Assembly: GCF_002407065.1 (NCBI RefSeq)
Contig: NZ_CP023564.1
Coordinates: 3,162,001-3,226,000 of the forward strand
Length of the DNA: 64,000 nt
Origin: Brachybacterium ginsengisoli
GTDB lineage: Bacteria; Actinomycetota; Actinomycetes; Actinomycetales; Dermabacteraceae
Direction: 5' to 3'
In this document: piece by piece, positions 1 to 64,000 of the stretch
How positions within the stretch are numbered: the stretch's first letter is position 1
Layout of the letters: each line of letters starts with the position of its first letter
The notes under the pieces: generated by a model
Databases searched by the model: none
What the model was told of the DNA's origin: nothing
The model's input: only the letters and a program-made list of their open reading frames with translations
Program-made: the position numbers and the translations under genes

Positions 1-645
1 TTCCAGATCCCCGACGCCCGCGGCCGCTGGGCCGCCGGAGGGATCGGCTTCCACATGGACGGCCCCTACTCCCCCGGCGGCGTGCGCTCCCTGAACCCGG
101 ACATGCTCCCCACGATGGCCCTCGCCGGGATGCCCACCCCGGAGGGCCAGGACGTGGTCGCCGCGCGCGGCGCCCGCGGCGCGGACTGGGTGATCGCCGG
201 GTCCACGCAGAGGGCCGAGCAGGCCTCGCAGCTCATCGAGTCCTTCACCCAGGAGGACTACCAGCGGGAGCTCGCCGCCGGGATGGACCAGCCGCCGATC
301 CTGCTCGATGTGGTGGGCGACGCCGAGGTCATCGCCCCGTACGCGCAGATGGTGGAGGACTTCTCGAAGCAGGTGTTCCGCGCCCCGCAGGCGATCGTGC
401 GCACTGTCGAGGTCGCCGCGGTGGAGGCCCGGCGCACGCCGGTCACCCCGGAGCTGGGCGACATCATCCAGGGCTACCTCGGCGGGGAGATCGACGACCT
501 GAAGCAGGCGCTCGTGGACCTCAGCGCCGCGCACTCCACCGCGCTGGATGCCGCCATCGAGGCCGCGGCGGGCGAGGGCGCCGCGGTGGACCGCTCGGAC
601 TGGGAGTTCCCGGACTGGAAGCTCGGGACGGACTACACGTACTGA
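1..645 (+). CDS. ABC sugar-binding lipoprotein, C-terminal part
   Basis: The reading frame is open from the first base and ends with TGA at 643-645, so about 214 C-terminal residues are seen and the start lies outside the window. The fold signature is that of the C-terminal lobe of a type 1 extracellular sugar-binding protein: alternating short helices, no membrane segment, and an acidic, tryptophan-rich tail (WEFPDWKLGTDYTY). An internal methionine at 55 is not a credible start because the frame continues unbroken upstream. The GH3 glycosidase gene begins 28 bases downstream on the same strand, which suggests that the imported sugar is the substrate of that enzyme. Family assignment rests on context and general character rather than on a diagnostic motif. 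Confidence 0.6.
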   Translation, partial: FQIPDARGRWAAGGIGFHMDGPYSPGGVRSLNPDMLPTMALAGMPTPEGQDVVAARGARGADWVIAGSTQRAEQASQLIESFTQEDYQRELAAGMDQPPILLDVVGDAEVIAPYAQMVEDFSKQVFRAPQAIVRTVEVAAVEARRTPVTPELGDIIQGYLGGEIDDLKQALVDLSAAHSTALDAAIEAAAGEGAAVDRSDWEFPDWKLGTDYTY

Positions 646-661
646 ACGGCGCCCCGGCGAC

Positions 662-667
662 TAGCGT
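662..667 (+). promoter_or_regulatory. Candidate leaderless -10 box for the GH3 gene
   Basis: TAGCGT fits the TANNNT -10 pattern and lies 6 bases before the ATG at 674. No Shine-Dalgarno sequence precedes that ATG. Transcription would start at or next to the start codon, giving a leaderless mRNA as is common in actinomycetes. Inferred from sequence only. Confidence 0.4.
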
Positions 668-673
668 TGCCCC

Positions 674-2989
674 ATGGCGAGAACGCTTTCCCACACTCCT
701 CCCCCGTCGGCCCCGCAGCACGGCCTCGTGCCCGATCTGGTGGCCTCCCTCCCGCTCGCCGGGAAGGTGGGCCAGGTCAACCAGCGTCTGAAGGGCTGGG
801 AGGCGGTGCGCTGGGTGGACGAGGCGCCGCAGGTCACCGACGTGCTGCGCGCGGAGGTGGACCGCTTCGGCGGGATCGGCGCGCTGTACGGGGTGCTGCG
901 CGCGGATCCGTGGTCCGCGGTGCGCTGGGGCGCCGGCATCCCGCCCGAGCGCAGCGCCGAGGCGTACGCGGCGGTGCAGGACCACGTGACCCGGTACGGC
1001 GACGGCCTGCCGGTGCTGTTCGTCGAGGAGGCGCCGCACGGGCTGATGGCCCTCGGCGGCACCACGCTGCCGGTGAACCTCGCCCTCGGCGCCGGGATGG
1101 ACGCGGGCCTCACCCGCGAGCTCGGCGAGGCGGTCGCCGCGGAGGCCCGGGAGCGCGGCACCCATCTGCTGCTGGTCTCCGGCCTGGACGTGCTGCGCGA
1201 TCCGCGCTGGGGCCGGGCCGAGGAGTGCTTCAGCGAGGATCCGGCGCTCGCGGCGATGCTGGTCGAGGCGACCGTGCAGGGCATGCAGGGCGCGGGCGCC
1301 GGGGAGCGGATCGATGCACAGCATGTGGCCGTGGTGGCCAAGCACCTCGCCGGCCAGGGCGCCGGGATCGGCGGGCGCAACGGCTCCGGCGCTCCGCTCG
1401 GGCCGCGCGAGCTCGGCGAGATCCATCTGCGGCCCGCGTTCGCGGCGGCGCGCGCCGGGGTCGCCGGGTTCATGTCCGCCTACAACGACCTCGACGGGGT
1501 GCCCTGCACCGGCAGCCGCGAGCTGCTCACCGGCACCCTGCGGGAGGCGTGGGGCTGGGAGGGGATCGTGATGTCCGACGGCGGGGCGATCGACCGCCTC
1601 ACCCTCGCCACCGGCGGCCGGCTCGAGGACGCCGCGGCGCTCGCCCTGCACGCCGGCGTGGACCTCAGCCTGTGGGACCAGTCCTACACCCGCCTCGAGC
1701 AGGCGCTCGAGGAGGGGCTGGTCGAGAAGGCGGCGCTCGATTCCGCGGTGGGCCGGGTGCTCGCGCTCAAGGAACGCCTCGGTCTGCTCGGAGCGGCCGA
1801 CGGGGAGGACCCGGGCGCCACCCCGCCGGAGCCCGAGCCCTGGCCCTCGACCCGCGCCCGGGCGACGGCGGTGCTCGCCGAGCGCGCCGCCGCGCAGTCC
1901 GTGGTCGTGCTGGAGGACGGCGGGCTGCTGCCCCTGACCGTCGCCACGGTGGCGGCCGTCGGCCCGAACGCCGACGACCTCGACGCGCAGCTGGGCGACT
2001 ACACCCCGCCGCGCCCGCCGCAGGAGCCGGGCGCCTGGACGGTACGCGCGGCGCTGGCCGAGCGTCTCGGCGAGGAGGCCGTGCCGCATGCGCGTGGCAG
2101 CGATCTGCGCACCCCGCTGGGCCCGGAGGCGCTCGCGGCGGTGACGGCGGCGGCGCAGCGGGCGGAGGTGACCGTGGTGGTGCTGGGCGGCACCAGCCGG
2201 CGCTCCTACGAGGACGAGTTCGCGGACAACGGCGCGGCCGACGGTCCCGCCTCGGACACCACCAACGGCGAGGGCGTGGACCTCGCCGCCGTGGCCCTGC
2301 CCGCGGCGCAGCTGGACGTGGTGCGGGCGGCGCGCGACGCCGGCCGACCGGTGATCGCGGTGGTCGTCGACGGCCGTCCCCGCGTGCTCGCCGAGCTGGA
2401 CGAGCTCGCGGACGCCGTGCTGCTGGTGCCCTTCCCCGGCCCGTCCGGCGGTCGTGCCGTCGTCGAGGCGCTGTTCGGCGCGGGCGTGCACGGGCTGCTG
2501 CCCGCCACGCTCCCGGCGGCCGACAGGGTCCAGCCCGTCTCCCATGACCAGCGGCTCGAGACGGCGCGCGGCTACATCGACCAGCGCGAGGTGCGCGGGG
2601 CGCTGCTCGGCGCGGGGCTGCCTGCCCGGGTGCGGGCCACGGTGCTCGAGGCAGAGGTCGACGTGCGGGTGGCGGACCTCGAGGACGGGACGTCGGCGAC
2701 GGTCACCGTGCGCGTCGAGAACGACGGGACGGGCACGGTGTCGGTGCCGGTGGTGCTGTACGGGCGGCGGCACGAGCCGGGTCTCCTGCCGCGGGCCCGC
2801 ACGGTGCTCGCGGCGCGACGGGCCGAGGTGCCGCCGGGCGGCGCCGAGGTGGAGCTCATGCTCGGCCTGGACGCGCTGGGCTCCTGGGCGAGTGGGGCGC
2901 CGCGTGCGGTGCCGGCCCGGATCCAGGTGTGGGCAGAGCCTGTGCTCGATCCGCCGGAGGGGGCGGCGAGCGTGCGCGTGACCGTGTGA
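674..2989 (+). CDS. Glycoside hydrolase family 3 protein (beta-glucosidase type)
   Basis: A 771-residue GH3 enzyme without a signal peptide, so it probably works in the cytoplasm on imported oligosaccharides. The N-terminal barrel (about 20-330) has the KHLAGQG loop near 223 and the nucleophile motif VMSDGGAIDRL, with Asp302 as the expected catalytic nucleophile. The alpha/beta sandwich domain follows (about 370-640, with SYEDEFADN and GEGVDLAAVALP), then a fibronectin-III-like C-terminal domain (about 660-770). The usual SDW after the nucleophile is SDGG here, seen in a minority of GH3 proteins. The start at 674 was chosen because the domain begins soon after it and a -10-like box sits 6 bases upstream. 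It converges on the FGGY kinase gene, with only 16 bases between the two stops. Exact substrate unknown. Confidence 0.88.
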   Translation: MARTLSHTPPPSAPQHGLVPDLVASLPLAGKVGQVNQRLKGWEAVRWVDEAPQVTDVLRAEVDRFGGIGALYGVLRADPWSAVRWGAGIPPERSAEAYAAVQDHVTRYGDGLPVLFVEEAPHGLMALGGTTLPVNLALGAGMDAGLTRELGEAVAAEARERGTHLLLVSGLDVLRDPRWGRAEECFSEDPALAAMLVEATVQGMQGAGAGERIDAQHVAVVAKHLAGQGAGIGGRNGSGAPLGPRELGEIHLRPAFAAARAGVAGFMSAYNDLDGVPCTGSRELLTGTLREAWGWEGIVMSDGGAIDRLTLATGGRLEDAAALALHAGVDLSLWDQSYTRLEQALEEGLVEKAALDSAVGRVLALKERLGLLGAADGEDPGATPPEPEPWPSTRARATAVLAERAAAQSVVVLEDGGLLPLTVATVAAVGPNADDLDAQLGDYTPPRPPQEPGAWTVRAALAERLGEEAVPHARGSDLRTPLGPEALAAVTAAAQRAEVTVVVLGGTSRRSYEDEFADNGAADGPASDTTNGEGVDLAAVALPAAQLDVVRAARDAGRPVIAVVVDGRPRVLAELDELADAVLLVPFPGPSGGRAVVEALFGAGVHGLLPATLPAADRVQPVSHDQRLETARGYIDQREVRGALLGAGLPARVRATVLEAEVDVRVADLEDGTSATVTVRVENDGTGTVSVPVVLYGRRHEPGLLPRARTVLAARRAEVPPGGAEVELMLGLDALGSWASGAPRAVPARIQVWAEPVLDPPEGAASVRVTV

Positions 2990-3005
2990 GCTGGCGACCC
3001 GAGGG

Positions 3006-4472
3006 TCACCGCAGCGCGGAGCTGACCAATTCGTAGAGCCGGCGGTGCGCCGGGCGTCGGCCGGCGTGGGCCGTCGCGGCCGCGGGGTCCGGTGCGGTGG
3101 CCTCGCCTCCCTGTGCGGCGAGCGGGGCGATCCCGTGCTCGAGCCCAAGAGCCTCGGCGCCGGTGAGCGCGGCGCCGAGCAGGGTCGCGTCGGTGCCGTC
3201 GGTGTGCTGCACCGGGCGGCCGGTGACGTCGGCGAGGATCCGTCGCCAGGGTGCGGAGGCCGCTCCCCCGCCGACCACCGGCAGCACCTGGCCGGTCTCG
3301 GCGGGATCGAGCGCGTGGGAGAGGGCGAGGGCGATGCCCTCGAGCGTCGCGGCATAGAGGTCGATCGGGCCGGTGGCGGCGTCGAGTCCCAGCACCGCGC
3401 CGCGCAGGGCGTCGTCCCGCACGGGGAACCGCTCCCCGCCGAGCGAGGGCAGGACGAGCAGTCCCGTCGGCCCGCGGCCGTGCTCCCGCTCGCGGTCCTC
3501 GAGGAGCGCATCGGCGGCCTCCTCGTCGGCGCCCGCGAGGTAGGTGCGGCGGGCCCAGGCGGCCGCTGCACCGGCGGCGAGGACCGCGGAGATGTGCAGC
3601 TCGGCGCCGCCGCCGAGGGCGAGGCGGTGCGAGGCCCCGACGGGGGCGGACCCGGGGAGGGCAGGGCGCACCTGCGCGATCCAGCCGCTGGTGCCGAGGG
3701 AGGCGTGGGCCTGCCCGGGGGCGAGGCCGGTGATGCCCGCGGCGGCGGCGCCGGCATCCCCGGGCGCGAGCACGATCGGCACTCCGGCGGGCAGTCCCAC
3801 CAGGTCACGCGCGTCCTCGCCGGTGCGGCCCACGACCTCGCCTGCTTCGCGGGTCAGGTGCGGCAGGAGCTCCGGGGTGATCCCGGCGGCGCGGGCCACC
3901 GACGGCGACCAGTCGCGGGTGCGGGCATCGAGCAGACCGGTGGCCGACGCGGTGGTGAGGTCGCAGTGCAGCCCGGCGCCGAGCAGGTGGGCGAGGTGCC
4001 CAGCGGGCCCGAACACGAGCCCTCGGGTGCGCCGGGCGGCCTCCGGCTCGCGGGCGACGAGACGGCGGAACATCGCGGCGCAGCTGCTGGCGTCCTGCAG
4101 GCTCCCGGCGATCGCGTCCCAGTCCTCGCCGTCCCGGGCGAGCGCCTCGCGGATCGCGGCGGCCTCGGCCCCGGCGCGGAGGTCGGTGTAGAGCACGGCG
4201 GGGCGCACCGCGCCGGGCTCGCCCTCGAGCACCAGGTCCTGCATCTGGCCGGTGAGGCAGAGCGCGGCGATCTCCTCGTCGGCCGGCAGCACGGCGGTGA
4301 CCGCATCGCGAGCGGCGCGGACCCAGTCGGCCGGGTCCTGCTCGGCACCTCCGTCCGGGGTGCGGGAGGTGGAGTACCCGGCGCTCGCGGTGGCGAGGGT
4401 GCGACCGGCCCGGTCGATCAGCGCCGCCTTCGCGGAGGAGGTGCCGAGGTCGAGAGCGAGGAGGCCGGGCAT
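3006..4472 (-). CDS. FGGY-family carbohydrate kinase (xylulokinase-like)
   Basis: A 488-residue kinase with the FGGY/ASKHA fold: the N-terminal phosphate-1 motif LALDLGTSSAKAAL (from residue 4), a central QDASSCAAM/GPAGHLAHLL substrate region, and the C-terminal adenosine motif LPVVGGGAASAPWRRILAD. It should phosphorylate a ketose or sugar derivative with ATP in the cytoplasm. The frame is open 71 codons further upstream, but homology begins at MPGLLALDLG, so the ATG at 4470-4472 is preferred. It follows the ABC importer and 2-hydroxyacid dehydrogenase genes on the same strand, with a 59-base gap, and has its own possible leaderless promoter. Substrate not determinable; xylulose-type is the usual family annotation. 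Confidence 0.85.
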   Translation of the reverse strand: MPGLLALDLGTSSAKAALIDRAGRTLATASAGYSTSRTPDGGAEQDPADWVRAARDAVTAVLPADEEIAALCLTGQMQDLVLEGEPGAVRPAVLYTDLRAGAEAAAIREALARDGEDWDAIAGSLQDASSCAAMFRRLVAREPEAARRTRGLVFGPAGHLAHLLGAGLHCDLTTASATGLLDARTRDWSPSVARAAGITPELLPHLTREAGEVVGRTGEDARDLVGLPAGVPIVLAPGDAGAAAAGITGLAPGQAHASLGTSGWIAQVRPALPGSAPVGASHRLALGGGAELHISAVLAAGAAAAWARRTYLAGADEEAADALLEDREREHGRGPTGLLVLPSLGGERFPVRDDALRGAVLGLDAATGPIDLYAATLEGIALALSHALDPAETGQVLPVVGGGAASAPWRRILADVTGRPVQHTDGTDATLLGAALTGAEALGLEHGIAPLAAQGGEATAPDPAAATAHAGRRPAHRRLYELVSSALR

Positions 4473-4479
4473 GAGGGAC

Positions 4480-4485
4480 AGCGTA
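4480..4485 (-). promoter_or_regulatory. Candidate leaderless -10 box for the FGGY kinase
   Basis: Read on the minus strand, TACGCT lies 7 bases before the kinase ATG and no Shine-Dalgarno sequence is present. This would allow the kinase to be transcribed apart from the upstream importer operon. Confidence 0.35.
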
Positions 4486-4531
4486 TGCGGGCCGGAGGAT
4501 CCGGGCCGGCGAGTGCTCGAGGGAGCGCCGG

Positions 4532-5473
4532 TCAGTACCCCGCCGCGCGGTCCACCACGTTGTGCAGCTGCTCGCCGCGGACCCGTCGGTCCACGTTCTC
4601 GAGCATGATCGCTCGGCCCCTGGCGGCCGTCCCCGCGGTGGTCGCGGCGTTGTGCGGGGTGACGATCGCGTTCGGCGCCTCCCACAGCGGACTGTCGGGG
4701 GGCAGGGGCTCCACCGCGTGCGCGTCGATCCCGGCGCCGCCGAGGTGCCCGGAGCGCAGGGCGTCCACCAGGGCGGACTCGTCCACGATCCCGCCCCGGG
4801 AGATCACCACGATGCAGGCCCCCGGGGGCAGGAGCGCGATCTGCTCGGCGCCGATCATGCCCGCGGTCTCGACGGTGAGCGGGGCGGTGACGACCAGCAT
4901 GTCGCTGGTGCGCAGCAGCTCGCGGAGCCCGTCGTCGCCGTGGACGATCCTGACCTCGCCGTCGTGCGCGGCGCTGCCCCGCCGCCGCAGAGCGGTGACC
5001 TCCATGTGGCAGGCCAGCGCCTTGCGGGCGAGGTCCTCGCCGCTGTTGCCGTAGCCGAGGATCCCGAGCCGGGCGCCGGCGAGCTCGCCGTGGGTGCGCC
5101 GCTCCCAGTCGTGGCGCTCCTGCGCGCGGGCCCAGCGCGGGGCGTCCCGGCTGAGCATCAGCATCAGCATCAGGGCGTGCTCGGCGAGCGGGATCGCCCC
5201 GTTGCCGGCGGCGGAGGTCAGGATGACGTGCTCGGGCAGCACGCCGGGCCGCAGCCAGCCGTCGACCCCGGCGGCGGTGCTGTGCACCCAGCGCATGGCC
5301 GGGTAGCGGGTGAGGTCCTCCGCGGGCGAGGCGCCGAGGAGCGCGGTGACGGACGAGCGGTCGCTGTGCTCCTCGAGGGCGATCACGGTGCTGTCCCCGG
5401 CGGCCTTCTGGACGGCGGCGAGGTCCGAGCGGGCGCCGCCCAGGAGCCCGATCACCTCTTCCCCGCCGCTCAC
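4532..5473 (-). CDS. D-isomer-specific 2-hydroxyacid dehydrogenase family protein
   Basis: A 313-residue NAD(P)-dependent oxidoreductase of the 2-hydroxyacid dehydrogenase family. The nucleotide-binding motif is LGILGYGNSGEDLAR (about 138-152). The catalytic set is visible: Arg in VVISRGGIVDES, Glu in GIDAHAVEPLPP and His in VTPHNAATT. The ATG overlaps the stop of the upstream permease gene by 4 bases (ATGA), so it is translationally coupled to the importer. The context suggests oxidation or reduction of a sugar acid brought in by the importer; which substrate is unknown. The normal family length and intact residues argue for an active enzyme. Confidence 0.85.
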   Translation of the reverse strand: MSGGEEVIGLLGGARSDLAAVQKAAGDSTVIALEEHSDRSSVTALLGASPAEDLTRYPAMRWVHSTAAGVDGWLRPGVLPEHVILTSAAGNGAIPLAEHALMLMLMLSRDAPRWARAQERHDWERRTHGELAGARLGILGYGNSGEDLARKALACHMEVTALRRRGSAAHDGEVRIVHGDDGLRELLRTSDMLVVTAPLTVETAGMIGAEQIALLPPGACIVVISRGGIVDESALVDALRSGHLGGAGIDAHAVEPLPPDSPLWEAPNAIVTPHNAATTAGTAARGRAIMLENVDRRVRGEQLHNVVDRAAGY

Positions 5474-6366
5474 TTCAGCCCCGTCGTGGCGATGCCTCGG
5501 ATGAGGTGCTTCTGTGCGAAGGCGAAGAACAGCAGCAGCGGAATGAGGGAGAGCACCGACATGGCCATGAGCGTGCCGGTGCCCTGGTTCGACTCGGAGT
5601 CGACCAGTGCGTTGAGCGCGATCGGCACCGTGAACACCGAGGAGTCGGTGAGGTAGATCAGCTGGCCGAAGAAGTCGTTCCAGGTCCAGATGAAGGTGAA
5701 GATCGCGGTGGTGATGAGCGCCGGCTTCATGAGCGGCAGGATGATGCTGCGGAACACCCGGAACGGACCGGCGCCGTCGATCGCCGCGGCCTCGTCGAGC
5801 TGGCGAGGGATCCCGCGGATGAACTGCACCATGAGGAAGATGAAGAACGCGTCGGTGGCGAGGAACTTCGGCAGGATCAGCGGCACGAAGGTGTTCACCA
5901 GGCCCAGGTTCGAGAACACGATGTACTGCGGGATCACCACGGCGTGCATCGGCAGCATCACCGTGACCAGCACGATCGCGAAGTAGATGTTCCGGGCCCG
6001 GAACTCGAGACGTGCCAGGGCGAAGGCGGTCAGCGAGCAGGACAGCAGGTTGCCGAGGATCGCGCTGGCGGCGATCACCACCGAGTTGCCGAAGAACGCC
6101 CAGAAGGGGAACCCGCCCACCACCCAGCCGTTGACGAAGTTCTCCAGGGTGACCTCGGTGGGGATGATCCCGGGATCGGTGAGCACCAGGTGGGAGGGCT
6201 TGAACGCGCTGACCGCCATCCAGATCAGCGGGTAGAGCATGAACAGCCCGAACAGGACCAGGGCGGCGTGGCGCAGGATCGCGCCGCGTGCCCTGGTGCG
6301 CCGGATCGAGGGGGCGCGGCCGGGTGCGGCGACGGCACGGGCCGGGTCGAGGGTGGAGGTCGACAT
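5470..6366 (-). CDS. Carbohydrate ABC transporter permease (MalG/CUT1 type)
   Basis: A 298-residue inner-membrane permease with six predicted transmembrane segments. The cytoplasmic EAA loop, EAAAIDGAGPFRVFRSIILP, near residue 195-215 is where the shared ATPase docks. The N-terminal 30 residues are arginine-rich and cytoplasmic. It starts 1 base after the stop of the MalF-type permease gene and overlaps the downstream dehydrogenase start. With the MalF-type permease and the binding protein it forms a complete CUT1 importer apart from the ATP-binding subunit, which is not encoded nearby. Sugar specificity cannot be read from the sequence. Confidence 0.93.
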   Translation of the reverse strand: MSTSTLDPARAVAAPGRAPSIRRTRARGAILRHAALVLFGLFMLYPLIWMAVSAFKPSHLVLTDPGIIPTEVTLENFVNGWVVGGFPFWAFFGNSVVIAASAILGNLLSCSLTAFALARLEFRARNIYFAIVLVTVMLPMHAVVIPQYIVFSNLGLVNTFVPLILPKFLATDAFFIFLMVQFIRGIPRQLDEAAAIDGAGPFRVFRSIILPLMKPALITTAIFTFIWTWNDFFGQLIYLTDSSVFTVPIALNALVDSESNQGTGTLMAMSVLSLIPLLLFFAFAQKHLIRGIATTGLK

Positions 6367-6367
6367 A

Positions 6368-7318
6368 TCAGTCTCCGTAGAAGACCCAGTACTTGGACAG
6401 GGTGAAGTGGAGGGCGGTGATCACGGCGATGGCCAGCAGCAGCACCCAGGCGAGGGCGGAGGCGTACCCCATGTCGAAGTTCACGAACGCCTGCTGGTAG
6501 ATGTACAGCGTGTAGAAGAGCGTGGAGTCGATGGGGCCGCCGGTGCCGCCGCTGATCACGTGGGCCTGCGTGAAGGCCTGGAACGAGCCGATGGTCTGCA
6601 GGATCAGGTTGAAGAACACGATCGGGGTGAGCAACGGGATCGTGATGTGGCGGAACATGCGCAGCTGCGAGGCGCCGTCCACGCGGGCCGCCTCGTAGAG
6701 CTCCTCGGGGATCTGCCGCAGGCCCGCCAGGAAGATGACCATCGGCGAGCCGAAGGTCCACACGTTGAGGATGATCAGCGTCCACAGCGCGCTGTCCGGG
6801 TTCTGCAGCCAGTTCGTGCCCTGCACGCCGATCAGCTCGAGCGCCTGGTTGACCAGGCCGTTCTGGCCGAAGATCTGCTTCCACAGCACGGCCACGGCCA
6901 CCGAGGTGCCCAGCAGCGAGGGCAGGTAGTAGGCGCTGCGGTAGATCGACAGCCCGCGCAGCCCGCGGTCCAGGATCAGGGCGAGCAGCAGGGCGAAGGC
7001 GAGCTGCAGCGGCACCGAGACCAGCACGTACAGCGAGGTCACGCGGGTCGAGGACCAGAACCGCTGGTCCCCCAGCATCCGTTCGAAGTTGTCCAGGCCC
7101 ACGAAGGTGGGGCTGGACATGATGTTGTAGTCGGTGAAGGAGAGGTAGAGCGAGGCCAGCATCGGGGCGGCGGTGACCAGCACCAGGCCGATCAGCCAGG
7201 GCGACATGAAGGCGTGCGCCGCCAGCTCCTGGGAGCGGCGGGCGCGCCGGCGCGGTGGGGAGGGGCCGACGGCGGCGGGCTCCGCCGGGCGCTCCTCGGC
7301 GCCGAGGGTCGTGGTCAT
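6368..7318 (-). CDS. Carbohydrate ABC transporter permease (MalF/CUT1 type)
   Basis: A 316-residue permease with a cytoplasmic, arginine-rich N-terminus (about 1-35), six predicted membrane segments, and an EAA loop reading YEAARVDGASQLRMFRHITI near residue 205-230. It overlaps the stop of the upstream binding-protein gene by ATGA at 7315-7318 and is followed after one base by the MalG-type permease. It works as one half of the membrane channel in a sugar importer. Confidence 0.93.
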   Translation of the reverse strand: MTTTLGAEERPAEPAAVGPSPPRRRARRSQELAAHAFMSPWLIGLVLVTAAPMLASLYLSFTDYNIMSSPTFVGLDNFERMLGDQRFWSSTRVTSLYVLVSVPLQLAFALLLALILDRGLRGLSIYRSAYYLPSLLGTSVAVAVLWKQIFGQNGLVNQALELIGVQGTNWLQNPDSALWTLIILNVWTFGSPMVIFLAGLRQIPEELYEAARVDGASQLRMFRHITIPLLTPIVFFNLILQTIGSFQAFTQAHVISGGTGGPIDSTLFYTLYIYQQAFVNFDMGYASALAWVLLLAIAVITALHFTLSKYWVFYGD

Positions 7319-8616
7319 CCCTTCCCTCCGGAGGCGCGCTCGATGCCCGTGGAGATCTCCTCGATCATGGCCTGGGAGGCCTCGGGGATCGTCGCGTTGC
7401 CGTTGGTGACGTTCTCCAGGGCGCGGGTCATGACGTCGCGCCAGGTGCTGGAGCCCGGGGGCGCCTCGAAGCGGGCGGTGCGGTCGGCCTCGCGGTCCTC
7501 GGCGACCACCTCGAGCATCGCCGTCTCGACCGGGGAGGCGAACTCGGTGTACTCCTCGGCGACGCGCGGGTTGACCGGGGCGCCCATGGTCAGGCCCACG
7601 GTCTTGAGCATCTCGACGTCACCGGTGGTGAAGTTGAAGACCTCGCCGGCGAGCTCGGCGTTCGCATCGCTCGCCTTCGCGTAGATCGCCTGGCGGGGGA
7701 AGTAGAGGAACTGGTGGCCGTCGGGGGCCGACGGGTCGACCGGCAGGTGCGAGAGGGCGAAGTCGTAGTCCGGGAACATCGTGGAGTCATCGACGATGTG
7801 GTTGGAGTTGCTGAACCAGGCCAGGCAGCGGTCGCCCACGTCCTCCCAGCTCGCGCCCACGCCGTCCTGCTCGCCGATGCTCGGAGTCGCTCCGGCCTGG
7901 CGGAGGTCCTCCCACCAGGCGATCCAGCTCTCCAGGCCCTCCTGGGTGTAGCCGATGCGCCCCTCCTCGTTCCACAGCTCCTCGCCGTGCTGGCGCAGCC
8001 AGCCCTCGAAGCAGAGGTCCGCGTCGGCGGCGTAGGCGACGGCCCAGCGGTCCTCGTTCTGGGTGGCGTACTCCTTGGCGAACTCGGCGAAGCCGTCCCA
8101 GTCCCAGCTCTCGGGCCAGTCCAGGCCGTCCTCCTCCACGAAGGTGGCGTTGTAGCGCACCACCGGCACGAAGATGCCGAAGGGCATCGTGTTGTGCTCG
8201 CCGTCCAGCAGGAAGTCCTGGATGTCGCCGTCGGAGTAGTCCGAGAGGTCCAGGCTCTCGACGCCCTCGAGCGGACGATAGAGCCCGTTGGAGTAGTAGG
8301 TCATGACCTGCGGCGAGGGGACCCAGAAGATGTCGGCGACGTTCCCGGCCGCCATCTGGGTGGTCATGCGCTCCTGGAACGCGGAGTACTCGGCGAACTC
8401 GACCTTGAGGGCGAGCTCCTCGTTCTGCTCCGCCATCAGGTCGAAGGCCTTCTGGTAGTTCGTCTGGCGCACGTTGTTGCCCCAGAAGGCGTAGCGCAGG
8501 CCGCCGTCGGCTCCGCCGGAACCACCGCCGGCCACTCCGCCGCAGGCGGCGAGAGCGCCGACCCCGACCGCTGCTCCTGCACCCTGGATGAGACCTCGTC
8601 GGCTCAGGTGACGCAT
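7315..8616 (-). CDS. ABC sugar-binding lipoprotein, Tat-exported
   Basis: A 433-residue extracellular solute-binding protein (family 1). The start is placed at ATG 8614-8616: it is preceded by GGGAG at a suitable distance and opens directly into a signal peptide with the twin-arginine run LSRRGLIQGAGA and lipobox LAAC at about residue 24-27. A longer open frame reaches 8700 but lacks a ribosome site and would cross the promoter. The mature part is rich in Trp and acidic residues, as expected for oligosaccharide binding (WVPSPQVMTYY, ESWDWDGF). It is the first gene of the operon that continues with two permeases, a dehydrogenase and a kinase. Confidence 0.9.
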   Translation of the reverse strand: MRHLSRRGLIQGAGAAVGVGALAACGGVAGGGSGGADGGLRYAFWGNNVRQTNYQKAFDLMAEQNEELALKVEFAEYSAFQERMTTQMAAGNVADIFWVPSPQVMTYYSNGLYRPLEGVESLDLSDYSDGDIQDFLLDGEHNTMPFGIFVPVVRYNATFVEEDGLDWPESWDWDGFAEFAKEYATQNEDRWAVAYAADADLCFEGWLRQHGEELWNEEGRIGYTQEGLESWIAWWEDLRQAGATPSIGEQDGVGASWEDVGDRCLAWFSNSNHIVDDSTMFPDYDFALSHLPVDPSAPDGHQFLYFPRQAIYAKASDANAELAGEVFNFTTGDVEMLKTVGLTMGAPVNPRVAEEYTEFASPVETAMLEVVAEDREADRTARFEAPPGSSTWRDVMTRALENVTNGNATIPEASQAMIEEISTGIERASGGKG

Positions 8617-8668
8617 TGCTGTGCTCCCGTCGTTGGAAGGAACGGAGGGCCTCGTAGCCCCGCGTGGA

Positions 8669-8700
8669 ACAATCCTCACCACTGTAAGATTGTCTGTCAA
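8669..8700 (-). promoter_or_regulatory. Promoter and inverted-repeat operator of the 8616 importer operon
   Basis: On the minus strand a consensus -35 TTGACA (8700-8695) is followed after 17 bases by GAGGAT (8677-8672) as a -10. The inverted repeat ACAATC (8669-8674) / GATTGT (8688-8693) covers the spacer and -10, where a repressor would block transcription. The block stands out as AT-rich in a GC-rich neighbourhood. Which regulator binds is unknown. Confidence 0.55.
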
Positions 8701-8760
8701 GATTACTTGCCTATTTGTTATCTATAATCTGGGGCCTGCAGACGCCTGCGTCGGCACGGG

Positions 8761-10782
8761 TCACGGACGGACGGAGAGGACCTCGAAGACCTCGATCGCG
8801 GGGACCTGCACGTGCAGCACGCCCTCCGCCCAGGACCAGTCCGGATCCTGCTGGGCGACCAGGGCGCGCACACGGCCCGGCTTGTCCGGGCAGGGGATCT
8901 CGAGCGCCGATGGGGCCGTCGGGGCGGGATCCACGAATCGCTGCGGCCGTTCGCCGCTGCGGTTCAGGAGGTGGATCAGCGGGCCGCCGGCCCCGTGGCC
9001 GGGCACGATGCGGACATGCCCCGGCAGATCGGTGGCCCAGCCCAGGTGCGCGCCGCCGATCTCCGCGACCAGGGCGGCGAGCGCGCTGCCCACCGCGGAG
9101 GCGCCGACCTCGCGCAGCACGAGGCCGGGCAGCCAGGGGATCACGGCGATCGCGCCGCCGCCGTCGAAGCTCCAGCTCACCCGGCCGGGATGGCCGGTGA
9201 CCTCGTTGCCGTAGCACTTCTCCGGCGGGCCGTAGAGGGCGCGGCCCAGCACCGGCCAGCCGCCCTGTCCGTCGGCACCGTCGGCTATCGGGCTGGAGAG
9301 GGCCAGGGCCCGGAACTCCCCGAGGGCCGGGACGTGCACCGGACCGGCAGGAACCGGGGCGAGGGAGGCTGCGAGGTCCACGTGCAGGGAGCGCAGGGAC
9401 TCCTCGGTCTCGAACACTGCGCTCTGGCGCAGGAGCGCGCCGTCGGGGTCGAGCTGGTGGACGCCGTCGGCCCAGGCTGTGCTGCCGGTGGTGATCACGG
9501 TGCCGCCCGCCTCCGCGAAGGCGCGCACGGCGGCGAGCGCCTCTCCCGACAGCTCGCCGAGGTGGGGCAGGATCACGAGGTCGAAGCGGTCGCGGCTGAG
9601 GGCGGCGAGGGCCGGGGGCCGCAGCACGGAGGCCGGGATGTGCGCCTCGGAGAGCGCGGCGTGCCAGCCCTCGAACTCGGCGCGGGCGCGGGCTCCGCCC
9701 GTCGGCCGCACCAGGGCGGTGCGGGCGGTCGGGACGAGCCCGGTGTACTCCTCATGGTGGTCACGGTGGAAGCGGCTGATGCGGGCGCTCGCGGTCAGGC
9801 CCGGGAACGGGCTGTCCTGCGGGGTGCCCATGAGGTAGGTGGAGGGCTGGGCGCCGTGGGCGATGGACTGGACGGCGTACTGCTCGAGGTGGCGGGGGTC
9901 CTCGCCGGCCCAGCGGTAGGGCATGTCCACGAAGGCGACGGCGTTGACGAACACGGGCCGGGACGGGTCCTCGGAGCGGGCGGCGTCCACGGCGTCGGCG
10001 GTGGCCTGGTGCCACAGCTCGCGGCCGACGGCGTTGTTGGCCTCGTGGAAGGTGATGTCCGCGCGGTCGCCCTGGATGAGGGCGGCCTGCGGGGCGAGGC
10101 GCCGCACGTGGGCCTGCATGCGGTGATGGAGGTCGGTGAGGACCTCGTCGGAGTGCTGCGTCCAGCGGGCGTAGCCCGGATCGTCGGGGCCGGCGGGCAG
10201 CGGCGTGCCCGGGGCGGCGGCCGCGAAGCCGCGTCGGCACGCCTCGCAGTGGCAGACCCCGCGGTAGCGGCGGCTGTAGTCGACCTCGTTGAAGGACATC
10301 CAGTTGAAGAAGAAGCCGGCGATCGGGTACGTCTCCAGCACCTCGGCGACGATGTCGAACATCTCCCGCTGGTAGTACTCACCGCTGGGGCACACGCTGC
10401 GGTACCCGTTGTAGATCTGCGGCTCCCCCTCGGGCGAGACGAAGCACCACTCGGGGTGACGCTCCGCCCGGGCGGCGTCGATCTTGGAGAAGTCCATGCG
10501 GGCCAGCACCCGGATGCCGCGGGCCTGCGCGGCGGCGGTGGCATCGCCGACGAGGTCCCCGGAGGGGCGCTGGGCGAGGTGGGGATTCACCGTCTGGGAG
10601 GCGAGGCGGCTGGGGTGGTTGGCGAGGATGCCGCCCACGCTGAGCAGCCAGGTGTCGGCGCCGTGGGCCTCGATCGCGTCCAGCACCGCCTCGACGTCGA
10701 GGCCGGCGTCGGTCTCGCGCAGGTTGGTCTGGAGGGTGCGGAAGGGAGCATGCCACCAGGGGGCGTCCGGCGCGGCCGTCAT
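8761..10782 (-). CDS. GHL6-type putative glycosyl hydrolase with trimerisation-like domain
   Basis: A 673-residue protein of the uncharacterised alpha-amylase-like GHL6 group. The N-terminal barrel (about 10-340) carries conserved segments such as VLARMDFSKID, SPEGEPQIYNGYRSVCP, FFFNWMSFNE and a YRGVCHCEACRRGF cysteine motif that may bind metal. A GATase-like trimerisation domain of the GH42 kind follows (about 350-560, LVILPHLGELSGEAL and AEAGGTVITTGS), then a beta domain. No signal peptide, so cytoplasmic. It overlaps the upstream dehydrogenase gene by ATGA. It is distantly related to the 718-residue protein at the head of this operon. Activity is unproven; family membership is judged from the motifs. 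Confidence 0.75.
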   Translation of the reverse strand: MTAAPDAPWWHAPFRTLQTNLRETDAGLDVEAVLDAIEAHGADTWLLSVGGILANHPSRLASQTVNPHLAQRPSGDLVGDATAAAQARGIRVLARMDFSKIDAARAERHPEWCFVSPEGEPQIYNGYRSVCPSGEYYQREMFDIVAEVLETYPIAGFFFNWMSFNEVDYSRRYRGVCHCEACRRGFAAAAPGTPLPAGPDDPGYARWTQHSDEVLTDLHHRMQAHVRRLAPQAALIQGDRADITFHEANNAVGRELWHQATADAVDAARSEDPSRPVFVNAVAFVDMPYRWAGEDPRHLEQYAVQSIAHGAQPSTYLMGTPQDSPFPGLTASARISRFHRDHHEEYTGLVPTARTALVRPTGGARARAEFEGWHAALSEAHIPASVLRPPALAALSRDRFDLVILPHLGELSGEALAAVRAFAEAGGTVITTGSTAWADGVHQLDPDGALLRQSAVFETEESLRSLHVDLAASLAPVPAGPVHVPALGEFRALALSSPIADGADGQGGWPVLGRALYGPPEKCYGNEVTGHPGRVSWSFDGGGAIAVIPWLPGLVLREVGASAVGSALAALVAEIGGAHLGWATDLPGHVRIVPGHGAGGPLIHLLNRSGERPQRFVDPAPTAPSALEIPCPDKPGRVRALVAQQDPDWSWAEGVLHVQVPAIEVFEVLSVRP

Positions 10783-11645
10783 CGGGCCTCCTCGGTGAGG
10801 AGCCGGAACAGGGCCGAGTGGTCGAGCTCCTGGAGCTGGCGGGCGATCGCCTCGTCCATCTGGGCCGCGACCGTCTCGAGGGCGGGCAGGGCGAGGCCGC
10901 GGTGCGCGGCGGAGTCCTGGGCGAGGCGCAGGTCCTTGCGGTGCAGGCGGAGGCGGAAGCCGGGGTCGAAGGCTCGCTCCGCCATGCGCCGGCCGTGGAG
11001 CTCGAGGATGCGGGAGGTGGCGAAGCCGCCGTCGAGGGCGGCGCGCACCTGCTCGGGGTCCAGGCCCGAGGCTTCGGCGAGGGCGAGCCCCTCGGCGACC
11101 GCCTCGATGGTGAGGCCCACGATGACCTGGTTGACCACCTTGGCGGCCTGGCCGGCACCGGCGGGTCCGAGGTGGGTGATGCGGCCGCCCAGGATCTCCA
11201 GCAGCGGCATCGCACGGGCGACGGCCTCCTGTTCGCCGCCGACGAAGACGGTCAGGATCCCCTCCTGGGCGCCCACCTCCCCGCCGGAGACGGGGGCGTC
11301 GACGAACTGGCCGCCCGCGGCGGCGACATCCTGGGCGATCTGCTCGGTCGCGACCGGGGAGATCGAGCTCATGTCGAGCACGAGCGCGTCCTCGGCGAGC
11401 GCGCCGAGCACGCCGTCCTCGCCGTGGAGCACGGCCTCGACGTCGGGGGTGTCGGGGAGCATGAGCAGGACGACCTCGGCGCCCTCGGTCGCGGCGGCCG
11501 GGGTGGGGGCGAGGGTCGCCCCCGCCTCGACGAGGGCCTGCGAGCGGGCGTTCTCGCGGTGGATGCGCAGCTCGTGGCCGGCGTCCAGCAGGTTCCGGGC
11601 CATGGGGGCGCCCATGACGCCCAGGCCGATGACGGCGATCCTCAT
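10779..11645 (-). CDS. NAD(P)-dependent beta-hydroxyacid dehydrogenase (GarR/MmsB-like)
   Basis: A 288-residue oxidoreductase of the 3-hydroxyisobutyrate / tartronate-semialdehyde reductase family. It has the N-terminal dinucleotide motif MRIAVIGLGVMGAPMARNLL, the substrate loop FVDAPVSGGEVGAQEG near 115-130, and the catalytic-lysine helix GAGQAAKVVNQVIVG near 165-178. Length is normal. Both ends overlap neighbours by four bases, so it is coupled between two GHL6-type glycosidases. The divergent gene at 13867 resembles hydroxypyruvate isomerase; isomerase plus tartronate-semialdehyde reductase is a known pair, which makes tartronate semialdehyde or a related 3-oxoacid a reasonable substrate guess. 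Confidence 0.85.
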   Translation of the reverse strand: MRIAVIGLGVMGAPMARNLLDAGHELRIHRENARSQALVEAGATLAPTPAAATEGAEVVLLMLPDTPDVEAVLHGEDGVLGALAEDALVLDMSSISPVATEQIAQDVAAAGGQFVDAPVSGGEVGAQEGILTVFVGGEQEAVARAMPLLEILGGRITHLGPAGAGQAAKVVNQVIVGLTIEAVAEGLALAEASGLDPEQVRAALDGGFATSRILELHGRRMAERAFDPGFRLRLHRKDLRLAQDSAAHRGLALPALETVAAQMDEAIARQLQELDHSALFRLLTEEAR

Positions 11646-13798
11646 GCTTCTCCTCCGTGCTGCGCCGCGGGGGCGCCGGTCGGTGTCCAGGTCACGTGGA
11701 CGACCTCGAGGTCGTCGATCCTGTCCAGGGGGATGTGGAGCCGACCCTCGCGCACCTCGGCGGTGGCGGGGGCCCCGGCGATGACGAGCCGGGCGCTCGC
11801 GAGCTCGCCGCCGTCGGGGACGGCGAGCACGACCTCCTGGTCGTGCAGGGGCATGGCGTCGTGGCGCTGGCCGCGCATGGCCATGGGGTCGGTGAGGTTC
11901 ACGACGGTCACGGCGAGCTCTCCCGGCGCCTCGCGCACGGCGAGGTCGACGAGGCCCTGCCCGGTGACCTGCACCCGGGCGGGCTGCTCACCGCGGGCCC
12001 AGCGGACGGCGGCGGCGATCAGGCGGCCGTGGTCGGACTGCAGCGAGCGCCAGAACACCTCGCCGAGGTCGAAGGCGATGTACGCGGTACGCCCGCCCCC
12101 GGGATGCTCGCGCGTGACCACGGCGGGCAGGGCTGCGCCGGGGCGGGGGTAGACCTCCTCCATGGGGAGGTCGGGGTAGTCGGGGACGAAGCGGAAGGCG
12201 ATCTCGGCGCCGGGGAGCGTGCCGATGTCCAGCACTTGGGCTCCGGCGAGGATGCGCTGGGCGCCGTCGTAGCCGTCGGTGAGCGGGTGCGGTCGCTCGA
12301 GGGTCATGTACTTGTTCTTCAGCGGTCCGCGGAGCCCGCCGGCGAGCCGAACCCCCTGCAGGTCGCCGAGGGCGAGCCGCGGCCCGTCGGGCCCCGTGGT
12401 GAGCCCGGCGTCGAAGGCGGTGACGAGGCCGCCGCCGCGCTCCACGTAGGCCTCGATCGTGGTGACCGTGGCAGGGTCGAGGTCCGCGCCGGTGGGGATG
12501 ACCAGCACCGAGATGCCGGCGAGGCGGTCCGGGGCGAGGGCCTCCTCGGCGATGTACTCGAAGGGGATGCGGGCCTCGACGAGGGCCTGGTAGACGCCGT
12601 CCTCATGGGCACCTCCCCCGTGGCCGTGACCGAAGGGGGTCGAGGCGGTGCGGTCCACGCAGTCCAGCAGCGCCACGTCGGCGGTGTGGCGCAGGTGGCC
12701 GGTCTCCTCCTCGACGCGGGCGTGGAGCTGGAACGCCTCCGCGAGCGGCGCGACCCAGCGGTCGTCGAAGCACTCCGCCTTGAACTTGGTGAACCAGGGC
12801 AGGGCGCCCTGGGCGAAGCCGTCGACCACGAGGCCGCGGGTCTCGTGGGGGTCGGCGACGGAGTCCTTCCAGCGCAGCTCGTGGTCCTCGGGGCCGACGG
12901 AGGTGATCAGGGCGACGGGTCGATCCGGGTACAGGCCGCGGGCGCGCTTGCCGATCCGTCCCGGGGTCCAGGACGGCTCGATGTCGGAGCGCCCCTGCTT
13001 GTCGACGAAGAACATCGGGTAGCGGTCCTCGACGAGGTCCCGGTCGAGGTCGCGGGTGAGCGCCGCACCGCGGTTGGGGAGGAAGCGCACGTGGGGCTTG
13101 ATCGCGCGGACGGCGTCATCCCAGTGCACCACCAGCTCGCTGAGCCGTCGGCGGCGCCAGGCGGTGAAGACGGGCCAGGCGGGGTCGTGCGGGTCGGTCT
13201 CGTCGGGCAGGTCCAGCCCCGCCTCGGCCTGGAAGGCGGCGCGGGTATGGGGGTTGTAGCTGACCCGTCGGCGGCCCTCCCAGCGGTTGGCGAAGACGGC
13301 GTCGATGTCGTACTCGCGCACGATCTCCTCGGCGATGCGGGTGGTGAAGTCCCAGTGGGAGGAGCTCATGGGATCGGTCCACCACAGCCCGGGCATCGAC
13401 TCGTGCTCGACGGGGGTGCCGTCGGGGCCGTGGTCGAGCCACTCGGGATGCGCCGTCGCGGCGTCGGTGTGGACGGCGTGCGGGTCCACGCGGGCCATGA
13501 CGTGCATGCCCAGGCGTCGTGCCTGCTCGACGATCTCCCCGAAGGAGTCCCGGTCCCCCAGCTGCTCGCTGCGGTAGTGGAAGGGGATCTGCGTGGGATA
13601 GAAGGCCATGTAGCCGCCGGCGCTGAGGCAGATCGCGTTGGACCGCGTGCGCTTCATGACGTCCACCCAGAAGTCGACGTCGAGCGCCGGCGGATCGTCC
13701 TCGGTGAAGGTGAGCTGGGTCCAGCGGGTCGCGCCCAGGAACCAGTCGGGGCTGCGGGGGCCGGCCGACGGGGCCAGCAGGGTGTCGTCGATCGTCAC
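11642..13798 (-). CDS. GHL6-type putative glycosyl hydrolase, large form
   Basis: A 718-residue protein starting at GTG (13796-13798) behind a strong GGGAGGAG ribosome site. The barrel domain includes MKRTRSNAICLSAGGYMAFY, LGMHVMARVDPHAVH and FANRWEGRRRVSYNPHTRAA; a GATase-like domain follows near 390-560 (ISVLVIPTGADLDPATVTTI), then a C-terminal beta domain. There is no signal peptide. It is the first gene of a three-gene operon with the dehydrogenase and the second GHL6-type protein. The repeat-rich 68-base gap to the divergent isomerase gene probably holds the control site. Likely acts on an imported, unusual glycoside; chemistry unproven. Confidence 0.72.
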   Translation of the reverse strand: MTIDDTLLAPSAGPRSPDWFLGATRWTQLTFTEDDPPALDVDFWVDVMKRTRSNAICLSAGGYMAFYPTQIPFHYRSEQLGDRDSFGEIVEQARRLGMHVMARVDPHAVHTDAATAHPEWLDHGPDGTPVEHESMPGLWWTDPMSSSHWDFTTRIAEEIVREYDIDAVFANRWEGRRRVSYNPHTRAAFQAEAGLDLPDETDPHDPAWPVFTAWRRRRLSELVVHWDDAVRAIKPHVRFLPNRGAALTRDLDRDLVEDRYPMFFVDKQGRSDIEPSWTPGRIGKRARGLYPDRPVALITSVGPEDHELRWKDSVADPHETRGLVVDGFAQGALPWFTKFKAECFDDRWVAPLAEAFQLHARVEEETGHLRHTADVALLDCVDRTASTPFGHGHGGGAHEDGVYQALVEARIPFEYIAEEALAPDRLAGISVLVIPTGADLDPATVTTIEAYVERGGGLVTAFDAGLTTGPDGPRLALGDLQGVRLAGGLRGPLKNKYMTLERPHPLTDGYDGAQRILAGAQVLDIGTLPGAEIAFRFVPDYPDLPMEEVYPRPGAALPAVVTREHPGGGRTAYIAFDLGEVFWRSLQSDHGRLIAAAVRWARGEQPARVQVTGQGLVDLAVREAPGELAVTVVNLTDPMAMRGQRHDAMPLHDQEVVLAVPDGGELASARLVIAGAPATAEVREGRLHIPLDRIDDLEVVHVTWTPTGAPAAQHGGEA

Positions 13799-13819
13799 TG
13801 ATCTCCTCCCAGAGATGAA

Positions 13820-13857
13820 TTGTCATACATGCTGACATGTCTAGCGTCATGTGACAA
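13820..13857. promoter_or_regulatory. Divergent promoter with GntR-type operator repeats
   Basis: The 68-base gap between the GHL6 operon and the isomerase gene contains TGTCA-N7-TGACA (13821-13837) and the repeated word ACATG (13827-13831 and 13835-13840), plus a second TCATGTGACA-like half at 13848-13857. For the plus-strand gene, TTGTCA (13820-13825) and TAGCGT (13842-13847) are 16 bases apart and could be -35/-10. The ACATG pair recurs before the nearby GntR gene at 14727-14741, which points to that regulator. Confidence 0.5.
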
Positions 13858-13866
13858 GATGCCGCC

Positions 13867-14712
13867 ATGGACTCTCATGGATTCAGCTGGCACGGATACC
13901 CGGTGAGTGCGAACGTCTCGCTCCTGTTCACCGAGGTGCCCTATCTCGACCGCTTCGCAGCCGCCGCCGCAGCGGGCTTCACCGCGGTGGAGACCTGGTG
14001 GCCGTTCCCCACGGCCGCCCCGTCGGACGCCGAGATCGACGGCCTGCTGACGGCGATCGACGCGGCCGGAGTCTCCCTGACCGGCATGAACGTGTTCGCC
14101 GGGGACATGGCGGGCGGCGAGCGCGGCATCGCCTGCCTGCCGGAGCGCGCCTCCGAGCTCGAGGACTCGCTCGTGGCGCTGCACCGGATCGCCGAGCGCA
14201 CCGGTGCCCGCGGCTTCAACCTGCTGCATGGCCAGGTGCCCGACGGGGCGGGCGTCCCGGCGCGGGCGACCGCGGTGCGCTCGCTCCGCCGGGCCGCGGA
14301 GGCGCTCTCGGACCTCCCGGGCACGCCCGGCGTGGTGCTTGTGGAGCCGCTGGCCCGAGGGCTGAACGGGGCGTATCCGCTGGAGACCGCGTCAGACGCC
14401 CTGGACCTGATCGACGAGGCGGGCTCGGAGGGTCTCGCCCTGCTCCTGGACACGTTCCACCTGGCCAGGAACGGGGAGGACCTGCCCGCGGTGATCTCCC
14501 GATGGGCGGGGCGCATCGGCCACGTGCAGCTCGCCGACGCCCCGGATCGCGGCGAGCCGGGCTCGGGCACGGTCGATCTCGACGCGGTCGGATCGGCGCT
14601 GCGGGAGGCGGGCTATGCGGGCACGGTCGCCGCGGAGTACATGCCCACCGGGGAGACGCGGAGCACGCTGGAATGGCTTTCGAGCGCGGAGTCCGCCACG
14701 CCGCTGGCATGA
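13867..14712 (+). CDS. Hydroxypyruvate isomerase-like TIM-barrel protein
   Basis: A 281-residue xylose-isomerase-like barrel protein (AP endonuclease family 2 fold). The ordered metal and catalytic residues of the hydroxypyruvate isomerase group can be seen: Glu in VVLVEPLARG, Asp/His in LALLLDTFHLARNG, Gln in IGHVQLADAPDRGEPG and Glu in VAAEYMPTGET. It should interconvert a small hydroxy-ketoacid or ketose. It is divergent from the GHL6/GarR-like operon and upstream of a GntR regulator. The ATG at 13867 is the only sensible start. The exact substrate could also be another small sugar-derived ketone. Confidence 0.8.
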   Translation: MDSHGFSWHGYPVSANVSLLFTEVPYLDRFAAAAAAGFTAVETWWPFPTAAPSDAEIDGLLTAIDAAGVSLTGMNVFAGDMAGGERGIACLPERASELEDSLVALHRIAERTGARGFNLLHGQVPDGAGVPARATAVRSLRRAAEALSDLPGTPGVVLVEPLARGLNGAYPLETASDALDLIDEAGSEGLALLLDTFHLARNGEDLPAVISRWAGRIGHVQLADAPDRGEPGSGTVDLDAVGSALREAGYAGTVAAEYMPTGETRSTLEWLSSAESATPLA

Positions 14713-14726
14713 TGTCAGTCCGGGCT

Positions 14727-14741
14727 ACATGTTCGACATGT
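14727..14741. promoter_or_regulatory. Candidate GntR autoregulatory site
   Basis: ACATGTTCGACATGT consists of two ACATG-type palindromes and lies 51 bases before the GTG start of the GntR gene. A near-identical pair is in the divergent region at 13827-13840, differing by one base in spacing. The repetition supports one regulator controlling both sites. Confidence 0.5.
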
Positions 14742-14791
14742 TGCTCGCAGACGGTGTCGCCAGGGCTGGCGGCTGGACGGAAGGAGCTGCC

Positions 14792-15460
14792 GTGGCGATC
14801 GCGACAGGCCAGTACAAGCTCGGTCCCGCTTCGCTGACGGAGGCGCTGTTCGCCTCCCTGCGCGAGCGGATCATCAACGGCGACATCGCCCCGGGCGAGA
14901 AGGTCACCGAGCAGCGCGTGGCGGACGAGTACGGAGTGGCCCGGCCCACCGCGAAGGCCTGCCTCGAGCGCCTCACCTCCCTGGGCCTGCTGCGCCGCAC
15001 CGCGCACCGCTCCGCCTCCGTGCCATTGCTGGACGCCGCGGAGATCGACGACCTGTTCTTCAGCCGGCAGACCTTCGAATCCGCCGCCGCCGCACACCTC
15101 GCCCGGGCGAAGGACCTCACCGAGGAGATCACCACGGCGCAGGAGGCGATGCGCCATGCCGTGGAGCGCGGGGACTTCCGCGGCCAGGTGCAGCACGACA
15201 TCGACTTCCACTGGGCGCTCGTGAACGGGGTGCGCAGCGATCGGCTGGCCCGCATGTACGAGATCATCGCCGGCGAGATCCACCTGACGATGGGCCAGTT
15301 CGCCGCCCATCGCCGCACCTCCCCCACCACGGTGGTGGGCGAGCACGAGGAGATCATGGACGCGATCCGCGAGGGCGACGTGGAGGCTGCGGAAGCGGCG
15401 CTCGCGGAGCACCTGGGGCGGGCGCACGAGCGGGTGACGGCGCAGATCACCGCCGGCTGA
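14792..15460 (+). CDS. GntR-family transcriptional regulator (FCD type)
   Basis: A 222-residue regulator. The winged helix-turn-helix is at about 12-75 (LTEALFASLRERIINGDIAP, VTEQRVADEYGVARPTAKA), followed by an all-helical FCD ligand-binding domain (about 85-215), with metal-ligand-like residues in QHDIDFHWALVNG and VGEHEEIMDAIREGD. The start is set at GTG 14792 because GGAAGGAG precedes it; an upstream in-frame ATG at 14729 would lie inside the operator-like repeat. It probably responds to a sugar acid and controls the adjacent isomerase and GHL6 operons and itself. Confidence 0.85.
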   Translation: MAIATGQYKLGPASLTEALFASLRERIINGDIAPGEKVTEQRVADEYGVARPTAKACLERLTSLGLLRRTAHRSASVPLLDAAEIDDLFFSRQTFESAAAAHLARAKDLTEEITTAQEAMRHAVERGDFRGQVQHDIDFHWALVNGVRSDRLARMYEIIAGEIHLTMGQFAAHRRTSPTTVVGEHEEIMDAIREGDVEAAEAALAEHLGRAHERVTAQITAG

Positions 15461-15481
15461 GCCGCGGACCGTGGGGCCGGG

Positions 15482-16981
15482 TCAGCTCTTCGTCGGCTCC
15501 TCCCGCAGCAGCGTGTGCAGCGCCGGCCCCCGGGTCGCCGCCACCGGCTTCGGGGGCTTGTCCTCCCCCTGGCTCCTGTACTTCACCTCGGGCCGGGTGG
15601 GCCAGCGGCGGGTGAGGGTGTTGCGCATCGGCCGCCCGAGCACACAGGAGGCCGCGGTGAGGGCGAGGGCCAGCACCAGCAGCAGGATCGCCGCCGTGAC
15701 GGTGCCCCATCCCAGCGGAACATACGCGGCGAACTGCACCTCGGCGTCGTCGTAGAGCGAGGCGACGTCCTCCATCCGCCCGGAGCCGAGGGCGATGAGC
15801 GCGGGCCCCAGCAGGGCGGCGGTGCCCGCGAGCCCCGCGGCGAGGAGCGCGACCAGCGGGGTGCGGCGCTCGGTGTGCCGCTGCAGCAGGGAGTCCTCGG
15901 GCCGCGGGGAGTGCGGATCCTCGAGCGCCGCCTCCAGCTGGGAGCGCTCGATCCTGTTCGCCACCACCTCGACCACGAGCCCGACCACGCCGAGCACGAC
16001 GGCAAGGGCGATGCCGACGGCGAAGATCGCGAAGCCGGAGACGATGAGCGTCTCCACGAGCGAGGAGTCGTAGGAGGTCTCATGGCACTCCTGCCCGGCG
16101 GTCCCGGGGACTGCGCTGCAGCGCAGGCCGAGCGCCGGGAGCAGGATCAGGAACGACAGGCTGAGGAGGACCAGCGCGGCGCCGTCGAGGCCTCCCGCGA
16201 TCCTGCGCAGGCGCCGGGAGCCGGGGGCGGCGGCGCGCTCACGTCGCCCGTCGTCGGCGCCCCCGTTGTCGGCGCCCTCGCCGCCCGCGTCGTTCTTCCT
16301 GCGGCGGCGGGGCGACCTGCCGCCGGAGACCCCGCGGGCGCGCCTCCAGGCGCGAGCCTCCATGTCCTGGTGCCAGTGCGTCGCGATCACTGCGTTGCGG
16401 GCCGTGTGCCCTCGTCGGTACGCGCGCTGCCCGAGCAGCCCCGCGACGGCGGCGATGCCGACGACCAGCGAGATCGCGAACCCGATCGGCACGTAGTCGT
16501 CGATGTGCCCCTCGGTGAACGGCATGACCACCATGGTCACCACGCCGAGCCCGGCCATCACGAGGACGAAGAACAGGACTCCGAACAGGCGGGACAGCGG
16601 CGGCTCGACCACCACCCGCACCTGGTACGGATGCGGGACGGCCTGCACGGGGGCGCCGCGCTCGGCGGCGCGGCGGATCGCGCGGATCGTGGCGACGTCC
16701 GCGATGTCCCCGCTGAGCGCCCACAGCACCGCGGCGGTCGGGGTGACCGTCAGCAGCGGCACCATCGAGGCGCGCGCGAGCTGGTCGAACATGTCCGCGA
16801 GGGGCCCCGAGGAGCTCTCGACGACCAGGCCCACCCCGATGATCAGCACGAATGTCACGCCGAGACCGATCAGCAGCCCGATGAGCACACCGGAGACGGT
16901 GCGCAGCACCTCCCCCACCCCGCCGATCGGGTACTCCTCCCAGTACGGCTCCTGGTCATGATCTCCACTGCCCGAGTTCAT
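15482..16981 (-). CDS. Multi-pass membrane protein of unknown function
   Basis: A 499-residue protein with about nine hydrophobic membrane segments in three clusters (near 28-55, 75-95, 135-200 and 280-450). Between them are cytoplasmic basic loops, including an Arg/Lys-rich stretch near 220-260 (GGRSPRRRRKNDAGGEG). An extracytoplasmic loop has two cysteines (RCSAVPGTAGQECHET) that could form a disulphide. No enzyme motif is recognised. It converges on the GntR gene with a 21-base gap. The start ATG is preceded by a leaderless-type -10 box. No functional link to the sugar genes is evident. Confidence 0.75.
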   Translation of the reverse strand: MNSGSGDHDQEPYWEEYPIGGVGEVLRTVSGVLIGLLIGLGVTFVLIIGVGLVVESSSGPLADMFDQLARASMVPLLTVTPTAAVLWALSGDIADVATIRAIRRAAERGAPVQAVPHPYQVRVVVEPPLSRLFGVLFFVLVMAGLGVVTMVVMPFTEGHIDDYVPIGFAISLVVGIAAVAGLLGQRAYRRGHTARNAVIATHWHQDMEARAWRRARGVSGGRSPRRRRKNDAGGEGADNGGADDGRRERAAAPGSRRLRRIAGGLDGAALVLLSLSFLILLPALGLRCSAVPGTAGQECHETSYDSSLVETLIVSGFAIFAVGIALAVVLGVVGLVVEVVANRIERSQLEAALEDPHSPRPEDSLLQRHTERRTPLVALLAAGLAGTAALLGPALIALGSGRMEDVASLYDDAEVQFAAYVPLGWGTVTAAILLLVLALALTAASCVLGRPMRNTLTRRWPTRPEVKYRSQGEDKPPKPVAATRGPALHTLLREEPTKS

Positions 16982-16987
16982 GCCGAG

Positions 16988-16993
16988 AACCTA
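16988..16993 (-). promoter_or_regulatory. Candidate leaderless -10 box for the 499-residue membrane protein
   Basis: TAGGTT on the minus strand ends 6 bases before the ATG at 16981, with no ribosome-binding site between. It fits the leaderless pattern seen at several other genes here. Confidence 0.4.
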
Positions 16994-17043
16994 CAGGGGG
17001 CGGGGCGGGATGTGCGGTTCCGGTGCCAGCGACCTCAACACGT

Positions 17044-17067
17044 AACGATTCGCGGAAAGCGTTGACC
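17044..17067 (+). promoter_or_regulatory. LacI-type operator overlapping -35 of binding-protein gene 1
   Basis: AACGATTC-GCGG-AAAGCGTT (17044-17063) is an imperfect inverted repeat. Its end overlaps TTGACC (17062-17067), a likely -35 hexamer. The second gene copy has the same site as a perfect repeat at 19158-19177. Binding by the LacI-family protein encoded at 22945 is inferred. Confidence 0.6.
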
Positions 17068-17245
17068 AGAACATCGGACCTATGCAACTCTGGCCGCACT
17101 CCTCAGAGAAGAGGTGCACGGGAGGGGGCTCGCACCCCGGCCCACCGAGCCGGCCACCGTCAGCCGTCATCGTCGATCGACGGAGGCCCGCGCTCGGGCA
17201 GCGACACTCTGACGTCCTGCAGTCCACATCCCGTCAGGAGCTCTC
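17068..17245 (+). promoter_or_regulatory. Long conserved 5' leader of binding-protein gene 1
   Basis: About 150-180 untranslated bases between the operator and the ATG at 17246. They are closely matched by 19182-19358 before the second copy, including G/C-rich blocks able to pair (17119-17147 region) and the ribosome site CAGGAG 7 bases before the ATG. The length and conservation could reflect recent duplication or an RNA-level control element; no known riboswitch was recognised. Confidence 0.4.
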
Positions 17246-19075
17246 ATGACCCCTCACGATTCCGCGACGCATCACGATCAGACGTCCTTCGGCCAGATCC
17301 CTGATCAGACGTCCTTCGGCCAGATCCCTCCCGAGATCGGTCGGCGCGGCGTCGGCCGCCGCGGCCTGCTGCTGGGCCTCGGAACGCTGCCCGCCGCGCT
17401 GGCGCTGGCGAACTGCACCGGCGGCACCGGCGGAGGCACCGGCGACGTGGAGACCGTCGAGTACGAGCAGGGCTCCTCAGCACTGAAGGTCGAGCTGGGG
17501 CCGGAGCTCGAGGGGGTGCCGTATCCGGAGGGCTATGTGGGCCCCCGCGCCCGTGAGCTCGAGCCCTTCGGCGACGGCTCCACCGCGTTCACGGTGCTGA
17601 CCCGCAGCGAGGCCAAGCTGAAGCTCGCCACCAACGAGCACTCGCAGTACCTCGAGGAGAAGACGGGCGTCCGCGTCGAGTACTCCACCGTCCCCCAGGG
17701 CGAGGAGGGCGCACCCAAGGTCAATGCCATCATCTCCAGCGGCGACCTCCCGGACGCGTTCATGCTGGGGCCGGAGTGGATGGGCGGATTCACGAAGGCA
17801 CAGCTCTATGCCTACGGCGAGCAGGGTCTCTTCCAGCCGCTGGACAAGCTCATCGACGAGTACGCGCCGGAGCTGCAGCAGCTCTTCGAGCAGAACCCGG
17901 ACCTCCGCGCCGCGTGGACCGCACCGAACGGGGCGATGTACGCGATCCCGGCCGTGAACCAGTGCTACCACTGCGCCTCCTCGGACACCCGCACCTGGGT
18001 GCATGCCCCGTCGCTGGAGGCGGCCGGCTGGTCCGAGCATCCCAAGACCCTCGACGAGTTCGAGCAGATGCTGCGCGACATGAAGGAGAAGGATCCCGAG
18101 ATCCGCCCCATCAGCGGCACCTCCACGATGCCGCCCTTCGGCCTGATCGCCGCGGCCTTCATGGACTTCGGCATCCAGCGCATCCGTCGCGACGGCAAGA
18201 CCATCGTCTACACGCCGCTGGACGACTCGTTCCGCAAGGTGCTCGAGGTGGTCGCCCGCCTCACGGCCGATGGACTGATCGACCGCAACACCTTCACGCA
18301 GAACGAGGACCAGCTCAAGCGCCTCACGATGAACAAGGGCAAGTCCCTGGTGGGCGTCACCCAGGCGCCGCACCACTGGGCGATCGCGGACATCGACTTC
18401 GGGAACGGGAACGACCGCTGGACGGAGTTCGTGCCGCTGACGCCCTTCGCCGGGCCCGATGGGCAGGCGCCGATCGTGCCCTGGAACGAGTCCCACGGTG
18501 ACGCCGTCGGCCTGGTCATCTCGAGCACCTGCGAGGATCCCACCACCCTCGTGCGCTGGGCGGACGCCCAGCTGGGGCTGTTGCCCTCGCTCGAGCGCGG
18601 GCTGGGCACCCAGGGCCTGTACTGGGACTGGGCCGATGGCAAGCAGCTCGGCATCGACGGGCGTGCAGCGCTGTACGCGAAGCTCCCCGAGGAGGAGAAC
18701 AAGCCCGACAACGTCTCCTGGCCCGAGTTCAGCCCGCACAACTCGAGCCTCGATGTGCGTCATGGCGAGGCCGTCAACGAGGACACCTCGATCGAGCCGG
18801 CGCTGTTCCGCGCCGGGCAGCTCTACGAGCCCTTCCGCTCCCCCCTCGAGAGCGTCTATGCGAGCCCGTTCTTCTCCACCGAGCAGTCCGCGGAGATCGG
18901 TGAGCTGCGCACCAACCTCGACACCACCTACGCCCAGCTCACCACGCAGATGGCGATGGGCGACCTCGATCCGACCGATGACTCCCACTGGGAGCAGTAC
19001 GTCGCGGCGTTCACCAACGCCGGAGTCGAGCGCTACCTCGAGGTGCTCACGGAAGCCGACGCCGCACGCAGCTGA
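17246..19075 (+). CDS. ABC oligosaccharide-binding lipoprotein (LplA-like), copy 1
   Basis: A 609-residue extracellular binding protein. A long N-terminal region precedes the twin-arginine segment GVGRRGLLLGLGTLPAAL and lipobox LANC (about residue 54-57). The mature part resembles large LplA/LipO-type binding proteins that deliver oligosaccharides to LplB/LplC permeases (motifs PDAFMLGPEWMGGF, AVNQCYHC). A 27-base tandem duplication makes DQTSFGQIP appear twice near residues 11-28, absent from copy 2. No permease gene adjoins it; the nearest LplB/LplC pair is at 36355-38243. It is followed by a strong hairpin and then copy 2. Confidence 0.88.
   Translation: MTPHDSATHHDQTSFGQIPDQTSFGQIPPEIGRRGVGRRGLLLGLGTLPAALALANCTGGTGGGTGDVETVEYEQGSSALKVELGPELEGVPYPEGYVGPRARELEPFGDGSTAFTVLTRSEAKLKLATNEHSQYLEEKTGVRVEYSTVPQGEEGAPKVNAIISSGDLPDAFMLGPEWMGGFTKAQLYAYGEQGLFQPLDKLIDEYAPELQQLFEQNPDLRAAWTAPNGAMYAIPAVNQCYHCASSDTRTWVHAPSLEAAGWSEHPKTLDEFEQMLRDMKEKDPEIRPISGTSTMPPFGLIAAAFMDFGIQRIRRDGKTIVYTPLDDSFRKVLEVVARLTADGLIDRNTFTQNEDQLKRLTMNKGKSLVGVTQAPHHWAIADIDFGNGNDRWTEFVPLTPFAGPDGQAPIVPWNESHGDAVGLVISSTCEDPTTLVRWADAQLGLLPSLERGLGTQGLYWDWADGKQLGIDGRAALYAKLPEEENKPDNVSWPEFSPHNSSLDVRHGEAVNEDTSIEPALFRAGQLYEPFRSPLESVYASPFFSTEQSAEIGELRTNLDTTYAQLTTQMAMGDLDPTDDSHWEQYVAAFTNAGVERYLEVLTEADAARS
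17276..17329 (+). repeat. 27-bp in-frame tandem duplication in the signal region
   Basis: Two exact 27-base copies (17276-17302 and 17303-17329) add nine residues to the N-terminal region ahead of the Tat motif. The second binding-protein gene has a single, slightly changed unit. It is recent and in frame, so the protein should remain exportable. Confidence 0.85.
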
Positions 19076-19095
19076 GCGGCCCGGTCCTGCCGGAC

Positions 19096-19135
19096 GGACG
19101 CCGCCCCGGCCCCGAAAGGGACCGGGGCGGCGTCC
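19096..19135 (+). terminator. Hairpin terminator after binding-protein gene 1
   Basis: Two 18-base arms (19096-19113 and 19118-19135), nearly perfectly complementary and very GC-rich, enclose a GAAA tetraloop. There is no T-run, which is usual in high-GC actinomycetes. It isolates copy 1 from the copy 2 promoter. Confidence 0.7.
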
Positions 19136-19157
19136 AGTGCCCTCGACGCCCGCACGT

Positions 19158-19182
19158 AACGATTCGCGGGAATCGTTGACCG
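19158..19182 (+). promoter_or_regulatory. Perfect LacI-type operator at binding-protein gene 2
   Basis: AACGATTC-GCGG-GAATCGTT is a perfect 8-base inverted repeat with a 4-base centre (19158-19177). It overlaps the -35 TTGACC at 19176-19181, exactly as at copy 1. Confidence 0.65.
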
Positions 19183-19358
19183 GAACATCGGACCTATGCC
19201 ACTCTTGCGGCACTCCTCAGAGAAGAGGTGCACGGGAGGGGGTTCGCGCCCCGGCCCACCGAGGCGACCTCCGTCAGCCGTCATCGTCGATCGACGGGGC
19301 CCACTCTCGGGCAGCGACCCTCTGACGTCCTGCAGTCCACATCCCGTCAGGAGCTCTC
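19182..19358 (+). promoter_or_regulatory. Conserved 5' leader of binding-protein gene 2
   Basis: The leader matches that of copy 1 for almost its full length, including the ribosome site and the GC-rich pairing blocks. Differences are mostly single substitutions. Confidence 0.4.
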
Positions 19359-21161
19359 ATGTCCTCCCATGAATTCGCGATGCACCACGATCAGACGTCT
19401 CCCGGCCAGGTCCCTCCCGAGATCGGCCGGCGCGGCGTCCGCCGCCGCAGCCTGCTGCTGGGCCTGGGGACGCTGCCGGCCGCGCTGGCGCTGGCGAACT
19501 GCTCCGGCGGGTCCGGCGGTGGCGCCGGCGGCGTGGAGACGGTCGAGTACGAGCAGGGCTCCTCGTCGCTGAAGGTCGAGCTGGGACCGGAGCTCGAGGG
19601 GGTGCCGTATCCCGAGGGCTACGTGGGCCCCCGAGCACGCGAGATCGAGCCCTTCGGCGACGGCTCCACCGCGTTCACAGTGCTCACCCGCAGCGATACC
19701 GGCATGAAGCTCGCCACCAACGGCCATTCGAAGTACCTCGAGGAGCAGACGGGAGTCCACGTCGAGTACTCCACCGTCCCCCAGGGCGATGAGGGCACGC
19801 CGAAGGTCAACGCCATCATCTCCAGCGGTGACCTCCCGGACGCGTTCATGCTGGGCCCCGAGTGGATGGGCGGGTTCACCAAGGCCCAGCTCTATGCCTA
19901 CGGCGAGCAGGGTCTCTTCCAGCCGCTGGACAAGCTCATCGACGAGTACGCGCCGGAGCTGCAGCAGGCCTTCGAGGAGAACCCGGACCTCCGCGCCGCG
20001 TGGACCGCGCCGAACGGGGCGATGTACGCGATCCCGGCGGTGAACCAGTGCTATCACTGCAACTCGTCGGACACGCGGACCTGGGTGAACACCGCCACGA
20101 TGAAGGCGGCCGGCTGGTCCGAGCACCCCAAGACCCTCGACGAGTTCGAGCAGATGCTGCGGGACATGAAGGCATCGGATCCCGACCTGCTGCCGATGAG
20201 CGGCGACTCCTCGGTCCTCCCGTTCGGCCTGATCGCGGCCTCGTTCATGAACTTCGGCATCCAGCGCATCCGCCGAGACGGCAAGACCATCGTCTACACG
20301 CCGCTGGATGAGCAGTTCCGCAAGGTGCTCGAGGTGGTCGCCCGCTTCACCGCCGACGGGCTGATCGACCGGAACGCCTTCACGCAGACCAACGAACAGC
20401 TGAAGCGGCTGACGATGAACAAGGAGAAGTCCCGCGTGGGCGTCCTCCAGATGGGCAACCAGTGGGGGGTCGCAGACATCGACTTCGGCAACGGCAACGA
20501 GCGGTGGCGCGAGTTCGTCGCGCTGAGCGCCTTCGCCGGGCCCGAGGGCCAGAAGCCCATCATCCCCTGGGACGAGGGGCACAGCGATGCCGTGGGCCTG
20601 GTCATCTCGAGCACGTGCGAAGATCCCGCGACCATGGTGCGCTGGGCAGACGTGCAGCTGGGACTCCTGACCACCCTCCAGCGCGCCAGGGGGAACCTGG
20701 GTGAGCAGTGGGACTGGGCCGACGCGAAGCAGGTCGGGATCGACGGCCGTCCGGCGCTGTACACCATGCTCCCGGAGGACGGGGAGGGGCCCGAGAACCA
20801 GACGTGGCCCGAGTTCAGTCCCTACAACCTGAGCCTCGATGTGCGTCACGGCGAGGCCGTGAACGAGAAGACGTCTGTGGAGCCCGAGCTGTTCCGGTCC
20901 GGGAAGCTCTACGAGCCGTATCGCTCCCCGATCGAGAGCCTGTACCTGAATCCGTTCTTCTCCACCGAGCAGTCCGCGGAGATCGGCGAGCTGCGCACCA
21001 ACCTCGACACCACCTACGCCCAGCTCACCACGCAGATGGCGATGGGCGACCTCGATCCGACCGACGACTCCCACTGGGAGCAGTACGTCGCGGCGTTCAC
21101 CAACGCCGGGGTCGAGCGCTACCTCGAGGTGCTCACGGAGGCCGACGCGGCACGCAGCTGA
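19359..21161 (+). CDS. ABC oligosaccharide-binding lipoprotein (LplA-like), copy 2
   Basis: A 600-residue paralogue of the preceding gene, highly similar along its whole length and almost identical over the last 70 residues. The Tat motif is GVRRRSLLLGLGTLPAAL with lipobox LANC. Differences concentrate in the middle and C-terminal thirds (about residues 235-290 and 350-490), where ligand contacts are expected, suggesting changed or widened specificity. It has its own operator, promoter and leader and ends at a strong hairpin. Like copy 1 it has no adjacent permease genes. Confidence 0.88.
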   Translation: MSSHEFAMHHDQTSPGQVPPEIGRRGVRRRSLLLGLGTLPAALALANCSGGSGGGAGGVETVEYEQGSSSLKVELGPELEGVPYPEGYVGPRAREIEPFGDGSTAFTVLTRSDTGMKLATNGHSKYLEEQTGVHVEYSTVPQGDEGTPKVNAIISSGDLPDAFMLGPEWMGGFTKAQLYAYGEQGLFQPLDKLIDEYAPELQQAFEENPDLRAAWTAPNGAMYAIPAVNQCYHCNSSDTRTWVNTATMKAAGWSEHPKTLDEFEQMLRDMKASDPDLLPMSGDSSVLPFGLIAASFMNFGIQRIRRDGKTIVYTPLDEQFRKVLEVVARFTADGLIDRNAFTQTNEQLKRLTMNKEKSRVGVLQMGNQWGVADIDFGNGNERWREFVALSAFAGPEGQKPIIPWDEGHSDAVGLVISSTCEDPATMVRWADVQLGLLTTLQRARGNLGEQWDWADAKQVGIDGRPALYTMLPEDGEGPENQTWPEFSPYNLSLDVRHGEAVNEKTSVEPELFRSGKLYEPYRSPIESLYLNPFFSTEQSAEIGELRTNLDTTYAQLTTQMAMGDLDPTDDSHWEQYVAAFTNAGVERYLEVLTEADAARS

Positions 21162-21181
21162 GCGGCCCGAACGCACCGAAC

Positions 21182-21221
21182 GAGCGCCGCCCCGGTCCAA
21201 TCCAGGACCGGGGCGGCGCTC
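21182..21221. terminator. Strong bidirectional hairpin terminator
   Basis: Perfect 17-base GC-rich arms (21182-21198 and 21205-21221) with a 6-base loop lie between the convergent ends of binding-protein gene 2 and the GH29 gene. They can serve both transcripts. Confidence 0.75.
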
Positions 21222-21237
21222 GTCGTGCGCGGCGGGA

Positions 21238-22788
21238 TCAGCCGTGCAGGTGGTCGGTGCGCTCGGGCACCACCTCGGGCTCGAGGTGGATCTTCACGAC
21301 CGGGCCGATCGGGGAGTCGGCGGCGGGGCCGACGGTGACCTCCAGCGCGTTCTCGGTGCGCTCCACGCCGAGCGGTTCGCCGCCGCCGAGGAGCGAGACG
21401 GAGCGGATCTCCTGCGGGAGCAGCCGCAGGCCGGTGCCGAAGGAGCGGATGCGCAGCACGCCGTCCTCCGGGTGGGCGAGCGCGATCGCGTAGACGTAGT
21501 CGCCGGTGACGTCGTGGCGGGTGGTGAAGCGGAAGTCGGCGGCGGTGTGGTGCACCTCGGCGCCGTCCACGAAGGAGCCGGCCTGCGAGCGGGTGGGACC
21601 CTCCTCGGCGACGATCCACGGGCGGGTCCCGAAGATCGACTGCCCGTTCTCGGTGAGCCAGGCGCCGATGCTCTCGAGCATCTCCTGCTCCTCGGAGGCG
21701 ATCGTGCCGTCGGGCTTGGGGCCGATGTTCAGCAGCAGGTTGCCGTTCTTGGAGACGGTGTCCGCCAGCTCGATGATCAGCTCGCCGAGGGACTTGTACT
21801 CGTGGCCCTCCACCCAGCACCAGGAGGAGCGGGAGACGGAGGTGTCGTTCTGCCAGGGCACGGGGCGGATCCCGCCCATGGTGCCGCGCTCGATGTCGTA
21901 GACGGCGCTGCCCTCGGCGAAGGCCTCCCACTTGTAGTTGATGACCACCTCGCGCCCCCACTCGGCGGCGCGGTTGTAGTAGTAGGCGGCGAGACGGCGC
22001 AGGGACGGCTCGAAGGCGGGCTGCTCGATCCACCAGTCGAACCAGAGCACCTGGGGCCGGTAGCGGTCGATGATCTCGACGGTGCGCAGCAGCCAGTCCT
22101 CGAGGTGGCGCTCGTTCGGGGCGGTCTCCTCGCGCTGCGCGGGGCCGTAGAAGTCCTGGTAGGCGGGGTCCAGCACGTCGGAGTCGAAGCGGGCGCCGCC
22201 GTTCATGAAGAACCAGTGCTCGGCGCGGTGGGAGGAGGCGCCGCGGGTGATCGAGGCGTCGTCCGAGGCGGCCAGCAGCTCCCCCATCACGTCCCGGCGC
22301 GGGCCCATCTGGGCGGCGTTCCAGCGCGTGCGGTCGCTCTGATACATGGCGAAGCCGTCGTGGTGCTCGGCGACGGGCACCACGAATTGGGCGCCGGCGC
22401 GGCGGAACAGCGCGGCCCAGGCGGCGGGGTCGTAGTCCTCCATGGTGAAGGAGGGGATGAAGTCCTTGTAGCCGAACTCGGAGTGGGGCCCGTAGGTCTC
22501 CAGGTGGTGGGCGTGCTCGCGGCTGCCCTCGAGGTACATGGTGCGCGAGTACCACTCGCTGCTGAAGGCGGGCACCGAGTAGACGCCCCAGTGCAGGAAG
22601 ATCCCGAACTTCGCGTCCGCGTACCAGCGGGGCACCTCGTAGTCGCGCAGCGAGTCCCAGTCCGCGCTGAACGGGCCCTGCTCGATCACGGCGTCCACCT
22701 CCGCGAGGGCGGCGGTGTTGTCGGAGACGTCGACCGCGGGCGGGAGGGAGTCGGGGTCGAGCCGGGGAAGGCCGTGCGGTGCGGTCAT
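21238..22788 (-). CDS. GH29 alpha-L-fucosidase
   Basis: A 516-residue GH29 glycosidase with no signal peptide, so intracellular. The N-terminal barrel shows KFGIFLHWGVYSVP (about 60-73), VPVAEHHDGFAMY (137-149) and the nucleophile motif QVLWFDWW with Asp251. A C-terminal beta domain follows (about 430-516). It should release alpha-L-fucose or a related residue from imported oligosaccharides. The ATG at 22786-22788 follows a GGAAGAGG ribosome site. It is divergent from a LacI-family gene and next to the duplicated binding-protein genes, which share an operator word with its promoter, suggesting one fucosyl-oligosaccharide regulon. Confidence 0.9.
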   Translation of the reverse strand: MTAPHGLPRLDPDSLPPAVDVSDNTAALAEVDAVIEQGPFSADWDSLRDYEVPRWYADAKFGIFLHWGVYSVPAFSSEWYSRTMYLEGSREHAHHLETYGPHSEFGYKDFIPSFTMEDYDPAAWAALFRRAGAQFVVPVAEHHDGFAMYQSDRTRWNAAQMGPRRDVMGELLAASDDASITRGASSHRAEHWFFMNGGARFDSDVLDPAYQDFYGPAQREETAPNERHLEDWLLRTVEIIDRYRPQVLWFDWWIEQPAFEPSLRRLAAYYYNRAAEWGREVVINYKWEAFAEGSAVYDIERGTMGGIRPVPWQNDTSVSRSSWCWVEGHEYKSLGELIIELADTVSKNGNLLLNIGPKPDGTIASEEQEMLESIGAWLTENGQSIFGTRPWIVAEEGPTRSQAGSFVDGAEVHHTAADFRFTTRHDVTGDYVYAIALAHPEDGVLRIRSFGTGLRLLPQEIRSVSLLGGGEPLGVERTENALEVTVGPAADSPIGPVVKIHLEPEVVPERTDHLHG

Positions 22789-22871
22789 GGGTCCTCTTCC
22801 GTGGAGGTCGGTGCGTCAGTGCACTGCGCTCGACGGCGCTGCCGGGCCGACGAGGGCGCTCGCGCGCGGGG

Positions 22872-22920
22872 CGAATCGTTTCGCGGGTTTTACCGTAGGA
22901 TCGCCGGAGGTGCTCGTCAA
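22872..22920 (-). promoter_or_regulatory. Promoter and LacI-type operator of the fucosidase gene
   Basis: On the minus strand TTGACG (22920-22915), a 17-base spacer and TACGGT (22897-22892) form a good promoter. Directly downstream (22872-22890) lies a sequence with GCGAATCGTT and CCCGCGAA, words also found in the operators at 17044 and 19158. Binding there would block the fucosidase transcript and could affect the divergent LacI gene. Confidence 0.6.
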
Positions 22921-22944
22921 GCCCCACGGAGCAAGGGAGATCCG

Positions 22945-23931
22945 ATGACCTCGTACAAGGACATCCGGGCCGAGACGGGCCTGGCCCTCTCGACGATCTC
23001 GAAGCACTTCAACGGCCTCCCCATCCGGCCGGAGAACCGTGCGGCGATCGAGGCGGCCGCGGCCCGCCTGGACTACCGGCCCAACGTGCTCGCCTCCGGT
23101 CTGCGCTCGCAGCGCTCGCGCACCGTGGGCGTGCTGCTGCCCGTGCTCGACAACGGCTTCCACCTCGCGCTGATCGCGGGGGTCGAGGCGGCGCTGCGCC
23201 CGGCCGGGCTGAGCGTGATCGTCTCCTCGAGCCCGGACGCCGCCGTCGGGGCGGCGGAGCTGCTGCGCACCCGGCAGGTGGACGGCATCATCGCCGTCGC
23301 CTCGCCGCACGATCTGGAGGCGCTGCGGCGCGCGGCGCAGGAGATACCGGTGGTGCTCATCGACTGGGAGGCGGATGTCCCCGGCAGCGACGGCGTCTAC
23401 CTCGACAACCGCGAGGCCGGCCGGATCGCGGCCCGCCATCTGCTGGACCACGGCCATCGGGCCCTGGCGGTGGTGGGCGGGGACCGCAGCATCTCCACCA
23501 CGAACGACCGCACCGAGGGCTTCCTCGTCGAGGCGGCGGGCGCCGGGGCGGAGCTGGCCCCGGAGCTGGTGACCAGCGGCCCGCTCACGATCGAGCAGGG
23601 TCGGCGCGCGATGGGCGAGATCCTGCTGCAGCGTCGGCGGCCAACGGCGGTGTTCTCCTCGAACTACGAGCTGACCCTCGGGGCCGTGATCGCGATGAAC
23701 GACTCGGGTCTGCGGATCGGGGAGGACATCTCGCTGGTGGGCTTCGACGCGACGGATCTGGCGCGCGCCACCCAGCCCACGCTCACCCTCATCGAGCAGC
23801 CGGAGCACGAGATCGCGGCCCAGGCCGCCGCGCGGATCCGGGCGCGCCTCGAAGGCGGTCCGAGCTCGCGCCCGGAGCGGGTGGTGCTCGCGCCGCGCCT
23901 GGTCACGGGTGGTTCGGTGCGTCGGCGGTAG
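22945..23931 (+). CDS. LacI-family transcriptional repressor
   Basis: A 328-residue regulator. The N-terminal helix-turn-helix and hinge (about 1-58: YKDIRAETGLALSTISKHFN, VLASGLRSQRSRTVGVLLP) are followed by a type I periplasmic-binding-like sugar domain to the end. The ATG at 22945 follows AAGGGAGA. It is divergent from the GH29 gene. Operator-like sequences recur before that gene and before both duplicated binding-protein genes, making it the likely repressor of a fucosyl-oligosaccharide uptake and hydrolysis set. The first helix begins unusually with MTSYKDIRAETG rather than the common TxxDVA form. Confidence 0.9.
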   Translation: MTSYKDIRAETGLALSTISKHFNGLPIRPENRAAIEAAAARLDYRPNVLASGLRSQRSRTVGVLLPVLDNGFHLALIAGVEAALRPAGLSVIVSSSPDAAVGAAELLRTRQVDGIIAVASPHDLEALRRAAQEIPVVLIDWEADVPGSDGVYLDNREAGRIAARHLLDHGHRALAVVGGDRSISTTNDRTEGFLVEAAGAGAELAPELVTSGPLTIEQGRRAMGEILLQRRRPTAVFSSNYELTLGAVIAMNDSGLRIGEDISLVGFDATDLARATQPTLTLIEQPEHEIAAQAAARIRARLEGGPSSRPERVVLAPRLVTGGSVRRR

Positions 23932-23979
23932 TCCTCTGCGGGGTCTCGGCGGGCGCAACCCTCATGGTGCGGGCACCTC

Positions 23980-24008
23980 TGGACAGCGCTATCCCGGCGT
24001 CCTATGCT
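23980..24008 (+). promoter_or_regulatory. Promoter of the 24058 binding-protein gene
   Basis: TGGACA (23980-23985), a 17-base spacer and TATGCT (24003-24008) give one of the clearest sigma-70-type promoters in the window, about 50 bases before the ATG. Confidence 0.65.
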
Positions 24009-24057
24009 CGCCTCCACCCCGCAGTTCCTACGGTCAACGACGAACGAAGGATCCTCC

Positions 24058-25476
24058 ATGCACACCCTGCACCAGCACCCCGCGCCCTCCGCCTTCCGCG
24101 CGGCCCCTGCGCCGCTCACGTGCCGCACCTCCCCCGCCCCCGGCAGCTCCGGGATCTGGCTGCGCGCCGCGGGCGCCGGCAGCCGCCCCCGCTCCCAGCG
24201 CGGGTTCCACCGCCGCACGGTGCTCGCCGGCGGGCTCGCCTCCTCGCTGCTGCTGGCGGCCTGCGGGCCCTCCGCCGGCGGGGCCTCGACCTCGAACGAG
24301 GTCAGCTTCACCTTCTGGGGTCCGAGCTTCTACCAGGAGTTCACCGCCGAGATGGTGGAGGCGTTCCATGCCGCGAAGCCCGAGGTCGAGGTGGCGCTGC
24401 AGCCCTCGGAGTGGGACGGCTACTGGGACCGGCTCGCCACGCAGGTCGCCGGCGGCACTCCCCCGGACGTCATCAACATGGACGGCAAGTTCATCGCCGA
24501 GTACTCCGGCCGCGGCGTGCTCGCCGACCTCGAGTCCCTGCCGGGCCTGGACCTCTCCGGGATCGACGGCGCGGATCTGGACGCGGGCCGGGTGGACGGC
24601 GTGCTCACCGGCCTCTCCACCGGCTCGAACGCCTGGGTGGTGGTCGTGAACCCGGCTCTGTTCGAGAAGGCCGGGGTGGAGATGCCCGATGACACCACCT
24701 GGACCTGGGACGACTTCCGCGACATCGCCCAGCGCATCGCCGACTCCGGGGTCGCCACCGGCGTGAGCGGCGGCGCGAGCTACGCGGACCTGACGATCTT
24801 CCTGCGCCAGAAGGGCGAGGACCTCTGGGCGGCCGACGGGATGGGCTGCGCCGCCGAGTCCCTGGCCGAGTGGTACCAGCTCTACCTCGACCTGCAGGAG
24901 TCCGGGGCCACCCTCGGGGCCGACGCCGCCGTCGAGGACGGCTCCGTCACGATCGAGCAGACGGCGTTCTCCACCGGGCGCTCCGCGATGAGCTGGACGT
25001 GGACGAACCAGCTGCAGTCCGTGCGCGACGCCGCCGGCACGCAGGACATCGTCATGCTGCGCCCGCCGTCCTTCGCGGGCAGCGCGAGCGAGAACGGGCT
25101 GTTCAAGAAGGCGACGATGTACTGGTCGATCGCGAAGGCGTCGAAGAATGCCGAGAAGGCCGCCGCGCTCGTGGACTTCCTGGTGAGCGACCCCGGCGCC
25201 CAGAAGATCCAGCTGCTGAACCGCGGCGTCCCCTCGAGCGCCGCGGCGATCGAGGCGATGGGCGATGCCCTGACCGACACCGATCAGGAGGTGGTCGAGT
25301 TCCTCACCGCGATCACCCCCGAGCTGGGCTCCGCGCCGGCCGTGCAGCCCATGGGCACCGCCGACTCGCAGGACACCTTCACCCGCCTGCTCTCCGACGT
25401 GCGCTTCAAGCGGGTGACCCCGGCCGAGGCGGCGGAGCAGACGCTCACCGAGGTGAACGGGATGGTCACCGGGTGA
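24058..25476 (+). CDS. ABC sugar-binding lipoprotein, orphan
   Basis: A 472-residue family 1 binding protein. The start at 24058 is chosen because GAAGGA precedes it and the upstream in-frame ATG (24004) sits inside the promoter. An unusually long, Pro/Ala/Arg-rich N-terminal region (about 60 residues) comes before the Tat segment FHRRTVLAGGLASSLLLAAC. The mature protein has the usual features (FTFWGPSFYQEF, GTPPDVINMDG, LFKKATMYWSIAKAS). It has its own promoter and no permease or enzyme gene beside it, so it must use permeases encoded elsewhere. Confidence 0.87.
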   Translation: MHTLHQHPAPSAFRAAPAPLTCRTSPAPGSSGIWLRAAGAGSRPRSQRGFHRRTVLAGGLASSLLLAACGPSAGGASTSNEVSFTFWGPSFYQEFTAEMVEAFHAAKPEVEVALQPSEWDGYWDRLATQVAGGTPPDVINMDGKFIAEYSGRGVLADLESLPGLDLSGIDGADLDAGRVDGVLTGLSTGSNAWVVVVNPALFEKAGVEMPDDTTWTWDDFRDIAQRIADSGVATGVSGGASYADLTIFLRQKGEDLWAADGMGCAAESLAEWYQLYLDLQESGATLGADAAVEDGSVTIEQTAFSTGRSAMSWTWTNQLQSVRDAAGTQDIVMLRPPSFAGSASENGLFKKATMYWSIAKASKNAEKAAALVDFLVSDPGAQKIQLLNRGVPSSAAAIEAMGDALTDTDQEVVEFLTAITPELGSAPAVQPMGTADSQDTFTRLLSDVRFKRVTPAEAAEQTLTEVNGMVTG

Positions 25477-25495
25477 GGTGAGGGGGCGCGCACGG

Positions 25496-25501
25496 TACGG
25501 T
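25496..25501 (+). promoter_or_regulatory. Candidate leaderless -10 box for the 93-residue membrane protein
   Basis: TACGGT ends 8 bases before the ATG at 25510 and no ribosome site is seen. Confidence 0.3.
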
Positions 25502-25509
25502 CGATCACC

Positions 25510-25791
25510 ATGTGGCTCCTCCCCGCTCTGCTGGCCGTCGGCGTCGTGCTCGGATTCCTCGTTCGGCTCGCCACGCGTCCGATCCGCACGCTGGTGAACA
25601 CGGTACGCGTGCTGCTGTTCCTGCTCGGCGTGCTCCTGGTGGCCACCTACTTCCTGGTCGGCTCGGAGGTTCCCGCGGAGAGCAGGCAGGAGCTCCTCCC
25701 CTACATCGTCGCGGTGTTCGGCGCCTGGGCGCTCACCTTCCTCATCCCGGGCGTGATCGGACTCCTTCTGAGGTCACGGGACCGCGAATAG
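25510..25791 (+). CDS. Small membrane protein, unknown function
   Basis: A 93-residue protein with three hydrophobic segments (about 3-18, 32-50 and 65-88), a basic loop after the first (RLATRPIRTLVNT) and a charged C-terminus (LLRSRDRE). It looks like a real coding region by codon pattern and by its composition. No family recognised. It lies 33 bases after the orphan binding-protein gene but has its own possible promoter. Confidence 0.6.
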   Translation: MWLLPALLAVGVVLGFLVRLATRPIRTLVNTVRVLLFLLGVLLVATYFLVGSEVPAESRQELLPYIVAVFGAWALTFLIPGVIGLLLRSRDRE

Positions 25792-25922
25792 CGGAGCACC
25801 CCCGGCCCTGCCCGCGCAGCAGTTCACGCCGCGTTCACTGCCGGTCGCCTCGCGCGTCATGCAGGTCCGATGGAATGGGCGACCCGTTACGAGTCCCCTC
25901 CCCACCCCTCCTGGAGCGCATC

Positions 25923-26954
25923 ATGGCAGCCCTGTCCCGTCGTCGTCTTCTCACCTCCGCCCTCGCCGTCGGCCTGGTCGCACCCGCCGGCTCGGCGCTG
26001 GCCGCGCCGAACACCTCGAAGGACGCGAAGCTCGTCGAGGGCACCACGTTCCGCCTCACGATCATGCAGACCAACGACCTCCACGGGCACCTGCAGGAAG
26101 TGGTCGAGACGGCGGACGGCCGCCTCCACGAGAACAACGTCGCGAAGTACGCGACGCTCATCGACCAGGTGCGCTCCGAGGAGGAGAACGTTCTGGTGGT
26201 CGATGGCGGAGACCTGTTCCTGCGCGGCGAGTTCGAGGAGTTCCAGAGCGCCCTGGAGACCGAGATCCTCAAGGAGATCGGCTACGCCGCGACCGTCATC
26301 GGCAACAACGACTTCCGCGTGTTCCCCGCCGGCGACGGCACCGCCGAGGACTCCTACGAGCAGCTCAAGGACTACCAGCGCACGCTGAACTTCCCGATCC
26401 TCTGCGGCAACGTGGTCTACGAGGACACCGGCAAGCTGCTGCCCTTCGCGAAGGCGTCGATCACGAAGTCCTACTCCGGCGTGAAGGTGGGCCTCATCGG
26501 CGTGACCACGATGAAGCCCGAGGTGCGCGAGTGGGAGGACGTCGCCGGCCTGGACTTCATCGACCCGGTCGAGGCGCTCGAGGGCGGTCTGCTCGCCGAC
26601 GCCTCCTCGAAGAGCCACGTGAACGTGATCCTCAGCCACGCCGGCAACGACGACGACCACCGCATCGCGACGCTCGGCGGCGTCGACGTGGTGCTCGGCG
26701 CCGACACCCACAGGATCATCCGCACCCCGGAGACCGAGGTGAACGCCGACGGCGCGGTCGTCCCGATCACGCAGGGCGGCGGCGAGCAGGAGCACTACCT
26801 CACCCGCCTCGACCTCGAGTTCACCGTGCAGGGCGGCGAGTACGTGCTCACCACGTTCGACGGCTCCCTCTACGAGGACCTCTCGGACGTCGAGGAGGAC
26901 CCGAAGGTGGTCGCGATCATCGACAGGTACCGGGCGATGCTCGCGGAGGGGTGA
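25923..26954 (+). CDS. Secreted metallophosphatase (5'-nucleotidase-like)
   Basis: A 343-residue calcineurin-like phosphatase with a Tat signal (LSRRRLLTSALAVGLVAPAG, cleavage near SALAA). Metal-binding motifs of the UshA/5'-nucleotidase N-terminal domain are present: MQTNDLHGH (about 44-52), VVDGGDLFLRG, VIGNNDF, ILSHAGNDDDH and VLGADTH. The large C-terminal substrate domain of UshA is missing, so this is the short catalytic-domain form that ends soon after the metal core. The ATG at 25923 follows GGAG and was preferred over the much longer open frame, because the signal peptide begins there. Probably releases phosphate from an extracellular ester. Confidence 0.82.
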   Translation: MAALSRRRLLTSALAVGLVAPAGSALAAPNTSKDAKLVEGTTFRLTIMQTNDLHGHLQEVVETADGRLHENNVAKYATLIDQVRSEEENVLVVDGGDLFLRGEFEEFQSALETEILKEIGYAATVIGNNDFRVFPAGDGTAEDSYEQLKDYQRTLNFPILCGNVVYEDTGKLLPFAKASITKSYSGVKVGLIGVTTMKPEVREWEDVAGLDFIDPVEALEGGLLADASSKSHVNVILSHAGNDDDHRIATLGGVDVVLGADTHRIIRTPETEVNADGAVVPITQGGGEQEHYLTRLDLEFTVQGGEYVLTTFDGSLYEDLSDVEEDPKVVAIIDRYRAMLAEG

Positions 26955-27000
26955 CCCGGCCGCGGGGGACGACGGGCCGACGGGCGAGCGTCGGCGCACC

Positions 27001-27006
27001 TACAGT
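27001..27006 (+). promoter_or_regulatory. Candidate leaderless -10 box for the YitT-like gene
   Basis: TACAGT lies 6 bases before the ATG at 27013, with no Shine-Dalgarno sequence. Confidence 0.4.
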
Positions 27007-27012
27007 GACGAC

Positions 27013-27696
27013 ATGCCCTCAACCCCCTGCGACCCCTCGGCGGAGACTGCAACGCCCGACTCCCCGACCGACGCGCCTGCAGCTACACCGCTCCCCATCG
27101 ACGCCGTGATCCCGCATCGCCCCACCGAGGACGTGCTGGGCGTGCTGACGGGGACGTTCCTGGCGTCGCTCGGCCTGTACCTGCTGCAGAGCGCGGGCGC
27201 GGTCACCGGCGGCACGGCGGGCTTGGCTCTGCTGCTCACCCATGCGCTGTCGACGCCGTTCGCGCTGCTGTTCGCGCTGGTGAACCTGCCGTTCTTCGCG
27301 CTGGCCTGGTGGAAGAAGGGGTGGGTGTTCACGGTGAAGACGGCCATCTGCGTGGGGCTGATCTCCGTGTTCAGCCTGATCCATCCCCGGTTCCTGCCGC
27401 TCGAGGATGTGCCGCTGCTGTACGCGGTGATCGGCGGCAACCTGCTGGTAGGCGTCGGCCTGCTGATCATCTTCCGCCACGGGGCGAGCCTGGGCGGCTT
27501 CAACATCCTGGCTCTGATCCTTCAGGAGCGCGCGGGTCTGCGCGCCGGCTACGTGCAAATGGCCCTCGACGTCGCCGTGATCCTGCTGTCCCTGCTGGTG
27601 CTCGACGTCCCGCGCGTGCTGCTGTCAGCCCTGGGCGGGGTGGTGCTGAACGTGGTGCTCGCACTGAACCATCGGCCGGGGCGGTACCGGGCGTGA
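27013..27696 (+). CDS. YitT-family (DUF161) membrane protein
   Basis: A 227-residue protein with a disordered, Pro/Ala-rich N-terminus (1-35) and about six membrane segments. The segments carry the family signature: GLYLLQSAGAVTGGTAGLAL near 55-75, then NLPFFALAWWKKG and GNLLVGVGLLIIFRHGASLG. The DUF2179 domain usual in longer YitT proteins is absent. The role of the family is unknown, probably transport. It stands alone between two phosphoesterase genes. Confidence 0.8.
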   Translation: MPSTPCDPSAETATPDSPTDAPAATPLPIDAVIPHRPTEDVLGVLTGTFLASLGLYLLQSAGAVTGGTAGLALLLTHALSTPFALLFALVNLPFFALAWWKKGWVFTVKTAICVGLISVFSLIHPRFLPLEDVPLLYAVIGGNLLVGVGLLIIFRHGASLGGFNILALILQERAGLRAGYVQMALDVAVILLSLLVLDVPRVLLSALGGVVLNVVLALNHRPGRYRA

Positions 27697-27865
27697 GGTG
27701 AGCGGGCGGGGAGGCGGAGGCGGGCCACTCGGTCGTCGCCCCGGAGCTCGTGGCCATCGAGAATGATCGTGCACGTCCTGAGGTCACAACAGGTGCCGTC
27801 CTGACGCGCGACGCCGTAACGGCGGGGAATCTCTGCAACGATGGCCGCTCCCCACCGGAGAGGCC

Positions 27866-28621
27866 ATGATGCTCGAGATCGACCCCACCACGGCCGTCGC
27901 CGCCGGGGACTGGCACGGCAACACCCGGTGGGCGGAGGCGGCGATCGCGCAGGCGGCGACGTACGGAGCCCGCACGATCCTGCATCTGGGCGATTACGGC
28001 TACCTCTATTCGCAGACCTTCTGCGATGCGGTCGAGCAGGCCCTTGCCGCGCACGAGATGCAGCTGCTGTTCGTGCGCGGCAACCATGACGATGTGGACC
28101 ACCTCGATCAGCTCCCCCGCGATCCGCACGGCCACGGGATCGTCTCCTCCCGGGTGCGCCACCTGCGGGACGGTCAGCGGGTGATGCTGGGCGACGAGGT
28201 GGTCCTCGCGCTCGGCGGGGCGGGCTCCATCGACCGCGCCCACCGCCTCCACGGGGCCTCCTGGTGGGCCGACGAGATCACCCCGGCCGCGGTGGTTGAA
28301 CAGGCGATCGCCGACGGACCGGCGGACATCGTGCTCGCCCACGACTGCCCCGCCGGCGTGGACCTGCGACTGGACCCGCGCTTCGGGGCCTTCTACGAGG
28401 ACGACGATCCGGGCGTGCTCGAGTACTGCGAGGAGAACCGGGAGCGGCTGCGGGCGGCGGCGGAGGCGTTGCGTCCGCGGCTGTGGCTGCACGGGCACTA
28501 TCACCAGGTTACGAGGGAGCAGCTGGTCCACGACGATGGAGAGCGGACGCTCGTGGTGGGGTTGGACTGCGACGGGGAGTCGCTCGAGCGGAACCTGGTG
28601 CGGGTCGAGGGGATCGGGTGA
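27866..28621 (+). CDS. Cytoplasmic metallophosphoesterase
   Basis: A 251-residue calcineurin-type phosphoesterase with the five metal motifs in order: AGDWHGNTRWAE (about 13-24), LHLGDYGYLYS, VRGNHDDVDHLD, VLAHDCPAG and WLHGHYHQVTRE. There is no signal sequence. The start may be the ATG at 27866 or the next at 27869; GGAGAGG precedes both. A decayed paralogue is found at 30590-30873. Substrate unknown; the domain includes protein and nucleotide phosphatases. Confidence 0.85.
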   Translation: MMLEIDPTTAVAAGDWHGNTRWAEAAIAQAATYGARTILHLGDYGYLYSQTFCDAVEQALAAHEMQLLFVRGNHDDVDHLDQLPRDPHGHGIVSSRVRHLRDGQRVMLGDEVVLALGGAGSIDRAHRLHGASWWADEITPAAVVEQAIADGPADIVLAHDCPAGVDLRLDPRFGAFYEDDDPGVLEYCEENRERLRAAAEALRPRLWLHGHYHQVTREQLVHDDGERTLVVGLDCDGESLERNLVRVEGIG

Positions 28622-28645
28622 GGGCTCGCGGAGCGGACTGACCCC

Positions 28646-29308
28646 TCAGCCGGCGAGGCCGGCAGCGGCGAGGACGATCGGGAAGAGCCCCACCATGGTG
28701 AGCGTCCAGAGGGCGTGGACGTACAGTGCCCCGGCGAGTGAGCCGGTGATCTCCCGGGCCCACATCGCCACCGGTCCCAGGAGGAGCGCCATCGCGGCGA
28801 GGGCGGGGCTGCCCGTGCACAGCGTGACGGCGGCATACACCGCGGTGGGGACCATCCACCGGGCCAGGCCCGAGAGGAGCCGAGGCAGGGCGCCCCGGAA
28901 GAACACCTCCTCGCCAGCGCCCGCCAGGAGCGCGACGGCGAGCACCCCCCACCGTCCGTCGGCCGCCGCGGCGACCGGCCCGGTCACCCATGCGGCGGTG
29001 GCCGGGATGCCCGCCAGGACGAGTCCGCCCGCGAGCGACGCCGCGGCGAGGCCGACGCCCACGGCGGCCACCGTGATCAGAGGCGCGCGCCGAAGATCGC
29101 GGCGGGGCTGCTCCGGCGGGGCCAGGCGCATGATCACCAGCCCTCCCACGGTCCAGGTCAGGGCGATGCCGAGCGCCCATCCGGCCACGGTCCCCGGTCC
29201 CCCGCCCTGGGCGTGCAGCGAGGCGGCCAGGAGCGGCGCCGCGACGACGACGGCGACTCCGACAGCCCACCACGCTCCGGGACGGGGCGCGGGGCGATCA
29301 GGGTTCAT
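28646..29308 (-). CDS. CPBP-family intramembrane protease
   Basis: A 220-residue protein with about seven membrane segments and the CPBP/Abi motif LLAGAGEEVFFRGALPR near 145-161, containing the paired glutamates and the FxxxR arginine. The His of the later helix is in ALYVHALWTL. It should act as a membrane-embedded protease. The start at 29306-29308 was chosen over a longer open frame because hydrophobic sequence begins there and a leaderless -10 box lies 6 bases away. It is divergent from the NAD(P)-binding protein gene. Confidence 0.8.
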   Translation of the reverse strand: MNPDRPAPRPGAWWAVGVAVVVAAPLLAASLHAQGGGPGTVAGWALGIALTWTVGGLVIMRLAPPEQPRRDLRRAPLITVAAVGVGLAAASLAGGLVLAGIPATAAWVTGPVAAAADGRWGVLAVALLAGAGEEVFFRGALPRLLSGLARWMVPTAVYAAVTLCTGSPALAAMALLLGPVAMWAREITGSLAGALYVHALWTLTMVGLFPIVLAAAGLAG

Positions 29309-29314
29309 GCTCGT

Positions 29315-29320
29315 AGCGTA
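29315..29320 (-). promoter_or_regulatory. Candidate leaderless -10 box for the CPBP gene
   Basis: TACGCT on the minus strand ends 6 bases before the ATG at 29308, without a ribosome site. Confidence 0.4.
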
Positions 29321-29429
29321 CGAGGCCGCGCGCCGCGACGGGCCGCGGCAGGCCTTGCCTCCGGGCGCCGGCTCGTATAGACCTGTGCACACAGGCCGCA
29401 CCACAGGTGCTCTGACACGGAGGTCGACC

Positions 29430-30455
29430 ATGCGCGTACTCGTCATCGGAGCCGGAGGGTACGTGGGCAGCCGGGTGATCCCCGGGCTGCTCGAGGACGG
29501 CCACCAGGTGGTCGCCGGGGCCCGGGATCTCCACAAGCTCGATGCCTTCTGGTGGAGCGGCGCCGTCGACCGGGTCGAGCTGGACGTGACCGAGGACGAG
29601 TCCGTGCGTGCCGCGATCAGCGAGGACCCGTCCCTGGAGGCGGTGGTCTACCTGGTCCACGGCATGGGCGGGGACGACTTCCGGGAGGCGGACCGCGCCG
29701 CCGCGCAACGCGTGCGCGCCGCCGTCGACGCCTCCGCCGTGACGGCCGTGGTCTACCTCTCGGGCCTCATCCCCGCCATCCCGCGCGAGGAGCTCTCCGA
29801 GCACCTGATCTCCCGCCTCGAGGTCGAGGAGGAGCTCTCCGAGGTGGGATGCCGCTTCGTGGGGCTGCGGGCCGCGGTGGTGCTCGGCGCGGGCTCGACG
29901 AGCTTCGAGCTGATGACCCAGCTGGCCCACCGCCTCCCCGTGACCGTGTTCCCGGACTGGATGGACCATCTGGTGGAGCCGATCTCCGTGGTCGATGCCG
30001 TCGCCGCGATCCGGGGCGCCGTGACCACCGAGAGCGCCCACGGCGTGTACGACATCGGCGGGGGCGACCCGATCGCCTATCCGCGGCTGGTCGAGAAGGT
30101 CCTGGAGCTCACGGACCGGCAGCGGCCGGGTTTCTCCGTCCCGGTGATGCCCCAGGCCCTGGTCTCGAGCGTGGCCTCATGGCTCTCCGACATCCCCGCC
30201 TCGACGGTCTCCGCGCTCATGGAGAGCCTGCGCGAGGACATGGTCGCGCGGGACGAACGGTGGCTGGCCGAGCTGCTGCCGAGCGGTCACGCGCCGCGGG
30301 TCTCGGTCGACGAGGCGCTGCGGCGCAGCCTCGCCGTGCCGGATGCGAGCCGCAGCCCCCAGGAGCGGGATCCGCTCGGGGTGCTGCCGGGTGATCCCGA
30401 GTGGGCGACGAACGGTGACGGGCAGGAGCGGCTGATGGAGTTCAAGCGGGGCTGA
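29430..30455 (+). CDS. NAD(P)-binding atypical SDR (NmrA-like) protein
   Basis: A 341-residue Rossmann protein with the dinucleotide motif MRVLVIGAGGYVGSRVIPGL at its very start, AVVYLVHGMGGDDF and VVYLSGLIP strands, and a C-terminal domain of about 130 residues. The classic SDR YxxxK pair is not evident, as in atypical SDRs that act as sensors or use other chemistry. The ATG at 29430 follows CGGAGG. A TATAGA box lies at 29379-29384. No operon partner; the degraded gene region begins directly downstream. Confidence 0.78.
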   Translation: MRVLVIGAGGYVGSRVIPGLLEDGHQVVAGARDLHKLDAFWWSGAVDRVELDVTEDESVRAAISEDPSLEAVVYLVHGMGGDDFREADRAAAQRVRAAVDASAVTAVVYLSGLIPAIPREELSEHLISRLEVEEELSEVGCRFVGLRAAVVLGAGSTSFELMTQLAHRLPVTVFPDWMDHLVEPISVVDAVAAIRGAVTTESAHGVYDIGGGDPIAYPRLVEKVLELTDRQRPGFSVPVMPQALVSSVASWLSDIPASTVSALMESLREDMVARDERWLAELLPSGHAPRVSVDEALRRSLAVPDASRSPQERDPLGVLPGDPEWATNGDGQERLMEFKRG

Positions 30456-30589
30456 GCATCTCCAGAAGCGGGACGCTCGCGACAGTGCTCGCCGCCGCCG
30501 ATCCACAGTCTTCGAGAACGACAGTTGGACGGAGTTCCCTGGCGAACCCCATCACCCCTTCTCCTAAGACGAGCTGCCTGGGTGTGAGG

Positions 30590-30873
30590 TCTTCCCGGGT
30601 GTGCCACCTGCACGATGGCCAGCGGGTGATGCTGGGCGGCGAGGACGCCCTCGCGCTCGGCGGGGCGGGCTCGAGGACTGCGAGGAGAACTGGGAACGGC
30701 TGCGGGCGGCGGCGGATGCGCAGCGCCCGCGGCTGTGGCTGCACGGGCGCGACCACCGGGTGACGATGGAGTCGCTGGTCCACGACGATGGGGAGCGGAC
30801 GCTGGTGGTGGGGCTGGGCTGCGACGGGGAGGCGCTGGAGCGGAATCTGGCGTGGGTCGACGGGCTCGGCTGA
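30590..30873 (+). pseudogene. Metallophosphoesterase remnant with internal deletion
   Basis: A decayed copy of the gene at 27866-28621. The piece at 30596-30671 matches codons around VRHLRDGQRVMLGDEV, and the piece from 30672 to the stop at 30873 matches the C-terminal third (YCEENRERLRAAAEAL to the end). About 190 bases between them are missing and the join changes the reading frame. The two metal motifs upstream and VLAHDCPAG are lost, so it cannot be active. The surviving C-terminal frame still reads WLHGRDHRVTMESL, with the metal-binding H-x-H pattern altered. Confidence 0.85.
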
Positions 30874-31071
30874 GAGGTCGGGCACGAGGCACCCTGCCGT
30901 GGCCAGCCTTCGAGGCAGCTTGTCTTCCCATGGCATCAGCACTGGTCAACGCGCACTGCAACACCCGAGGCCACCACGAGGCCTCCGTGCGTGGAACCGC
31001 CATCGGGAGGGGATGCCGTGCCAGTCGGCGCCGCCTCGCTCGCGATGTTCGAGGCGATGTTCGATCGGCCG

Positions 31072-31629
31072 TCAGTCTGCGGTGTCGAACTCGGGGACCA
31101 TCGCGTCCAGCAGATCCCCTGCATGGCCCTGGAGCAGACTCGCGTACTCGATCGAGCGCGGCATCATGCTCTCCTCGTAGAGCCCGATGGCCTCCGCAGC
31201 GGTGGCACTGTTCGCGATCGCCAGTGCGAGATCGCTCGCGTCGAGCATCGCCATGTTGACGCCGACTCCGAGCGGCGGCATGAGGTACGCGGCATCGCCG
31301 AGAAGTGTCGCGGTCGGACTGCGGTCCCAGGTGTGCGGGACCGGCAGCGCGAAGATCGGACGGTCGAGGTACGCACCGTCGTTCTCGGACACAAGACGCT
31401 GCAGCTCGGGCGACCATGCCGCGAACTCCTGCAAGAGATGTTCACGGATGCCCACGATGTCGCCCGCTCGAAGACCCGCCTGCGCGATCCAGTCGACGGG
31501 CCCCTGCTGGATGATGTAGACGCGCACATGGTCTCCGCCGTTGCGCTGCGCGAAGAGTCCGCGGGCACCGTCAGCGGCGTGCGCCCCACCGTGCCCGACA
31601 AGCTCCGCGATCTCGGGAGGGCGAAGGCG
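31072..31629 (-). pseudogene. FAD-dependent monooxygenase (TetX-like), N-terminally deleted
   Basis: The C-terminal half of an aromatic-ring/antibiotic-hydroxylase type flavoprotein. Reading leftward it shows GLFAQRNGGDHMRVYI and the FAD-diphosphate motif TLLGDAAYLMPPLGVGVNMA (family form GDAAH-x-PP). An in-frame TGA at 31630-31632 and loss of homology near 31620 show that the N-terminal GxGxxG FAD domain is gone. A start at 31527 would give 151 residues without an FAD-binding N-terminus, so it should be inactive. Its broken end abuts a broken TetR gene facing away. Confidence 0.75.
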
Positions 31630-31955
31630 TCATCGACGCCCTGCAGCGCCACGCCCAGGAGGCCTACGCCGCGATCTCGGAGCACCCCCGGGCCGACGAC
31701 TTCGCACGGCTCGTGAACTCGACGCCCGCGCTGCTGACCTACTCGGACCGGATGTGGACCAGGCACAGCAGAAGCCTGGCGACCGCGATCGCCGCCGAGA
31801 TGGACCGTCCCGCCGACGACGTGTCGTGCGCGGCGCTCGCCCGATGGTTCCTGGACATTCCGGCGATCATCCGAGAGCAGCCCGACCCGGTGCACGCGAT
31901 GGACTCGATCTTCGCTCTCCTTCGAGAAGGGTGGGCTGTTCGCACGGCGTCCTGA
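31623..31955 (+). pseudogene. TetR-family regulator, N-terminally deleted
   Basis: An open frame of about 110 codons encoding only a helical ligand-binding-type domain: EGVIDALQRHAQEAYAAISE, then LVNSTPALLTYSDRMWTRH and ARWFLDIPAIIREQ. It ends at TGA 31953-31955. The DNA-binding helix-turn-helix is missing because the gene begins at the same breakpoint (about 31620) as the leftward monooxygenase fragment. The C-terminal part is typical of TetR proteins; the family assignment is moderately sure. Confidence 0.65.
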
Positions 31956-32041
31956 TCATGCGCTTCCGGCGCGATCGCAGCACCGAGTCCGCCCGCGAGA
32001 CCCTGGAGGCCTCGCCCCCCCCCGACCGCGATCAGATCGGT
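31953..32041 (+). pseudogene. Adenosine deaminase fragment
   Basis: About 88 bases closely matching the interior of the intact deaminase gene near 44594-44682. The translated core SARETLEAS is identical, with changes around it and a run of nine C at about 32016-32024 where the intact gene reads CTCCCCTAC. Only about 30 codons survive, and both ends are cut off by unrelated sequence. Confidence 0.8.
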
Positions 32042-32046
32042 GCCGC

Positions 32047-33978
32047 TCAGACCCTGGCGAACTCCAGGCGCAGTTCGCCGTCCAGCGCAGGCGCCTCCTG
32101 GGTCACGAGGGTGCGGTGCACGTGGGATCCCCACACCGAGGCGAGCTTGGGGTCGTCGACCGGGATCGCCTCGGTGGTCACGGCGAAGCCCGTCGGGTCG
32201 AAGGTCGCGGCGGCCGCGCCGATGCGGAGCGTCCTGTGGCGGTCCGGTTCGGACTCCCCGGTCAGCTCGGGCCGATCGGCGGTCATGAGCACCAGGGTCA
32301 TGCGTCGCGGCGCCCGGAAGCGCCACGCGTCGTGCAGGACGAGGGTCGCTCCCCGCGCAGACTCCGCAGGCGTCTCGTCACGTCCCGGGGTCGCGCTCCG
32401 CTGCATCGTCACCGTGCGCTCGGCGCGGAGCAGCTCGGCCTCCGATGGGTACGCGGTCGCCAGGTCCATGGAGATCACGACGGTTCGGCCGTCGTCGGCG
32501 AACGTCGTGGACCGCGCCGCGAACTCTTCGCCGAACGACTGCTCGACACCGTCGGGCAGCGGTACGGAGTGGTAGGCGCTGCGCATCGTCCAGATCCCGT
32601 AGCGCGTCGCCGGTTCGAAGGTCTCGCGGCGGTAGACGCCGACGCCGACGTCGATGAGCACCGGGTTCCCGTCGAGCGAAGCGATCACTCCGCCGACGTC
32701 GTTGTGGTTGTGGCTGACGTCGTTGTGACCGCCCTTGGCGGCGATGAACCAGCCGGAGGTGTCCCCAGCATGCTCGCGGGCGACGGCGACCTCGGTCCCC
32801 GGGGCGTACCAAGATGAGGGCATCCCGGCGGCGGCGGGCCCGAGCGCCCAGCCGGGGTCCCGCAGCTCGGCGAGGGTGCGGAGGAACTGCGGTGCGAGCT
32901 GCTCGGGGAGGTGGAAGGGGTGCCGCCGGCCCATCCATCGGCCGTGTCGGGCAACCTCCTGATCGCCGACGAGGTCGCCGAAGCGCGTGAGCAGGTGCCA
33001 GGAGGCGTTCGGGGGCAGCGAGGCGGCACCGTCGGAGTAGTTGACCTGGGAGTTCGTCCCGATCTGCATGAGCATCGGGAACCTGCTCATCGCCGGGACG
33101 GGGTCCACGGCGAAACCATCGATCGCGCCATCGCTCATCTGGCGCAGCAGCACGAGCGCCTCGAACAGGGTGGCCCCGGCCCACCACCAGTAGGTGGCAC
33201 CCTCATCGCAGCTGCCGTCGGCGGAGTACCCGCCGCGGAAGCGGTCGAGGATCTCGAGGGCACGACCGATGTCGTCGGCGAGGACCTCTGCCGACGGTTC
33301 GACCACCGCGGCGCACACGAGAACGTTGGAGACGATCCAGGGCGCCCAGTTGTTGGGGACCTCGTCGAGCCCGTGCCAGTGGTAGATCTCGGTGCGCCAT
33401 GGCTCGAGCACGCGTCGGCGGATCTCGTGATGCACCCGGGCGCGGAGCCCGGGATAGGTGCGCTCGAGGCGAGCCCCCGCGACGCTGTCGATCGCGGCGA
33501 GCATCCCGCCGACATAGCCGTCGGAGAGGTCCAGGATGTCGCGGCCGGGCTGCGGGAGAGGCGGCCTCTCCCCCGACTCCGGCAGGGCGTAGTGCGAGGG
33601 AAGGCACCAGGCGCTCAGCTCGCACAGGCGCCAGATCGCGTCGGCCAGCTCTGCCGCCCAGGCGTCGTCGTCGGTGACGGCGAGCGCGAGTGCAGCGCTG
33701 CCGACGTTTCCGAGCAGCCCTCGCTGCGCGGTCTCGTACGGCGTCCTCTCGCCGGTCGCGTGGTAGTGGTGCCACAGCGAGAGCGTCGGCGGGTCCTCGC
33801 GCGCGCGGTCGCTCCATCGCCGCGCGGACTCGAGGACGTGCTCGACATCGGACGCGGCGAGGTCCGACCAGGCGGGCCGGTCCTCGACGGGAGGGGCGGC
33901 CTGCCAGCCCTGCGGGCGCAGAGCGGCGCGGGCACCGGGCGTGAGCAGCGCGCGCAGGGTCGGGACGGTAGGGGTCAT
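32047..33978 (-). CDS. Heparinase II/III-family polysaccharide lyase-like protein
   Basis: A 643-residue protein with an N-terminal alpha/alpha toroid (about 30-350, including YHWHGLDEVPNNWAPWIVSN) and the heparinase II/III beta-sandwich (about 370-643). The signature region KGGHNDVSHNHNDVGG near 420 carries the conserved His/Asn residues. There is no signal peptide, so it probably acts on imported oligosaccharides containing uronic acids. It follows the 2-hydroxyacid dehydrogenase gene by 23 bases on the same strand, and the DeoR/LacI hybrid regulator lies upstream. Family members may be lyases (PL12/15/17/21 relatives) or, in some groups, glycosidases; exact type uncertain. Confidence 0.82.
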   Translation of the reverse strand: MTPTVPTLRALLTPGARAALRPQGWQAAPPVEDRPAWSDLAASDVEHVLESARRWSDRAREDPPTLSLWHHYHATGERTPYETAQRGLLGNVGSAALALAVTDDDAWAAELADAIWRLCELSAWCLPSHYALPESGERPPLPQPGRDILDLSDGYVGGMLAAIDSVAGARLERTYPGLRARVHHEIRRRVLEPWRTEIYHWHGLDEVPNNWAPWIVSNVLVCAAVVEPSAEVLADDIGRALEILDRFRGGYSADGSCDEGATYWWWAGATLFEALVLLRQMSDGAIDGFAVDPVPAMSRFPMLMQIGTNSQVNYSDGAASLPPNASWHLLTRFGDLVGDQEVARHGRWMGRRHPFHLPEQLAPQFLRTLAELRDPGWALGPAAAGMPSSWYAPGTEVAVAREHAGDTSGWFIAAKGGHNDVSHNHNDVGGVIASLDGNPVLIDVGVGVYRRETFEPATRYGIWTMRSAYHSVPLPDGVEQSFGEEFAARSTTFADDGRTVVISMDLATAYPSEAELLRAERTVTMQRSATPGRDETPAESARGATLVLHDAWRFRAPRRMTLVLMTADRPELTGESEPDRHRTLRIGAAAATFDPTGFAVTTEAIPVDDPKLASVWGSHVHRTLVTQEAPALDGELRLEFARV

Positions 33979-34001
33979 GGCTCCTCCTCGGGGCGATGAG
34001 C

Positions 34002-35018
34002 TCAGGCGCGCAGGGCGAACGTCTTCTGGTCGATGCCGCGGCGGAACGATCCGTCGGTCGCGAAGGCGATGGCCTCGTCGACGGCGTGGGCGGAGAGCCG
34101 TCCCAGCTCGGTGCCGATCGACCCGGCGATGTGCGGGGTGAGGAAGGTGTTCGGGGTGGTGCGCAGCCGGCTGTGCAGCGGCAGGGGCTCCTCGGCGGCG
34201 ACGTCCAGGAGGGCCACCAGGTCCCCGCGCTCGAGCCGCTCGGCGAGCGCGTCCTGGTCCAGGAGGTCGCCGCGCGCGGTGTTGATCAGCGTGGTGCCGG
34301 GTCGCATCCGCGCGATGAGCTCACGGTCGATCATGCCGCGCGTGCTGGGCAGCGACGGGGCGTGGAGCGAGAGGATGTCGCTGCGCTCGACGAGCTCGGC
34401 GAGGCCCACCGGCTGCACCCCGAGCTCCGCCGCCTCGACGGGATGGAGCGTGGGGTCGTGCAGAAGCACCTCGAGCTCGAGCCCGCGCAGACGCTCGATC
34501 ACCAGACGGCCGATGGTGGAGGCCCCGACGATCCCGACGGTGCGACCGCGGATCCCGACGGCCGGCCATGCCGTCTCGAGCTCCTCATCGCCCTTCCCCG
34601 CCCGCACCCTGTCCGCCGCCCAGAACGCCCGCTTGGCGCCCAGGATGATCAGCGCGAGGGTGTACTCGGCCACGGGGATCGCGTTCGCGGCGGCGGCGGA
34701 GCTCACCGCGATGCCGCGCTCGCACACGACCGGATCGACGACCGGGCGCACCGTGCCGCCGGAGTGGGCGATGGCGCGGAGGTTCGGCAGCAGCTGGAGC
34801 ATGTCGGCGTCGATCATCGGGGTGCCCCACCCGGTGATCAGCACCTCAATGCGCGCGAGCAGGGCGCGGTCCGCCGCGACCTCCGGGTCGAGCGGACGCT
34901 CGGACAGCAGCTCGAGCGACGGATCGCTCTCCAGCCTCTGGATGTCGACCTGGTGGAACACGCGGCGGAAACTCGGCTCCGGCATCATGAAACCCGTACT
35001 CGTCCTCGATCGGGACAT
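34002..35018 (-). CDS. D-isomer-specific 2-hydroxyacid dehydrogenase family protein
   Basis: A 338-residue family member with catalytic Arg in INTARGDLLDQ, Glu in DVAAEEPLPLH and His in LTPHIAGS. The dinucleotide motif is TVGIVGASTIGRLVIERL; its middle glycine of GxGxxG is replaced by Ser (GASTIG), which occurs in related proteins. The ATG at 35016-35018 follows a very good GAGGAGG ribosome site, so it is preferred to the longer open frame. It is the first gene of a unit with the heparinase-like gene. A role in reducing or oxidising uronate-derived products is likely but unproven. Confidence 0.82.
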   Translation of the reverse strand: MSRSRTSTGFMMPEPSFRRVFHQVDIQRLESDPSLELLSERPLDPEVAADRALLARIEVLITGWGTPMIDADMLQLLPNLRAIAHSGGTVRPVVDPVVCERGIAVSSAAAANAIPVAEYTLALIILGAKRAFWAADRVRAGKGDEELETAWPAVGIRGRTVGIVGASTIGRLVIERLRGLELEVLLHDPTLHPVEAAELGVQPVGLAELVERSDILSLHAPSLPSTRGMIDRELIARMRPGTTLINTARGDLLDQDALAERLERGDLVALLDVAAEEPLPLHSRLRTTPNTFLTPHIAGSIGTELGRLSAHAVDEAIAFATDGSFRRGIDQKTFALRA

Positions 35019-35077
35019 CGATGGCCTCCTCAGGCTCGTCAGCCGTGCCATCACAGCCGCCCCCCGCGCACAGTGTC

Positions 35078-35112
35078 AACATGTGCAGTTCGTTCGCACA
35101 TGTTCCGAACAT
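35078..35112 (-). promoter_or_regulatory. Operator repeats before the dehydrogenase-heparinase unit
   Basis: A perfect 9-base inverted repeat, AACATGTGC (35078-35086) / GCACATGTT (35096-35104), is followed by the palindrome ATGTTC-C-GAACAT (35100-35112). GTTCG words recur in the divergent region at 36210-36240. The sites lie between the regulator gene and the unit it probably controls. Confidence 0.6.
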
Positions 35113-36203
35113 CAGTGGGGCGGAGCGGTCGAGCTCCTCACGGTCAGGCTGGGCCGCAGAGTCACGTGCCGGCTCGCGCTCACGGTGTCCGTTGTGGCGA
35201 GACGCTCGAAGGCCATGGTCGCGGCGAGCGCCCCGATGTCCCGGCTGGGACGGGTCACGGCGGTGAGCGGTACCTCCGCGAGCGCCGCGACCTGGTCGTC
35301 GTAGGCGACGATCGAGAGGTCGCCGGGCACGTCGATCCCGCTGGCCACGGCCACTCCGGTGAGGTCCACGGCGAGGTGATCGGAGTGCACCACCAGCGCC
35401 GTCACGCCGTCGGCGACGGCCTGCTCGAGGAGACCGCGCAGGTGCTCGCCCGGACCGTCGACCTCGTTCACGCCGACCATGTCCGCGCCCTCGTCCAGGC
35501 CCAGCTGCCGCACGGCGCGATCGAGCCCCTGGCGCAGGAACGGCGTGGTCGGCGTGTCGTAGGCGAGCACCCGCAGGTGCTCGTGGCCCAGCTCCACGAG
35601 GTGCTTCACGGCGAGGACCATGCCCGCAGCGTGATCGGTGCGCACCGATTCGAGGGCGTCGCCGACAGGCGCCTCCTCGACGGAGCGTTCGACGAGCACC
35701 ACGGGGATCGTCACCTCGGCGAGCCGGGCGAGCACCTCGAAGGAGTCCGCGACCGTCGTGGTGACCAGCAGCGCGTCGACGCCGCCGGCGAGCAGCCGCT
35801 CGATCTGGTGGCTCTCGCGCTCGCGCTGGTAGCGGGACACCCCGAGCACCACGCGGCCTCCCAGGGCGCGGGCCCGCTCGACCGCGCTGTCGACGATGGG
35901 CGGGAAGTGGTAGCTCGGATCCGGGCTGACCTGGCCGAGCGTGAACAGCGGCGCGGCGGGCTGGAGCGGATCGGGGACCGTGCGCGCGGCGGGACGATGA
36001 CGCAACGCCGCATAGGGCGAGGCGTCCACCGATTCCGCGCCGCCGTGCACACGGCGCAGCCGGCCGTCGTCGGCGAGCTCGCGCAGGTCGCGCCGCACAG
36101 TCATGGGCGAGACGCCGGTGCGGGTCGCGAAGTCCGCCGCGGAGAGGCTCCCGTGCAGCCGGAGCTCCGCGAGGATCCGCTGCTGCCGTTCGTGCACATC
36201 CAT
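35112..36203 (-). CDS. Hybrid regulator: DeoR-type helix-turn-helix with LacI-type sugar domain
   Basis: A 363-residue transcription factor. Residues 1-60 form a DeoR-type winged helix (ERQQRILAELRLHGSLSAAD, GVSPMTVRRDLRELADDGRL). Residues from about 85 on form a periplasmic-binding-like sugar domain as in LacI proteins (ALLVTTTVADSFEVL, VVLVERSVEEAP, LSIVAYDDQVAALAEVP). It stands divergent to the permease operon at 36355 and upstream of the dehydrogenase/heparinase unit, so it probably controls both. Such DeoR-LacI hybrids are known in actinomycetes. Effector unknown, likely an oligosaccharide fragment. Confidence 0.87.
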   Translation of the reverse strand: MDVHERQQRILAELRLHGSLSAADFATRTGVSPMTVRRDLRELADDGRLRRVHGGAESVDASPYAALRHRPAARTVPDPLQPAAPLFTLGQVSPDPSYHFPPIVDSAVERARALGGRVVLGVSRYQRERESHQIERLLAGGVDALLVTTTVADSFEVLARLAEVTIPVVLVERSVEEAPVGDALESVRTDHAAGMVLAVKHLVELGHEHLRVLAYDTPTTPFLRQGLDRAVRQLGLDEGADMVGVNEVDGPGEHLRGLLEQAVADGVTALVVHSDHLAVDLTGVAVASGIDVPGDLSIVAYDDQVAALAEVPLTAVTRPSRDIGALAATMAFERLATTDTVSASRHVTLRPSLTVRSSTAPPH

Positions 36204-36354
36204 CAGGTCTCCGATGTTCGTCTTCTGTTCGAATGGTCAGATTGTCTTGACCGGCATCATGCCACCTGCGGATGCTGTCCAGGCAGTCGGGAGCCCGCGA
36301 TGAGGCGTGCAGACGTCTCGACCGCCCCGTCCGTCCGTGTGCGAAGGAGCCACC
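36204..36354. promoter_or_regulatory. Divergent control region of the polysaccharide locus
   Basis: The 151-base gap contains GTTCG words (36213-36217 and 36228-36233 region) resembling the palindrome at 35100-35112. A TTGACC (36248-36253) could be a -35 for the rightward operon, with GGATGC 17 bases on as a weak -10. AAGGAG precedes the GTG start at 36355. Confidence 0.4.
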
Positions 36355-37362
36355 GTGAACGTCACCTCACCCACCCGTCCGGCCCTGCCGGTGCCCGGTC
36401 CCGCACCGGTGCCCGCCGGGCACGGTCAGGGCACGGCGCCGCTGCGCCGCCGGCTCACCTTCGGAGCACGGGCGCGCCGCGACTACCCGCTCGCGCTCAT
36501 GGTGGTCCCCGCGCTGATCCTGCTGCTGCTGTTCGTGTACGTGCCGCTGCTGGGCAACGTCATCGCGTTCATGGACTACCAGCCGTACATCCCGATCGCG
36601 CAGAGCCCCTGGGTGGGCCTGCGGAACTTCACGCTGCTGTTCGAGGACCCCTCGTTCTGGACCGCCGTGCTGAACACGCTCGAGATCACCGCCGTGCAGC
36701 TGGTGCTGTTCTTCCCGGTGCCGATCGCCCTGGCCCTGCTCATCCACTCGCTGGCCTGGCCCTGGCTGCGCGCGACGCTCCAGTCGGTGCTGTACCTGCC
36801 GCACTTCCTCTCCTGGGTGATCGTGGTGGGCTTCTTCCAGCAGAGCCTCGGCGCCGGCGGCGTGATGAACAACTGGCTGCGCCAGCTGGACCTCGGGACG
36901 GTGAACGTGATGGCCGATCCCGACACCTTCATCCTGCTGATCTCCGCCCAGGTGGTGTGGAAGGACGCCGGCTGGGGCGCGATCATCTTCCTCGCCGCGC
37001 TGGCCGCGATCGACGACTCGCTCTACGAGGCCGCCGCGATCGACGGCGCCGGGGCCTGGGGGCGCTTCTGGCATGTGACCCTGCCGGGGATCCGGCCGAT
37101 CATCGTGCTGCTGCTGATCCTGCGGCTCGGCGACGCGCTCAACGTGGGCTTCGAGCAGATCCTGCTGCAGCGCAACGCGGTGGGACCCGGCGCGGGCGAG
37201 GTCATCGACACCTACGTGTACTTCCACGGCGTGCTCGATGCGAACTGGTCCACCGGCATCGCCGCCGGTCTCATCAAGGGCCTCGTCGGCCTGATCCTCA
37301 TCCTCGCGGCCAACAAGGCCGCCCACATGCTCGGTGAGCAGGGAGTGTACGCGAAGTCATGA
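36355..37362 (+). CDS. lplB: ABC transporter permease, LplB type
   Basis: A 335-residue membrane protein starting at GTG behind AAGGAG. The arginine-rich N-terminus (about 1-45) is followed by six membrane segments and an EAA loop, YEAAAIDGAGAWGRFWHVTL near 220-240. It resembles the LplB permeases that work with LplC and large LplA-type binding proteins in uptake of polysaccharide breakdown products. Its stop overlaps the LplC start (ATGA). It may also serve the orphan LplA-like proteins encoded at 17246 and 19359. The gene symbol is a family label. Confidence 0.9.
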   Translation: MNVTSPTRPALPVPGPAPVPAGHGQGTAPLRRRLTFGARARRDYPLALMVVPALILLLLFVYVPLLGNVIAFMDYQPYIPIAQSPWVGLRNFTLLFEDPSFWTAVLNTLEITAVQLVLFFPVPIALALLIHSLAWPWLRATLQSVLYLPHFLSWVIVVGFFQQSLGAGGVMNNWLRQLDLGTVNVMADPDTFILLISAQVVWKDAGWGAIIFLAALAAIDDSLYEAAAIDGAGAWGRFWHVTLPGIRPIIVLLLILRLGDALNVGFEQILLQRNAVGPGAGEVIDTYVYFHGVLDANWSTGIAAGLIKGLVGLILILAANKAAHMLGEQGVYAKS

Positions 37363-38243
37363 GCACCATCACTCGTCCCGCCTGGGCGGGGAAGCCCCGT
37401 CCCGTGGCCCTCGTCCTCAAGTCCGTGACCATCGTGCTGATCCTCGCGGTGATCCTGTTCCCGTTCCTCACCGTGATCTCGACCAGCCTCTCCAGCGCGG
37501 AGGACGTCGCCGCCGCGGGCGGCTACGTGGTGTGGCCGCGCTCGGTGAGCTTCGAGGCGTACCAGCAGGTACTCAGCGGCGGCATCGTCACCCGTGCGCT
37601 GCTGATCACCGCGGGCGTCACCGCCGTGGGCACCGCCCTCTCCGTGACCGTCACCGTGCTCGCCGCCTGGGGCCTGAGCCGACGCACCTTCTTCCAGGGC
37701 CCGGTGCTGATGACCGTGATGCTCACGTTCCTCTTCGCCCCCAGCATGATCCCGCTGTACCTGGTGGTGAAGCAGCTGGGACTACTCAACAGCCTGTGGT
37801 CGCTCATCCTCCCCGGCGCGTTCAGCGTGTTCAACATGGTGGTGGTGCGCGGCTTCATGATGGGCATCCCGCAGGAGCTCGTGGACTCGGCCAAGATCGA
37901 CGGCGCCGGGGAGTTCCGCATCCTGCGCCAGATCATCGTGCCGCTCTCCCGGGCGGTGATCGCCGTGGTCGCCCTGTTCTACGCCGTCGGCTACTGGAAC
38001 GCCTTCTTCAACGCGATGCTCTACATCGACGACACCGCGAAGTGGACCCTCCAGCTGGTGCTCCGCTCCTACGTGCTGCAGGGGTCATCGCTCGTCGGCA
38101 CCTCGACGGATTCCGTCGCCCCGCCCCCGCAGTCCGTGCAGATGGCCGTGGTCATGATCGCGATCATTCCGATCCTCATGGTCTACCCGTTCGTGCAGCG
38201 CCATCTCACCAAGGGCGTTCTCACCGGTGCGGTGAAGGGCTGA
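37359..38243 (+). CDS. lplC: ABC transporter permease, LplC type
   Basis: A 294-residue permease with six membrane segments and the EAA-type loop VDSAKIDGAGEFRILRQIIV near 178-200. It starts inside the end of the LplB gene and ends 83 bases before the binding-protein gene. The C-terminal RHLTKGVLTGAVKG is the usual ending of this family. Together with LplB and the binding protein it lacks only the ATPase. Confidence 0.92.
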   Translation: MSTITRPAWAGKPRPVALVLKSVTIVLILAVILFPFLTVISTSLSSAEDVAAAGGYVVWPRSVSFEAYQQVLSGGIVTRALLITAGVTAVGTALSVTVTVLAAWGLSRRTFFQGPVLMTVMLTFLFAPSMIPLYLVVKQLGLLNSLWSLILPGAFSVFNMVVVRGFMMGIPQELVDSAKIDGAGEFRILRQIIVPLSRAVIAVVALFYAVGYWNAFFNAMLYIDDTAKWTLQLVLRSYVLQGSSLVGTSTDSVAPPPQSVQMAVVMIAIIPILMVYPFVQRHLTKGVLTGAVKG

Positions 38244-38326
38244 CGCCCCACCTCTCCGATCCACCCCTCCGCGGTTCCCCGCCGCCCTTGTCTTCCCGCC
38301 CTGTCCGTGATCACGAAGGAGTCATC

Positions 38327-40027
38327 ATGTCCCACCTCCCCACACCCCGATCCGCCCGTCCCGCCGTCCCGTCGGCCGGCTCCTCGGCGTTCTCCCGCCG
38401 GCGCCTGCTCTCCGGCGCCGGCGTGGGCCTCGCCGGGATCGCCGGGGCATCCGCCCTCGCCGGCTGCGGCGGATCCGCCGGCGGTGCCGGATCGCCCGCC
38501 CAGATCAGCACCGATCTGGCGGAGCTCCCCACCTACACGGCGATCACGACGGGGCCGACGCCGGACCTGCCGGGCACCGAGATCGTGCAGCCCGCCTACT
38601 TCACGGCGCCGCAGTCGGCCGATCTCTGGCGCTCCGTCGAGGACGCGCAGCTGCCCGAGTCCTCCGACCCCGTCTCCGCGTTCATCATCTCGTACGCCAC
38701 ACCGCCTCCCAGCGACAACCCCTTCCTCGACCAGGTCAACGAGCGCCTGGGGACGACGCTGGACATGCGGATCACCTCCTCGGAGACCTTCACGCAGAAG
38801 TTCGCCACCGTGGTCGCCGGCGGCGACATGCCGGACATGGTCGAGTTCATCGCCTTCGACCTCCCGCCCAACCATCCGCAGCTGCTCGACTCCCAGTTCG
38901 CCGATCTCACCCCGTTCCTCTCCGGGGACGCGATCTCGGACTATCCGAACCTCGCCAACGTGCCGTCGATCTCCTGGGAGAACTGCCGGGTCAACGGGAA
39001 GATCTACGGCACCCCCGTGCACCGGCCCGCCTTCGGGTCGATCCTGGTCTCGCGGCCGGACCTCTTCGAGGAGATCCTGGGAGAGGAGCCCGCTCCCACC
39101 TCGAAGGACGAGTTCACCGCGATGCTCACCGAGGTCACCGACCCCAAGGCGGGGCGCTTCGCGATGACCGGCCAGAGCGCCGGCTCCGCGGTCGAATGGG
39201 GCTGGGACTTCCTGGGCGCCATGTTCGGCGTGCCGAACGGCTGGGGGCTCGAGGGCGGGAAGCTGATCCACAAGTTCGAGACCGAGGCCTGGTTCGAGAC
39301 CCTCGAGTACATCAAGGAGCTGTGGGACCTGGGCGTCTACCACCCGGACACCCCGTCGTCCTCCGGATCCCAGGCGAAGGCGTACCTCGCCGCGGGGACC
39401 TCGCTGCTGCACCAGGACGGCATCTCGGCGCTGCTGGACAAGACCTCGCCCGAGACGCCGTACGACGCGATCGTGCCCTTCGCGGCCGACGGCGGCCCCG
39501 GGATCATGTACCAGGGCAGCTCGCTGTTCTCCTTCACGGCGCTGAAGAAGGCGGAGGACGATCGCCTGGTGGACCAGCTGAGGATCCTCAACTACCTCGC
39601 GGCGCCCTTCGGCTCCGAGGAGAACTTCTTCCTCACCTATGGCACCGAGGGCGAGCACCACACGCGCGGCGGCGACGGATCCGTGTCGCTCACGGACGAC
39701 GGCACCGCCCAGATCTCCCCCTCCGCCGTCAGCTACCTCTCTGCTCCGCCGCAGGTGCTGTTCTCCGCGGTGCCGCTCGAGGACCGTCTCACCCGCGACC
39801 ACACCTGGCAGGGCGCCACCGAGAGCATGCTGCTCAAGAGCGAGGTCGCGGGGCTGTACTCGCCCACCTCCTCGAAGGCGAGCTCCGCGGAGGGCGATGT
39901 CCTCACCGCCGCCACCGAGTACGTGCTCGGGCGCGCGGCACTGGACCCGGTGCACGGCGCGGTCGAGAGCTGGAAGTCCGGCTTCGGGGACACCATCCGC
40001 GGCGAGTACACCGAGCAGCTCGGCTGA
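38327..40027 (+). CDS. ABC oligosaccharide-binding lipoprotein (LplA-like)
   Basis: A 566-residue binding protein. The Tat motif FSRRRLLSGAGVGLAGIAG and lipobox LAGC (about 44-47) follow a 22-residue lead. The mature protein is of the large LplA class (FATVVAGGDMPDMVEF, YGTPVHRPAFGSILVSRPD). GAAGGAG precedes the ATG at 38327. It sits directly behind the LplB/LplC genes and before a secreted DUF4832-like protein, so it probably captures an extracellular polysaccharide fragment for import. Confidence 0.9.
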   Translation: MSHLPTPRSARPAVPSAGSSAFSRRRLLSGAGVGLAGIAGASALAGCGGSAGGAGSPAQISTDLAELPTYTAITTGPTPDLPGTEIVQPAYFTAPQSADLWRSVEDAQLPESSDPVSAFIISYATPPPSDNPFLDQVNERLGTTLDMRITSSETFTQKFATVVAGGDMPDMVEFIAFDLPPNHPQLLDSQFADLTPFLSGDAISDYPNLANVPSISWENCRVNGKIYGTPVHRPAFGSILVSRPDLFEEILGEEPAPTSKDEFTAMLTEVTDPKAGRFAMTGQSAGSAVEWGWDFLGAMFGVPNGWGLEGGKLIHKFETEAWFETLEYIKELWDLGVYHPDTPSSSGSQAKAYLAAGTSLLHQDGISALLDKTSPETPYDAIVPFAADGGPGIMYQGSSLFSFTALKKAEDDRLVDQLRILNYLAAPFGSEENFFLTYGTEGEHHTRGGDGSVSLTDDGTAQISPSAVSYLSAPPQVLFSAVPLEDRLTRDHTWQGATESMLLKSEVAGLYSPTSSKASSAEGDVLTAATEYVLGRAALDPVHGAVESWKSGFGDTIRGEYTEQLG

Positions 40028-40069
40028 CGCCCACGACACCCACCTGCACCCGCAGTTCTCGATGAGGAG

Positions 40070-41692
40070 ATGATGATGCACCATCCCAGCACCCCCGCCC
40101 CCGACACCGCGACCGCCTCCTCGCCTCTGGGCCGACGCACCGTGCTCGGCGCCGCCGCGGTGACCACCGCCGCCGCAGCCGGGGCCCTCTCCGCGGCCCC
40201 CGCCTCCGGGGAGGGACCGGTCCCGGCCGGGCCCTCCGGGACCGAGGTCGATGCACGCGACGGAGCCGTGACCCACCGACCGCCGGCGGACACCACGACC
40301 GTGCTGCGCAATCCCCTGACCGGCTGGGTCCTGTACGGGACGGGGAATCCGGCCGACGACTACTGGACGAACTACGACGCCCTCGTGATCCCCGGGCGCG
40401 AGGACACCGTGCGGGTCGCCGACTACGCCCACACGCTGTACTTCCGCCTCGCCTGGACCGTGCTGAACCCCGAGGAGGGGGTCTACGGCTGGGACGTGCA
40501 CGAGGGGCTGCGCACGATGATCCGCGGCGCGGAGGAGCGCGGGATGCGCCTCGCCTTCCGCGTCGTGGTCGACAGCCGCGACAAGTCCAGCGACTTCACC
40601 CCGGCGTACGTCCGCGAGGCGGGAGCCCAGGGGTACGAGTCGGTGACCGGGTCGACCACCGTGTGGTCCCCCTACCCCGACGACCCGATCTTCCAGGCGA
40701 AGTACGAGACCTTCGTGCGGGCACTCGGCGAGCGCTTCGACGACCCTGTCGAGGTCGACTTCATCGACGGGTACGGCCTGGGCAAGTGGGGCGAGGGCCA
40801 TTCGATGCGGTACCTCGACGACGCGAACCGGGAGGCGGTGTTCCACTGGAGCGTGGACCTCTACTCCGAGGTCTTCGCGAAGGTCCCGCTCGCCATCAAC
40901 TACCACCGGATGATCGGCGGTCCCCTGGACTGGGGTGAGCCGGACCCGGGCAGCGCGGCGCTGCTCGAGTACGCGATCGACAAGGGGTACATGCTGCGGC
41001 ACGACGCCTTCGGCATGACCACGTACTACGGGCAGTGGGAGCGGGACTTCGCCGCGCAGTGGATCGGGAAGCTGCCCATCATGTTCGAGGGCGGGTGGGT
41101 GACGAAGTCGCACAGCTTCTCCGACGATCCGCGCGGGTACGAGACCGTCGAGGACGTGCGTCGCGGCGAGTACGACGACTCCATCGAGGCGCACGTGAAC
41201 ACCATGGACTTCCGCATCAACGAAACCACCTCCTGGTTCGAGGACGTCCCCGAGCTGGTGGACGACTTCATCGCCCAGGGCGGGTACCGGCTCCAGCCCG
41301 TGGAGGCCACCTTGCCGACGAGCATCCCGCGGCAGGTTCCCGTCACGCTGTCCCACACCTGGGCGAACCTGGGCTGGGGACTGTTCCCCGGGGACCTCCC
41401 GCAGTGGGAGGGGAAGTACCGGGTGGCCCTCGCCCTGCTGGACGAGGCCGACGAGCATCGGGTGGTGCAGCTCTTCGTCGACACCTCCGCGCACCCCGCG
41501 CAGTGGGTCCAGGGAGAGACGTACGAGCACTCGTTCGCGGTGACCGTGGGCGGTCCGCCGCGGGAGCGCCTGGCCTGGGGCATCGCCATCATCGACACCA
41601 CGACCGGGAACGCCCCCGGCATCGAGCTCGCCGCCGAGGGCGAGCGCACGGCCGACGGATGGCTGCTGCTGGGGAGATGCAGCGTGCGGTGA
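40070..41692 (+). CDS. Secreted glycosidase-like protein (DUF4832 type)
   Basis: A 540-residue protein with a Tat signal (PLGRRTVLGAAAVTTAAAAG, cleavage near AAPASG). A barrel-like region begins with the RNPLTGWVLYG motif typical of DUF4832/GH42-like proteins and includes FIDGYGLGKWGEGH and RHDAFGMTTYYGQ, where Glu and Asp could be catalytic. A beta-domain ends the protein (about 410-540). It follows the LplA-like gene by 42 bases with GAGGAG before the ATG. Probably acts outside the cell on the same glycan the importer takes up. Family assignment is tentative and activity unproven. Confidence 0.62.
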   Translation: MMMHHPSTPAPDTATASSPLGRRTVLGAAAVTTAAAAGALSAAPASGEGPVPAGPSGTEVDARDGAVTHRPPADTTTVLRNPLTGWVLYGTGNPADDYWTNYDALVIPGREDTVRVADYAHTLYFRLAWTVLNPEEGVYGWDVHEGLRTMIRGAEERGMRLAFRVVVDSRDKSSDFTPAYVREAGAQGYESVTGSTTVWSPYPDDPIFQAKYETFVRALGERFDDPVEVDFIDGYGLGKWGEGHSMRYLDDANREAVFHWSVDLYSEVFAKVPLAINYHRMIGGPLDWGEPDPGSAALLEYAIDKGYMLRHDAFGMTTYYGQWERDFAAQWIGKLPIMFEGGWVTKSHSFSDDPRGYETVEDVRRGEYDDSIEAHVNTMDFRINETTSWFEDVPELVDDFIAQGGYRLQPVEATLPTSIPRQVPVTLSHTWANLGWGLFPGDLPQWEGKYRVALALLDEADEHRVVQLFVDTSAHPAQWVQGETYEHSFAVTVGGPPRERLAWGIAIIDTTTGNAPGIELAAEGERTADGWLLLGRCSVR

Positions 41693-41774
41693 GCCGTCGA
41701 TGGCCCCGAGGCCAGGCCCACCTCGCCTCGGGGCCGACCACCCCTGTTCCACCCGCGCGAAAGGACGATCCCTC

Positions 41775-44000
41775 GTGATCGAAGAGACCATCCGTACCGA
41801 CATCGCCGTGCTGGGCGGAGGCCTGGCCGGCATCTGCGCAGCGATCGGCGCCGCCCGCCAGGGCAGGAAGGTGGTGCTCGCCCAGAACCGCCCGGTGCTC
41901 GGCGGGAACTCCTCGAGCGAGGTGCGGGTGTGGGTGTGCGGGGCGACGGCGCACGGCATCCACCTGTTCGCCCGCGAGACCGGCATCATGGGCGAGCTCT
42001 TCGTGGAGAACCAGTTCCGCAACCCCGAGGGCAACCCCTACTACTGGGACCTGCTGCTGCTGGAGAAGGTGCGGGCGGAGCGGAACATCACCCTGCTGCT
42101 GAACACGGACGTCACCGAGGTCGACGCCGACGGTCCGGCCGCCGCCCGCGTGATCCGCAGCGTGACCGGCTGGATGAGCGGTTCCGAACGACGGATCACG
42201 CTCGAGGCGCCGACGTTCATCGACTGCACGGGCGACGGGCTGGTCGGGCACCTCGCCGGCGCCGAGTACATGACCGGTCGCGAGCCGCGCGCGCAGTTCG
42301 GGGAGTCCTGGGCGCCGGAGGTCCCGGACCAGAACATGCTGGGCAGCACCATCCTGTTCTACTCCAAGGACGTCGGCGAGCCGTCGAAGTTCGTCAGGCC
42401 GGCGTTCGCCATCGATGTCGCCGCCGCCGGGATCCCCGAGCATCGCGTGATCCGCCAGGACATGAAGGGCTGCGCCTTCTGGTGGATCGAGTGGGGCGGC
42501 GAGCTGGACGTGGTGCTCGACAACGAGCGGATCCGCGACGAGCTCCAGGCCGTCTGCTACGGCATCTGGGATCACATCAAGAACTCCGGCGAGTTCGACG
42601 CCGAGAACCTCTCCCTGGAGTGGGTCGGCTCCGTGCCGGGCAAGCGCGAGTACCGCCGCTTCGTGGGCGAGCACGTGCTCACCCAGCAGGACGTGCTCGA
42701 GCAGACGGAGTTCGAGGACCGCATCGGCTTCGGCGGCTGGTCCATCGACCTCCATCCCTCCGGCGGCGTGTACGCCACCGAGCCCGGCTCGAAGCACTGG
42801 CATCCTGACGGGAACTACCACCTGCCGCTGCGCATGCTGTTCTCGAAGAACGTGTCGAACATGTGGATGGCCGGGCGGAACATCAGCGCGAGCCATGTCG
42901 CCTTCGGATCCACGCGGGTGATGGCGACCTGCGCCCTGCTGGGCGAGGCCGCCGGGATCGGGGCCGCCCTCGCGCAGCAGCTGGACGTGTCGCCGTCCGC
43001 GCTGGCGGGCGAGCACGTGGCCGAGCTGCGCCGCGCGATGGTGCGGGCCGACGCCTCGGTGCTGGGCGTGGAGAACGACGACCCGGCGGACCTCGCCCTG
43101 CGCGCCGAGGTCCGGGCGTCCTCCACGAAGACGACTCTCGCCTCCACGCAGAGCGCGGGGACGGTACCGCTGGTGGATGACCTGGGGCTGGTGCTGCCGG
43201 TGGATCCGGTGCTCGACGGCATCGACGTCCTGGTCGACGCGGAGTCGACGACCACGCTGCGTGCGACGCTGCATGCCACGTCGGCGCCGCAGAACTACCT
43301 CCCGGCGGCGGAGGTCGCGGAGGTGAGTGCGGCGGTGGAACGCGGACGGTCGTGGGTTCACCTGCCGCTGGCCTGGAAGCCGGAGACGGCGCAGAACGGC
43401 TTCATCGTCCTGCACGCGAATCGGGAGCTGGCCGTGCACCGAGGAACGTGGGTCGAGCCCGGCACGGTCACGATGATCCACCGCGAGCTGCCCGACAAAG
43501 AGCGGTACACCGAGCAGTGGCGGGCCTGGAAGGAGACCCTGCACGGCAGCGGCATCTGCTTCCGGGCGAGCTCGCCGACGGACGCGTTCCGCCCCGAGCA
43601 GGTGCGGGGCGGTTATGCGCGGCCCTACGGCGGGCCGAACATGTGGGTCTCCGGGCAGGCCGGTGAGGACCCCCAGCCGTGGATCGAGCTGTCGTGGGCG
43701 GAGCCGGTGCAGATCGGCAGCGTGGAGGTCATCTTCGATGACGACGTGAACGAGGACCTCATCAACCTGCACCATCACCGGACGGAGGCGGAGGTGATGC
43801 CGACGCTGGTGCAGGATGCGCGGGTGGAGGTGAAGGTCGATGGGGGGTGGCGCGAGGTGGCCCGGATCGAGGGCAATCGGCAGCGCCGGTGGATCGCCGA
43901 TCTCGGCGAGCTGCCCGTGCAGCGCCTGCGCGTGGTCACCCAGGGAGCAGCTGCGTCGCGCGAGACACGGCTCGTGGCACTCCGGGCGATCACCGCCTGA
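41775..44000 (+). CDS. FAD-dependent oxidoreductase with C-terminal carbohydrate-type beta domain
   Basis: A 741-residue protein starting at GTG behind AAAGGA. The N-terminal FAD domain has the nucleotide motif DIAVLGGGLAGICAAIGAAR, then RPVLGGNSSSEVRV and the late motif NMWMAGRNISASHVAFGSTR, as in the FAD_oxidored group found in polysaccharide loci. From about residue 480 a beta-rich module resembling galactose-binding domains runs to the end (WIELSWAEPVQIGSVEVIFD). There is no signal peptide. It follows the secreted DUF4832-like gene by 82 bases. It probably oxidises a sugar unit or derivative; recent work on related proteins ties them to sugar oxidation, but the reaction here is unknown. 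Confidence 0.78.
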   Translation: MIEETIRTDIAVLGGGLAGICAAIGAARQGRKVVLAQNRPVLGGNSSSEVRVWVCGATAHGIHLFARETGIMGELFVENQFRNPEGNPYYWDLLLLEKVRAERNITLLLNTDVTEVDADGPAAARVIRSVTGWMSGSERRITLEAPTFIDCTGDGLVGHLAGAEYMTGREPRAQFGESWAPEVPDQNMLGSTILFYSKDVGEPSKFVRPAFAIDVAAAGIPEHRVIRQDMKGCAFWWIEWGGELDVVLDNERIRDELQAVCYGIWDHIKNSGEFDAENLSLEWVGSVPGKREYRRFVGEHVLTQQDVLEQTEFEDRIGFGGWSIDLHPSGGVYATEPGSKHWHPDGNYHLPLRMLFSKNVSNMWMAGRNISASHVAFGSTRVMATCALLGEAAGIGAALAQQLDVSPSALAGEHVAELRRAMVRADASVLGVENDDPADLALRAEVRASSTKTTLASTQSAGTVPLVDDLGLVLPVDPVLDGIDVLVDAESTTTLRATLHATSAPQNYLPAAEVAEVSAAVERGRSWVHLPLAWKPETAQNGFIVLHANRELAVHRGTWVEPGTVTMIHRELPDKERYTEQWRAWKETLHGSGICFRASSPTDAFRPEQVRGGYARPYGGPNMWVSGQAGEDPQPWIELSWAEPVQIGSVEVIFDDDVNEDLINLHHHRTEAEVMPTLVQDARVEVKVDGGWREVARIEGNRQRRWIADLGELPVQRLRVVTQGAAASRETRLVALRAITA

Positions 44001-44184
44001 GGGCGGCGCCGAGATCCACCTCGGGTCTCTGGCGCTCGCCGCTGTCACGCCTTCTTCGCCTCCGGTCGACGGGTCGGAGGCGAGGGCGTTCCTCCTCGAC
44101 GCAGAGGTCCCAGAACACCTGGGCTTCCCGGGGAGCTCGGCTACCGTTCGAGGCACCGAGACCGCATCCCCCTGGAGAAGACCC

Positions 44185-45195
44185 ATGACCAGCATCGACC
44201 GCACCTTCATCGATTCCCTGCCCAAGGCGGAGCTGCACCTGCACATCGAGGGCACGCTCGAGCCGGAGCTCAAGCTCGAGCTGGCCCGCCGAAACGGTGT
44301 CGAGATCGGGCAGTCCACGGTCGAACAGGTGCGCGCCACCTACGAGTTCACCGACCTCACCAGCTTCCTGGCCATCTACTACCCGGCGATGGAGGTCCTG
44401 GTCACCGAACAGGACTTCCACGACCTGGCCATGGCCTACCTGTGCCGCGCGGCGGCCGACGGTGTCGTCCGCGCCGAGATCTTCTTCGACCCCCAAGCCC
44501 ACACCAGCCGCGGCATCCCGTTCAGCACAGTCATCGACGGACTGTGGTCCGCCGTGCAGGAGGCACCGTCGCTCGGCGTGGACGCCGCCCTGATCATGTG
44601 CTTCCTGCGCGATCACAGCGTCGAGTCCGCCCGCGAGACCCTGGAGGCCTCGCTCCCCTACCGCGATCGGATCGTCGGCGTGGGACTGGACTCCGATGAG
44701 CGCGGCAATCCGCCGGAGAAGTTCTCCGAGGTGTTCGCCGCTGCGAAGGACGCCGGCTACCGGTTGACCATGCACTGCGACATCGATCAGGAGCAGTCGA
44801 TCTCCAACATCGCGACCGTCCTGCACACCATCGGCGTCGAGCGCATCGACCACGGCACCAACATCCTCGAGGACCCGTCACTGGTGGCCGAGGCGAAGCA
44901 GCAGGGCATCGGCTTCACGTGCTGCCCGGTCTCGAACTCGTTCGTCACCGAGCAGATGAAGGGCGCTGAGATCGTCCAGCTGCTGCGGGAGGGCCTGAAG
45001 GTGTCCATCGCGTCCGATGACCCCGCGTACTTCGGCGGCTACGTCGGGGACAACATCGCGGCCCTCGCCGAGGCGCAGCACCTCACTCGCGACGAGGTCG
45101 TCCAGCTTGCCCGCAATTCGCTCGAGATCAGCTGGGCCGACGACGCGCGGAAGCAGGACTGGCTGCGACAGCTCGAGGAGATCGCCGCGCGCTGA
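44185..45195 (+). CDS. Adenosine/adenine deaminase-family protein, atypical active site
   Basis: A 336-residue amidohydrolase with the family's HxH (AELHLHIEGTL, His18 and His20), VERIDHGTNI (His223) and IASDDPAYFGG (Asp278/279). The usual HAGE, whose Glu is the proton shuttle, reads MHCDID at 196-201, so the metal His remains but the Glu position is Ile. Nearby Asp199 or Asp201 could substitute. The ATG at 44185 follows CTGGAGAAG. A fragment of a second copy lies at 31953. Substrate may be a purine or another aminated heterocycle rather than adenosine. Confidence 0.8.
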   Translation: MTSIDRTFIDSLPKAELHLHIEGTLEPELKLELARRNGVEIGQSTVEQVRATYEFTDLTSFLAIYYPAMEVLVTEQDFHDLAMAYLCRAAADGVVRAEIFFDPQAHTSRGIPFSTVIDGLWSAVQEAPSLGVDAALIMCFLRDHSVESARETLEASLPYRDRIVGVGLDSDERGNPPEKFSEVFAAAKDAGYRLTMHCDIDQEQSISNIATVLHTIGVERIDHGTNILEDPSLVAEAKQQGIGFTCCPVSNSFVTEQMKGAEIVQLLREGLKVSIASDDPAYFGGYVGDNIAALAEAQHLTRDEVVQLARNSLEISWADDARKQDWLRQLEEIAAR

Positions 45196-45237
45196 TCCGG
45201 GCGGCGACGTCTGTGTCGAACGAGACGCTTCTCGACG

Positions 45238-48200
45238 TCAGAGCCGCCCGTCCCGGTACAGGCCCAGCAGCAGCTCCTGCATCTGCGGCGTGTACTCCAG
45301 GGACGTGTAGCTGCTGCGTTCGACCTCCAGCACGCCCAGCATCGCGGCGAACCGTGTCGGCGCCCACTCCCCCGGCTTGCCGACGAGCACACCGGCGTCG
45401 GCGAGGCGCAGGTTGAGTGCGGGGGTGTTCAGGTCGGCGTCCTCCTCGCGAAGCACTCCCGCCTCACGCCACCTGCCGAGCACCGCGGTCAGAGTTCCCT
45501 GCTGTAGCGCTGCGGTCTGAGACGGCGCGGCCGGGCGAGTCTCCTCGGGCGCCGGCGTGGACGCAGGCTCAGAGAGCAGTTCGGACTGCTCGGCGTCGGG
45601 GACGGCAGCGCTCGGCGCCTCGCCGGCGATCAGACCCCGGGAAGCGTCGAGCTCCTCGGCAGTCTCGGATCTTGCCGTCCGCTGCGCGAACCGGGACATC
45701 ACGCCGAACACCTTCCCGTTGTCCCACCGGTTCGGCGCCGCGAACACCACCAGGAGGTCCTGCGCCCGGGAGACGGCGACGTTCAGCAGCTCCGGGGTCG
45801 CGTCGATGAAGCCTGCCTGGCCACTGCCGGTGCCGTAGACGGCGGAGAACAGGATGATCGGGCGCTCGGCCCCCTGCAGGCGGTGCGCCGTGCCCACGGT
45901 GATCTTCTGCGCGAGGTCCTTCGGGAGGTCCGCGTCGGCGCCTGCCGCACGGGCGGCCTTCCGGATCTCGTCACGGATGACGTCGGCCTGCGCGCTGAAG
46001 GGCGTGACGACGCCGATGAGCAGTGCGGCGTCGACCTGCTTCCCGGGCTCGCTCTGCTGGTGGTGGTAGAGGTCGTAGAAGCTCGGGTAGTTCTCGACGA
46101 TCCAGGTCGCGATCGCGCGGGCCTCGGCGTGGTTGACGCGGCTGGAGCCCCGTCGGGAGTCCTCCGAGTCGGCGACGTCGATCCACTCGAACGCCGGGCG
46201 CGTGCCGTGGAGCAACGACTTCTCCGCAGCACGCTTGGGCTCCAGCAGACCGTCGTAGAGCAGCTCGTTGCTGAAGCCGATGATGGCGGGGTGGCAGCGG
46301 AAGTGCTCGCGCAGCAGCAGCCCTGGCTCGCCGCTTTCGAAGGACCAGCGCGAGGCGTGGCTGGCGGCGCGCATGAGGCTGGAGGGGGCGGAGCAGGTCA
46401 GTCCCCTCTCGCGCAGCTCGTCGGCCCAGTCATCGGCCGAGATCCCGGCGCCTTCGGCGATCTCCCGGTCGGTCTCCTCGTCGAGGGACCACACGGGTGC
46501 CAGCTGCTTCTCGTCGCCGACGACGAGGGCGCGACGGGCGAGCGCGATCACCGGCAGGGCGAGCGGGGTGTCGACCTGCCCGGCCTCGTCGACGATGAGC
46601 AGGTCGATGCGGCCGACGTCGTAGGCCTTGGGTTCACCCGACTTCCTGTAGCGGCCGAAGAACTTCGGTACCTGATAGAGCGTCATGACGAAGCAGGGAG
46701 TGAGGGCCGCGGCCTGCGGCCAGACTCGTGGCAGGACGTCCGCGGTGCTCTTCCACCGCTCCGTCTCGTCCAGGTGATCGGCGAGCAGCCACTCCACCTC
46801 GAAGTAGTGAACGGCCAGCCAGAACTCGGCGTAACGGAGCGTCCGGTCGAGCGCCGCATCGAGCTCCTCGAGGGTCGCGCTCTCGCGCAGCGTGGAGAGA
46901 CCTCGGAGCTCACGGAGGTGCTGGGACGCCTCCACCTCGGTGCACAGGCTCAGGTACTCCTCGGAGGGCCCTTCGGCGCTCATGGTCCCCAGCAGCGCGA
47001 TGCGGTAGCCGTCGACCTCCGTCAGGGCGTCGTGGATCCAGTCCTGGATGCGGGACGGCTCGTCGATGCCGCCGAAGTACTGCTGCACGCGGGCCAGGAA
47101 GTGGTTGCGGGCTGAGGTCAGGTACTCGGTGGCGCTGTAGGCGGCGTAGGTCTCGCTGCGGTCCTTCTGCTCGACGAGGTGATGCTTCTTCGCCTCGGCG
47201 AGCTTGCCTTTCGCGGGGCAGTAGACGGCGAGGGAGCGCAGCGGGTCGTCGGTCGCAGCACCGTCGTGCTCCTGCGGCAGCCAGCGCAGGTCCAGCGCAC
47301 CGGGCTCGCCCTTCGTCACCGATGCGAAGGACGCGATGATGTTGGTGACGGCCTGGTTGTTGGTGGAGGTCCCGGCGATGACCGGAGCGTCCTCGCGGTC
47401 CAGCGCCCGACGAGTGATCAGGTCCGCCACGATCGCCTGCAGCATCGTGGTCTTCCCGGTGCCCGGCGGCCCGCTGACCGCGGTGACGTCCCCGTCCCCG
47501 CTGCGGAGGAACGCGTGGACGGCGCGGCGCTGCGAGGCGGTGAGGGACTTGCCGTCGTCCATGGAGCCGCAGGCCGACCGCGCTCCTCCGAGCAGGCCGT
47601 CACCGGCGTGGATCTGCGCCTCCGGACTGCGCGGGCCGTCCCAGCCGTCGATCATCCGCTGGAGGATCGGGGGCGTCACCGGATCCCGGTCGAGGGCCTC
47701 GTAGACGTCGAGGAGGGCGCCGACGGCGTTGATCCGGTCGTGCTCCCGGACGTAGCAGGTCTCGTGCTCGATGGTCGTGCCGGCCTCGCCAGGGGGTGTG
47801 GCATGGGCCGCGGCGAACTCCTCGAGAGTCGATGCCGAGACGGCGCGGAAGAGCGAGTCTGCGAGCTTGAAGGCGTCAGCGATGCTCTCACAGCGCGAGG
47901 CCTCGGCGCCGAGGGAGGTGATCGTATGCGTCCAGAAGTCACGCAGGGAGCCGACCATCACCTCCAGGTCCGTCACCGACGGCGTGGTCAGGCGCTCGGC
48001 GGGGATCCATGGCGAGGTGCCGGTCTCGAGCTCCGGCACCAGCCGGCCGTCGCGGAACAACGTCGCGGCGACCAGAAGGATCCCCTGCTGGGCGGCACCG
48101 CCGTCCTTCGGGATCGACGCGAGGGAGATGGCCACAGAGATCGACGGGTCGGGAGTCTTCTTCGGCCCGGAGCGGCCCGCTGTGCGGTCATGACGGTCGT

Positions 48201-48366
48201 GGTTGTCGAACAGCGCTTTGGTGTCGTCCGCCGGGAGGGCGCCGGTGGCGATCTGCTCCCGGGGCGTCGCGACGAACGCGGAGCCTCGGCGGTAGGTGAC
48301 CTCCTCCAGCGGCTCACGGCGCAGCACCTGCGCGAAGTAGTCCGTCACCGTGCTCGTGTCCACCAC
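45238..48366 (-). CDS. Upf1-like SF1B helicase, large
   Basis: A protein of about 1042 residues with a 270-residue N-terminal region of unknown fold, then a helicase core: Walker A SGPPGTGKTTML (about 299-310), motif II LLIVDEAGQVDTP, motif III VVGDEKQLAP, motif IV REHFRCHPAI, motif V GTAHRLQGAERPIILF and motif VI NVAVSRAQDLLVVF. A C-terminal tail of about 200 residues is rich in Ala/Pro/Glu and ends in a winged-helix-like domain. The frame is open to 48972, but that would overlap the MazG gene; GTG at 48364-48366 behind GGGGGAGGGG is preferred. It is divergent from the MazG/GIY-YIG-DUF2075 pair. Possible roles are RNA or DNA processing or phage defence. Confidence 0.75.
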   Translation of the reverse strand: MVDTSTVTDYFAQVLRREPLEEVTYRRGSAFVATPREQIATGALPADDTKALFDNHDRHDRTAGRSGPKKTPDPSISVAISLASIPKDGGAAQQGILLVAATLFRDGRLVPELETGTSPWIPAERLTTPSVTDLEVMVGSLRDFWTHTITSLGAEASRCESIADAFKLADSLFRAVSASTLEEFAAAHATPPGEAGTTIEHETCYVREHDRINAVGALLDVYEALDRDPVTPPILQRMIDGWDGPRSPEAQIHAGDGLLGGARSACGSMDDGKSLTASQRRAVHAFLRSGDGDVTAVSGPPGTGKTTMLQAIVADLITRRALDREDAPVIAGTSTNNQAVTNIIASFASVTKGEPGALDLRWLPQEHDGAATDDPLRSLAVYCPAKGKLAEAKKHHLVEQKDRSETYAAYSATEYLTSARNHFLARVQQYFGGIDEPSRIQDWIHDALTEVDGYRIALLGTMSAEGPSEEYLSLCTEVEASQHLRELRGLSTLRESATLEELDAALDRTLRYAEFWLAVHYFEVEWLLADHLDETERWKSTADVLPRVWPQAAALTPCFVMTLYQVPKFFGRYRKSGEPKAYDVGRIDLLIVDEAGQVDTPLALPVIALARRALVVGDEKQLAPVWSLDEETDREIAEGAGISADDWADELRERGLTCSAPSSLMRAASHASRWSFESGEPGLLLREHFRCHPAIIGFSNELLYDGLLEPKRAAEKSLLHGTRPAFEWIDVADSEDSRRGSSRVNHAEARAIATWIVENYPSFYDLYHHQQSEPGKQVDAALLIGVVTPFSAQADVIRDEIRKAARAAGADADLPKDLAQKITVGTAHRLQGAERPIILFSAVYGTGSGQAGFIDATPELLNVAVSRAQDLLVVFAAPNRWDNGKVFGVMSRFAQRTARSETAEELDASRGLIAGEAPSAAVPDAEQSELLSEPASTPAPEETRPAAPSQTAALQQGTLTAVLGRWREAGVLREEDADLNTPALNLRLADAGVLVGKPGEWAPTRFAAMLGVLEVERSSYTSLEYTPQMQELLLGLYRDGRL

Positions 48367-48630
48367 GTCGAGCCCCTCCCCCTCGTCCGGCGCACCGCCC
48401 GTGCACGCCGTGGTCACCGGGCGGGGATCGGTGATCGATCGCCGCTGTTCGGGCACTTCACCACGTTCGGCCGATGTGGCGCAATCACTCAGGGCATCCA
48501 GTTCCGGGCGGCCTGTCCTCTGCGCTTGCTCTGAACTGCGCTGAAGTCGTGCCCACGAGTTCGGGACCGGTTCCTTGCTGGAGCCGTGAGTGCAGCCTCC
48601 TCCGGTGGTGGCCCTTGCTAGGTTGATCTC
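48367..48630. promoter_or_regulatory. Divergent intergenic region, helicase versus MazG-like gene
   Basis: A 264-base non-coding gap that must hold both promoters. The rightward -10 is TAGGTT (48619-48624). The leftward promoter is not clear. No operator-like inverted repeat stands out apart from GATCGGTGATCGATC-type words near 48428-48442. Confidence 0.4.
48619..48624 (+). promoter_or_regulatory. Candidate leaderless -10 box for the MazG-like gene
   Basis: TAGGTT ends 6 bases before the ATG at 48631 and no ribosome-binding site is present. Confidence 0.4.
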
Positions 48631-48951
48631 ATGGCAAGCGAACCCCTCCTCCAGACGCTGCGAACCTTCATGGCCGAGCGCGACTGGGAGCAGTTCCACT
48701 CCCCGGAGAACCTCGCGAAGTCGATCTCCATCGAGGCGGCCGAGCTGCTCGAGTGCTACCAGTGGAACGGAGATGGCGACCAAGACGAGGTGGCAGGCGA
48801 GCTCGCCGACGTCCTCACCTACGCCCTGCTCCTCGCGGACAAGCTCGAACTCGACCCGGAGCAGATCATCCGCACGAAGCTCGAGCGCACCGGTCAGAAG
48901 TACCCGGTGGAGAAGGCGAAGGGGCGGAGCACGAAGTATGACCGCCTTTGA
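48631..48951 (+). CDS. MazG-like nucleotide pyrophosphohydrolase
   Basis: A 106-residue all-helical protein of the MazG/RS21-C6 type. The metal-binding pattern is visible: IEAAELLECYQW (E-x-x-E) near 33-44 and VAGELADVLTYALLLAD (E-x-x-D) near 54-70. It should hydrolyse a (d)NTP or modified nucleotide to the monophosphate and pyrophosphate. Length is normal for the single-domain family. Its end overlaps the start of the GIY-YIG/DUF2075 gene by 14 bases, so the two are co-expressed. Confidence 0.85.
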   Translation: MASEPLLQTLRTFMAERDWEQFHSPENLAKSISIEAAELLECYQWNGDGDQDEVAGELADVLTYALLLADKLELDPEQIIRTKLERTGQKYPVEKAKGRSTKYDRL

Positions 48952-50671
48952 GATTGAGGAGCTCCGGTTCACACCGGAGTCGGTCGAGGAGACGAGGGGT
49001 CGGCTCCCCCGCTTTTCGAACTGGCCGGTCGTCTACCTCATCGAGGATGGCCGCGAGATCTACGTGGGCGAGACCGGCAGCGCCGACCGCCGCATGCGCC
49101 AGCACCTCAAGTCGAGGCAGAAGGAGCATCTCAAGGAAGTCCGCATCGTCTTCGACGAGCGGTTCAACGGCTCCGCCTGCCTGGACCTGGAGTCCCTGCT
49201 GATCCGACTGCTCGGCGGTGACGGCAAGTACGAGGTGCTGAACCGCAACGAGGGCATCACCAACCAGGACTACTTCCAGCGCAGCGAGTACAACGACACC
49301 TTCAAGGAGATCTTCGAGGAGCTCCGGTCCCGCGGCTACTTCGAGCGCACGATCCCCGAGATCGAGAACTCCGATCTCTTCAAGCTCTCGCCCTACAAGG
49401 CGCTCAACACCGAGCAGGGTGTGGCTGTACTCGACATCATGGAGGGCCTCGTCCAGGACCTCCATCGTCCTGAGGTCCGTACGCTCGCTGCGATTCAGGG
49501 CGACCCGGGCACCGGCAAGACCATCGTGGGCATCTACCTCATGAAGCTCATGAGGGACCTCGCCGACTTCGATCCCACCGACGAGGTCGAGGGCGATTCG
49601 ATGTTCTCCGACCTCTTCGTCGAGGGGAACCGCGAGCTCTTCAGAAGCCTGCGGATCGGGCTCGTCGTCCCGCAGAAGTCTCTGCGCAAGTCGATCAGCC
49701 GAGTGTTCCGGAAGGTGCCGGCGCTGCGCGACGCGCAGGTGCTCACGCCGTACGAGGTGGCCGACGCCGACGAGGACTTCGATGTCATCGTCGTCGACGA
49801 GGCCCATCGCCTCACCCAGCGCGGCGCCCAGGCTTTCGGAACCCTCACCAAGCGGTACGGAGAGACCACCCGTCGTCTCTTCGGCGAGGACGATCTCGCG
49901 ATCAACCAGCTCGACTGGATCCGAAAGCGCTCGAAGCACACGATCCTCCTGCTGGATACGGCGCAGAGCGTTCGCCCCATCGACATCGAGCCCGAGGTCT
50001 TCGATCGGGTGCTCGACGAGACTCGCGCGCAGAAGCGCCTCTACCCCCTGGACACGCAGATGCGGGTGAAGGGCGGGAAGGCATACCTCGAGTTCGCCCG
50101 GACGCTCCTCTCCGACACCCCTCCTCGAGCGGTTCCGGATCTCGAGGACTACGAGTTCGAGCTCTTCGACGACCTCGGAGCGATGCACCAGCGGATCCGT
50201 GAGCGGGACAAGGAGCGCGGTCTCTCCCGCCTCGTCGCTGGCTACGCCTGGAAGTGGCGAAGCAAGAAGAAGACCGGCCTCCACGACATCGAACTCGACG
50301 GAGTGGCGCTGGATTGGAACGTCTCCGACGTGGACTGGATCGCCTCGAAGACCTCGCTCGAGGAGGTCGGTTCCATCCACACGGTCCAGGGCTACGACCT
50401 CAACTACGCCGGCGTCATCATCGGCGGCGACCTGCGCATCGACCCTGTGACCGGCCTGCTCGTCGCCGACAAGAAGAACTACTTCGACACCAAGGGCAAA
50501 GCCAACAATTCGATGCGTGGCCGGACCACGTCCGACGAGGATCTGCTGCGGTACATCTTGAACGTCTACCGGGTGCTGCTCACGCGAGGGATGCGAGGGA
50601 CGTACCTCTACGTTGTGGATCCGCTGTTGAGGCGGAGGGTCGCCTCGATTCTGGATACCAAACCGGCGTGA
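48938..50671 (+). CDS. GIY-YIG nuclease fused to DUF2075 P-loop ATPase
   Basis: A 577-residue fusion. The GIY-YIG domain (about 28-110) keeps the VYLI and IYVGET tyrosines, RMRQHLKS arginine and LDLESLLIRLL glutamate expected for nicking. From about 150 a DUF2075 helicase-like domain shows Walker A GDPGTGKTIVG (188-198), Walker B VIVVDEAHRL (283-292), a sensor region LLLDTAQSVRP, and the late TVQGYDLNYAGVIIG and NVYRVLLTRGMRGTYLYV motifs. It begins within the MazG-like gene. The nuclease-ATPase design suggests action on foreign or damaged nucleic acid. ATG 48938 is the only start that preserves the whole GIY-YIG domain. Confidence 0.85.
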   Translation: MTAFEIEELRFTPESVEETRGRLPRFSNWPVVYLIEDGREIYVGETGSADRRMRQHLKSRQKEHLKEVRIVFDERFNGSACLDLESLLIRLLGGDGKYEVLNRNEGITNQDYFQRSEYNDTFKEIFEELRSRGYFERTIPEIENSDLFKLSPYKALNTEQGVAVLDIMEGLVQDLHRPEVRTLAAIQGDPGTGKTIVGIYLMKLMRDLADFDPTDEVEGDSMFSDLFVEGNRELFRSLRIGLVVPQKSLRKSISRVFRKVPALRDAQVLTPYEVADADEDFDVIVVDEAHRLTQRGAQAFGTLTKRYGETTRRLFGEDDLAINQLDWIRKRSKHTILLLDTAQSVRPIDIEPEVFDRVLDETRAQKRLYPLDTQMRVKGGKAYLEFARTLLSDTPPRAVPDLEDYEFELFDDLGAMHQRIRERDKERGLSRLVAGYAWKWRSKKKTGLHDIELDGVALDWNVSDVDWIASKTSLEEVGSIHTVQGYDLNYAGVIIGGDLRIDPVTGLLVADKKNYFDTKGKANNSMRGRTTSDEDLLRYILNVYRVLLTRGMRGTYLYVVDPLLRRRVASILDTKPA

Positions 50672-50728
50672 ACAGGGCGGGGAGCCTCACGGACTGATGC
50701 CCATCGGCGCGGAGTCCCCTCTTCCAGC

Positions 50729-50822
50729 AGATGGACGGCTTCAGCACCACCCATCGTGCCGGTCAGGGACCCGTTCCTTCATCCCCACTTCGCGGCGACA
50801 ACTACATGACCAGAAATAACAA
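50729..50822 (+). mobile_element. Solo end of an IS481-type element
   Basis: About 62 bases (50729-50790) are identical to the 5' end of the IS481 element at 54783-54844. A diverged terminal stretch up to about 50822 still contains the end motif (CATGACCAG ... AACA). It has the same orientation as the full element. No transposase remains beyond the first few codons. It is a footprint of an earlier insertion or a recombination product. Confidence 0.8.
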
Positions 50823-50890
50823 GGAGTACGACAGGCTTACCCCCGGCAGAGCGTCTCCTCGTCCGCTGCCCGGCGTCAGCCCGAGCACCC

Positions 50891-51905
50891 TCAGCCGGTA
50901 GCAACCTCGTTCCGCCCCCGTCGGGCAACCCGCACCGTCTCGGTGATACGCGCCAGCGGGATGAAGCCGACCAGGCAGATCACGGCGAGGATCACGTAGT
51001 GCCAGGTGAAGCCGAGCTGGGTGATGACGATGCCGGAGACGGCGGAGGCGAAGATGCCTGAGACGCCCAGGGCCACGCCGATCATGATCCCCAGCGCCGT
51101 TCCCGCGGCACGCGGGACCGAATCGACCAGCAGCGCGTAGACGACCGGGAACGGTGCGTTCCGGAACAGACCCCAGAACAGCAGGATGATCCACGCCGTC
51201 ACGAGATCCTGGATGAAGATCATCGCGAGCAGGCTCGCCACCCAGCCGATGATGAGGAAGGCGATGGAGAACTTGCGGCCCAGACGGTCCGAGAGCGTCC
51301 CCCACACGACCTGGCCGATCCAGCCGGTCAGGCCCGATGCGCCGGAGACCAGGATCGCGTCGGAGACGTCCATCCCCATCCCCATGAGCTGCGTGGTCAG
51401 GAAGGTGACCACCCCCGCCTCGCCCCACAGGAACAGGAAGCAGAGCACCACCGCCCAGCGGACGTTCGCATGCCGCAGAGCCTCCTTCACAGGACCCCAG
51501 AAGCCGGCACGGTTGCGCGTGGACAGCTCCTCCAGCGGAGGGGTCTTGCCCATCGTCTCGATCTTGCGATACAGCGTGGCCTGATGCTTCTTCCGTCCCA
51601 GGAAGGTCTGGCCGATGATGATCGGGATGCCCAGCATCGGGATCACCAGGAACGCGGCGCTCCAGTGCGCCGAGCCCAGCACCAGGGCGATGAGCGCCCC
51701 CGCCAGGAACTGTCCGATGGGGAATCCGGTGTGGTGGACGCCGACGGCGAAGCCTCGATGCTCCTTCGGCCACCACTCGGCGACGATCGCGACGTTGACC
51801 GGCTCGGATCCGCCGCGGCTGATCCCCATCGGGATGCGCAGCAGCAGGAACGCCACGAAGCTGCCGGCGAGCCCGAAGGTCAGCGCCCCTTCCACCACAC
51901 CACCG
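50891..51905 (-). pseudogene. MFS transporter, N-terminally truncated
   Basis: Encodes the last ten or so membrane segments of a major facilitator protein: from LTFGLAGSFVAFLLLRIPMG and the GGSEPVNVAIVAEWWPKEHR loop to the stop at 50891. The first two segments and the start are missing. At about 51900 the sequence changes to AT-rich DNA of a different origin, where an open frame continues to 52045 but is unrelated to MFS proteins. The gene was probably cut by insertion of the neighbouring foreign segment. Related carriers of this shape often move sugar acids. Confidence 0.75.
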
Positions 51906-52103
51906 CCCAGCAAACTTACGACAGCAGTCCGGCATAATGCTGCAGGAGACGCATCCACGGGACTCCAACGCACGATTTTGCACTTAAGTATAAGTTGCCG
52001 TCGCCAGAACAACTGCCCGGCAAGCATAGAGGCAGAGCCAAGCACTCAATACAATTGATACAAGACAAGCGGATATCCACGCATAGAGAGAATAGATTAA
52101 ACT

Positions 52104-53354
52104 ATGATCATGGTACTATTTGGCACCCTTGGCGCCTTAATTACCATCGGGCTTTACGGGCTCCTTCGAGTCTCTTGGCCGCGACTCTACTATGGTCCCG
52201 ACGATACATTTGAAACATTCATTTCATACTCCTTCTGGAGCTACATAGCCTTCCGCACGATTCCAGTCGCCTTCGTCATTGGGGGCCTCGGGGCGTACGC
52301 CACGAGACTTTCCGGCACGAGTGTTTGGATTCTTGTTGTTTCATTCCTATTCACATACCCGTCGACTACGTCTCTACTTACTGTCATCGGGCGCCGGCGG
52401 AATGCGCGAACCACCTCCTGGCTGGACATGGAGTGGATAATCGCATCGAGCGCAATTGTGACCTTCGGGGCGGTTGCGGGTGCACTGATCACGCCATGGA
52501 TGGACAAGATTCTCCCACCTGGCGAGGCACTCATTGAGGCGATCATTACAGCCCTCTTCGTGGCGGCCCTAGCCGTGCTTGGGCGCGCAATGCAACTTGA
52601 CACTGTTCAGTTCGATGGAGTTATCGATCGGACCTTGAAACGCATTGCCCCCCAGCTGGCGGAAGTTGAAGATCAGTGCGCTCGCCTGAGGGTACCAGCG
52701 GAACCGTTCATGGCAATACTTGTAGCAGAGAATCTCCAGCGTCCGCGCTGGTTTAGACGATTCGAGCACATCCTTTCGCAAGTTAGTCCGAATAGGACTA
52801 CTGGTCCGTTCCAGCTCTCTTCAAGTCGTGCAGCCGGTCCCGAAAACAGAGAATCCATTGATATTGCAGAATACCTCCAAAGTAATCCCGCAATCGCCCT
52901 ACTGGTCGAGCGTGGTGGGCCTCGGAGGTCGTCAGCACGGTCAGAGATGTTTAGTGCCATTTACGCACTTCATAACGCCTCAAGCAAATTCGTCAGACTC
53001 TGCGACCGAATCGCGATTCGCTTTCGCCCCAAACAGCTAAGTCATTACATTGATCTAGACACATCAGGTGTCGACCTTATGGCGAGCACCTTGATGGTGT
53101 CCGGCGAAAACGTCACCACATGGTTCGGACCGTCAATGTACAGAGAGCATGGGGAGCTTTCAATTACTCCCCCTGGTGCGACCACCCCTTTCACCTGGCA
53201 ATCTAATGAAGATGACTCGGCAACCTACTCCGCAAACGCCTCAGTTTTCTATGGGGAATGGGAGGTCGCATACACCGCATCCATCGACTCGGCCCCGAGA
53301 ACTATTAAATTCCACATTCAAGATTGGGCACCCACTGAGCCAAGGTGGTCATAA
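52104..53354 (+). CDS. Low-GC membrane protein of unknown function
   Basis: A 416-residue protein (alternative ATG at 52110) with four or five membrane segments in the first 155 residues: MVLFGTLGALITIGLYGLL, FVIGGLGAYATRL, WILVVSFLFTYP, IASSAIVTFGAVAGALI and EAIITALFVAALAVLG. A soluble domain of about 260 residues follows with no known motif. Base composition is near 50% GC with A/T-ending codons, very unlike its neighbours, and the 200 bases upstream are AT-rich with no good ribosome site. It lies between a truncated MFS gene and IS remnants, so it was probably acquired. The membrane anchor plus large cytoplasmic domain would fit a defence effector or sensor, but this is speculation. Confidence 0.7.
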   Translation: MIMVLFGTLGALITIGLYGLLRVSWPRLYYGPDDTFETFISYSFWSYIAFRTIPVAFVIGGLGAYATRLSGTSVWILVVSFLFTYPSTTSLLTVIGRRRNARTTSWLDMEWIIASSAIVTFGAVAGALITPWMDKILPPGEALIEAIITALFVAALAVLGRAMQLDTVQFDGVIDRTLKRIAPQLAEVEDQCARLRVPAEPFMAILVAENLQRPRWFRRFEHILSQVSPNRTTGPFQLSSSRAAGPENRESIDIAEYLQSNPAIALLVERGGPRRSSARSEMFSAIYALHNASSKFVRLCDRIAIRFRPKQLSHYIDLDTSGVDLMASTLMVSGENVTTWFGPSMYREHGELSITPPGATTPFTWQSNEDDSATYSANASVFYGEWEVAYTASIDSAPRTIKFHIQDWAPTEPRWS

Positions 53355-53438
53355 ATTGCAGCTCGATTACCCGATAGAACTGGCTCTACAATTTTGACTG
53401 GGGGGCGATGATGCATGACGGCTTCGCGCTCAGTGCCC

Positions 53439-53564
53439 CAGGTTGCTCGCAACTCGCGAGGCGTCCATGACTCAAATAGCAGGACATCCCGCGACTCCCA
53501 AAAAAATGCGAGTCCTGATGGGTCACAGCGGGCGGAGGCCGCGGCCTGCGTCGAGACGGGGCCG
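53439..53564. repeat. 126-bp dispersed repeat, copy 1
   Basis: Matches 57507-57638 with two well-conserved blocks (53439-53475, and 53526-53564 at the other end) and a more variable centre. Both copies sit at junctions of gene fragments. It is GC-rich here despite following the low-GC gene. Identity unknown; it may be a mobile-element end. Confidence 0.7.
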
Positions 53565-53599
53565 GACACCTGCATACCTCGGCGGGGGCTGCCGCGCAG

Positions 53600-53763
53600 A
53601 TAGGTGACACCTGACCTGGCTTGCCCGTAGGACGGCCCGGAAGGATGTGCACCATGCCCGCTCCCTACACGCAGGAGTTCCGCGAGGATGTTGTGCGAGT
53701 GGCCCGGTCCCGTGAGGACGACGTCACTCTCGCGCAGATCGCGAAGGACTTCGGCGTCCACTA
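53600..53763 (+). mobile_element. IS3-family element remnant with orfA stub
   Basis: ATG at 53654 opens a 36-codon fragment, MPAPYTQEFREDVVRVARSR followed by EDDVTLAQIAKDFGVH, which is the start of an IS3-family OrfA helix-turn-helix. The frame stops at 53762-53764, exactly where the IS481 element begins, so the rest is missing. The upstream 50 bases (from about 53600) would be the element's left end. Confidence 0.75.
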
Positions 53764-54762
53764 GCTGTAGATGGCCATGACGTTGTCGACGCCGGTGTGG
53801 AAGCGTGAGGCCGGGGGCTGATCGCCGCAGGCGGTGTGGGGCCGATGGTAGTCATAGTGGTGGACCCAGACCGCGATGGCCTCTCGCCGTTCGTTCTCAG
53901 AGGCGTGGGCCCGGGCGTAGAGGCATTCGTCGGTGGGGATCCTCTGGTAGCGCTCGACCTTCCCGTGGTGCCGCGGGTTGTAGATCCTGGTGCGTTGGTG
54001 TCGGCCGATGAACGCGCTGGTAGATCGCTGAAATGCCTTGGCGGTGTAGTTGCTGCCGTTGTCGGTGACCAGGCGGGGAATCCGCGTGATGGCGTGCGCG
54101 GCGAAGAGCGCCCGGGCTCGGTGGAAGAACGCGATGCTCGTTGCGGCAGTCTCGTCCTCGAGTGCTTCGGTGTAGGCCAGCCGGGAGAACCCGTCGATGA
54201 TCGAGTGGAGGTAGGTGTAGCCGACTCTCTGGCGATGCTTCTTCTTGTCCTGTGCGGAGCCGCGGCCATGGGCCCACCAGCCCCCGCCGTCGCGGGGCTT
54301 GCCGATCTTCTTGACGTCCATGTGGACCATGTGACTGGGATAGCAGGCGATGATCTTCCCAGGCGAGCGAAGGTTCTCGCCGTCCGGGGTGATGTCTCGG
54401 ATCCGGTTCAATCCCAGCCGATCCAGCCAGCGAGTCACGGTCCGCACGCAGCAGCGGTACTGGTGCCCGTCGGCGAGTTCGCGGGCGATCCGGCGCGCGG
54501 ACCACTTCTTCTTCCGACGCCAGAACTCGATCAGCTCCACCACCCAGACCGGGAGGCGCGTAGGTCGGTTCGCTGGCGTGCTGGAGTGGTCCTCCAAGCC
54601 GAACTCGCCGTGCTCGCGGAAGCGGCCGACCCACTTCGACAGGATCGAGCGGGCGATGTGGAACTCCGCGGCGACGTGCGCGATCGGGCGTCCTCTCTGG
54701 ATCACCTGCGCGACGGCTCGCTGTCTTCCGAGCACGGTCAGCGGGGCATTACGGTGGGTCAT
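53761..54762 (-). CDS. IS481-family transposase
   Basis: A 333-residue DDE transposase. The N-terminal helix-turn-helix pair (about 1-110: GRPIAHVAAEFHIARSILSK and KKWSARRIARELADGHQ) is followed by the integrase core with Asp in HMDVKKIGKP, Asp in LVTDNGSNYTAKAF and Glu in KVERYQRIPTDE. The ATG at 54760-54762 is chosen; the frame is open 14 codons further. Its TAG stop falls at the element's end. It appears intact and could be active. Confidence 0.9.
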   Translation of the reverse strand: MTHRNAPLTVLGRQRAVAQVIQRGRPIAHVAAEFHIARSILSKWVGRFREHGEFGLEDHSSTPANRPTRLPVWVVELIEFWRRKKKWSARRIARELADGHQYRCCVRTVTRWLDRLGLNRIRDITPDGENLRSPGKIIACYPSHMVHMDVKKIGKPRDGGGWWAHGRGSAQDKKKHRQRVGYTYLHSIIDGFSRLAYTEALEDETAATSIAFFHRARALFAAHAITRIPRLVTDNGSNYTAKAFQRSTSAFIGRHQRTRIYNPRHHGKVERYQRIPTDECLYARAHASENERREAIAVWVHHYDYHRPHTACGDQPPASRFHTGVDNVMAIYS

Positions 54763-54877
54763 GGAACGGGTCTCTTCCTGCGAGATGGACGGCTTCAGCA
54801 CCACCCATCGTGCCGGTCAGGGACCCGTTCCTTCATCCCCGCTCCGTGACTACAACGTCATGACCAGCAACAACTAG
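53761..54877 (-). mobile_element. IS481-family insertion sequence
   Basis: A complete element of about 1.11 kb. The ends form imperfect inverted repeats: TGTAGATGGCCATGACGTTG from 53766 and, on the other strand, TGTTGCTGGTCATGACGTTG from 54872. ACTAG occurs on both sides (53760-53764 and 54873-54877), possibly a 5-base target duplication. It has interrupted or abuts an IS3 orfA stub on the left and a broken gene on the right. Confidence 0.85.
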
Positions 54878-55045
54878 GTGAGCCTGGTCCCCGCGAACGA
54901 TGGCCTCCACCGACCCGCTGTCGTGACATATCAGGTCGGCGACGCGATGCAGCAGGCTCCGCCCCTCGAGCACGATGTCCGGCGACGCGGCCCGTCCGAG
55001 CTGTTCGAGCTCCCACGAGAGTTCCATGGCGGAAGTGTCCGGCAC
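54878..55045 (-). pseudogene. Interrupted hypothetical gene fragment
   Basis: A leftward frame from ATG 55043-55045 encodes about 55 plausible residues (MELSWELEQLGRAASPD, then LLHRVADLICHDSGSVEAI) and then runs into the end of the IS481 element, where coding character is lost. It looks like the N-terminus of a small helical protein cut by the insertion or by a rearrangement. No family recognised. Confidence 0.45.
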
Positions 55046-55129
55046 GGGTGGGACAGTTCTCGGTGCTGAGCACCAGCGGCAGCAGCGTCTCGTTCCACAG
55101 CGCCAGGCCGGTCAGCAGTACCGCAGCCC

Positions 55130-57214
55130 TTACGCCCGGCCGCTCGACACAGCGACCGGCGCGGTCGTCAAAGTGACCAGCCGCTTCGTCGCCCGCGTCT
55201 GCGCGACGTAGAGATCACGCAGCCCCGCCGAGCTCTCATCGCGAATTCCGTCCGGGTCCACGAGGATCACGGTGTCGAACTCGAGCCCTCGCGCTTCGGG
55301 AGCTGGGACGACAGTGACCTTCTCCGACGCCATCCCGAGAGCGATCTGCTGAGCGCGCTCCGGGGTGACGACGACGCCGATCATCTCGTCGGGGTGGTCC
55401 CCCGTCAGGCGTGCCACGAGATCGACGAGTGCGGATTCGAGATCCGCGTCGGCAACGTCCAGTGCCGTCGGCGCATCCCCGTGGCGGATCGAGCGCGAGA
55501 GGCGCTGCGTCGGAGCGATCTGGGCGAGCACGGATCCGCTCGCCTCGAGGATCTCGGCCGTGGTGCGGTAGTTGATGGTGAGCGTGTGGTGCTCGAACCT
55601 CGCGCCGACGAACGGCTCGAGCGCCTCGTCCCAGGTGGTGAGCGTGGTGGTGGGCCCTGCTTGGGCGAGGTCGCCGACGATCGTCATGGAGCGGCTCGGG
55701 CAGCGGCGCATCAGCATCCGCCATTCCATCTCTGTGAGCTGCTGGGCCTCGTCGACCACGACATGGCCGTAGACCTTCTCGGGCAGCCCATCCACGAGCG
55801 CCCGCGCCTCGTCGAGCAGCGGCAGGTCAGCGCTGCTCCACCTCTCCCCTGCCCGGGATCCGAAGGACGCGATCACCTCGGCGGGGAGACCCGCCCCGGC
55901 CAGGGCGTCCGGATCGCCGAGCAGGCCGCGCAGCAGGCCCTCCGCCCGGAGCACCGGCCAGACCTTCTCGACAGCCCGCTCGACGCCCGGGTCCTCGAGG
56001 AGCTCCTCCCGGAGGAGCTCCCAGTCGATGTCGAGCTCGTCGGCAGACGCCTCAGCCCCCGCGGACGCCGAACCGCCGGCGAACATCCGGTCGAGGTCGA
56101 TCCCGATCCCCTTGAGCTCCTCCTCGTAGTCGGTGATCTCCTGGGAGGTCTGCCGCTCCAGCTCGCTCACCAGGTCGTCCACGACGTGCTCGAGGAAAAG
56201 TGCCCGTGCGCGATGGTGGCCGGCGCCGCCCTGCAGGGCGCTGCGGCGTGCCGCATCGACCCGCGCAGGATCCAGCACCGTCGTGCCGTGCGCCGTGGTG
56301 AGCCGCAGCGGGACGCCGTGGGGCCGGTGGGCGTCGACCCGCTGTGCGAGGAGGTCGGCGAACACCCGGCGTCCCTTCCAGCGAGCCATCTCTTCCGAGT
56401 CCGCCACGGTCACGGCGTCCCCGGTGAGTGCCGTCGTCGTGCTGAGCTCCACGTCGTTCTCGCCGAGCGAGGGCAGCACGTGGGAGATGTAGTCGAGGAA
56501 GCGCCGGTTCGGGCCGACCACGAGCATCCCGCGCGCGGCAACTGTCGGGAAGGCGTAGAGCACGTAGGCGGCCCGGTGCAGGGCGACGATCGTCTTGCCC
56601 GTTCCCGGCCCGCCGTCCACGACCATCGTGCCGCGATGTTCGGAGCGGACGATCTCGTCCTGCTCGTGCTGCAGCGTCGCGGCCGCCTCGCGCATGCGCC
56701 CGGTCCGTGCCCCGCTCACGGCGGAGACCAGCGGATCATCGCCGACCACGTCCCGCGCGGGCAGTGCCTCCCCGGAGAGCACCTCGTCGGAGAGCTCCAC
56801 GATCTGCCGGTCTTCGATCCGCAGATGCCGCCGGCGGCACAGGTCCATCGGCGTCGCCATCGTCGCGGCGTAGAAGGGCCGGGCGGCCTCGGCGCGCCAG
56901 TCCACCAGCAGGATCTCGCCGCTCTCGCTGCGCAGTCCGATCCGGCCGATCCGGTGGGACTGCCCGTCCGTGCCGTCGACGCGTCCGAAGCACAGCGACC
57001 GCTCTGCCGACCGGAGCCGCTCCAGCGCTCCGCCCAGTCGGGCCACGGTCGCCTCCCTCGCCTCCCGGGCTTCGATGCTCTCGACGTGCGAGGCCCTCTC
57101 GGCCTCCCTCGCCGCGGCGATCCTGTCCTGCTCGCCGTCCAGATGGGCGTACATCTCCTCGATCGCCCGCTGCTCGATCTCCACCTGCTGCGCCCTCCTC
57201 ATGGCTGCGTCCAC
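55130..57214 (-). CDS. HelD-like UvrD-family helicase (RNA polymerase-associated)
   Basis: A 694-residue SF1 protein of the HelD type. An N-terminal coiled-coil (about 5-75, EIEQRAIEEMYAHLDGEQDR) precedes a split helicase core: Walker A VVDGGPGTGKTIVALH (199-214), VVVDEAQQLTEMEWRMLMRR (motif II), NYRTTAEI (motif IV) and a late RDLYVAQTRATKRLV (motif VI). HelD proteins bind RNA polymerase and release it from stalled complexes; in several actinomycetes they protect against rifampicin. GTG at 57212-57214 follows AAGGGGGC; ATG four codons on is an alternative. The gene faces away from the 49-residue frame at 57348. Confidence 0.85.
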   Translation of the reverse strand: MDAAMRRAQQVEIEQRAIEEMYAHLDGEQDRIAAAREAERASHVESIEAREAREATVARLGGALERLRSAERSLCFGRVDGTDGQSHRIGRIGLRSESGEILLVDWRAEAARPFYAATMATPMDLCRRRHLRIEDRQIVELSDEVLSGEALPARDVVGDDPLVSAVSGARTGRMREAAATLQHEQDEIVRSEHRGTMVVDGGPGTGKTIVALHRAAYVLYAFPTVAARGMLVVGPNRRFLDYISHVLPSLGENDVELSTTTALTGDAVTVADSEEMARWKGRRVFADLLAQRVDAHRPHGVPLRLTTAHGTTVLDPARVDAARRSALQGGAGHHRARALFLEHVVDDLVSELERQTSQEITDYEEELKGIGIDLDRMFAGGSASAGAEASADELDIDWELLREELLEDPGVERAVEKVWPVLRAEGLLRGLLGDPDALAGAGLPAEVIASFGSRAGERWSSADLPLLDEARALVDGLPEKVYGHVVVDEAQQLTEMEWRMLMRRCPSRSMTIVGDLAQAGPTTTLTTWDEALEPFVGARFEHHTLTINYRTTAEILEASGSVLAQIAPTQRLSRSIRHGDAPTALDVADADLESALVDLVARLTGDHPDEMIGVVVTPERAQQIALGMASEKVTVVPAPEARGLEFDTVILVDPDGIRDESSAGLRDLYVAQTRATKRLVTLTTAPVAVSSGRA

Positions 57215-57347
57215 CGCCTGTGCCCCCTTAGACCGGCGACCATCCTGAAGGACGTTGCGGCAGAAGACAACGTTGACTTCCGGTGCAGGATCGTGTCTCT
57301 GAGCTGTGCCTTTGAGCTTCGGCTCGCCTCGCCTCTAGGTGTGGCGG

Positions 57348-57497
57348 ATGCGGCCGAACGAGTTCAGCGCGGACACATATCTCACTGAGCGCGCAGAAGA
57401 GATCAAGGAGAGCGGCGGTCGACCCGATCTCTCCACTCTTCGCGCACTCGACATCGTGCTGTGGATGCACGGGAAGGAAGCAGAGGCACAAGACTAG
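57348..57497 (+). CDS. Small hypothetical protein or fragment (49 residues)
   Basis: ATG 57348 to TAG 57495-57497 encodes MRPNEFSADTYLTERAEEIK followed by a helical stretch with RALDIVLWMHGKEAEA. Composition is that of a real protein, with no ribosome site or promoter evident. It could be the C-terminal end of a lost gene. It ends 9 bases before the second copy of the dispersed repeat. Confidence 0.35.
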   Translation: MRPNEFSADTYLTERAEEIKESGGRPDLSTLRALDIVLWMHGKEAEAQD

Positions 57498-57506
57498 GGA
57501 CGCCGC

Positions 57507-57638
57507 CAGATTGCTCGCACCTCGCGAGGCGTCCATGACTCACGTGGCGGGGTACCCCGCGACTCTCATCGCCTGTGGAATGCGGGTCCCGATAGGTCGC
57601 AGCGGGCGGAGGCCGCGGCTTGCGTCGAGACGGGGCCG
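57507..57638. repeat. 132-bp dispersed repeat, copy 2
   Basis: Counterpart of 53439-53564. The two copies are in the same orientation and about 4.07 kb apart. They bracket the IS3 stub, the IS481 element and the HelD gene. The right end abuts an aldolase fragment. Confidence 0.7.
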
Positions 57639-57835
57639 TCGAGCGCGGGATCAACAAGATCAACATCTCCAGCGACATCAAGTCCTCGTACCACCAGTCC
57701 TACCGCGAGGTTCTCGCCGATGCGAAGCTCCGCGAGCCCGACGTCATCCAGCCTGTCGCCGTGCCCGCGATGAAGGAGACGGCAGCCCACAAGATCGATC
57801 TCTTGCAGGCGCGTGGGAAGGCGTCGCTGTACTGA
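57639..57835 (+). pseudogene. Class II fructose-bisphosphate aldolase, C-terminal fragment
   Basis: About 64 codons from the end of a class II ketose-bisphosphate aldolase: RGINKINISSDIKSSYHQSY (the loop after the metal-binding His, usually GINKINIxTD), ending LLQARGKASLY and TGA at 57833-57835. The first three quarters, including the metal ligands, are missing at the junction with the dispersed repeat. Non-functional. Confidence 0.75.
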
Positions 57836-57922
57836 CGCACCTCGGACCGCCGCCTGCCGCCCGAGGCTGTCACGAGAAGAAGGTTACGGGCGTTGCACGA
57901 CATCCGGATTGAACTCAGCAGT

Positions 57923-57954
57923 CCGGGCATGGCCATCACAATGGCCACGCCCGG
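57923..57954. terminator. Hairpin terminator
   Basis: Arms CCGGGCATGGCCAT (57923-57936) and ATGGCCACGCCCGG (57941-57954) pair over 14 bases with one mismatch around a CACA loop. It is placed after the aldolase fragment (plus) and after the 86-residue gene (minus). Confidence 0.65.
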
Positions 57955-57979
57955 ATTGCTTGTTGCACCCCTCGAAACC

Positions 57980-58240
57980 TCAGGCCTCCCCGGTGGACGC
58001 TGGGACAGCAGCGAAGCTGAAGGACAGCACGGCACCGGACTGACTCGCCGTGAAGTTCCACGTCCGCCAGCCCCGAAGACGGGACGCGAACACACCGCCC
58101 AGCGCCTCGGCGTGCGCGTCCAAGTAACGAACGTGCCTCCTCCACCAGGGAATGCGGACGATTCCGTCGACCCGCCAGCCCCGGTCCCGTTCATTCAGTT
58201 CACAAACCCGATAGCTGGTGCGACCGGTGCGAATCTTCAT
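57980..58240 (-). CDS. Small hypothetical protein (86 residues)
   Basis: ATG 58238-58240 follows a good AAAAGGAG ribosome site. The protein is rich in Arg and Trp (GWRVDGIVRIPWWRRHVRYL, RLRGWRTWNFT) and has a short hydrophobic C-terminal stretch (GAVLSFSFAAVPAS). No family recognised. It stands alone among gene remnants, followed by a terminator hairpin. The strong ribosome site makes it likely to be real. Confidence 0.55.
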   Translation of the reverse strand: MKIRTGRTSYRVCELNERDRGWRVDGIVRIPWWRRHVRYLDAHAEALGGVFASRLRGWRTWNFTASQSGAVLSFSFAAVPASTGEA

Positions 58241-58338
58241 CGGCTTCTCCTTTTGTCGACCGGAATCACCGAAACATCTTTCCGGCACCTCCGATACTGA
58301 CACGCTTGCGATGGAGGAACGCGGCCGGGAAAGTGCCT

Positions 58339-58405
58339 TTGACCTGCAGTGCTTGCATGGGCATGCTAGGGTGGGTCGACATTGAGCGGTTCTCAGATCG
58401 ACCCA
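58339..58405 (+). promoter_or_regulatory. Orphaned promoter with inverted-repeat operator
   Basis: TTGACC (58339-58344), 17 bases, then CATGCT (58362-58367) form a promoter. TGGGTCGA (58372-58379) / TCGACCCA (58398-58405) is a perfect 8-base inverted repeat at the expected start site. The next plus-strand sequence is only a permease fragment, so the promoter appears to have lost its genes. Confidence 0.55.
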
Positions 58406-58464
58406 ACTATCCATCAATAAGAATTCCGTGATTGAGATGCAGATCACTGCCGGGTCAGGTGGCG

Positions 58465-58722
58465 GGCGGTAGGGCGACGCTCGCGATCATGCAGTTCCTC
58501 TGATCCTGGAACGGCCTCCTCATCCCGCTGATCGTCCTCGGCGGCCCCGAACTGAACCCGCCCCGGACCGTGATGACGGCAGGCATGGTGCAGCCCACCG
58601 GCCAGGGCGAGACGCTCGTGATGGCGTCGACGTTCATCGCGATCCCGCTGCCGCTGGTCGTGGTGGTCTCGATGCAGCGCTACTTCGTTCGCGGCGTGCT
58701 GGGCGGTGCGGTGAAGGAGTGG
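58465..58722 (+). pseudogene. ABC sugar permease (MalG type), C-terminal fragment with nonsense codon
   Basis: Codes for the end of a CUT1 permease: ATLAIMQFL, then TGA at 58501-58503 where the family has Trp, then SWNGLLIPLIVLGGPELNP and RYFVRGVLGGAVKE. The normal stop after GAVKE is also gone, and the frame runs on into unrelated sequence. The upstream two thirds are deleted, leaving the promoter at 58339 close by. Not functional. Confidence 0.8.
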
Positions 58723-58812
58723 GCTCACGAACGCATCTGGCCGCCCGCCCAGTGCATCCCGGAAGGAGCACGCGAGCGGCGGTCAGATGCGCAATGTCTG
58801 GGGGAACTCCGC

Positions 58813-59733
58813 TCAGCTGACGAAGAGCTCCGGTGCGTACAGCCGATCCGCCGTCCCGAAGAAGAACTGGTGCTGCACGGTCAGGGACAGCTCGCTGACG
58901 ATCTCCCTATAGCCGTCGACGAGATCGCGGTAGGTCGTGAACATGCCGTCGACCGGGAAGTTGCTGCCGAACATCACCCGCTCGGCACCGAAGATCTCGA
59001 TCATCTCCAGCACGACTTCACGATTGAGCGCGACGGTCCAGGGCAGGCCTTGGACGCAGAGTCCCGACGCCTTGATGGCGACGTTGGGATGATCGGCCAC
59101 GGCTCCGAGCGCCGCTCGCCAACCCGCGAGCGTCTCCTCGGAGCGGTCCAGGAGCACACCGGAGTGGTTGAGGACGAGGGTGATGCCGGGGAACTCCTCG
59201 AGGAGCGAGACCGCCTCCGGCAGGTTCTGCCACGGAGTCTGCAGCTCGAAATGAAACCCGTGCTGCTCGAGGCGGGCATAGCCCTCGCGCCAGTCGGGAT
59301 CGCTCATCAGCGTGCGGCCTCTTCCGGATCCGTGGGACTCATTCGACTCCCCGGGCTTGTGGCGGACGCTGCGGACGATCCCCGAGGCGGCGTGGGAGGC
59401 GAGGACCTGGGCGATGTCCGGGGCATCGAGCCAGGCCTGGGCCGCCATCGCTCCAGGGACGCCGGACTCACGGCGCTGCTCCTCGATATAGCGACGCTCC
59501 CCGATCGCGTCCTCCGGGTCCCACTCGGCTTCCATGTAGACGCTGCCGCGCACTCCGGCGGGTACCGCATCAGCGAGAAAGTCGCGCGCCAGGTAGTCCT
59601 TCTTGATGGAGTCGTAGTCGCCGTACCGGTGCGGGACCCGCGCCCCTGGCTCCAGCCACGGGTGCGGGTTCCGTGCCAGGTCCCAGACGTGGTGATGGGC
59701 GTCGATGATCGGACCCTCGTAGAGATCAGGCAC
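58813..59733 (-). CDS. Amidohydrolase-family lactonase (L-fuconolactonase-like)
   Basis: A 306-residue amidohydrolase_2 protein. The metal-binding HxH is in PIIDAHHHVWDL (about 9-20). Further conserved residues occur in YMEAEWDPE, LVLNHSGVLLDRS and the Asp-bearing MFGSNFPVDG. Members hydrolyse sugar lactones such as L-fucono- or L-rhamnono-lactone. GTG at 59731-59733 follows AAGGAGG and lies inside the end of the upstream MFS gene (8-base overlap). A longer frame upstream encodes only shadow sequence. With the carriers and oxidoreductase upstream it suggests sugar-acid or lactone catabolism. Confidence 0.82.
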   Translation of the reverse strand: MPDLYEGPIIDAHHHVWDLARNPHPWLEPGARVPHRYGDYDSIKKDYLARDFLADAVPAGVRGSVYMEAEWDPEDAIGERRYIEEQRRESGVPGAMAAQAWLDAPDIAQVLASHAASGIVRSVRHKPGESNESHGSGRGRTLMSDPDWREGYARLEQHGFHFELQTPWQNLPEAVSLLEEFPGITLVLNHSGVLLDRSEETLAGWRAALGAVADHPNVAIKASGLCVQGLPWTVALNREVVLEMIEIFGAERVMFGSNFPVDGMFTTYRDLVDGYREIVSELSLTVQHQFFFGTADRLYAPELFVS

Positions 59734-61015
59734 GAGCCTCGACCTCCTTGCCGGATCCCTCGAAGTTGATCGCCAGCGAGCTGACGAGGTAGACGGCCGC
59801 CGCACCGGAGAGGAAGACGAGGACGGCGGTATAGCCGCCGGTGAGGTCCAGCAGGACGCCGGCGACGATAGGGACGACGATCCCGGCAGAAGTCCCGGCG
59901 AAGTTCATGACGCCTCCGACGAGCCCGACGCGATCAGGCTTCGCAAGCATGCCGGGGATGGTCCAGTAGAGGCCGCCGAACAGGTTGAAGAACACGCCCA
60001 CGCACAGCAGCGCCACGGCCGTATTCGCGTCCTCGACGAATGGGAGCGCGATGAGCGCGGCGAGGCTCAGCGCCCCTGAACCTCCGAAGAGGAGCTTGAA
60101 CGACACGTTGCGCGGGAAGTGGCGCTGCAGGCGGTCGGCGAGGATTCCCGAGAGGATCTCACCCGCCGCACCGCACAGGAAGATCAGGAAGATCGCGAAC
60201 CCCATGGACGTCAGGTCCATGCCGCGTGCAGAGCTCAGATAGCTGGGCCCCCAGGTCACGAGTCCCCAGAAGACCATCGCCCAGCCGAGTCGGCCGATGA
60301 CCATCGCGGCGACGTTCGGGGCGCTGAGCCCCGGCTTCTCGCCGAGCTCCTCCGAGGGGACCTCGATGAGGTCGACCTCGTCCTGGTTGGTGAACGGATG
60401 ATCGGCGGGGCGGTTACGGATGTAGAGCGAGACCAGGACGCCGATCAGCACTGTCGTCAGGCCGATGATCACGAACGACCATCGCCAGGAGCCGGTGAAC
60501 GAGATGAGCCAGGCGATGAGCAGTCCACCGATGGCGGAGCCGAGGGGTGCCCCCGAGTCGATCAGGGTGACCGCGCTCGCTCGGCGCTTCGGCGGCATCC
60601 AGTTCGCGACGAGCTTGCTGGCGGAAGCCATGTACGGAGCTTCGAACGCTCCGAGCCCGATGCGGGAGAGGATGAGAGTGAAGCCGTTGACGGCAAGTCC
60701 CGCGGACGCCGTGAACAGCCCCCAGATCGTGGCGGCGACACCGATGACCTTCCGGGGGCCGAACCGGTCAGCCGCCATGCCCCCGGGGATCTGCAGCAGG
60801 CAGTAGGCCCAGAAGAAGGCGCTGAGGACGACGCCCTGGACGGTGGCCGAGAGGTGGAAGTCTTCGGTGATGCTCGGCAGAGAGACCCCGAGCGCCGCAC
60901 GGTCTATGCAGTTGACCGTGTAGAACAGGAACAGGATGACGACGATGCTCCATCGGACGTTCGTCGCTGCGCCCTTCCGCGGGGGAGAACTGGTCTCGGC
61001 GCTCTCGATGCTCAT
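59726..61015 (-). CDS. MFS transporter, anion:cation symporter type (hexuronate/glucarate-like)
   Basis: A 429-residue carrier with 12 membrane segments. The first helix carries NCIDRAALGVSLPSITEDF, and the loop 2-3 motif is GGMAADRFGPRKVIG, as in the ACS family (ExuT, GudP, phthalate carriers). ATG 61013-61015 follows AAAGGAG; the longer open frame upstream has no site. It is followed with overlap by the lactonase-like gene, so the substrate is likely a sugar acid or its lactone. Confidence 0.88.
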   Translation of the reverse strand: MSIESAETSSPPRKGAATNVRWSIVVILFLFYTVNCIDRAALGVSLPSITEDFHLSATVQGVVLSAFFWAYCLLQIPGGMAADRFGPRKVIGVAATIWGLFTASAGLAVNGFTLILSRIGLGAFEAPYMASASKLVANWMPPKRRASAVTLIDSGAPLGSAIGGLLIAWLISFTGSWRWSFVIIGLTTVLIGVLVSLYIRNRPADHPFTNQDEVDLIEVPSEELGEKPGLSAPNVAAMVIGRLGWAMVFWGLVTWGPSYLSSARGMDLTSMGFAIFLIFLCGAAGEILSGILADRLQRHFPRNVSFKLLFGGSGALSLAALIALPFVEDANTAVALLCVGVFFNLFGGLYWTIPGMLAKPDRVGLVGGVMNFAGTSAGIVVPIVAGVLLDLTGGYTAVLVFLSGAAAVYLVSSLAINFEGSGKEVEARA

Positions 61016-61134
61016 GGTGCTCCTTTGCGTGGGTGCGCGCTCCCCTGCGGCAGGTGGGGGCGCGTCGAATGATCGGACGACGTGTTGCGCTCTCTCCCTG
61101 CAGCGACACAGACTTTCCGGCAGGGAGGCGGTCC

Positions 61135-62475
61135 TCAAGCCGCGATCATGAACGGCACCACCATCGTCGCCAGCGTCACCACCGGCCCGATGATCACCAT
61201 CGACAGCCCCCACCGGGTGAGATTCCGGTTCACGCGCGCCCGGTGCTCCTCCACCGTCGAGGCGACGATCGTCGCGCCGGTGGTGCCGAAGGGGGCGCAG
61301 TCCACGAGGGAGGCGGAGATCGCGAGGGCATAGATGAACCCGGTCATCTCGAGCCCACCGCCGGGGACCAGCAGCGGCACGGCGAGCGGAACGAGCGCGC
61401 CGATGATGCCGATGGTGGAGGCGAAGGCGGAGACCAGCGCGGCGATCACGCAGATCACGAGCGCGGCGATCAGCGGGGAGCTGACGGAGCGCGCCGCTTC
61501 GCCGAGCTGGTCGATCGCGCCGAGCCGGGTCAGCACGCTTACGTAGGTGATGATCCCGCCCAGCAGCAGGATGGTGTTCCAGTCGATCCGCTTCATCGCC
61601 GACTTGCCGATCCTCGGATCGATCAGCGCGATCACGACGGCGATCACGAGGGCCACCACGCCGAGGTTGATGTCCACCTCGGCGAGAGTGAGCAGGAAGA
61701 ACGAGATGATCAGCAGCGGGATCGAGACGAGCACCAGCAGCTGCATAGCGGTCAGGGACGTGCGCTCCGTCGTGGCCGGCGCATCGGTGCGGCGGTCCAC
61801 GGCGATGCCGCCACCGGCACCGGCGCCGTCGGCACCTGCCGGGATGTCCCCGACCCGGCCTGCGGCGCGGGTGCGCTCGATGAGCTCACGGCCGCCGAAC
61901 AGGAAGAAGGCGACGGCGACCACGAGCGCGTTGACCCCGATGGACAGGCCGAACATGAGGGCCGGGTTGTAGGGGATGTCCGAGGACCGCGCGACGGACA
62001 TGACGGTGATGCCCACGATGCTCGTCGGTGCGAGCGCGCCGCCCACGATCGCAGAGCTCATCGCGATGCCCATCATCGTGGAGTTGATGCGGTGGCTGTG
62101 CGCGAGCGTCATCGCGATCGGCACCACCGCGAAGGCGGCGTGCGAGGTGCCCAGGCACGCGACGAGCGTCGCGATCGCCCAGAGCCCCCAGGGCAGCAGC
62201 GCCACCCGGTTGCCGATCAGGGCCAGGGAACGGTCCACGAGCCAGTCGATGGTGCCGGTCTCGTGGGCGAGCCCGAAGAGGTAGGTGATGCCCAGCAGGA
62301 TGATCAGCGCATCGACGGGGAAGCCGCCGAGCACGTCATCGAGGCTCTCCTGGACCAGGAAGATCCCGACGATGAAGGAGAAGACGAGGGCGAGGGCACC
62401 CATGTGGACGTTGCGCAGGGCAGAGATCGCGAAGACGGCGACCAGCCCGATGAGGGCGATGATCTCGATGGTCAT
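61135..62475 (-). CDS. MatC-like dicarboxylate carrier
   Basis: A 446-residue protein with about 12 membrane segments. The N-terminus (MTIEIIALIGLVAVFAISAL) matches the MatC N-terminal domain of the ion-transporter superfamily. Central repeats include GTSHAAFAVVPIAMTLAHSH and, near the end, LVDCAPFGTTGATIVAS, the two hairpin loops of this fold. A soluble insert of about 40 Ala/Gly-rich residues separates the halves (about 205-245). It probably imports a dicarboxylate or sugar acid. It lies between the SAF-domain oxidoreductase and the MFS carrier genes. Confidence 0.82.
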   Translation of the reverse strand: MTIEIIALIGLVAVFAISALRNVHMGALALVFSFIVGIFLVQESLDDVLGGFPVDALIILLGITYLFGLAHETGTIDWLVDRSLALIGNRVALLPWGLWAIATLVACLGTSHAAFAVVPIAMTLAHSHRINSTMMGIAMSSAIVGGALAPTSIVGITVMSVARSSDIPYNPALMFGLSIGVNALVVAVAFFLFGGRELIERTRAAGRVGDIPAGADGAGAGGGIAVDRRTDAPATTERTSLTAMQLLVLVSIPLLIISFFLLTLAEVDINLGVVALVIAVVIALIDPRIGKSAMKRIDWNTILLLGGIITYVSVLTRLGAIDQLGEAARSVSSPLIAALVICVIAALVSAFASTIGIIGALVPLAVPLLVPGGGLEMTGFIYALAISASLVDCAPFGTTGATIVASTVEEHRARVNRNLTRWGLSMVIIGPVVTLATMVVPFMIAA

Positions 62476-62539
62476 GCGGCACGCTCCGCGGTCTCGCAGG
62501 GACGGGACGTCCGCGGCATCCCCGGGGTGGTGTGGTGCG

Positions 62540-63913
62540 TCATCGCGTCACTCCTCGGTGGGTGGTGGTCAGGGTGCGGCCCTCGCGGTGGAGGTCGCGG
62601 GCGAGCAGGTCGATCCCGTCGACGTCGCTCTCACGGATCAGGTCACCGGCGGGGACGTCCCGCAGCAGGCGAGCCCCGTCGAGCAGGTAGTAGGCGGTCG
62701 CGTCGGCGGCGGCATCGAGCATGACCGGCGCGACGCCGTCGATCTCGTGGTGGTGGCCGCGCACGGCGAGCTCGGTGCCGGCGGCGAGGTCACGGACGGC
62801 CCGCGCCGCGAGCACGGTGCTCGCGTGGGGTGTCGGCGCAGGCCGGCGGTCGACGGCGGCGTGCACCGTCAGCGGGGTCTCCACGCCCATGTAGTGGTAC
62901 GGCCAGTAGATGCAGGCATAGCGGCCGTCACGGCTGATCACGTGGCCCTTGCCGCGCAGGATCTCCCAGGTGGCGGGGTCGCCGGTGCGGACCACCGCGA
63001 ACACTCCTCCGGCGAAGCTGGCCTCGCCGGGAAGGCGCAGGGCGCTGAACACGTCGACCGCGCCGTCGGTGGCGAGAATCCCGCCGTGCTCGCGGGCGGC
63101 GTAGATGTCCGCGAGCTCGTCGATGCGGGCGACGGGGTAGTGCATGGACTCGACGTCGGCGATCGTGCCCGTGCGCATGGCGACCACGGTCATCTCGCAG
63201 GAGTCCGCGGCGGCGGCGCGCTTGAGCGGCGCGACGACGTCGGCACGGGCGGCGAGAGTTCCGCGGGGGTCCTCGCCGAGCTCGAGAAGCTCCCGCAGGG
63301 CCGGGGCGTCGATGGTCTCCCCTGCCTGGGTGACGACGCCGGTTGCGGGGTCGAAGAGCAGGTCGTACTCGCCGGCCTTGCCGATCGCGACCACGTCGAG
63401 GCCCACGGCGGCGACCCAGTCGAGCAGGCGCAGCAGGTTCGCGGGCTGGTCCCCGTCGCCGGGGAGGTAGCTGAGGCCCGATGCCTGGGCGCGGGCATGC
63501 AGGGCCGCACCGACAACAGTGTCGACCTCCTTGCTCACCATCACCACGTGGGTGTCGTTCTCAAGCGCGGAGGCTGCATAGGCGGAGCCGTGGGGCACCT
63601 TGCCGCAGGCTTCGACGAGCACGTCGAGCGCGTCCCAGGCGATCGCCTCGATCCCGGCGACCAGGGCGATTCCCCCCTCGGCCACGATCTGAGCGGTGTG
63701 CTCTGCGGTCTCGGCGACGGTGGCGCGGTCCGCGAGGCCGAGGTCGCGGAGCATGGCCTGCACGCCGGCGGTGTCGGGGTCGACGAGAACCGCCGGCAGG
63801 ATCTCCGGGGTGCACGCGAGCTGGGCGAGGAAGGTACGGCCGTAGCCGCCGTTGGCACCGGTGAGCGCGATGCGCAGGGGTGAGCGGTCCCGGTCGGGAT
63901 GTGGAAGGAGCAC
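62540..63913 (-). CDS. Homoserine-dehydrogenase-like NAD(P) oxidoreductase with SAF domain
   Basis: A 457-residue protein starting at GTG (63911-63913) behind GAGGG. The Rossmann domain begins RIALTGANGGYGRTFLAQLA (about 14-33), and the middle region resembles homoserine dehydrogenase-type catalytic domains (THVVMVSKEVDTVVG, YHYMGVETPLTVHAA). A SAF domain ends it (about 360-445: AARAVRDLAAGTELAVRG, LIRESDVDGIDLL). Proteins of this arrangement occur in branched-sugar or sugar-acid catabolic operons. Probable first gene of an operon with two carriers and a lactonase. Substrate unknown. Confidence 0.78.
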   Translation of the reverse strand: MLLPHPDRDRSPLRIALTGANGGYGRTFLAQLACTPEILPAVLVDPDTAGVQAMLRDLGLADRATVAETAEHTAQIVAEGGIALVAGIEAIAWDALDVLVEACGKVPHGSAYAASALENDTHVVMVSKEVDTVVGAALHARAQASGLSYLPGDGDQPANLLRLLDWVAAVGLDVVAIGKAGEYDLLFDPATGVVTQAGETIDAPALRELLELGEDPRGTLAARADVVAPLKRAAAADSCEMTVVAMRTGTIADVESMHYPVARIDELADIYAAREHGGILATDGAVDVFSALRLPGEASFAGGVFAVVRTGDPATWEILRGKGHVISRDGRYACIYWPYHYMGVETPLTVHAAVDRRPAPTPHASTVLAARAVRDLAAGTELAVRGHHHEIDGVAPVMLDAAADATAYYLLDGARLLRDVPAGDLIRESDVDGIDLLARDLHREGRTLTTTHRGVTR

Positions 63914-63954
63914 CGTCGGCCCTCACTGTCGTCATGGGTGGATGGACTCGGACA

Positions 63955-63982
63955 ACGATGACAGAGATTCCAGCTTTGTCAA
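63955..63982 (-). promoter_or_regulatory. Promoter of the right-end catabolic operon
   Basis: On the minus strand TTGACA (63982-63977), a 16-base spacer and CATCGT (63960-63955) precede the GTG at 63913. The -35 matches consensus exactly. Confidence 0.55.
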
Positions 63983-64000
63983 CTATCGCACCATCGATTC

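Follow-up and report, generated by a model that had tools for sequence, protein, structure and literature searches.

A conserved MazG and GIY-YIG nuclease-helicase gene pair with a probable defence role in Brachybacterium ginsengisoli and other Actinomycetota

We identified a conserved, strict two-gene cassette, composed of a MazG-like pyrophosphohydrolase and a GIY-YIG nuclease fused to a helicase domain, in a 64,000-nucleotide stretch of the Brachybacterium ginsengisoli genome (hereafter the window; contig NZ_CP023564.1, positions 3,162,001 to 3,226,000 of the forward strand). The cassette probably has a defence activity, and the 1042-residue helicase encoded divergently beside it is independent of it. 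The explanation that we consider best, held at a little below even confidence, is that the cassette moves horizontally and would serve defence by means of a nuclease acting on modified cytosine and a pyrophosphatase removing modified dCTP.

The features of the locus are summarized in Table 1. All three genes described in a first-pass annotation are real and intact, and none of their frames is broken; the reported overlap of the two cassette genes measures 14 nt. The nuclease-helicase gene has a dN of 0.06-0.12 against a dS of 0.54-0.72 in five comparisons, a mark of purifying selection that excludes a chance open reading frame. A search of positions 48200-48750 for a sigma-70 promoter or a terminator found none, the sigma-70 scan being uninformative for a high-GC actinobacterium. 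The IS remnants, gene fragments and foreign-looking DNA described next to the genes were also found: an IS481-family element lies at 53761-54878, one of its ends is matched by the remnant just 3' of the cassette, an MFS gene lacks its N-terminus, and GC content is 53% at 52-53 kb.

Table 1. Features of the locus, in window positions
Feature	Position	Strand	Assignment
Helicase, 1042 aa, GTG start	45238-48366	-	AAA_11/AAA_12 (Pfam); MkoC-like, Upf1-type SF1; judged outside the cassette
C-terminal 100 aa of the 1042-aa helicase	45238..45540	-	Conserved ~75-aa domain where a PLD nuclease would be
MazG-like dNTP pyrophosphohydrolase, 106 aa, DCTPP1/RS21-C6-like	48631-48951	+	PF12643; gene 1 of the cassette
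GIY-YIG nuclease with SF1 Schlafen-group-3 helicase domain, 577 aa	48938-50671	+	PF09848; gene 2 of the cassette
GIY-YIG domain, residues 1-105 (VVY-x8-YVG, R52, H56, E85, N102)	48938..49252	+	Fold match and conserved residues
SF1 helicase core, residues about 154-575	49397..50662	+	VIA-align fold matches and invariant motif residues
Remnant of an IS481-family element end	50729..50824	.	96 nt, 90% identical to 54783-54878

The first-pass annotation had proposed a search of genome collections for a conserved neighbourhood, and for the pair this search succeeded. Related stretches in Actinomycetota numbered 581, a figure that pools two search patterns and may count one gene twice. The best 80 of them, the named loci, form a set biased to close relatives, and in all 80 (two of which, L103 and L104, are copies on one contig) a MazG gene precedes the nuclease gene on its strand, at a distance of at most 400 bp. 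MazG was also adjacent in 37/37 of the order- and family-level places scored (33/33 and 4/4; there are 47 distinct places, and the two sets share some Brachybacterium genomes), where it overlaps the nuclease gene from upstream, lies downstream of it, or is divergent. Distances between MazG proteins track those between nucleases (Mantel 0.46, against a maximum of 0.26 in 999 permutations). The cassette is patchily distributed, occurring in 12/47 genomes of the family and 43/396 of the order.

MazG was absent nearby in 7 of the 11 distant homologue loci examined, which were picked among the fuller matches in records from plasmids (39) and phages (5), and in the Brachybacterium genome G009, one of the 37 places above, it survives only as three pieces next to an intact nuclease gene. 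Together, these cases indicate that MazG is not indispensable. Plasmids of Bacillota carry relatives with all of the checked catalytic residues. Two scans of viral contigs revealed no virus-borne relatives, and a phage collection held five records with relatives, four of them entered as "Bacteriophage sp." from human faeces.

The MazG-like protein scores 66 bits with PF12643 and, in a phmmer search of the PDB, matches the bacterial MazG-like pyrophosphatase 4qgp (6.6e-20) and human DCTPP1 (6sqw, 1.8e-16). The alignments to DCTPP1 and 4qgp run nearly end to end (residues 4-104 and 4-95). Across 80 sequences, H23, E35, E38, W45, E57, Y64 and K83 are 100% conserved and D60 is 99% conserved; E35, E38, E57 and D60 presumably bind metal. 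The domain and these acidic residues place the protein among the DCTPP1-like, all-alpha NTP pyrophosphatases. It thus resembles the dCTP pyrophosphatase DCTPP1, and from its sequence we predict that it hydrolyses dCTP or 5-modified dCTP. The window protein differs in being paired with a nuclease gene, whereas DCTPP1 is a stand-alone cellular enzyme that is not known to have such a linkage.

In the 577-residue protein, Pfam identified the helicase domain PF09848 ("SLFN-g3 helicase") at 238.8 bits (cut-off 24 bits) and, marginally, the GIY-YIG domain PF01541 (20.8 bits for the whole protein and 23.9 for its first 150 residues; cut-off 22.6). The earlier reading of a GIY-YIG nuclease fused to a DUF2075 ATPase therefore holds as to the fusion, and its domain label gives way to PF09848, since renamed the Schlafen group 3 helicase domain. 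Searching PDB sequences with the nuclease-helicase profile gave only matches at E > 0.05, so we compared folds instead, using an AlphaFold2 model (pLDDT 89, pTM 0.86). Because no GIY-YIG structure appeared among the 50 matches listed for the whole protein, this domain was folded alone. It then matched a plant Grx domain first (Z 9.6) and the GIY-YIG domain of UvrC second (Z 8.2, rmsd 2.3, 81 residues), and also T4 EndoII (Z 6.9) and I-TevI (Z 6.6). Y33, Y42, G44, R52, H56 and E85 are kept in 16/16 further homologues, and N102 in 12/16. Fold and invariant catalytic residues (Y33, Y42, R52, E85) establish membership of the GIY-YIG superfamily and bear out the claim that the catalytic motifs of the nuclease are intact.

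The helicase core carries GDPGTGKT (Walker A), VVDEAH (Walker B), QMRV and HTVQGYDLNY, and the motif residues are invariant. VIA-align puts UvrD closest (Z 21.0, 306 residues aligned), followed by SLFN11 (Z 18.3, 277 aligned), and Foldseek ranks Upf1 first. With PF09848 and the SF1 motifs, this is a Schlafen group 3 helicase domain, akin to those of SLFN11 and SLFN14. The window protein is not a Schlafen protein proper, as Pfam found no Schlafen core RNase domain in it and a GIY-YIG nuclease stands where that core would be. Pfam likewise recognised no modified-base reader domain.

The pair had been said to match no named defence system, and PADLOC-DB 2.0.0 agrees: it returned zero matches to the MazG-like protein and no strong full-length match to the 577-residue protein, for which the best was PDC-S41 (52 bits, residues 370-559 only), with a partial weak match to PDC-S14 (26 bits). 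The cassette also tends to adjoin defence genes. With genes called by a simple GC3 script, type IV restriction genes made up 7/136 immediate neighbours and 0/126 genes further out. The former are 136 of the 154 called (1 left out by length and 17 upstream); the latter, the fifth gene outwards or beyond, are 126 of 154 sampled from 624. At 1e-30, the PADLOC matches listed for immediate neighbours include mREase_IV, PD-Lambda-1, LmuB, HamB, AbiEi, MTase_II and MkoA. The immediate set holds 41 PADLOC families (25 listed) and the far set 11 (listed completely), some of them known defence families; tallies count members per family, so that one protein may fill several rows, and the Pfam tallies cover the first 25 families listed, without single-member families of the far set. 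Some distant plasmid homologues adjoin type I restriction-modification genes, Cas6/Cas10 or CBASS-like genes, and at the two plasmid loci from Paenibacillus most of the neighbours are not defence genes.

One kind of neighbour points to modified cytosine. A SauUSI-type DUF3427 enzyme is present at 10 of the 80 named loci (the best of 581), and the flanks examined at the other 70 contained none. In nine of the ten, some 0.6 kb or less separates its gene from the cassette; in L158 the gap is 3.6 kb. The two also occur together on a Lactiplantibacillus plasmid and on one faecal contig labelled as phage; outside the named genomes, such distances use gene extents deduced from where the domain lies and how long the frame is. 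PADLOC scores one DUF3427 neighbour as a methyl-directed type IV enzyme (1153 bits). Of the 10 loci, 5 have a NUDIX gene next to DUF3427, and in 6 of the 80 named loci the NUDIX family appears without DUF3427. At the level of whole genomes, co-occurrence of DUF3427 and cassette is not above chance (9/396, expected 6.3, P = 0.16); it is the adjacency that is striking.

SauUSI cuts DNA containing m5C or hm5C (excerpt of PMC3874153), and MutT genes are described beside SauUSI homologues (excerpt of PMC7641849). The window protein resembles SauUSI in joining nuclease and helicase in one chain, and in having a small dNTP-pyrophosphatase neighbour, which for SauUSI is MutT/NUDIX in part of the loci. 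It differs in that SauUSI has a PLD nuclease rather than GIY-YIG, another helicase, and DUF3427 as reader; Pfam found neither PLD nor DUF3427 in the window protein, and both sit in the neighbour gene at other loci.

Based on these results, we propose, with considerable reserve, that modified cytosine is the target and that MazG protects the pool. The helicase part would load onto invading DNA and travel along it, and the GIY-YIG domain would cut that DNA, most likely choosing modified cytosine. Host DNA would meanwhile stay free of the mark that is cut, since the pyrophosphatase would clear the nucleotide pool of modified dCTP (5-methyl and 5-hydroxymethyl). DCTPP1 hydrolyses 5-methyl- and 5-formyl-dCTP (excerpt of PMC7162842). 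Phage T4 pairs a dCTPase (gp56) with EndoII, the denA product (excerpts of PMC6071114 and PMC8056088), that is, a dCTP pyrophosphatase with a nuclease that tells cytosine from modified-cytosine DNA. The proposed scheme would be its mirror image: in T4, gp56 removes dCTP and EndoII cuts unmodified cytosine DNA, and both are phage genes. T4 EndoII is not known to carry a helicase domain.

An alternative that we consider unlikely is abortive nucleotide depletion, in which the nuclease-helicase senses phage forks or DNA ends and MazG destroys dCTP, starving the phage. Defences based on dCTP deaminase and dGTPase are precedents. Since DCTPP1 accepts plain dCTP too, depletion fits as well as cleaning does, and the closeness of MazG to dCTP pyrophosphatases and 4qgp speaks for it. 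In addition, DCTPP1 is central in dCTP homeostasis (excerpt of PMC7162842), and MazG is among predicted, unvalidated defence domains (excerpt of PMC13092281). However, a depletion effector should persist, and the MazG-less distant homologues have kept the catalytic residues of their nucleases.

Improbable in our view is a toxin-antitoxin-like pair, whose GIY-YIG/Schlafen protein would cut cellular DNA or tRNA under the direct restraint of MazG. Overlapping genes, a small and a large product, and strict linkage all suit it, as does the Schlafen-type helicase domain, the Schlafen family having RNA-cutting members (excerpt of PMC12839542). The lack of a Pfam match to the Schlafen RNase domain counts against it, as do the homologues without MazG, the intact nuclease beside a broken MazG in G009 (where polar silencing is possible), and the invariant MazG active-site residues, which an enzyme would need but a protein that only binds would not. 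We give slightly less weight again to DNA repair with nucleotide-pool sanitation, carried out by a UvrC-like nuclease, a helicase and a house-cleaning pyrophosphatase. The fold match to UvrC, a helicase core for which VIA-align puts UvrD nearest, and a possible house-cleaning function of DCTPP1 (excerpt of PMC7162842) would agree with it, but the patchy spread, neighbours unlike those expected of a repair gene, and several plasmid homologues among restriction or CRISPR genes do not.

The first-pass annotation had included the 1042-residue helicase as a third member of a module outside named systems and had left its 270-residue N-terminus unassigned. Instead, PADLOC matched it to MkoC of Mokosh type II (622.6 bits, the best stretch ending at profile position 970 of 1136), and its N-terminal 300 residues alone match MkoC positions 6-274 at 68.4 bits. 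It thus has the COG1112/Upf1-type SF1 helicase and the MkoC N-terminal region. Type II MkoC by definition also includes a C-terminal PLD nuclease (excerpts of PMC11672841 and PMC10013915), which, judging by its sequence, the window helicase appears to lack: it has no PLD match in Pfam, its last 150 residues have zero PADLOC matches, and the HKD motif (HxKxxxxD-type) is absent in 11/11 helicase sequences, the window's included. In place of the PLD, a short conserved domain is visible by eye across the 11 sequences, fainter in distant ones, and it matches zero Pfam families at E <= 2. The PADLOC MkoC model may therefore catch nuclease-less relatives too.

Helicase and cassette share a genome in 2/396 cases (1.2 expected, P = 0.34; E-value limits 1e-60 for the helicase and 1e-30 for the cassette), and 9 of the 11 order genomes with the helicase lack the pair. 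No helicase relative (E < 1e-15) was found within up to 10 kb on each side of the pair at the 80 named loci. In G024, the only other genome with both, 10.3 kb separates them; their order and orientation are those of the window and they lie beside the same adenosine-deaminase gene, an arrangement that points to a shared variable region and not an operon. A three-gene system is therefore very improbable and largely refuted, for all that the genes are divergent neighbours here and that other Upf1-type helicases stand upstream of the pair in a few loci (AAA_12 in 2/62, PADLOC MkoA in 1/62): chance-level co-occurrence and the neighbourhood scan reject it, and the 623-bit match is to a single-gene system.

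Returning to the two-gene cassette, a comparable described nuclease is CMoRE/PD-T4-3, an anti-phage type IV enzyme of the GIY-YIG type that, as far as the excerpt of PMC12923530 goes, has a GIYxY-YIG motif, a modification-sensing C-terminal domain and no helicase. The window protein differs, with no third tyrosine between the two of VVYLIEDGREIYVGET and an SF1 helicase core as its C-terminal part. Among the literature matches listed for MazG with a GIY-YIG/Schlafen-helicase (including DUF2075, COG3410 and "Schlafen-like helicase"), none names the pair. A MazG system in DefensePredictor Fig. 6F may be this pair.

The cassette is widespread in Actinomycetota, and we found no published description of it. 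Its GIY-YIG/Schlafen-helicase fusion joins the bacterial relatives of human Schlafen proteins. It is conceivable, though somewhat unlikely, that it belongs to a class of "pool-hygiene restriction," in which self and non-self are told apart by a dedicated dNTP pyrophosphatase purging modified cytosine rather than by methyltransferase marking, with MazG/GIY-YIG-Schlafen and NUDIX/SauUSI as two independent inventions that are sometimes stacked. If the proposed mechanism is true, it would provide a purpose for the small MutT and MazG enzymes beside restriction genes, as well as a rule, open to testing, by which modification-dependent nucleases could spare their host.

The window, positions 3162001-3226000 of a genome of 3.95 Mb in one contig, contains all three genes that the first-pass annotation had placed there, including an overlap between a MazG-like gene and a gene for a GIY-YIG/helicase fusion protein, hereafter the nuclease-helicase. 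The latter protein is 77-91% identical to five named Brachybacterium records and 58% identical to a sixth, which probably places the genome in that genus. Downstream of this pair, the cassette, lie remnants of mobile DNA. The 416-aa reading frame there had no match in Pfam, NCBIfam, or PADLOC, and the HelD/HelR-like gene has matches at E <= 1e-100 in six genomes of the 38 in the genus set, the window's among them; the rest are only 58-60% identical.

Features in and around the cassette (window positions)
Feature	Coordinates	Strand	Remarks
Adenosine-deaminase gene	44203-45195		Marks a variable region
MkoC-like helicase	45238-48366	-	As in the first-pass annotation
MazG-like	48631-48951	+	As in the first-pass annotation
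GIY-YIG/helicase fusion, 577 aa	48938-50671	+	14-nt start overlap with MazG
Remnant of IS481 transposase end	50729-50824		96 nt
IS481 element plus remnant	50729-54878		Flank a GC-poor stretch and an MFS gene that lacks its N-terminal part
416-aa ORF	52104-53354		Hydrophobic start; GC about 53-60%
IS481-family transposase	53761-54804
HelD/HelR-like RNA-polymerase motor	55130-57214		NCBIfam HelR 457 bits, under the 1100 cut-off

The nuclease-helicase was found at E < 1e-200 in 12 of 47 family-set genomes, with a weak thirteenth match (7e-4, G040), and MazG matches fell in the same 12 genomes. Across the order, 43 of 396 genomes carried it. MazG adjoined it in 33 of 33 places examined, one of which (genome G009) holds only a fragment, and in four of four further places, so that 37 of the 47 order- and family-level cassette places were covered. 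In each of the 80 named loci, the best 80 of 581 related stretches and a set that favors close relatives, MazG and the nuclease-helicase shared a strand, with MazG no more than 400 bp upstream; the genera included Brachybacterium, Agromyces, Microbacterium, Cryobacterium, Curtobacterium, Arthrobacter, Brevibacterium, Nocardioides, and others. The two genes form one unit. Among the order- and family-level places, the order was reversed at four loci of one genus (L069, L073, L074, and L167), and the genes were divergent at two (L168 and L170); the persistence of the linkage in spite of these changes points to a shared function. The two proteins' evolutionary distances were also correlated (Mantel 0.46; permutation maximum 0.26).

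In G009 (C1 3539152-3546827, L042), the cassette's MazG is split into three, the pieces being separated by reading frames that look IS21-like by eye, and the nuclease-helicase gene is intact; this amounts to a natural MazG loss. In G027 (C1 629103-631126, L046), the nuclease-helicase is interrupted near residue 484 and MazG is intact; 30 kb away there is another MazG match, which carries one stop. Among distant homologues at plasmid and phage loci, 7 of 11 had no MazG nearby. This absence and the breakage in G009 mean that MazG cannot serve all lineages as an indispensable antitoxin. On two Paenibacillus plasmids (L172 and L178), a gene for DUF3578, which we take to be an McrB-type DNA-binding domain, stands directly upstream of the nuclease-helicase in place of MazG, among otherwise ordinary genes.

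Almost the whole length of MazG aligned with PDB 4qgp and with DCTPP1, the human dCTP pyrophosphatase, and its acidic residues were invariant or 99% kept. The nuclease-helicase model, built from 45 sequences (pLDDT 89, pTM 0.86), places an SF1 helicase core at residues 103-575 (UvrD Z 21.0, SLFN11 Z 18.3); Foldseek ranks Upf1 first. Residues 1-105, modeled alone, best matched a plant Grx N-terminal domain (Z 9.6) and also matched UvrC GIY-YIG (8.2), the GIY-YIG enzyme T4 EndoII (6.9), and I-TevI (6.6). In 16 further homologues (25-57% identical), Tyr33, Tyr42, Gly44, Arg52, His56, and Glu85 were retained, Asn102 was replaced in four, and the helicase residues checked were kept save for Thr195 to Ser in one.

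The pair had no complete match in PADLOC and none in NCBIfam, and no description of the combination was found in the literature searched. Since the DefensePredictor report (PMC13092281, section 8) lists the MazG domain among predicted, unvalidated defense domains, a defensive MazG is already an idea in print, and a figure of that report might show this very pairing.

The divergent helicase, proposed earlier as a third member, is better regarded as separate: it occurs together with the cassette in 2 of 396 genomes, and the PADLOC model for MkoC of Mokosh type II scores it at 622.6 bits, a match that covers the N-terminus previously called unassigned. Its sequence also matched Upf1-type and "5'-3' RNA helicase-like" structures. 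MkoC is defined with a C-terminal PLD nuclease (PMC11672841, PMC10013915), whereas past the matched core the window helicase has ~140 residues that include a variable linker and, over ~75 residues, a conserved domain. No HKD motif followed the core in any of 11 sequences and no Pfam family was found for the C-terminal part; we therefore call the protein Mokosh-II-like, not a member. Some of its relatives lie near defense genes: type I RM (L052), GmrSD (L164), and type ISP (L049). Both co-occurring genomes have adenosine deaminase, then helicase, then cassette, with 10.3 kb of other genes between the last two in G024. The adenosine-deaminase gene marks a variable region, also seen in G024 (C40, 129-151 kb) and G001 (C19, 103-121 kb); three genomes have an MkoC-like helicase in it, and two have the cassette.

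We compared 136 genes immediately beside the cassette, 62 of them upstream, with 126 genes at the fifth position outward or beyond. Among the Pfam families listed, the near genes included DUF3427 (SauUSI-type enzymes, 7/136), NERD (4/136), NUDIX (3/74), and HNH_5 (2/74), with GmrSD_C (2/62) and T5orf172 (3/62) upstream. The far genes listed were chiefly for transport and metabolism, except for NERD (2), NUDIX (2), AAA_21 (4), and Zeta toxin (2). In PADLOC at E <= 1e-30, the near families listed were type IV enzymes (PDLC03659, 7/136), PD-Lambda-1 (2), PDC-S07 (2), LmuB, HamB, AbiEi, MkoA, and methyltransferases; the far genes gave mad3 (2), JetA, MzaC, C3a187, a DRT protein, and a type II helicase, with no type IV enzyme among the 126. 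Near and far genes differ clearly in type IV restriction; taken as a whole, the difference is moderate. Two PD-Lambda-1 type proteins are immediate upstream neighbors, as are the T5orf172 domains; these may represent a further GIY-YIG-like family within these islands. The near set also holds a cytosine methylase and a SIR2/STAND protein; in Brachybacterium subflavum (L082, 12037-14949), a SIR2-like protein with a novel STAND NTPase adjoins the cassette. On Bacillota plasmids, homologues neighbor type I RM genes (Ligilactobacillus), Cas6/Cas10 (Limosilactobacillus), and genes whose annotation reads as CBASS-like (Lysinibacillus).

DUF3427 enzymes occurred in 10 of the 80 named loci (best 80 of 581), nine within ~0.6 kb of the cassette and one at 3.6 kb (L158), and in 2 of 11 plasmid or phage loci; one such neighbor scored 1153 bits in PADLOC as methyl-directed type IV. 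At the genome level, the overlap was not above chance (9/396 against 6.3 expected, P = 0.16); by coordinates, the spacing in those nine genomes was within ~1 kb in four and within ~8 kb in one, with the two on different contigs in four. SauUSI is reported to cleave m5C and hm5C DNA (PMC3874153), and MutT homologues adjoining SauUSI homologues have been noted (PMC7641849, legend). Here, a NUDIX gene lay beside DUF3427 in 5 of the 10 named loci that bear it, and the same NUDIX family occurred without DUF3427 in six others. A Lactiplantibacillus plasmid carries, in order, NUDIX, DEAD helicase with SauUSI similarity, MazG, nuclease-helicase.

That two unrelated dNTP pyrophosphatases, NUDIX and MazG, each accompany a nuclease-helicase suggests that they may act as pool cleaners protecting the host from the partner nuclease. 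The pyrophosphatase would strip modified dCTP from the nucleotide pool, and a modification-dependent nuclease would then spare its own host. DCTPP1 is described as hydrolyzing dCTP and its 5-methyl, 5-formyl, and 5-halogenated forms (PMC7162842). We count the absence of MazG near distant homologues and its breakage in G009 against this mechanism. Phage T4 is reported to remove dCTP with a dCTPase and to attack cytosine DNA with EndoII and EndoIV (PMC6071114, PMC8056088); the cassette, whose GIY-YIG domain matches the EndoII fold, would follow the same logic with reversed polarity.
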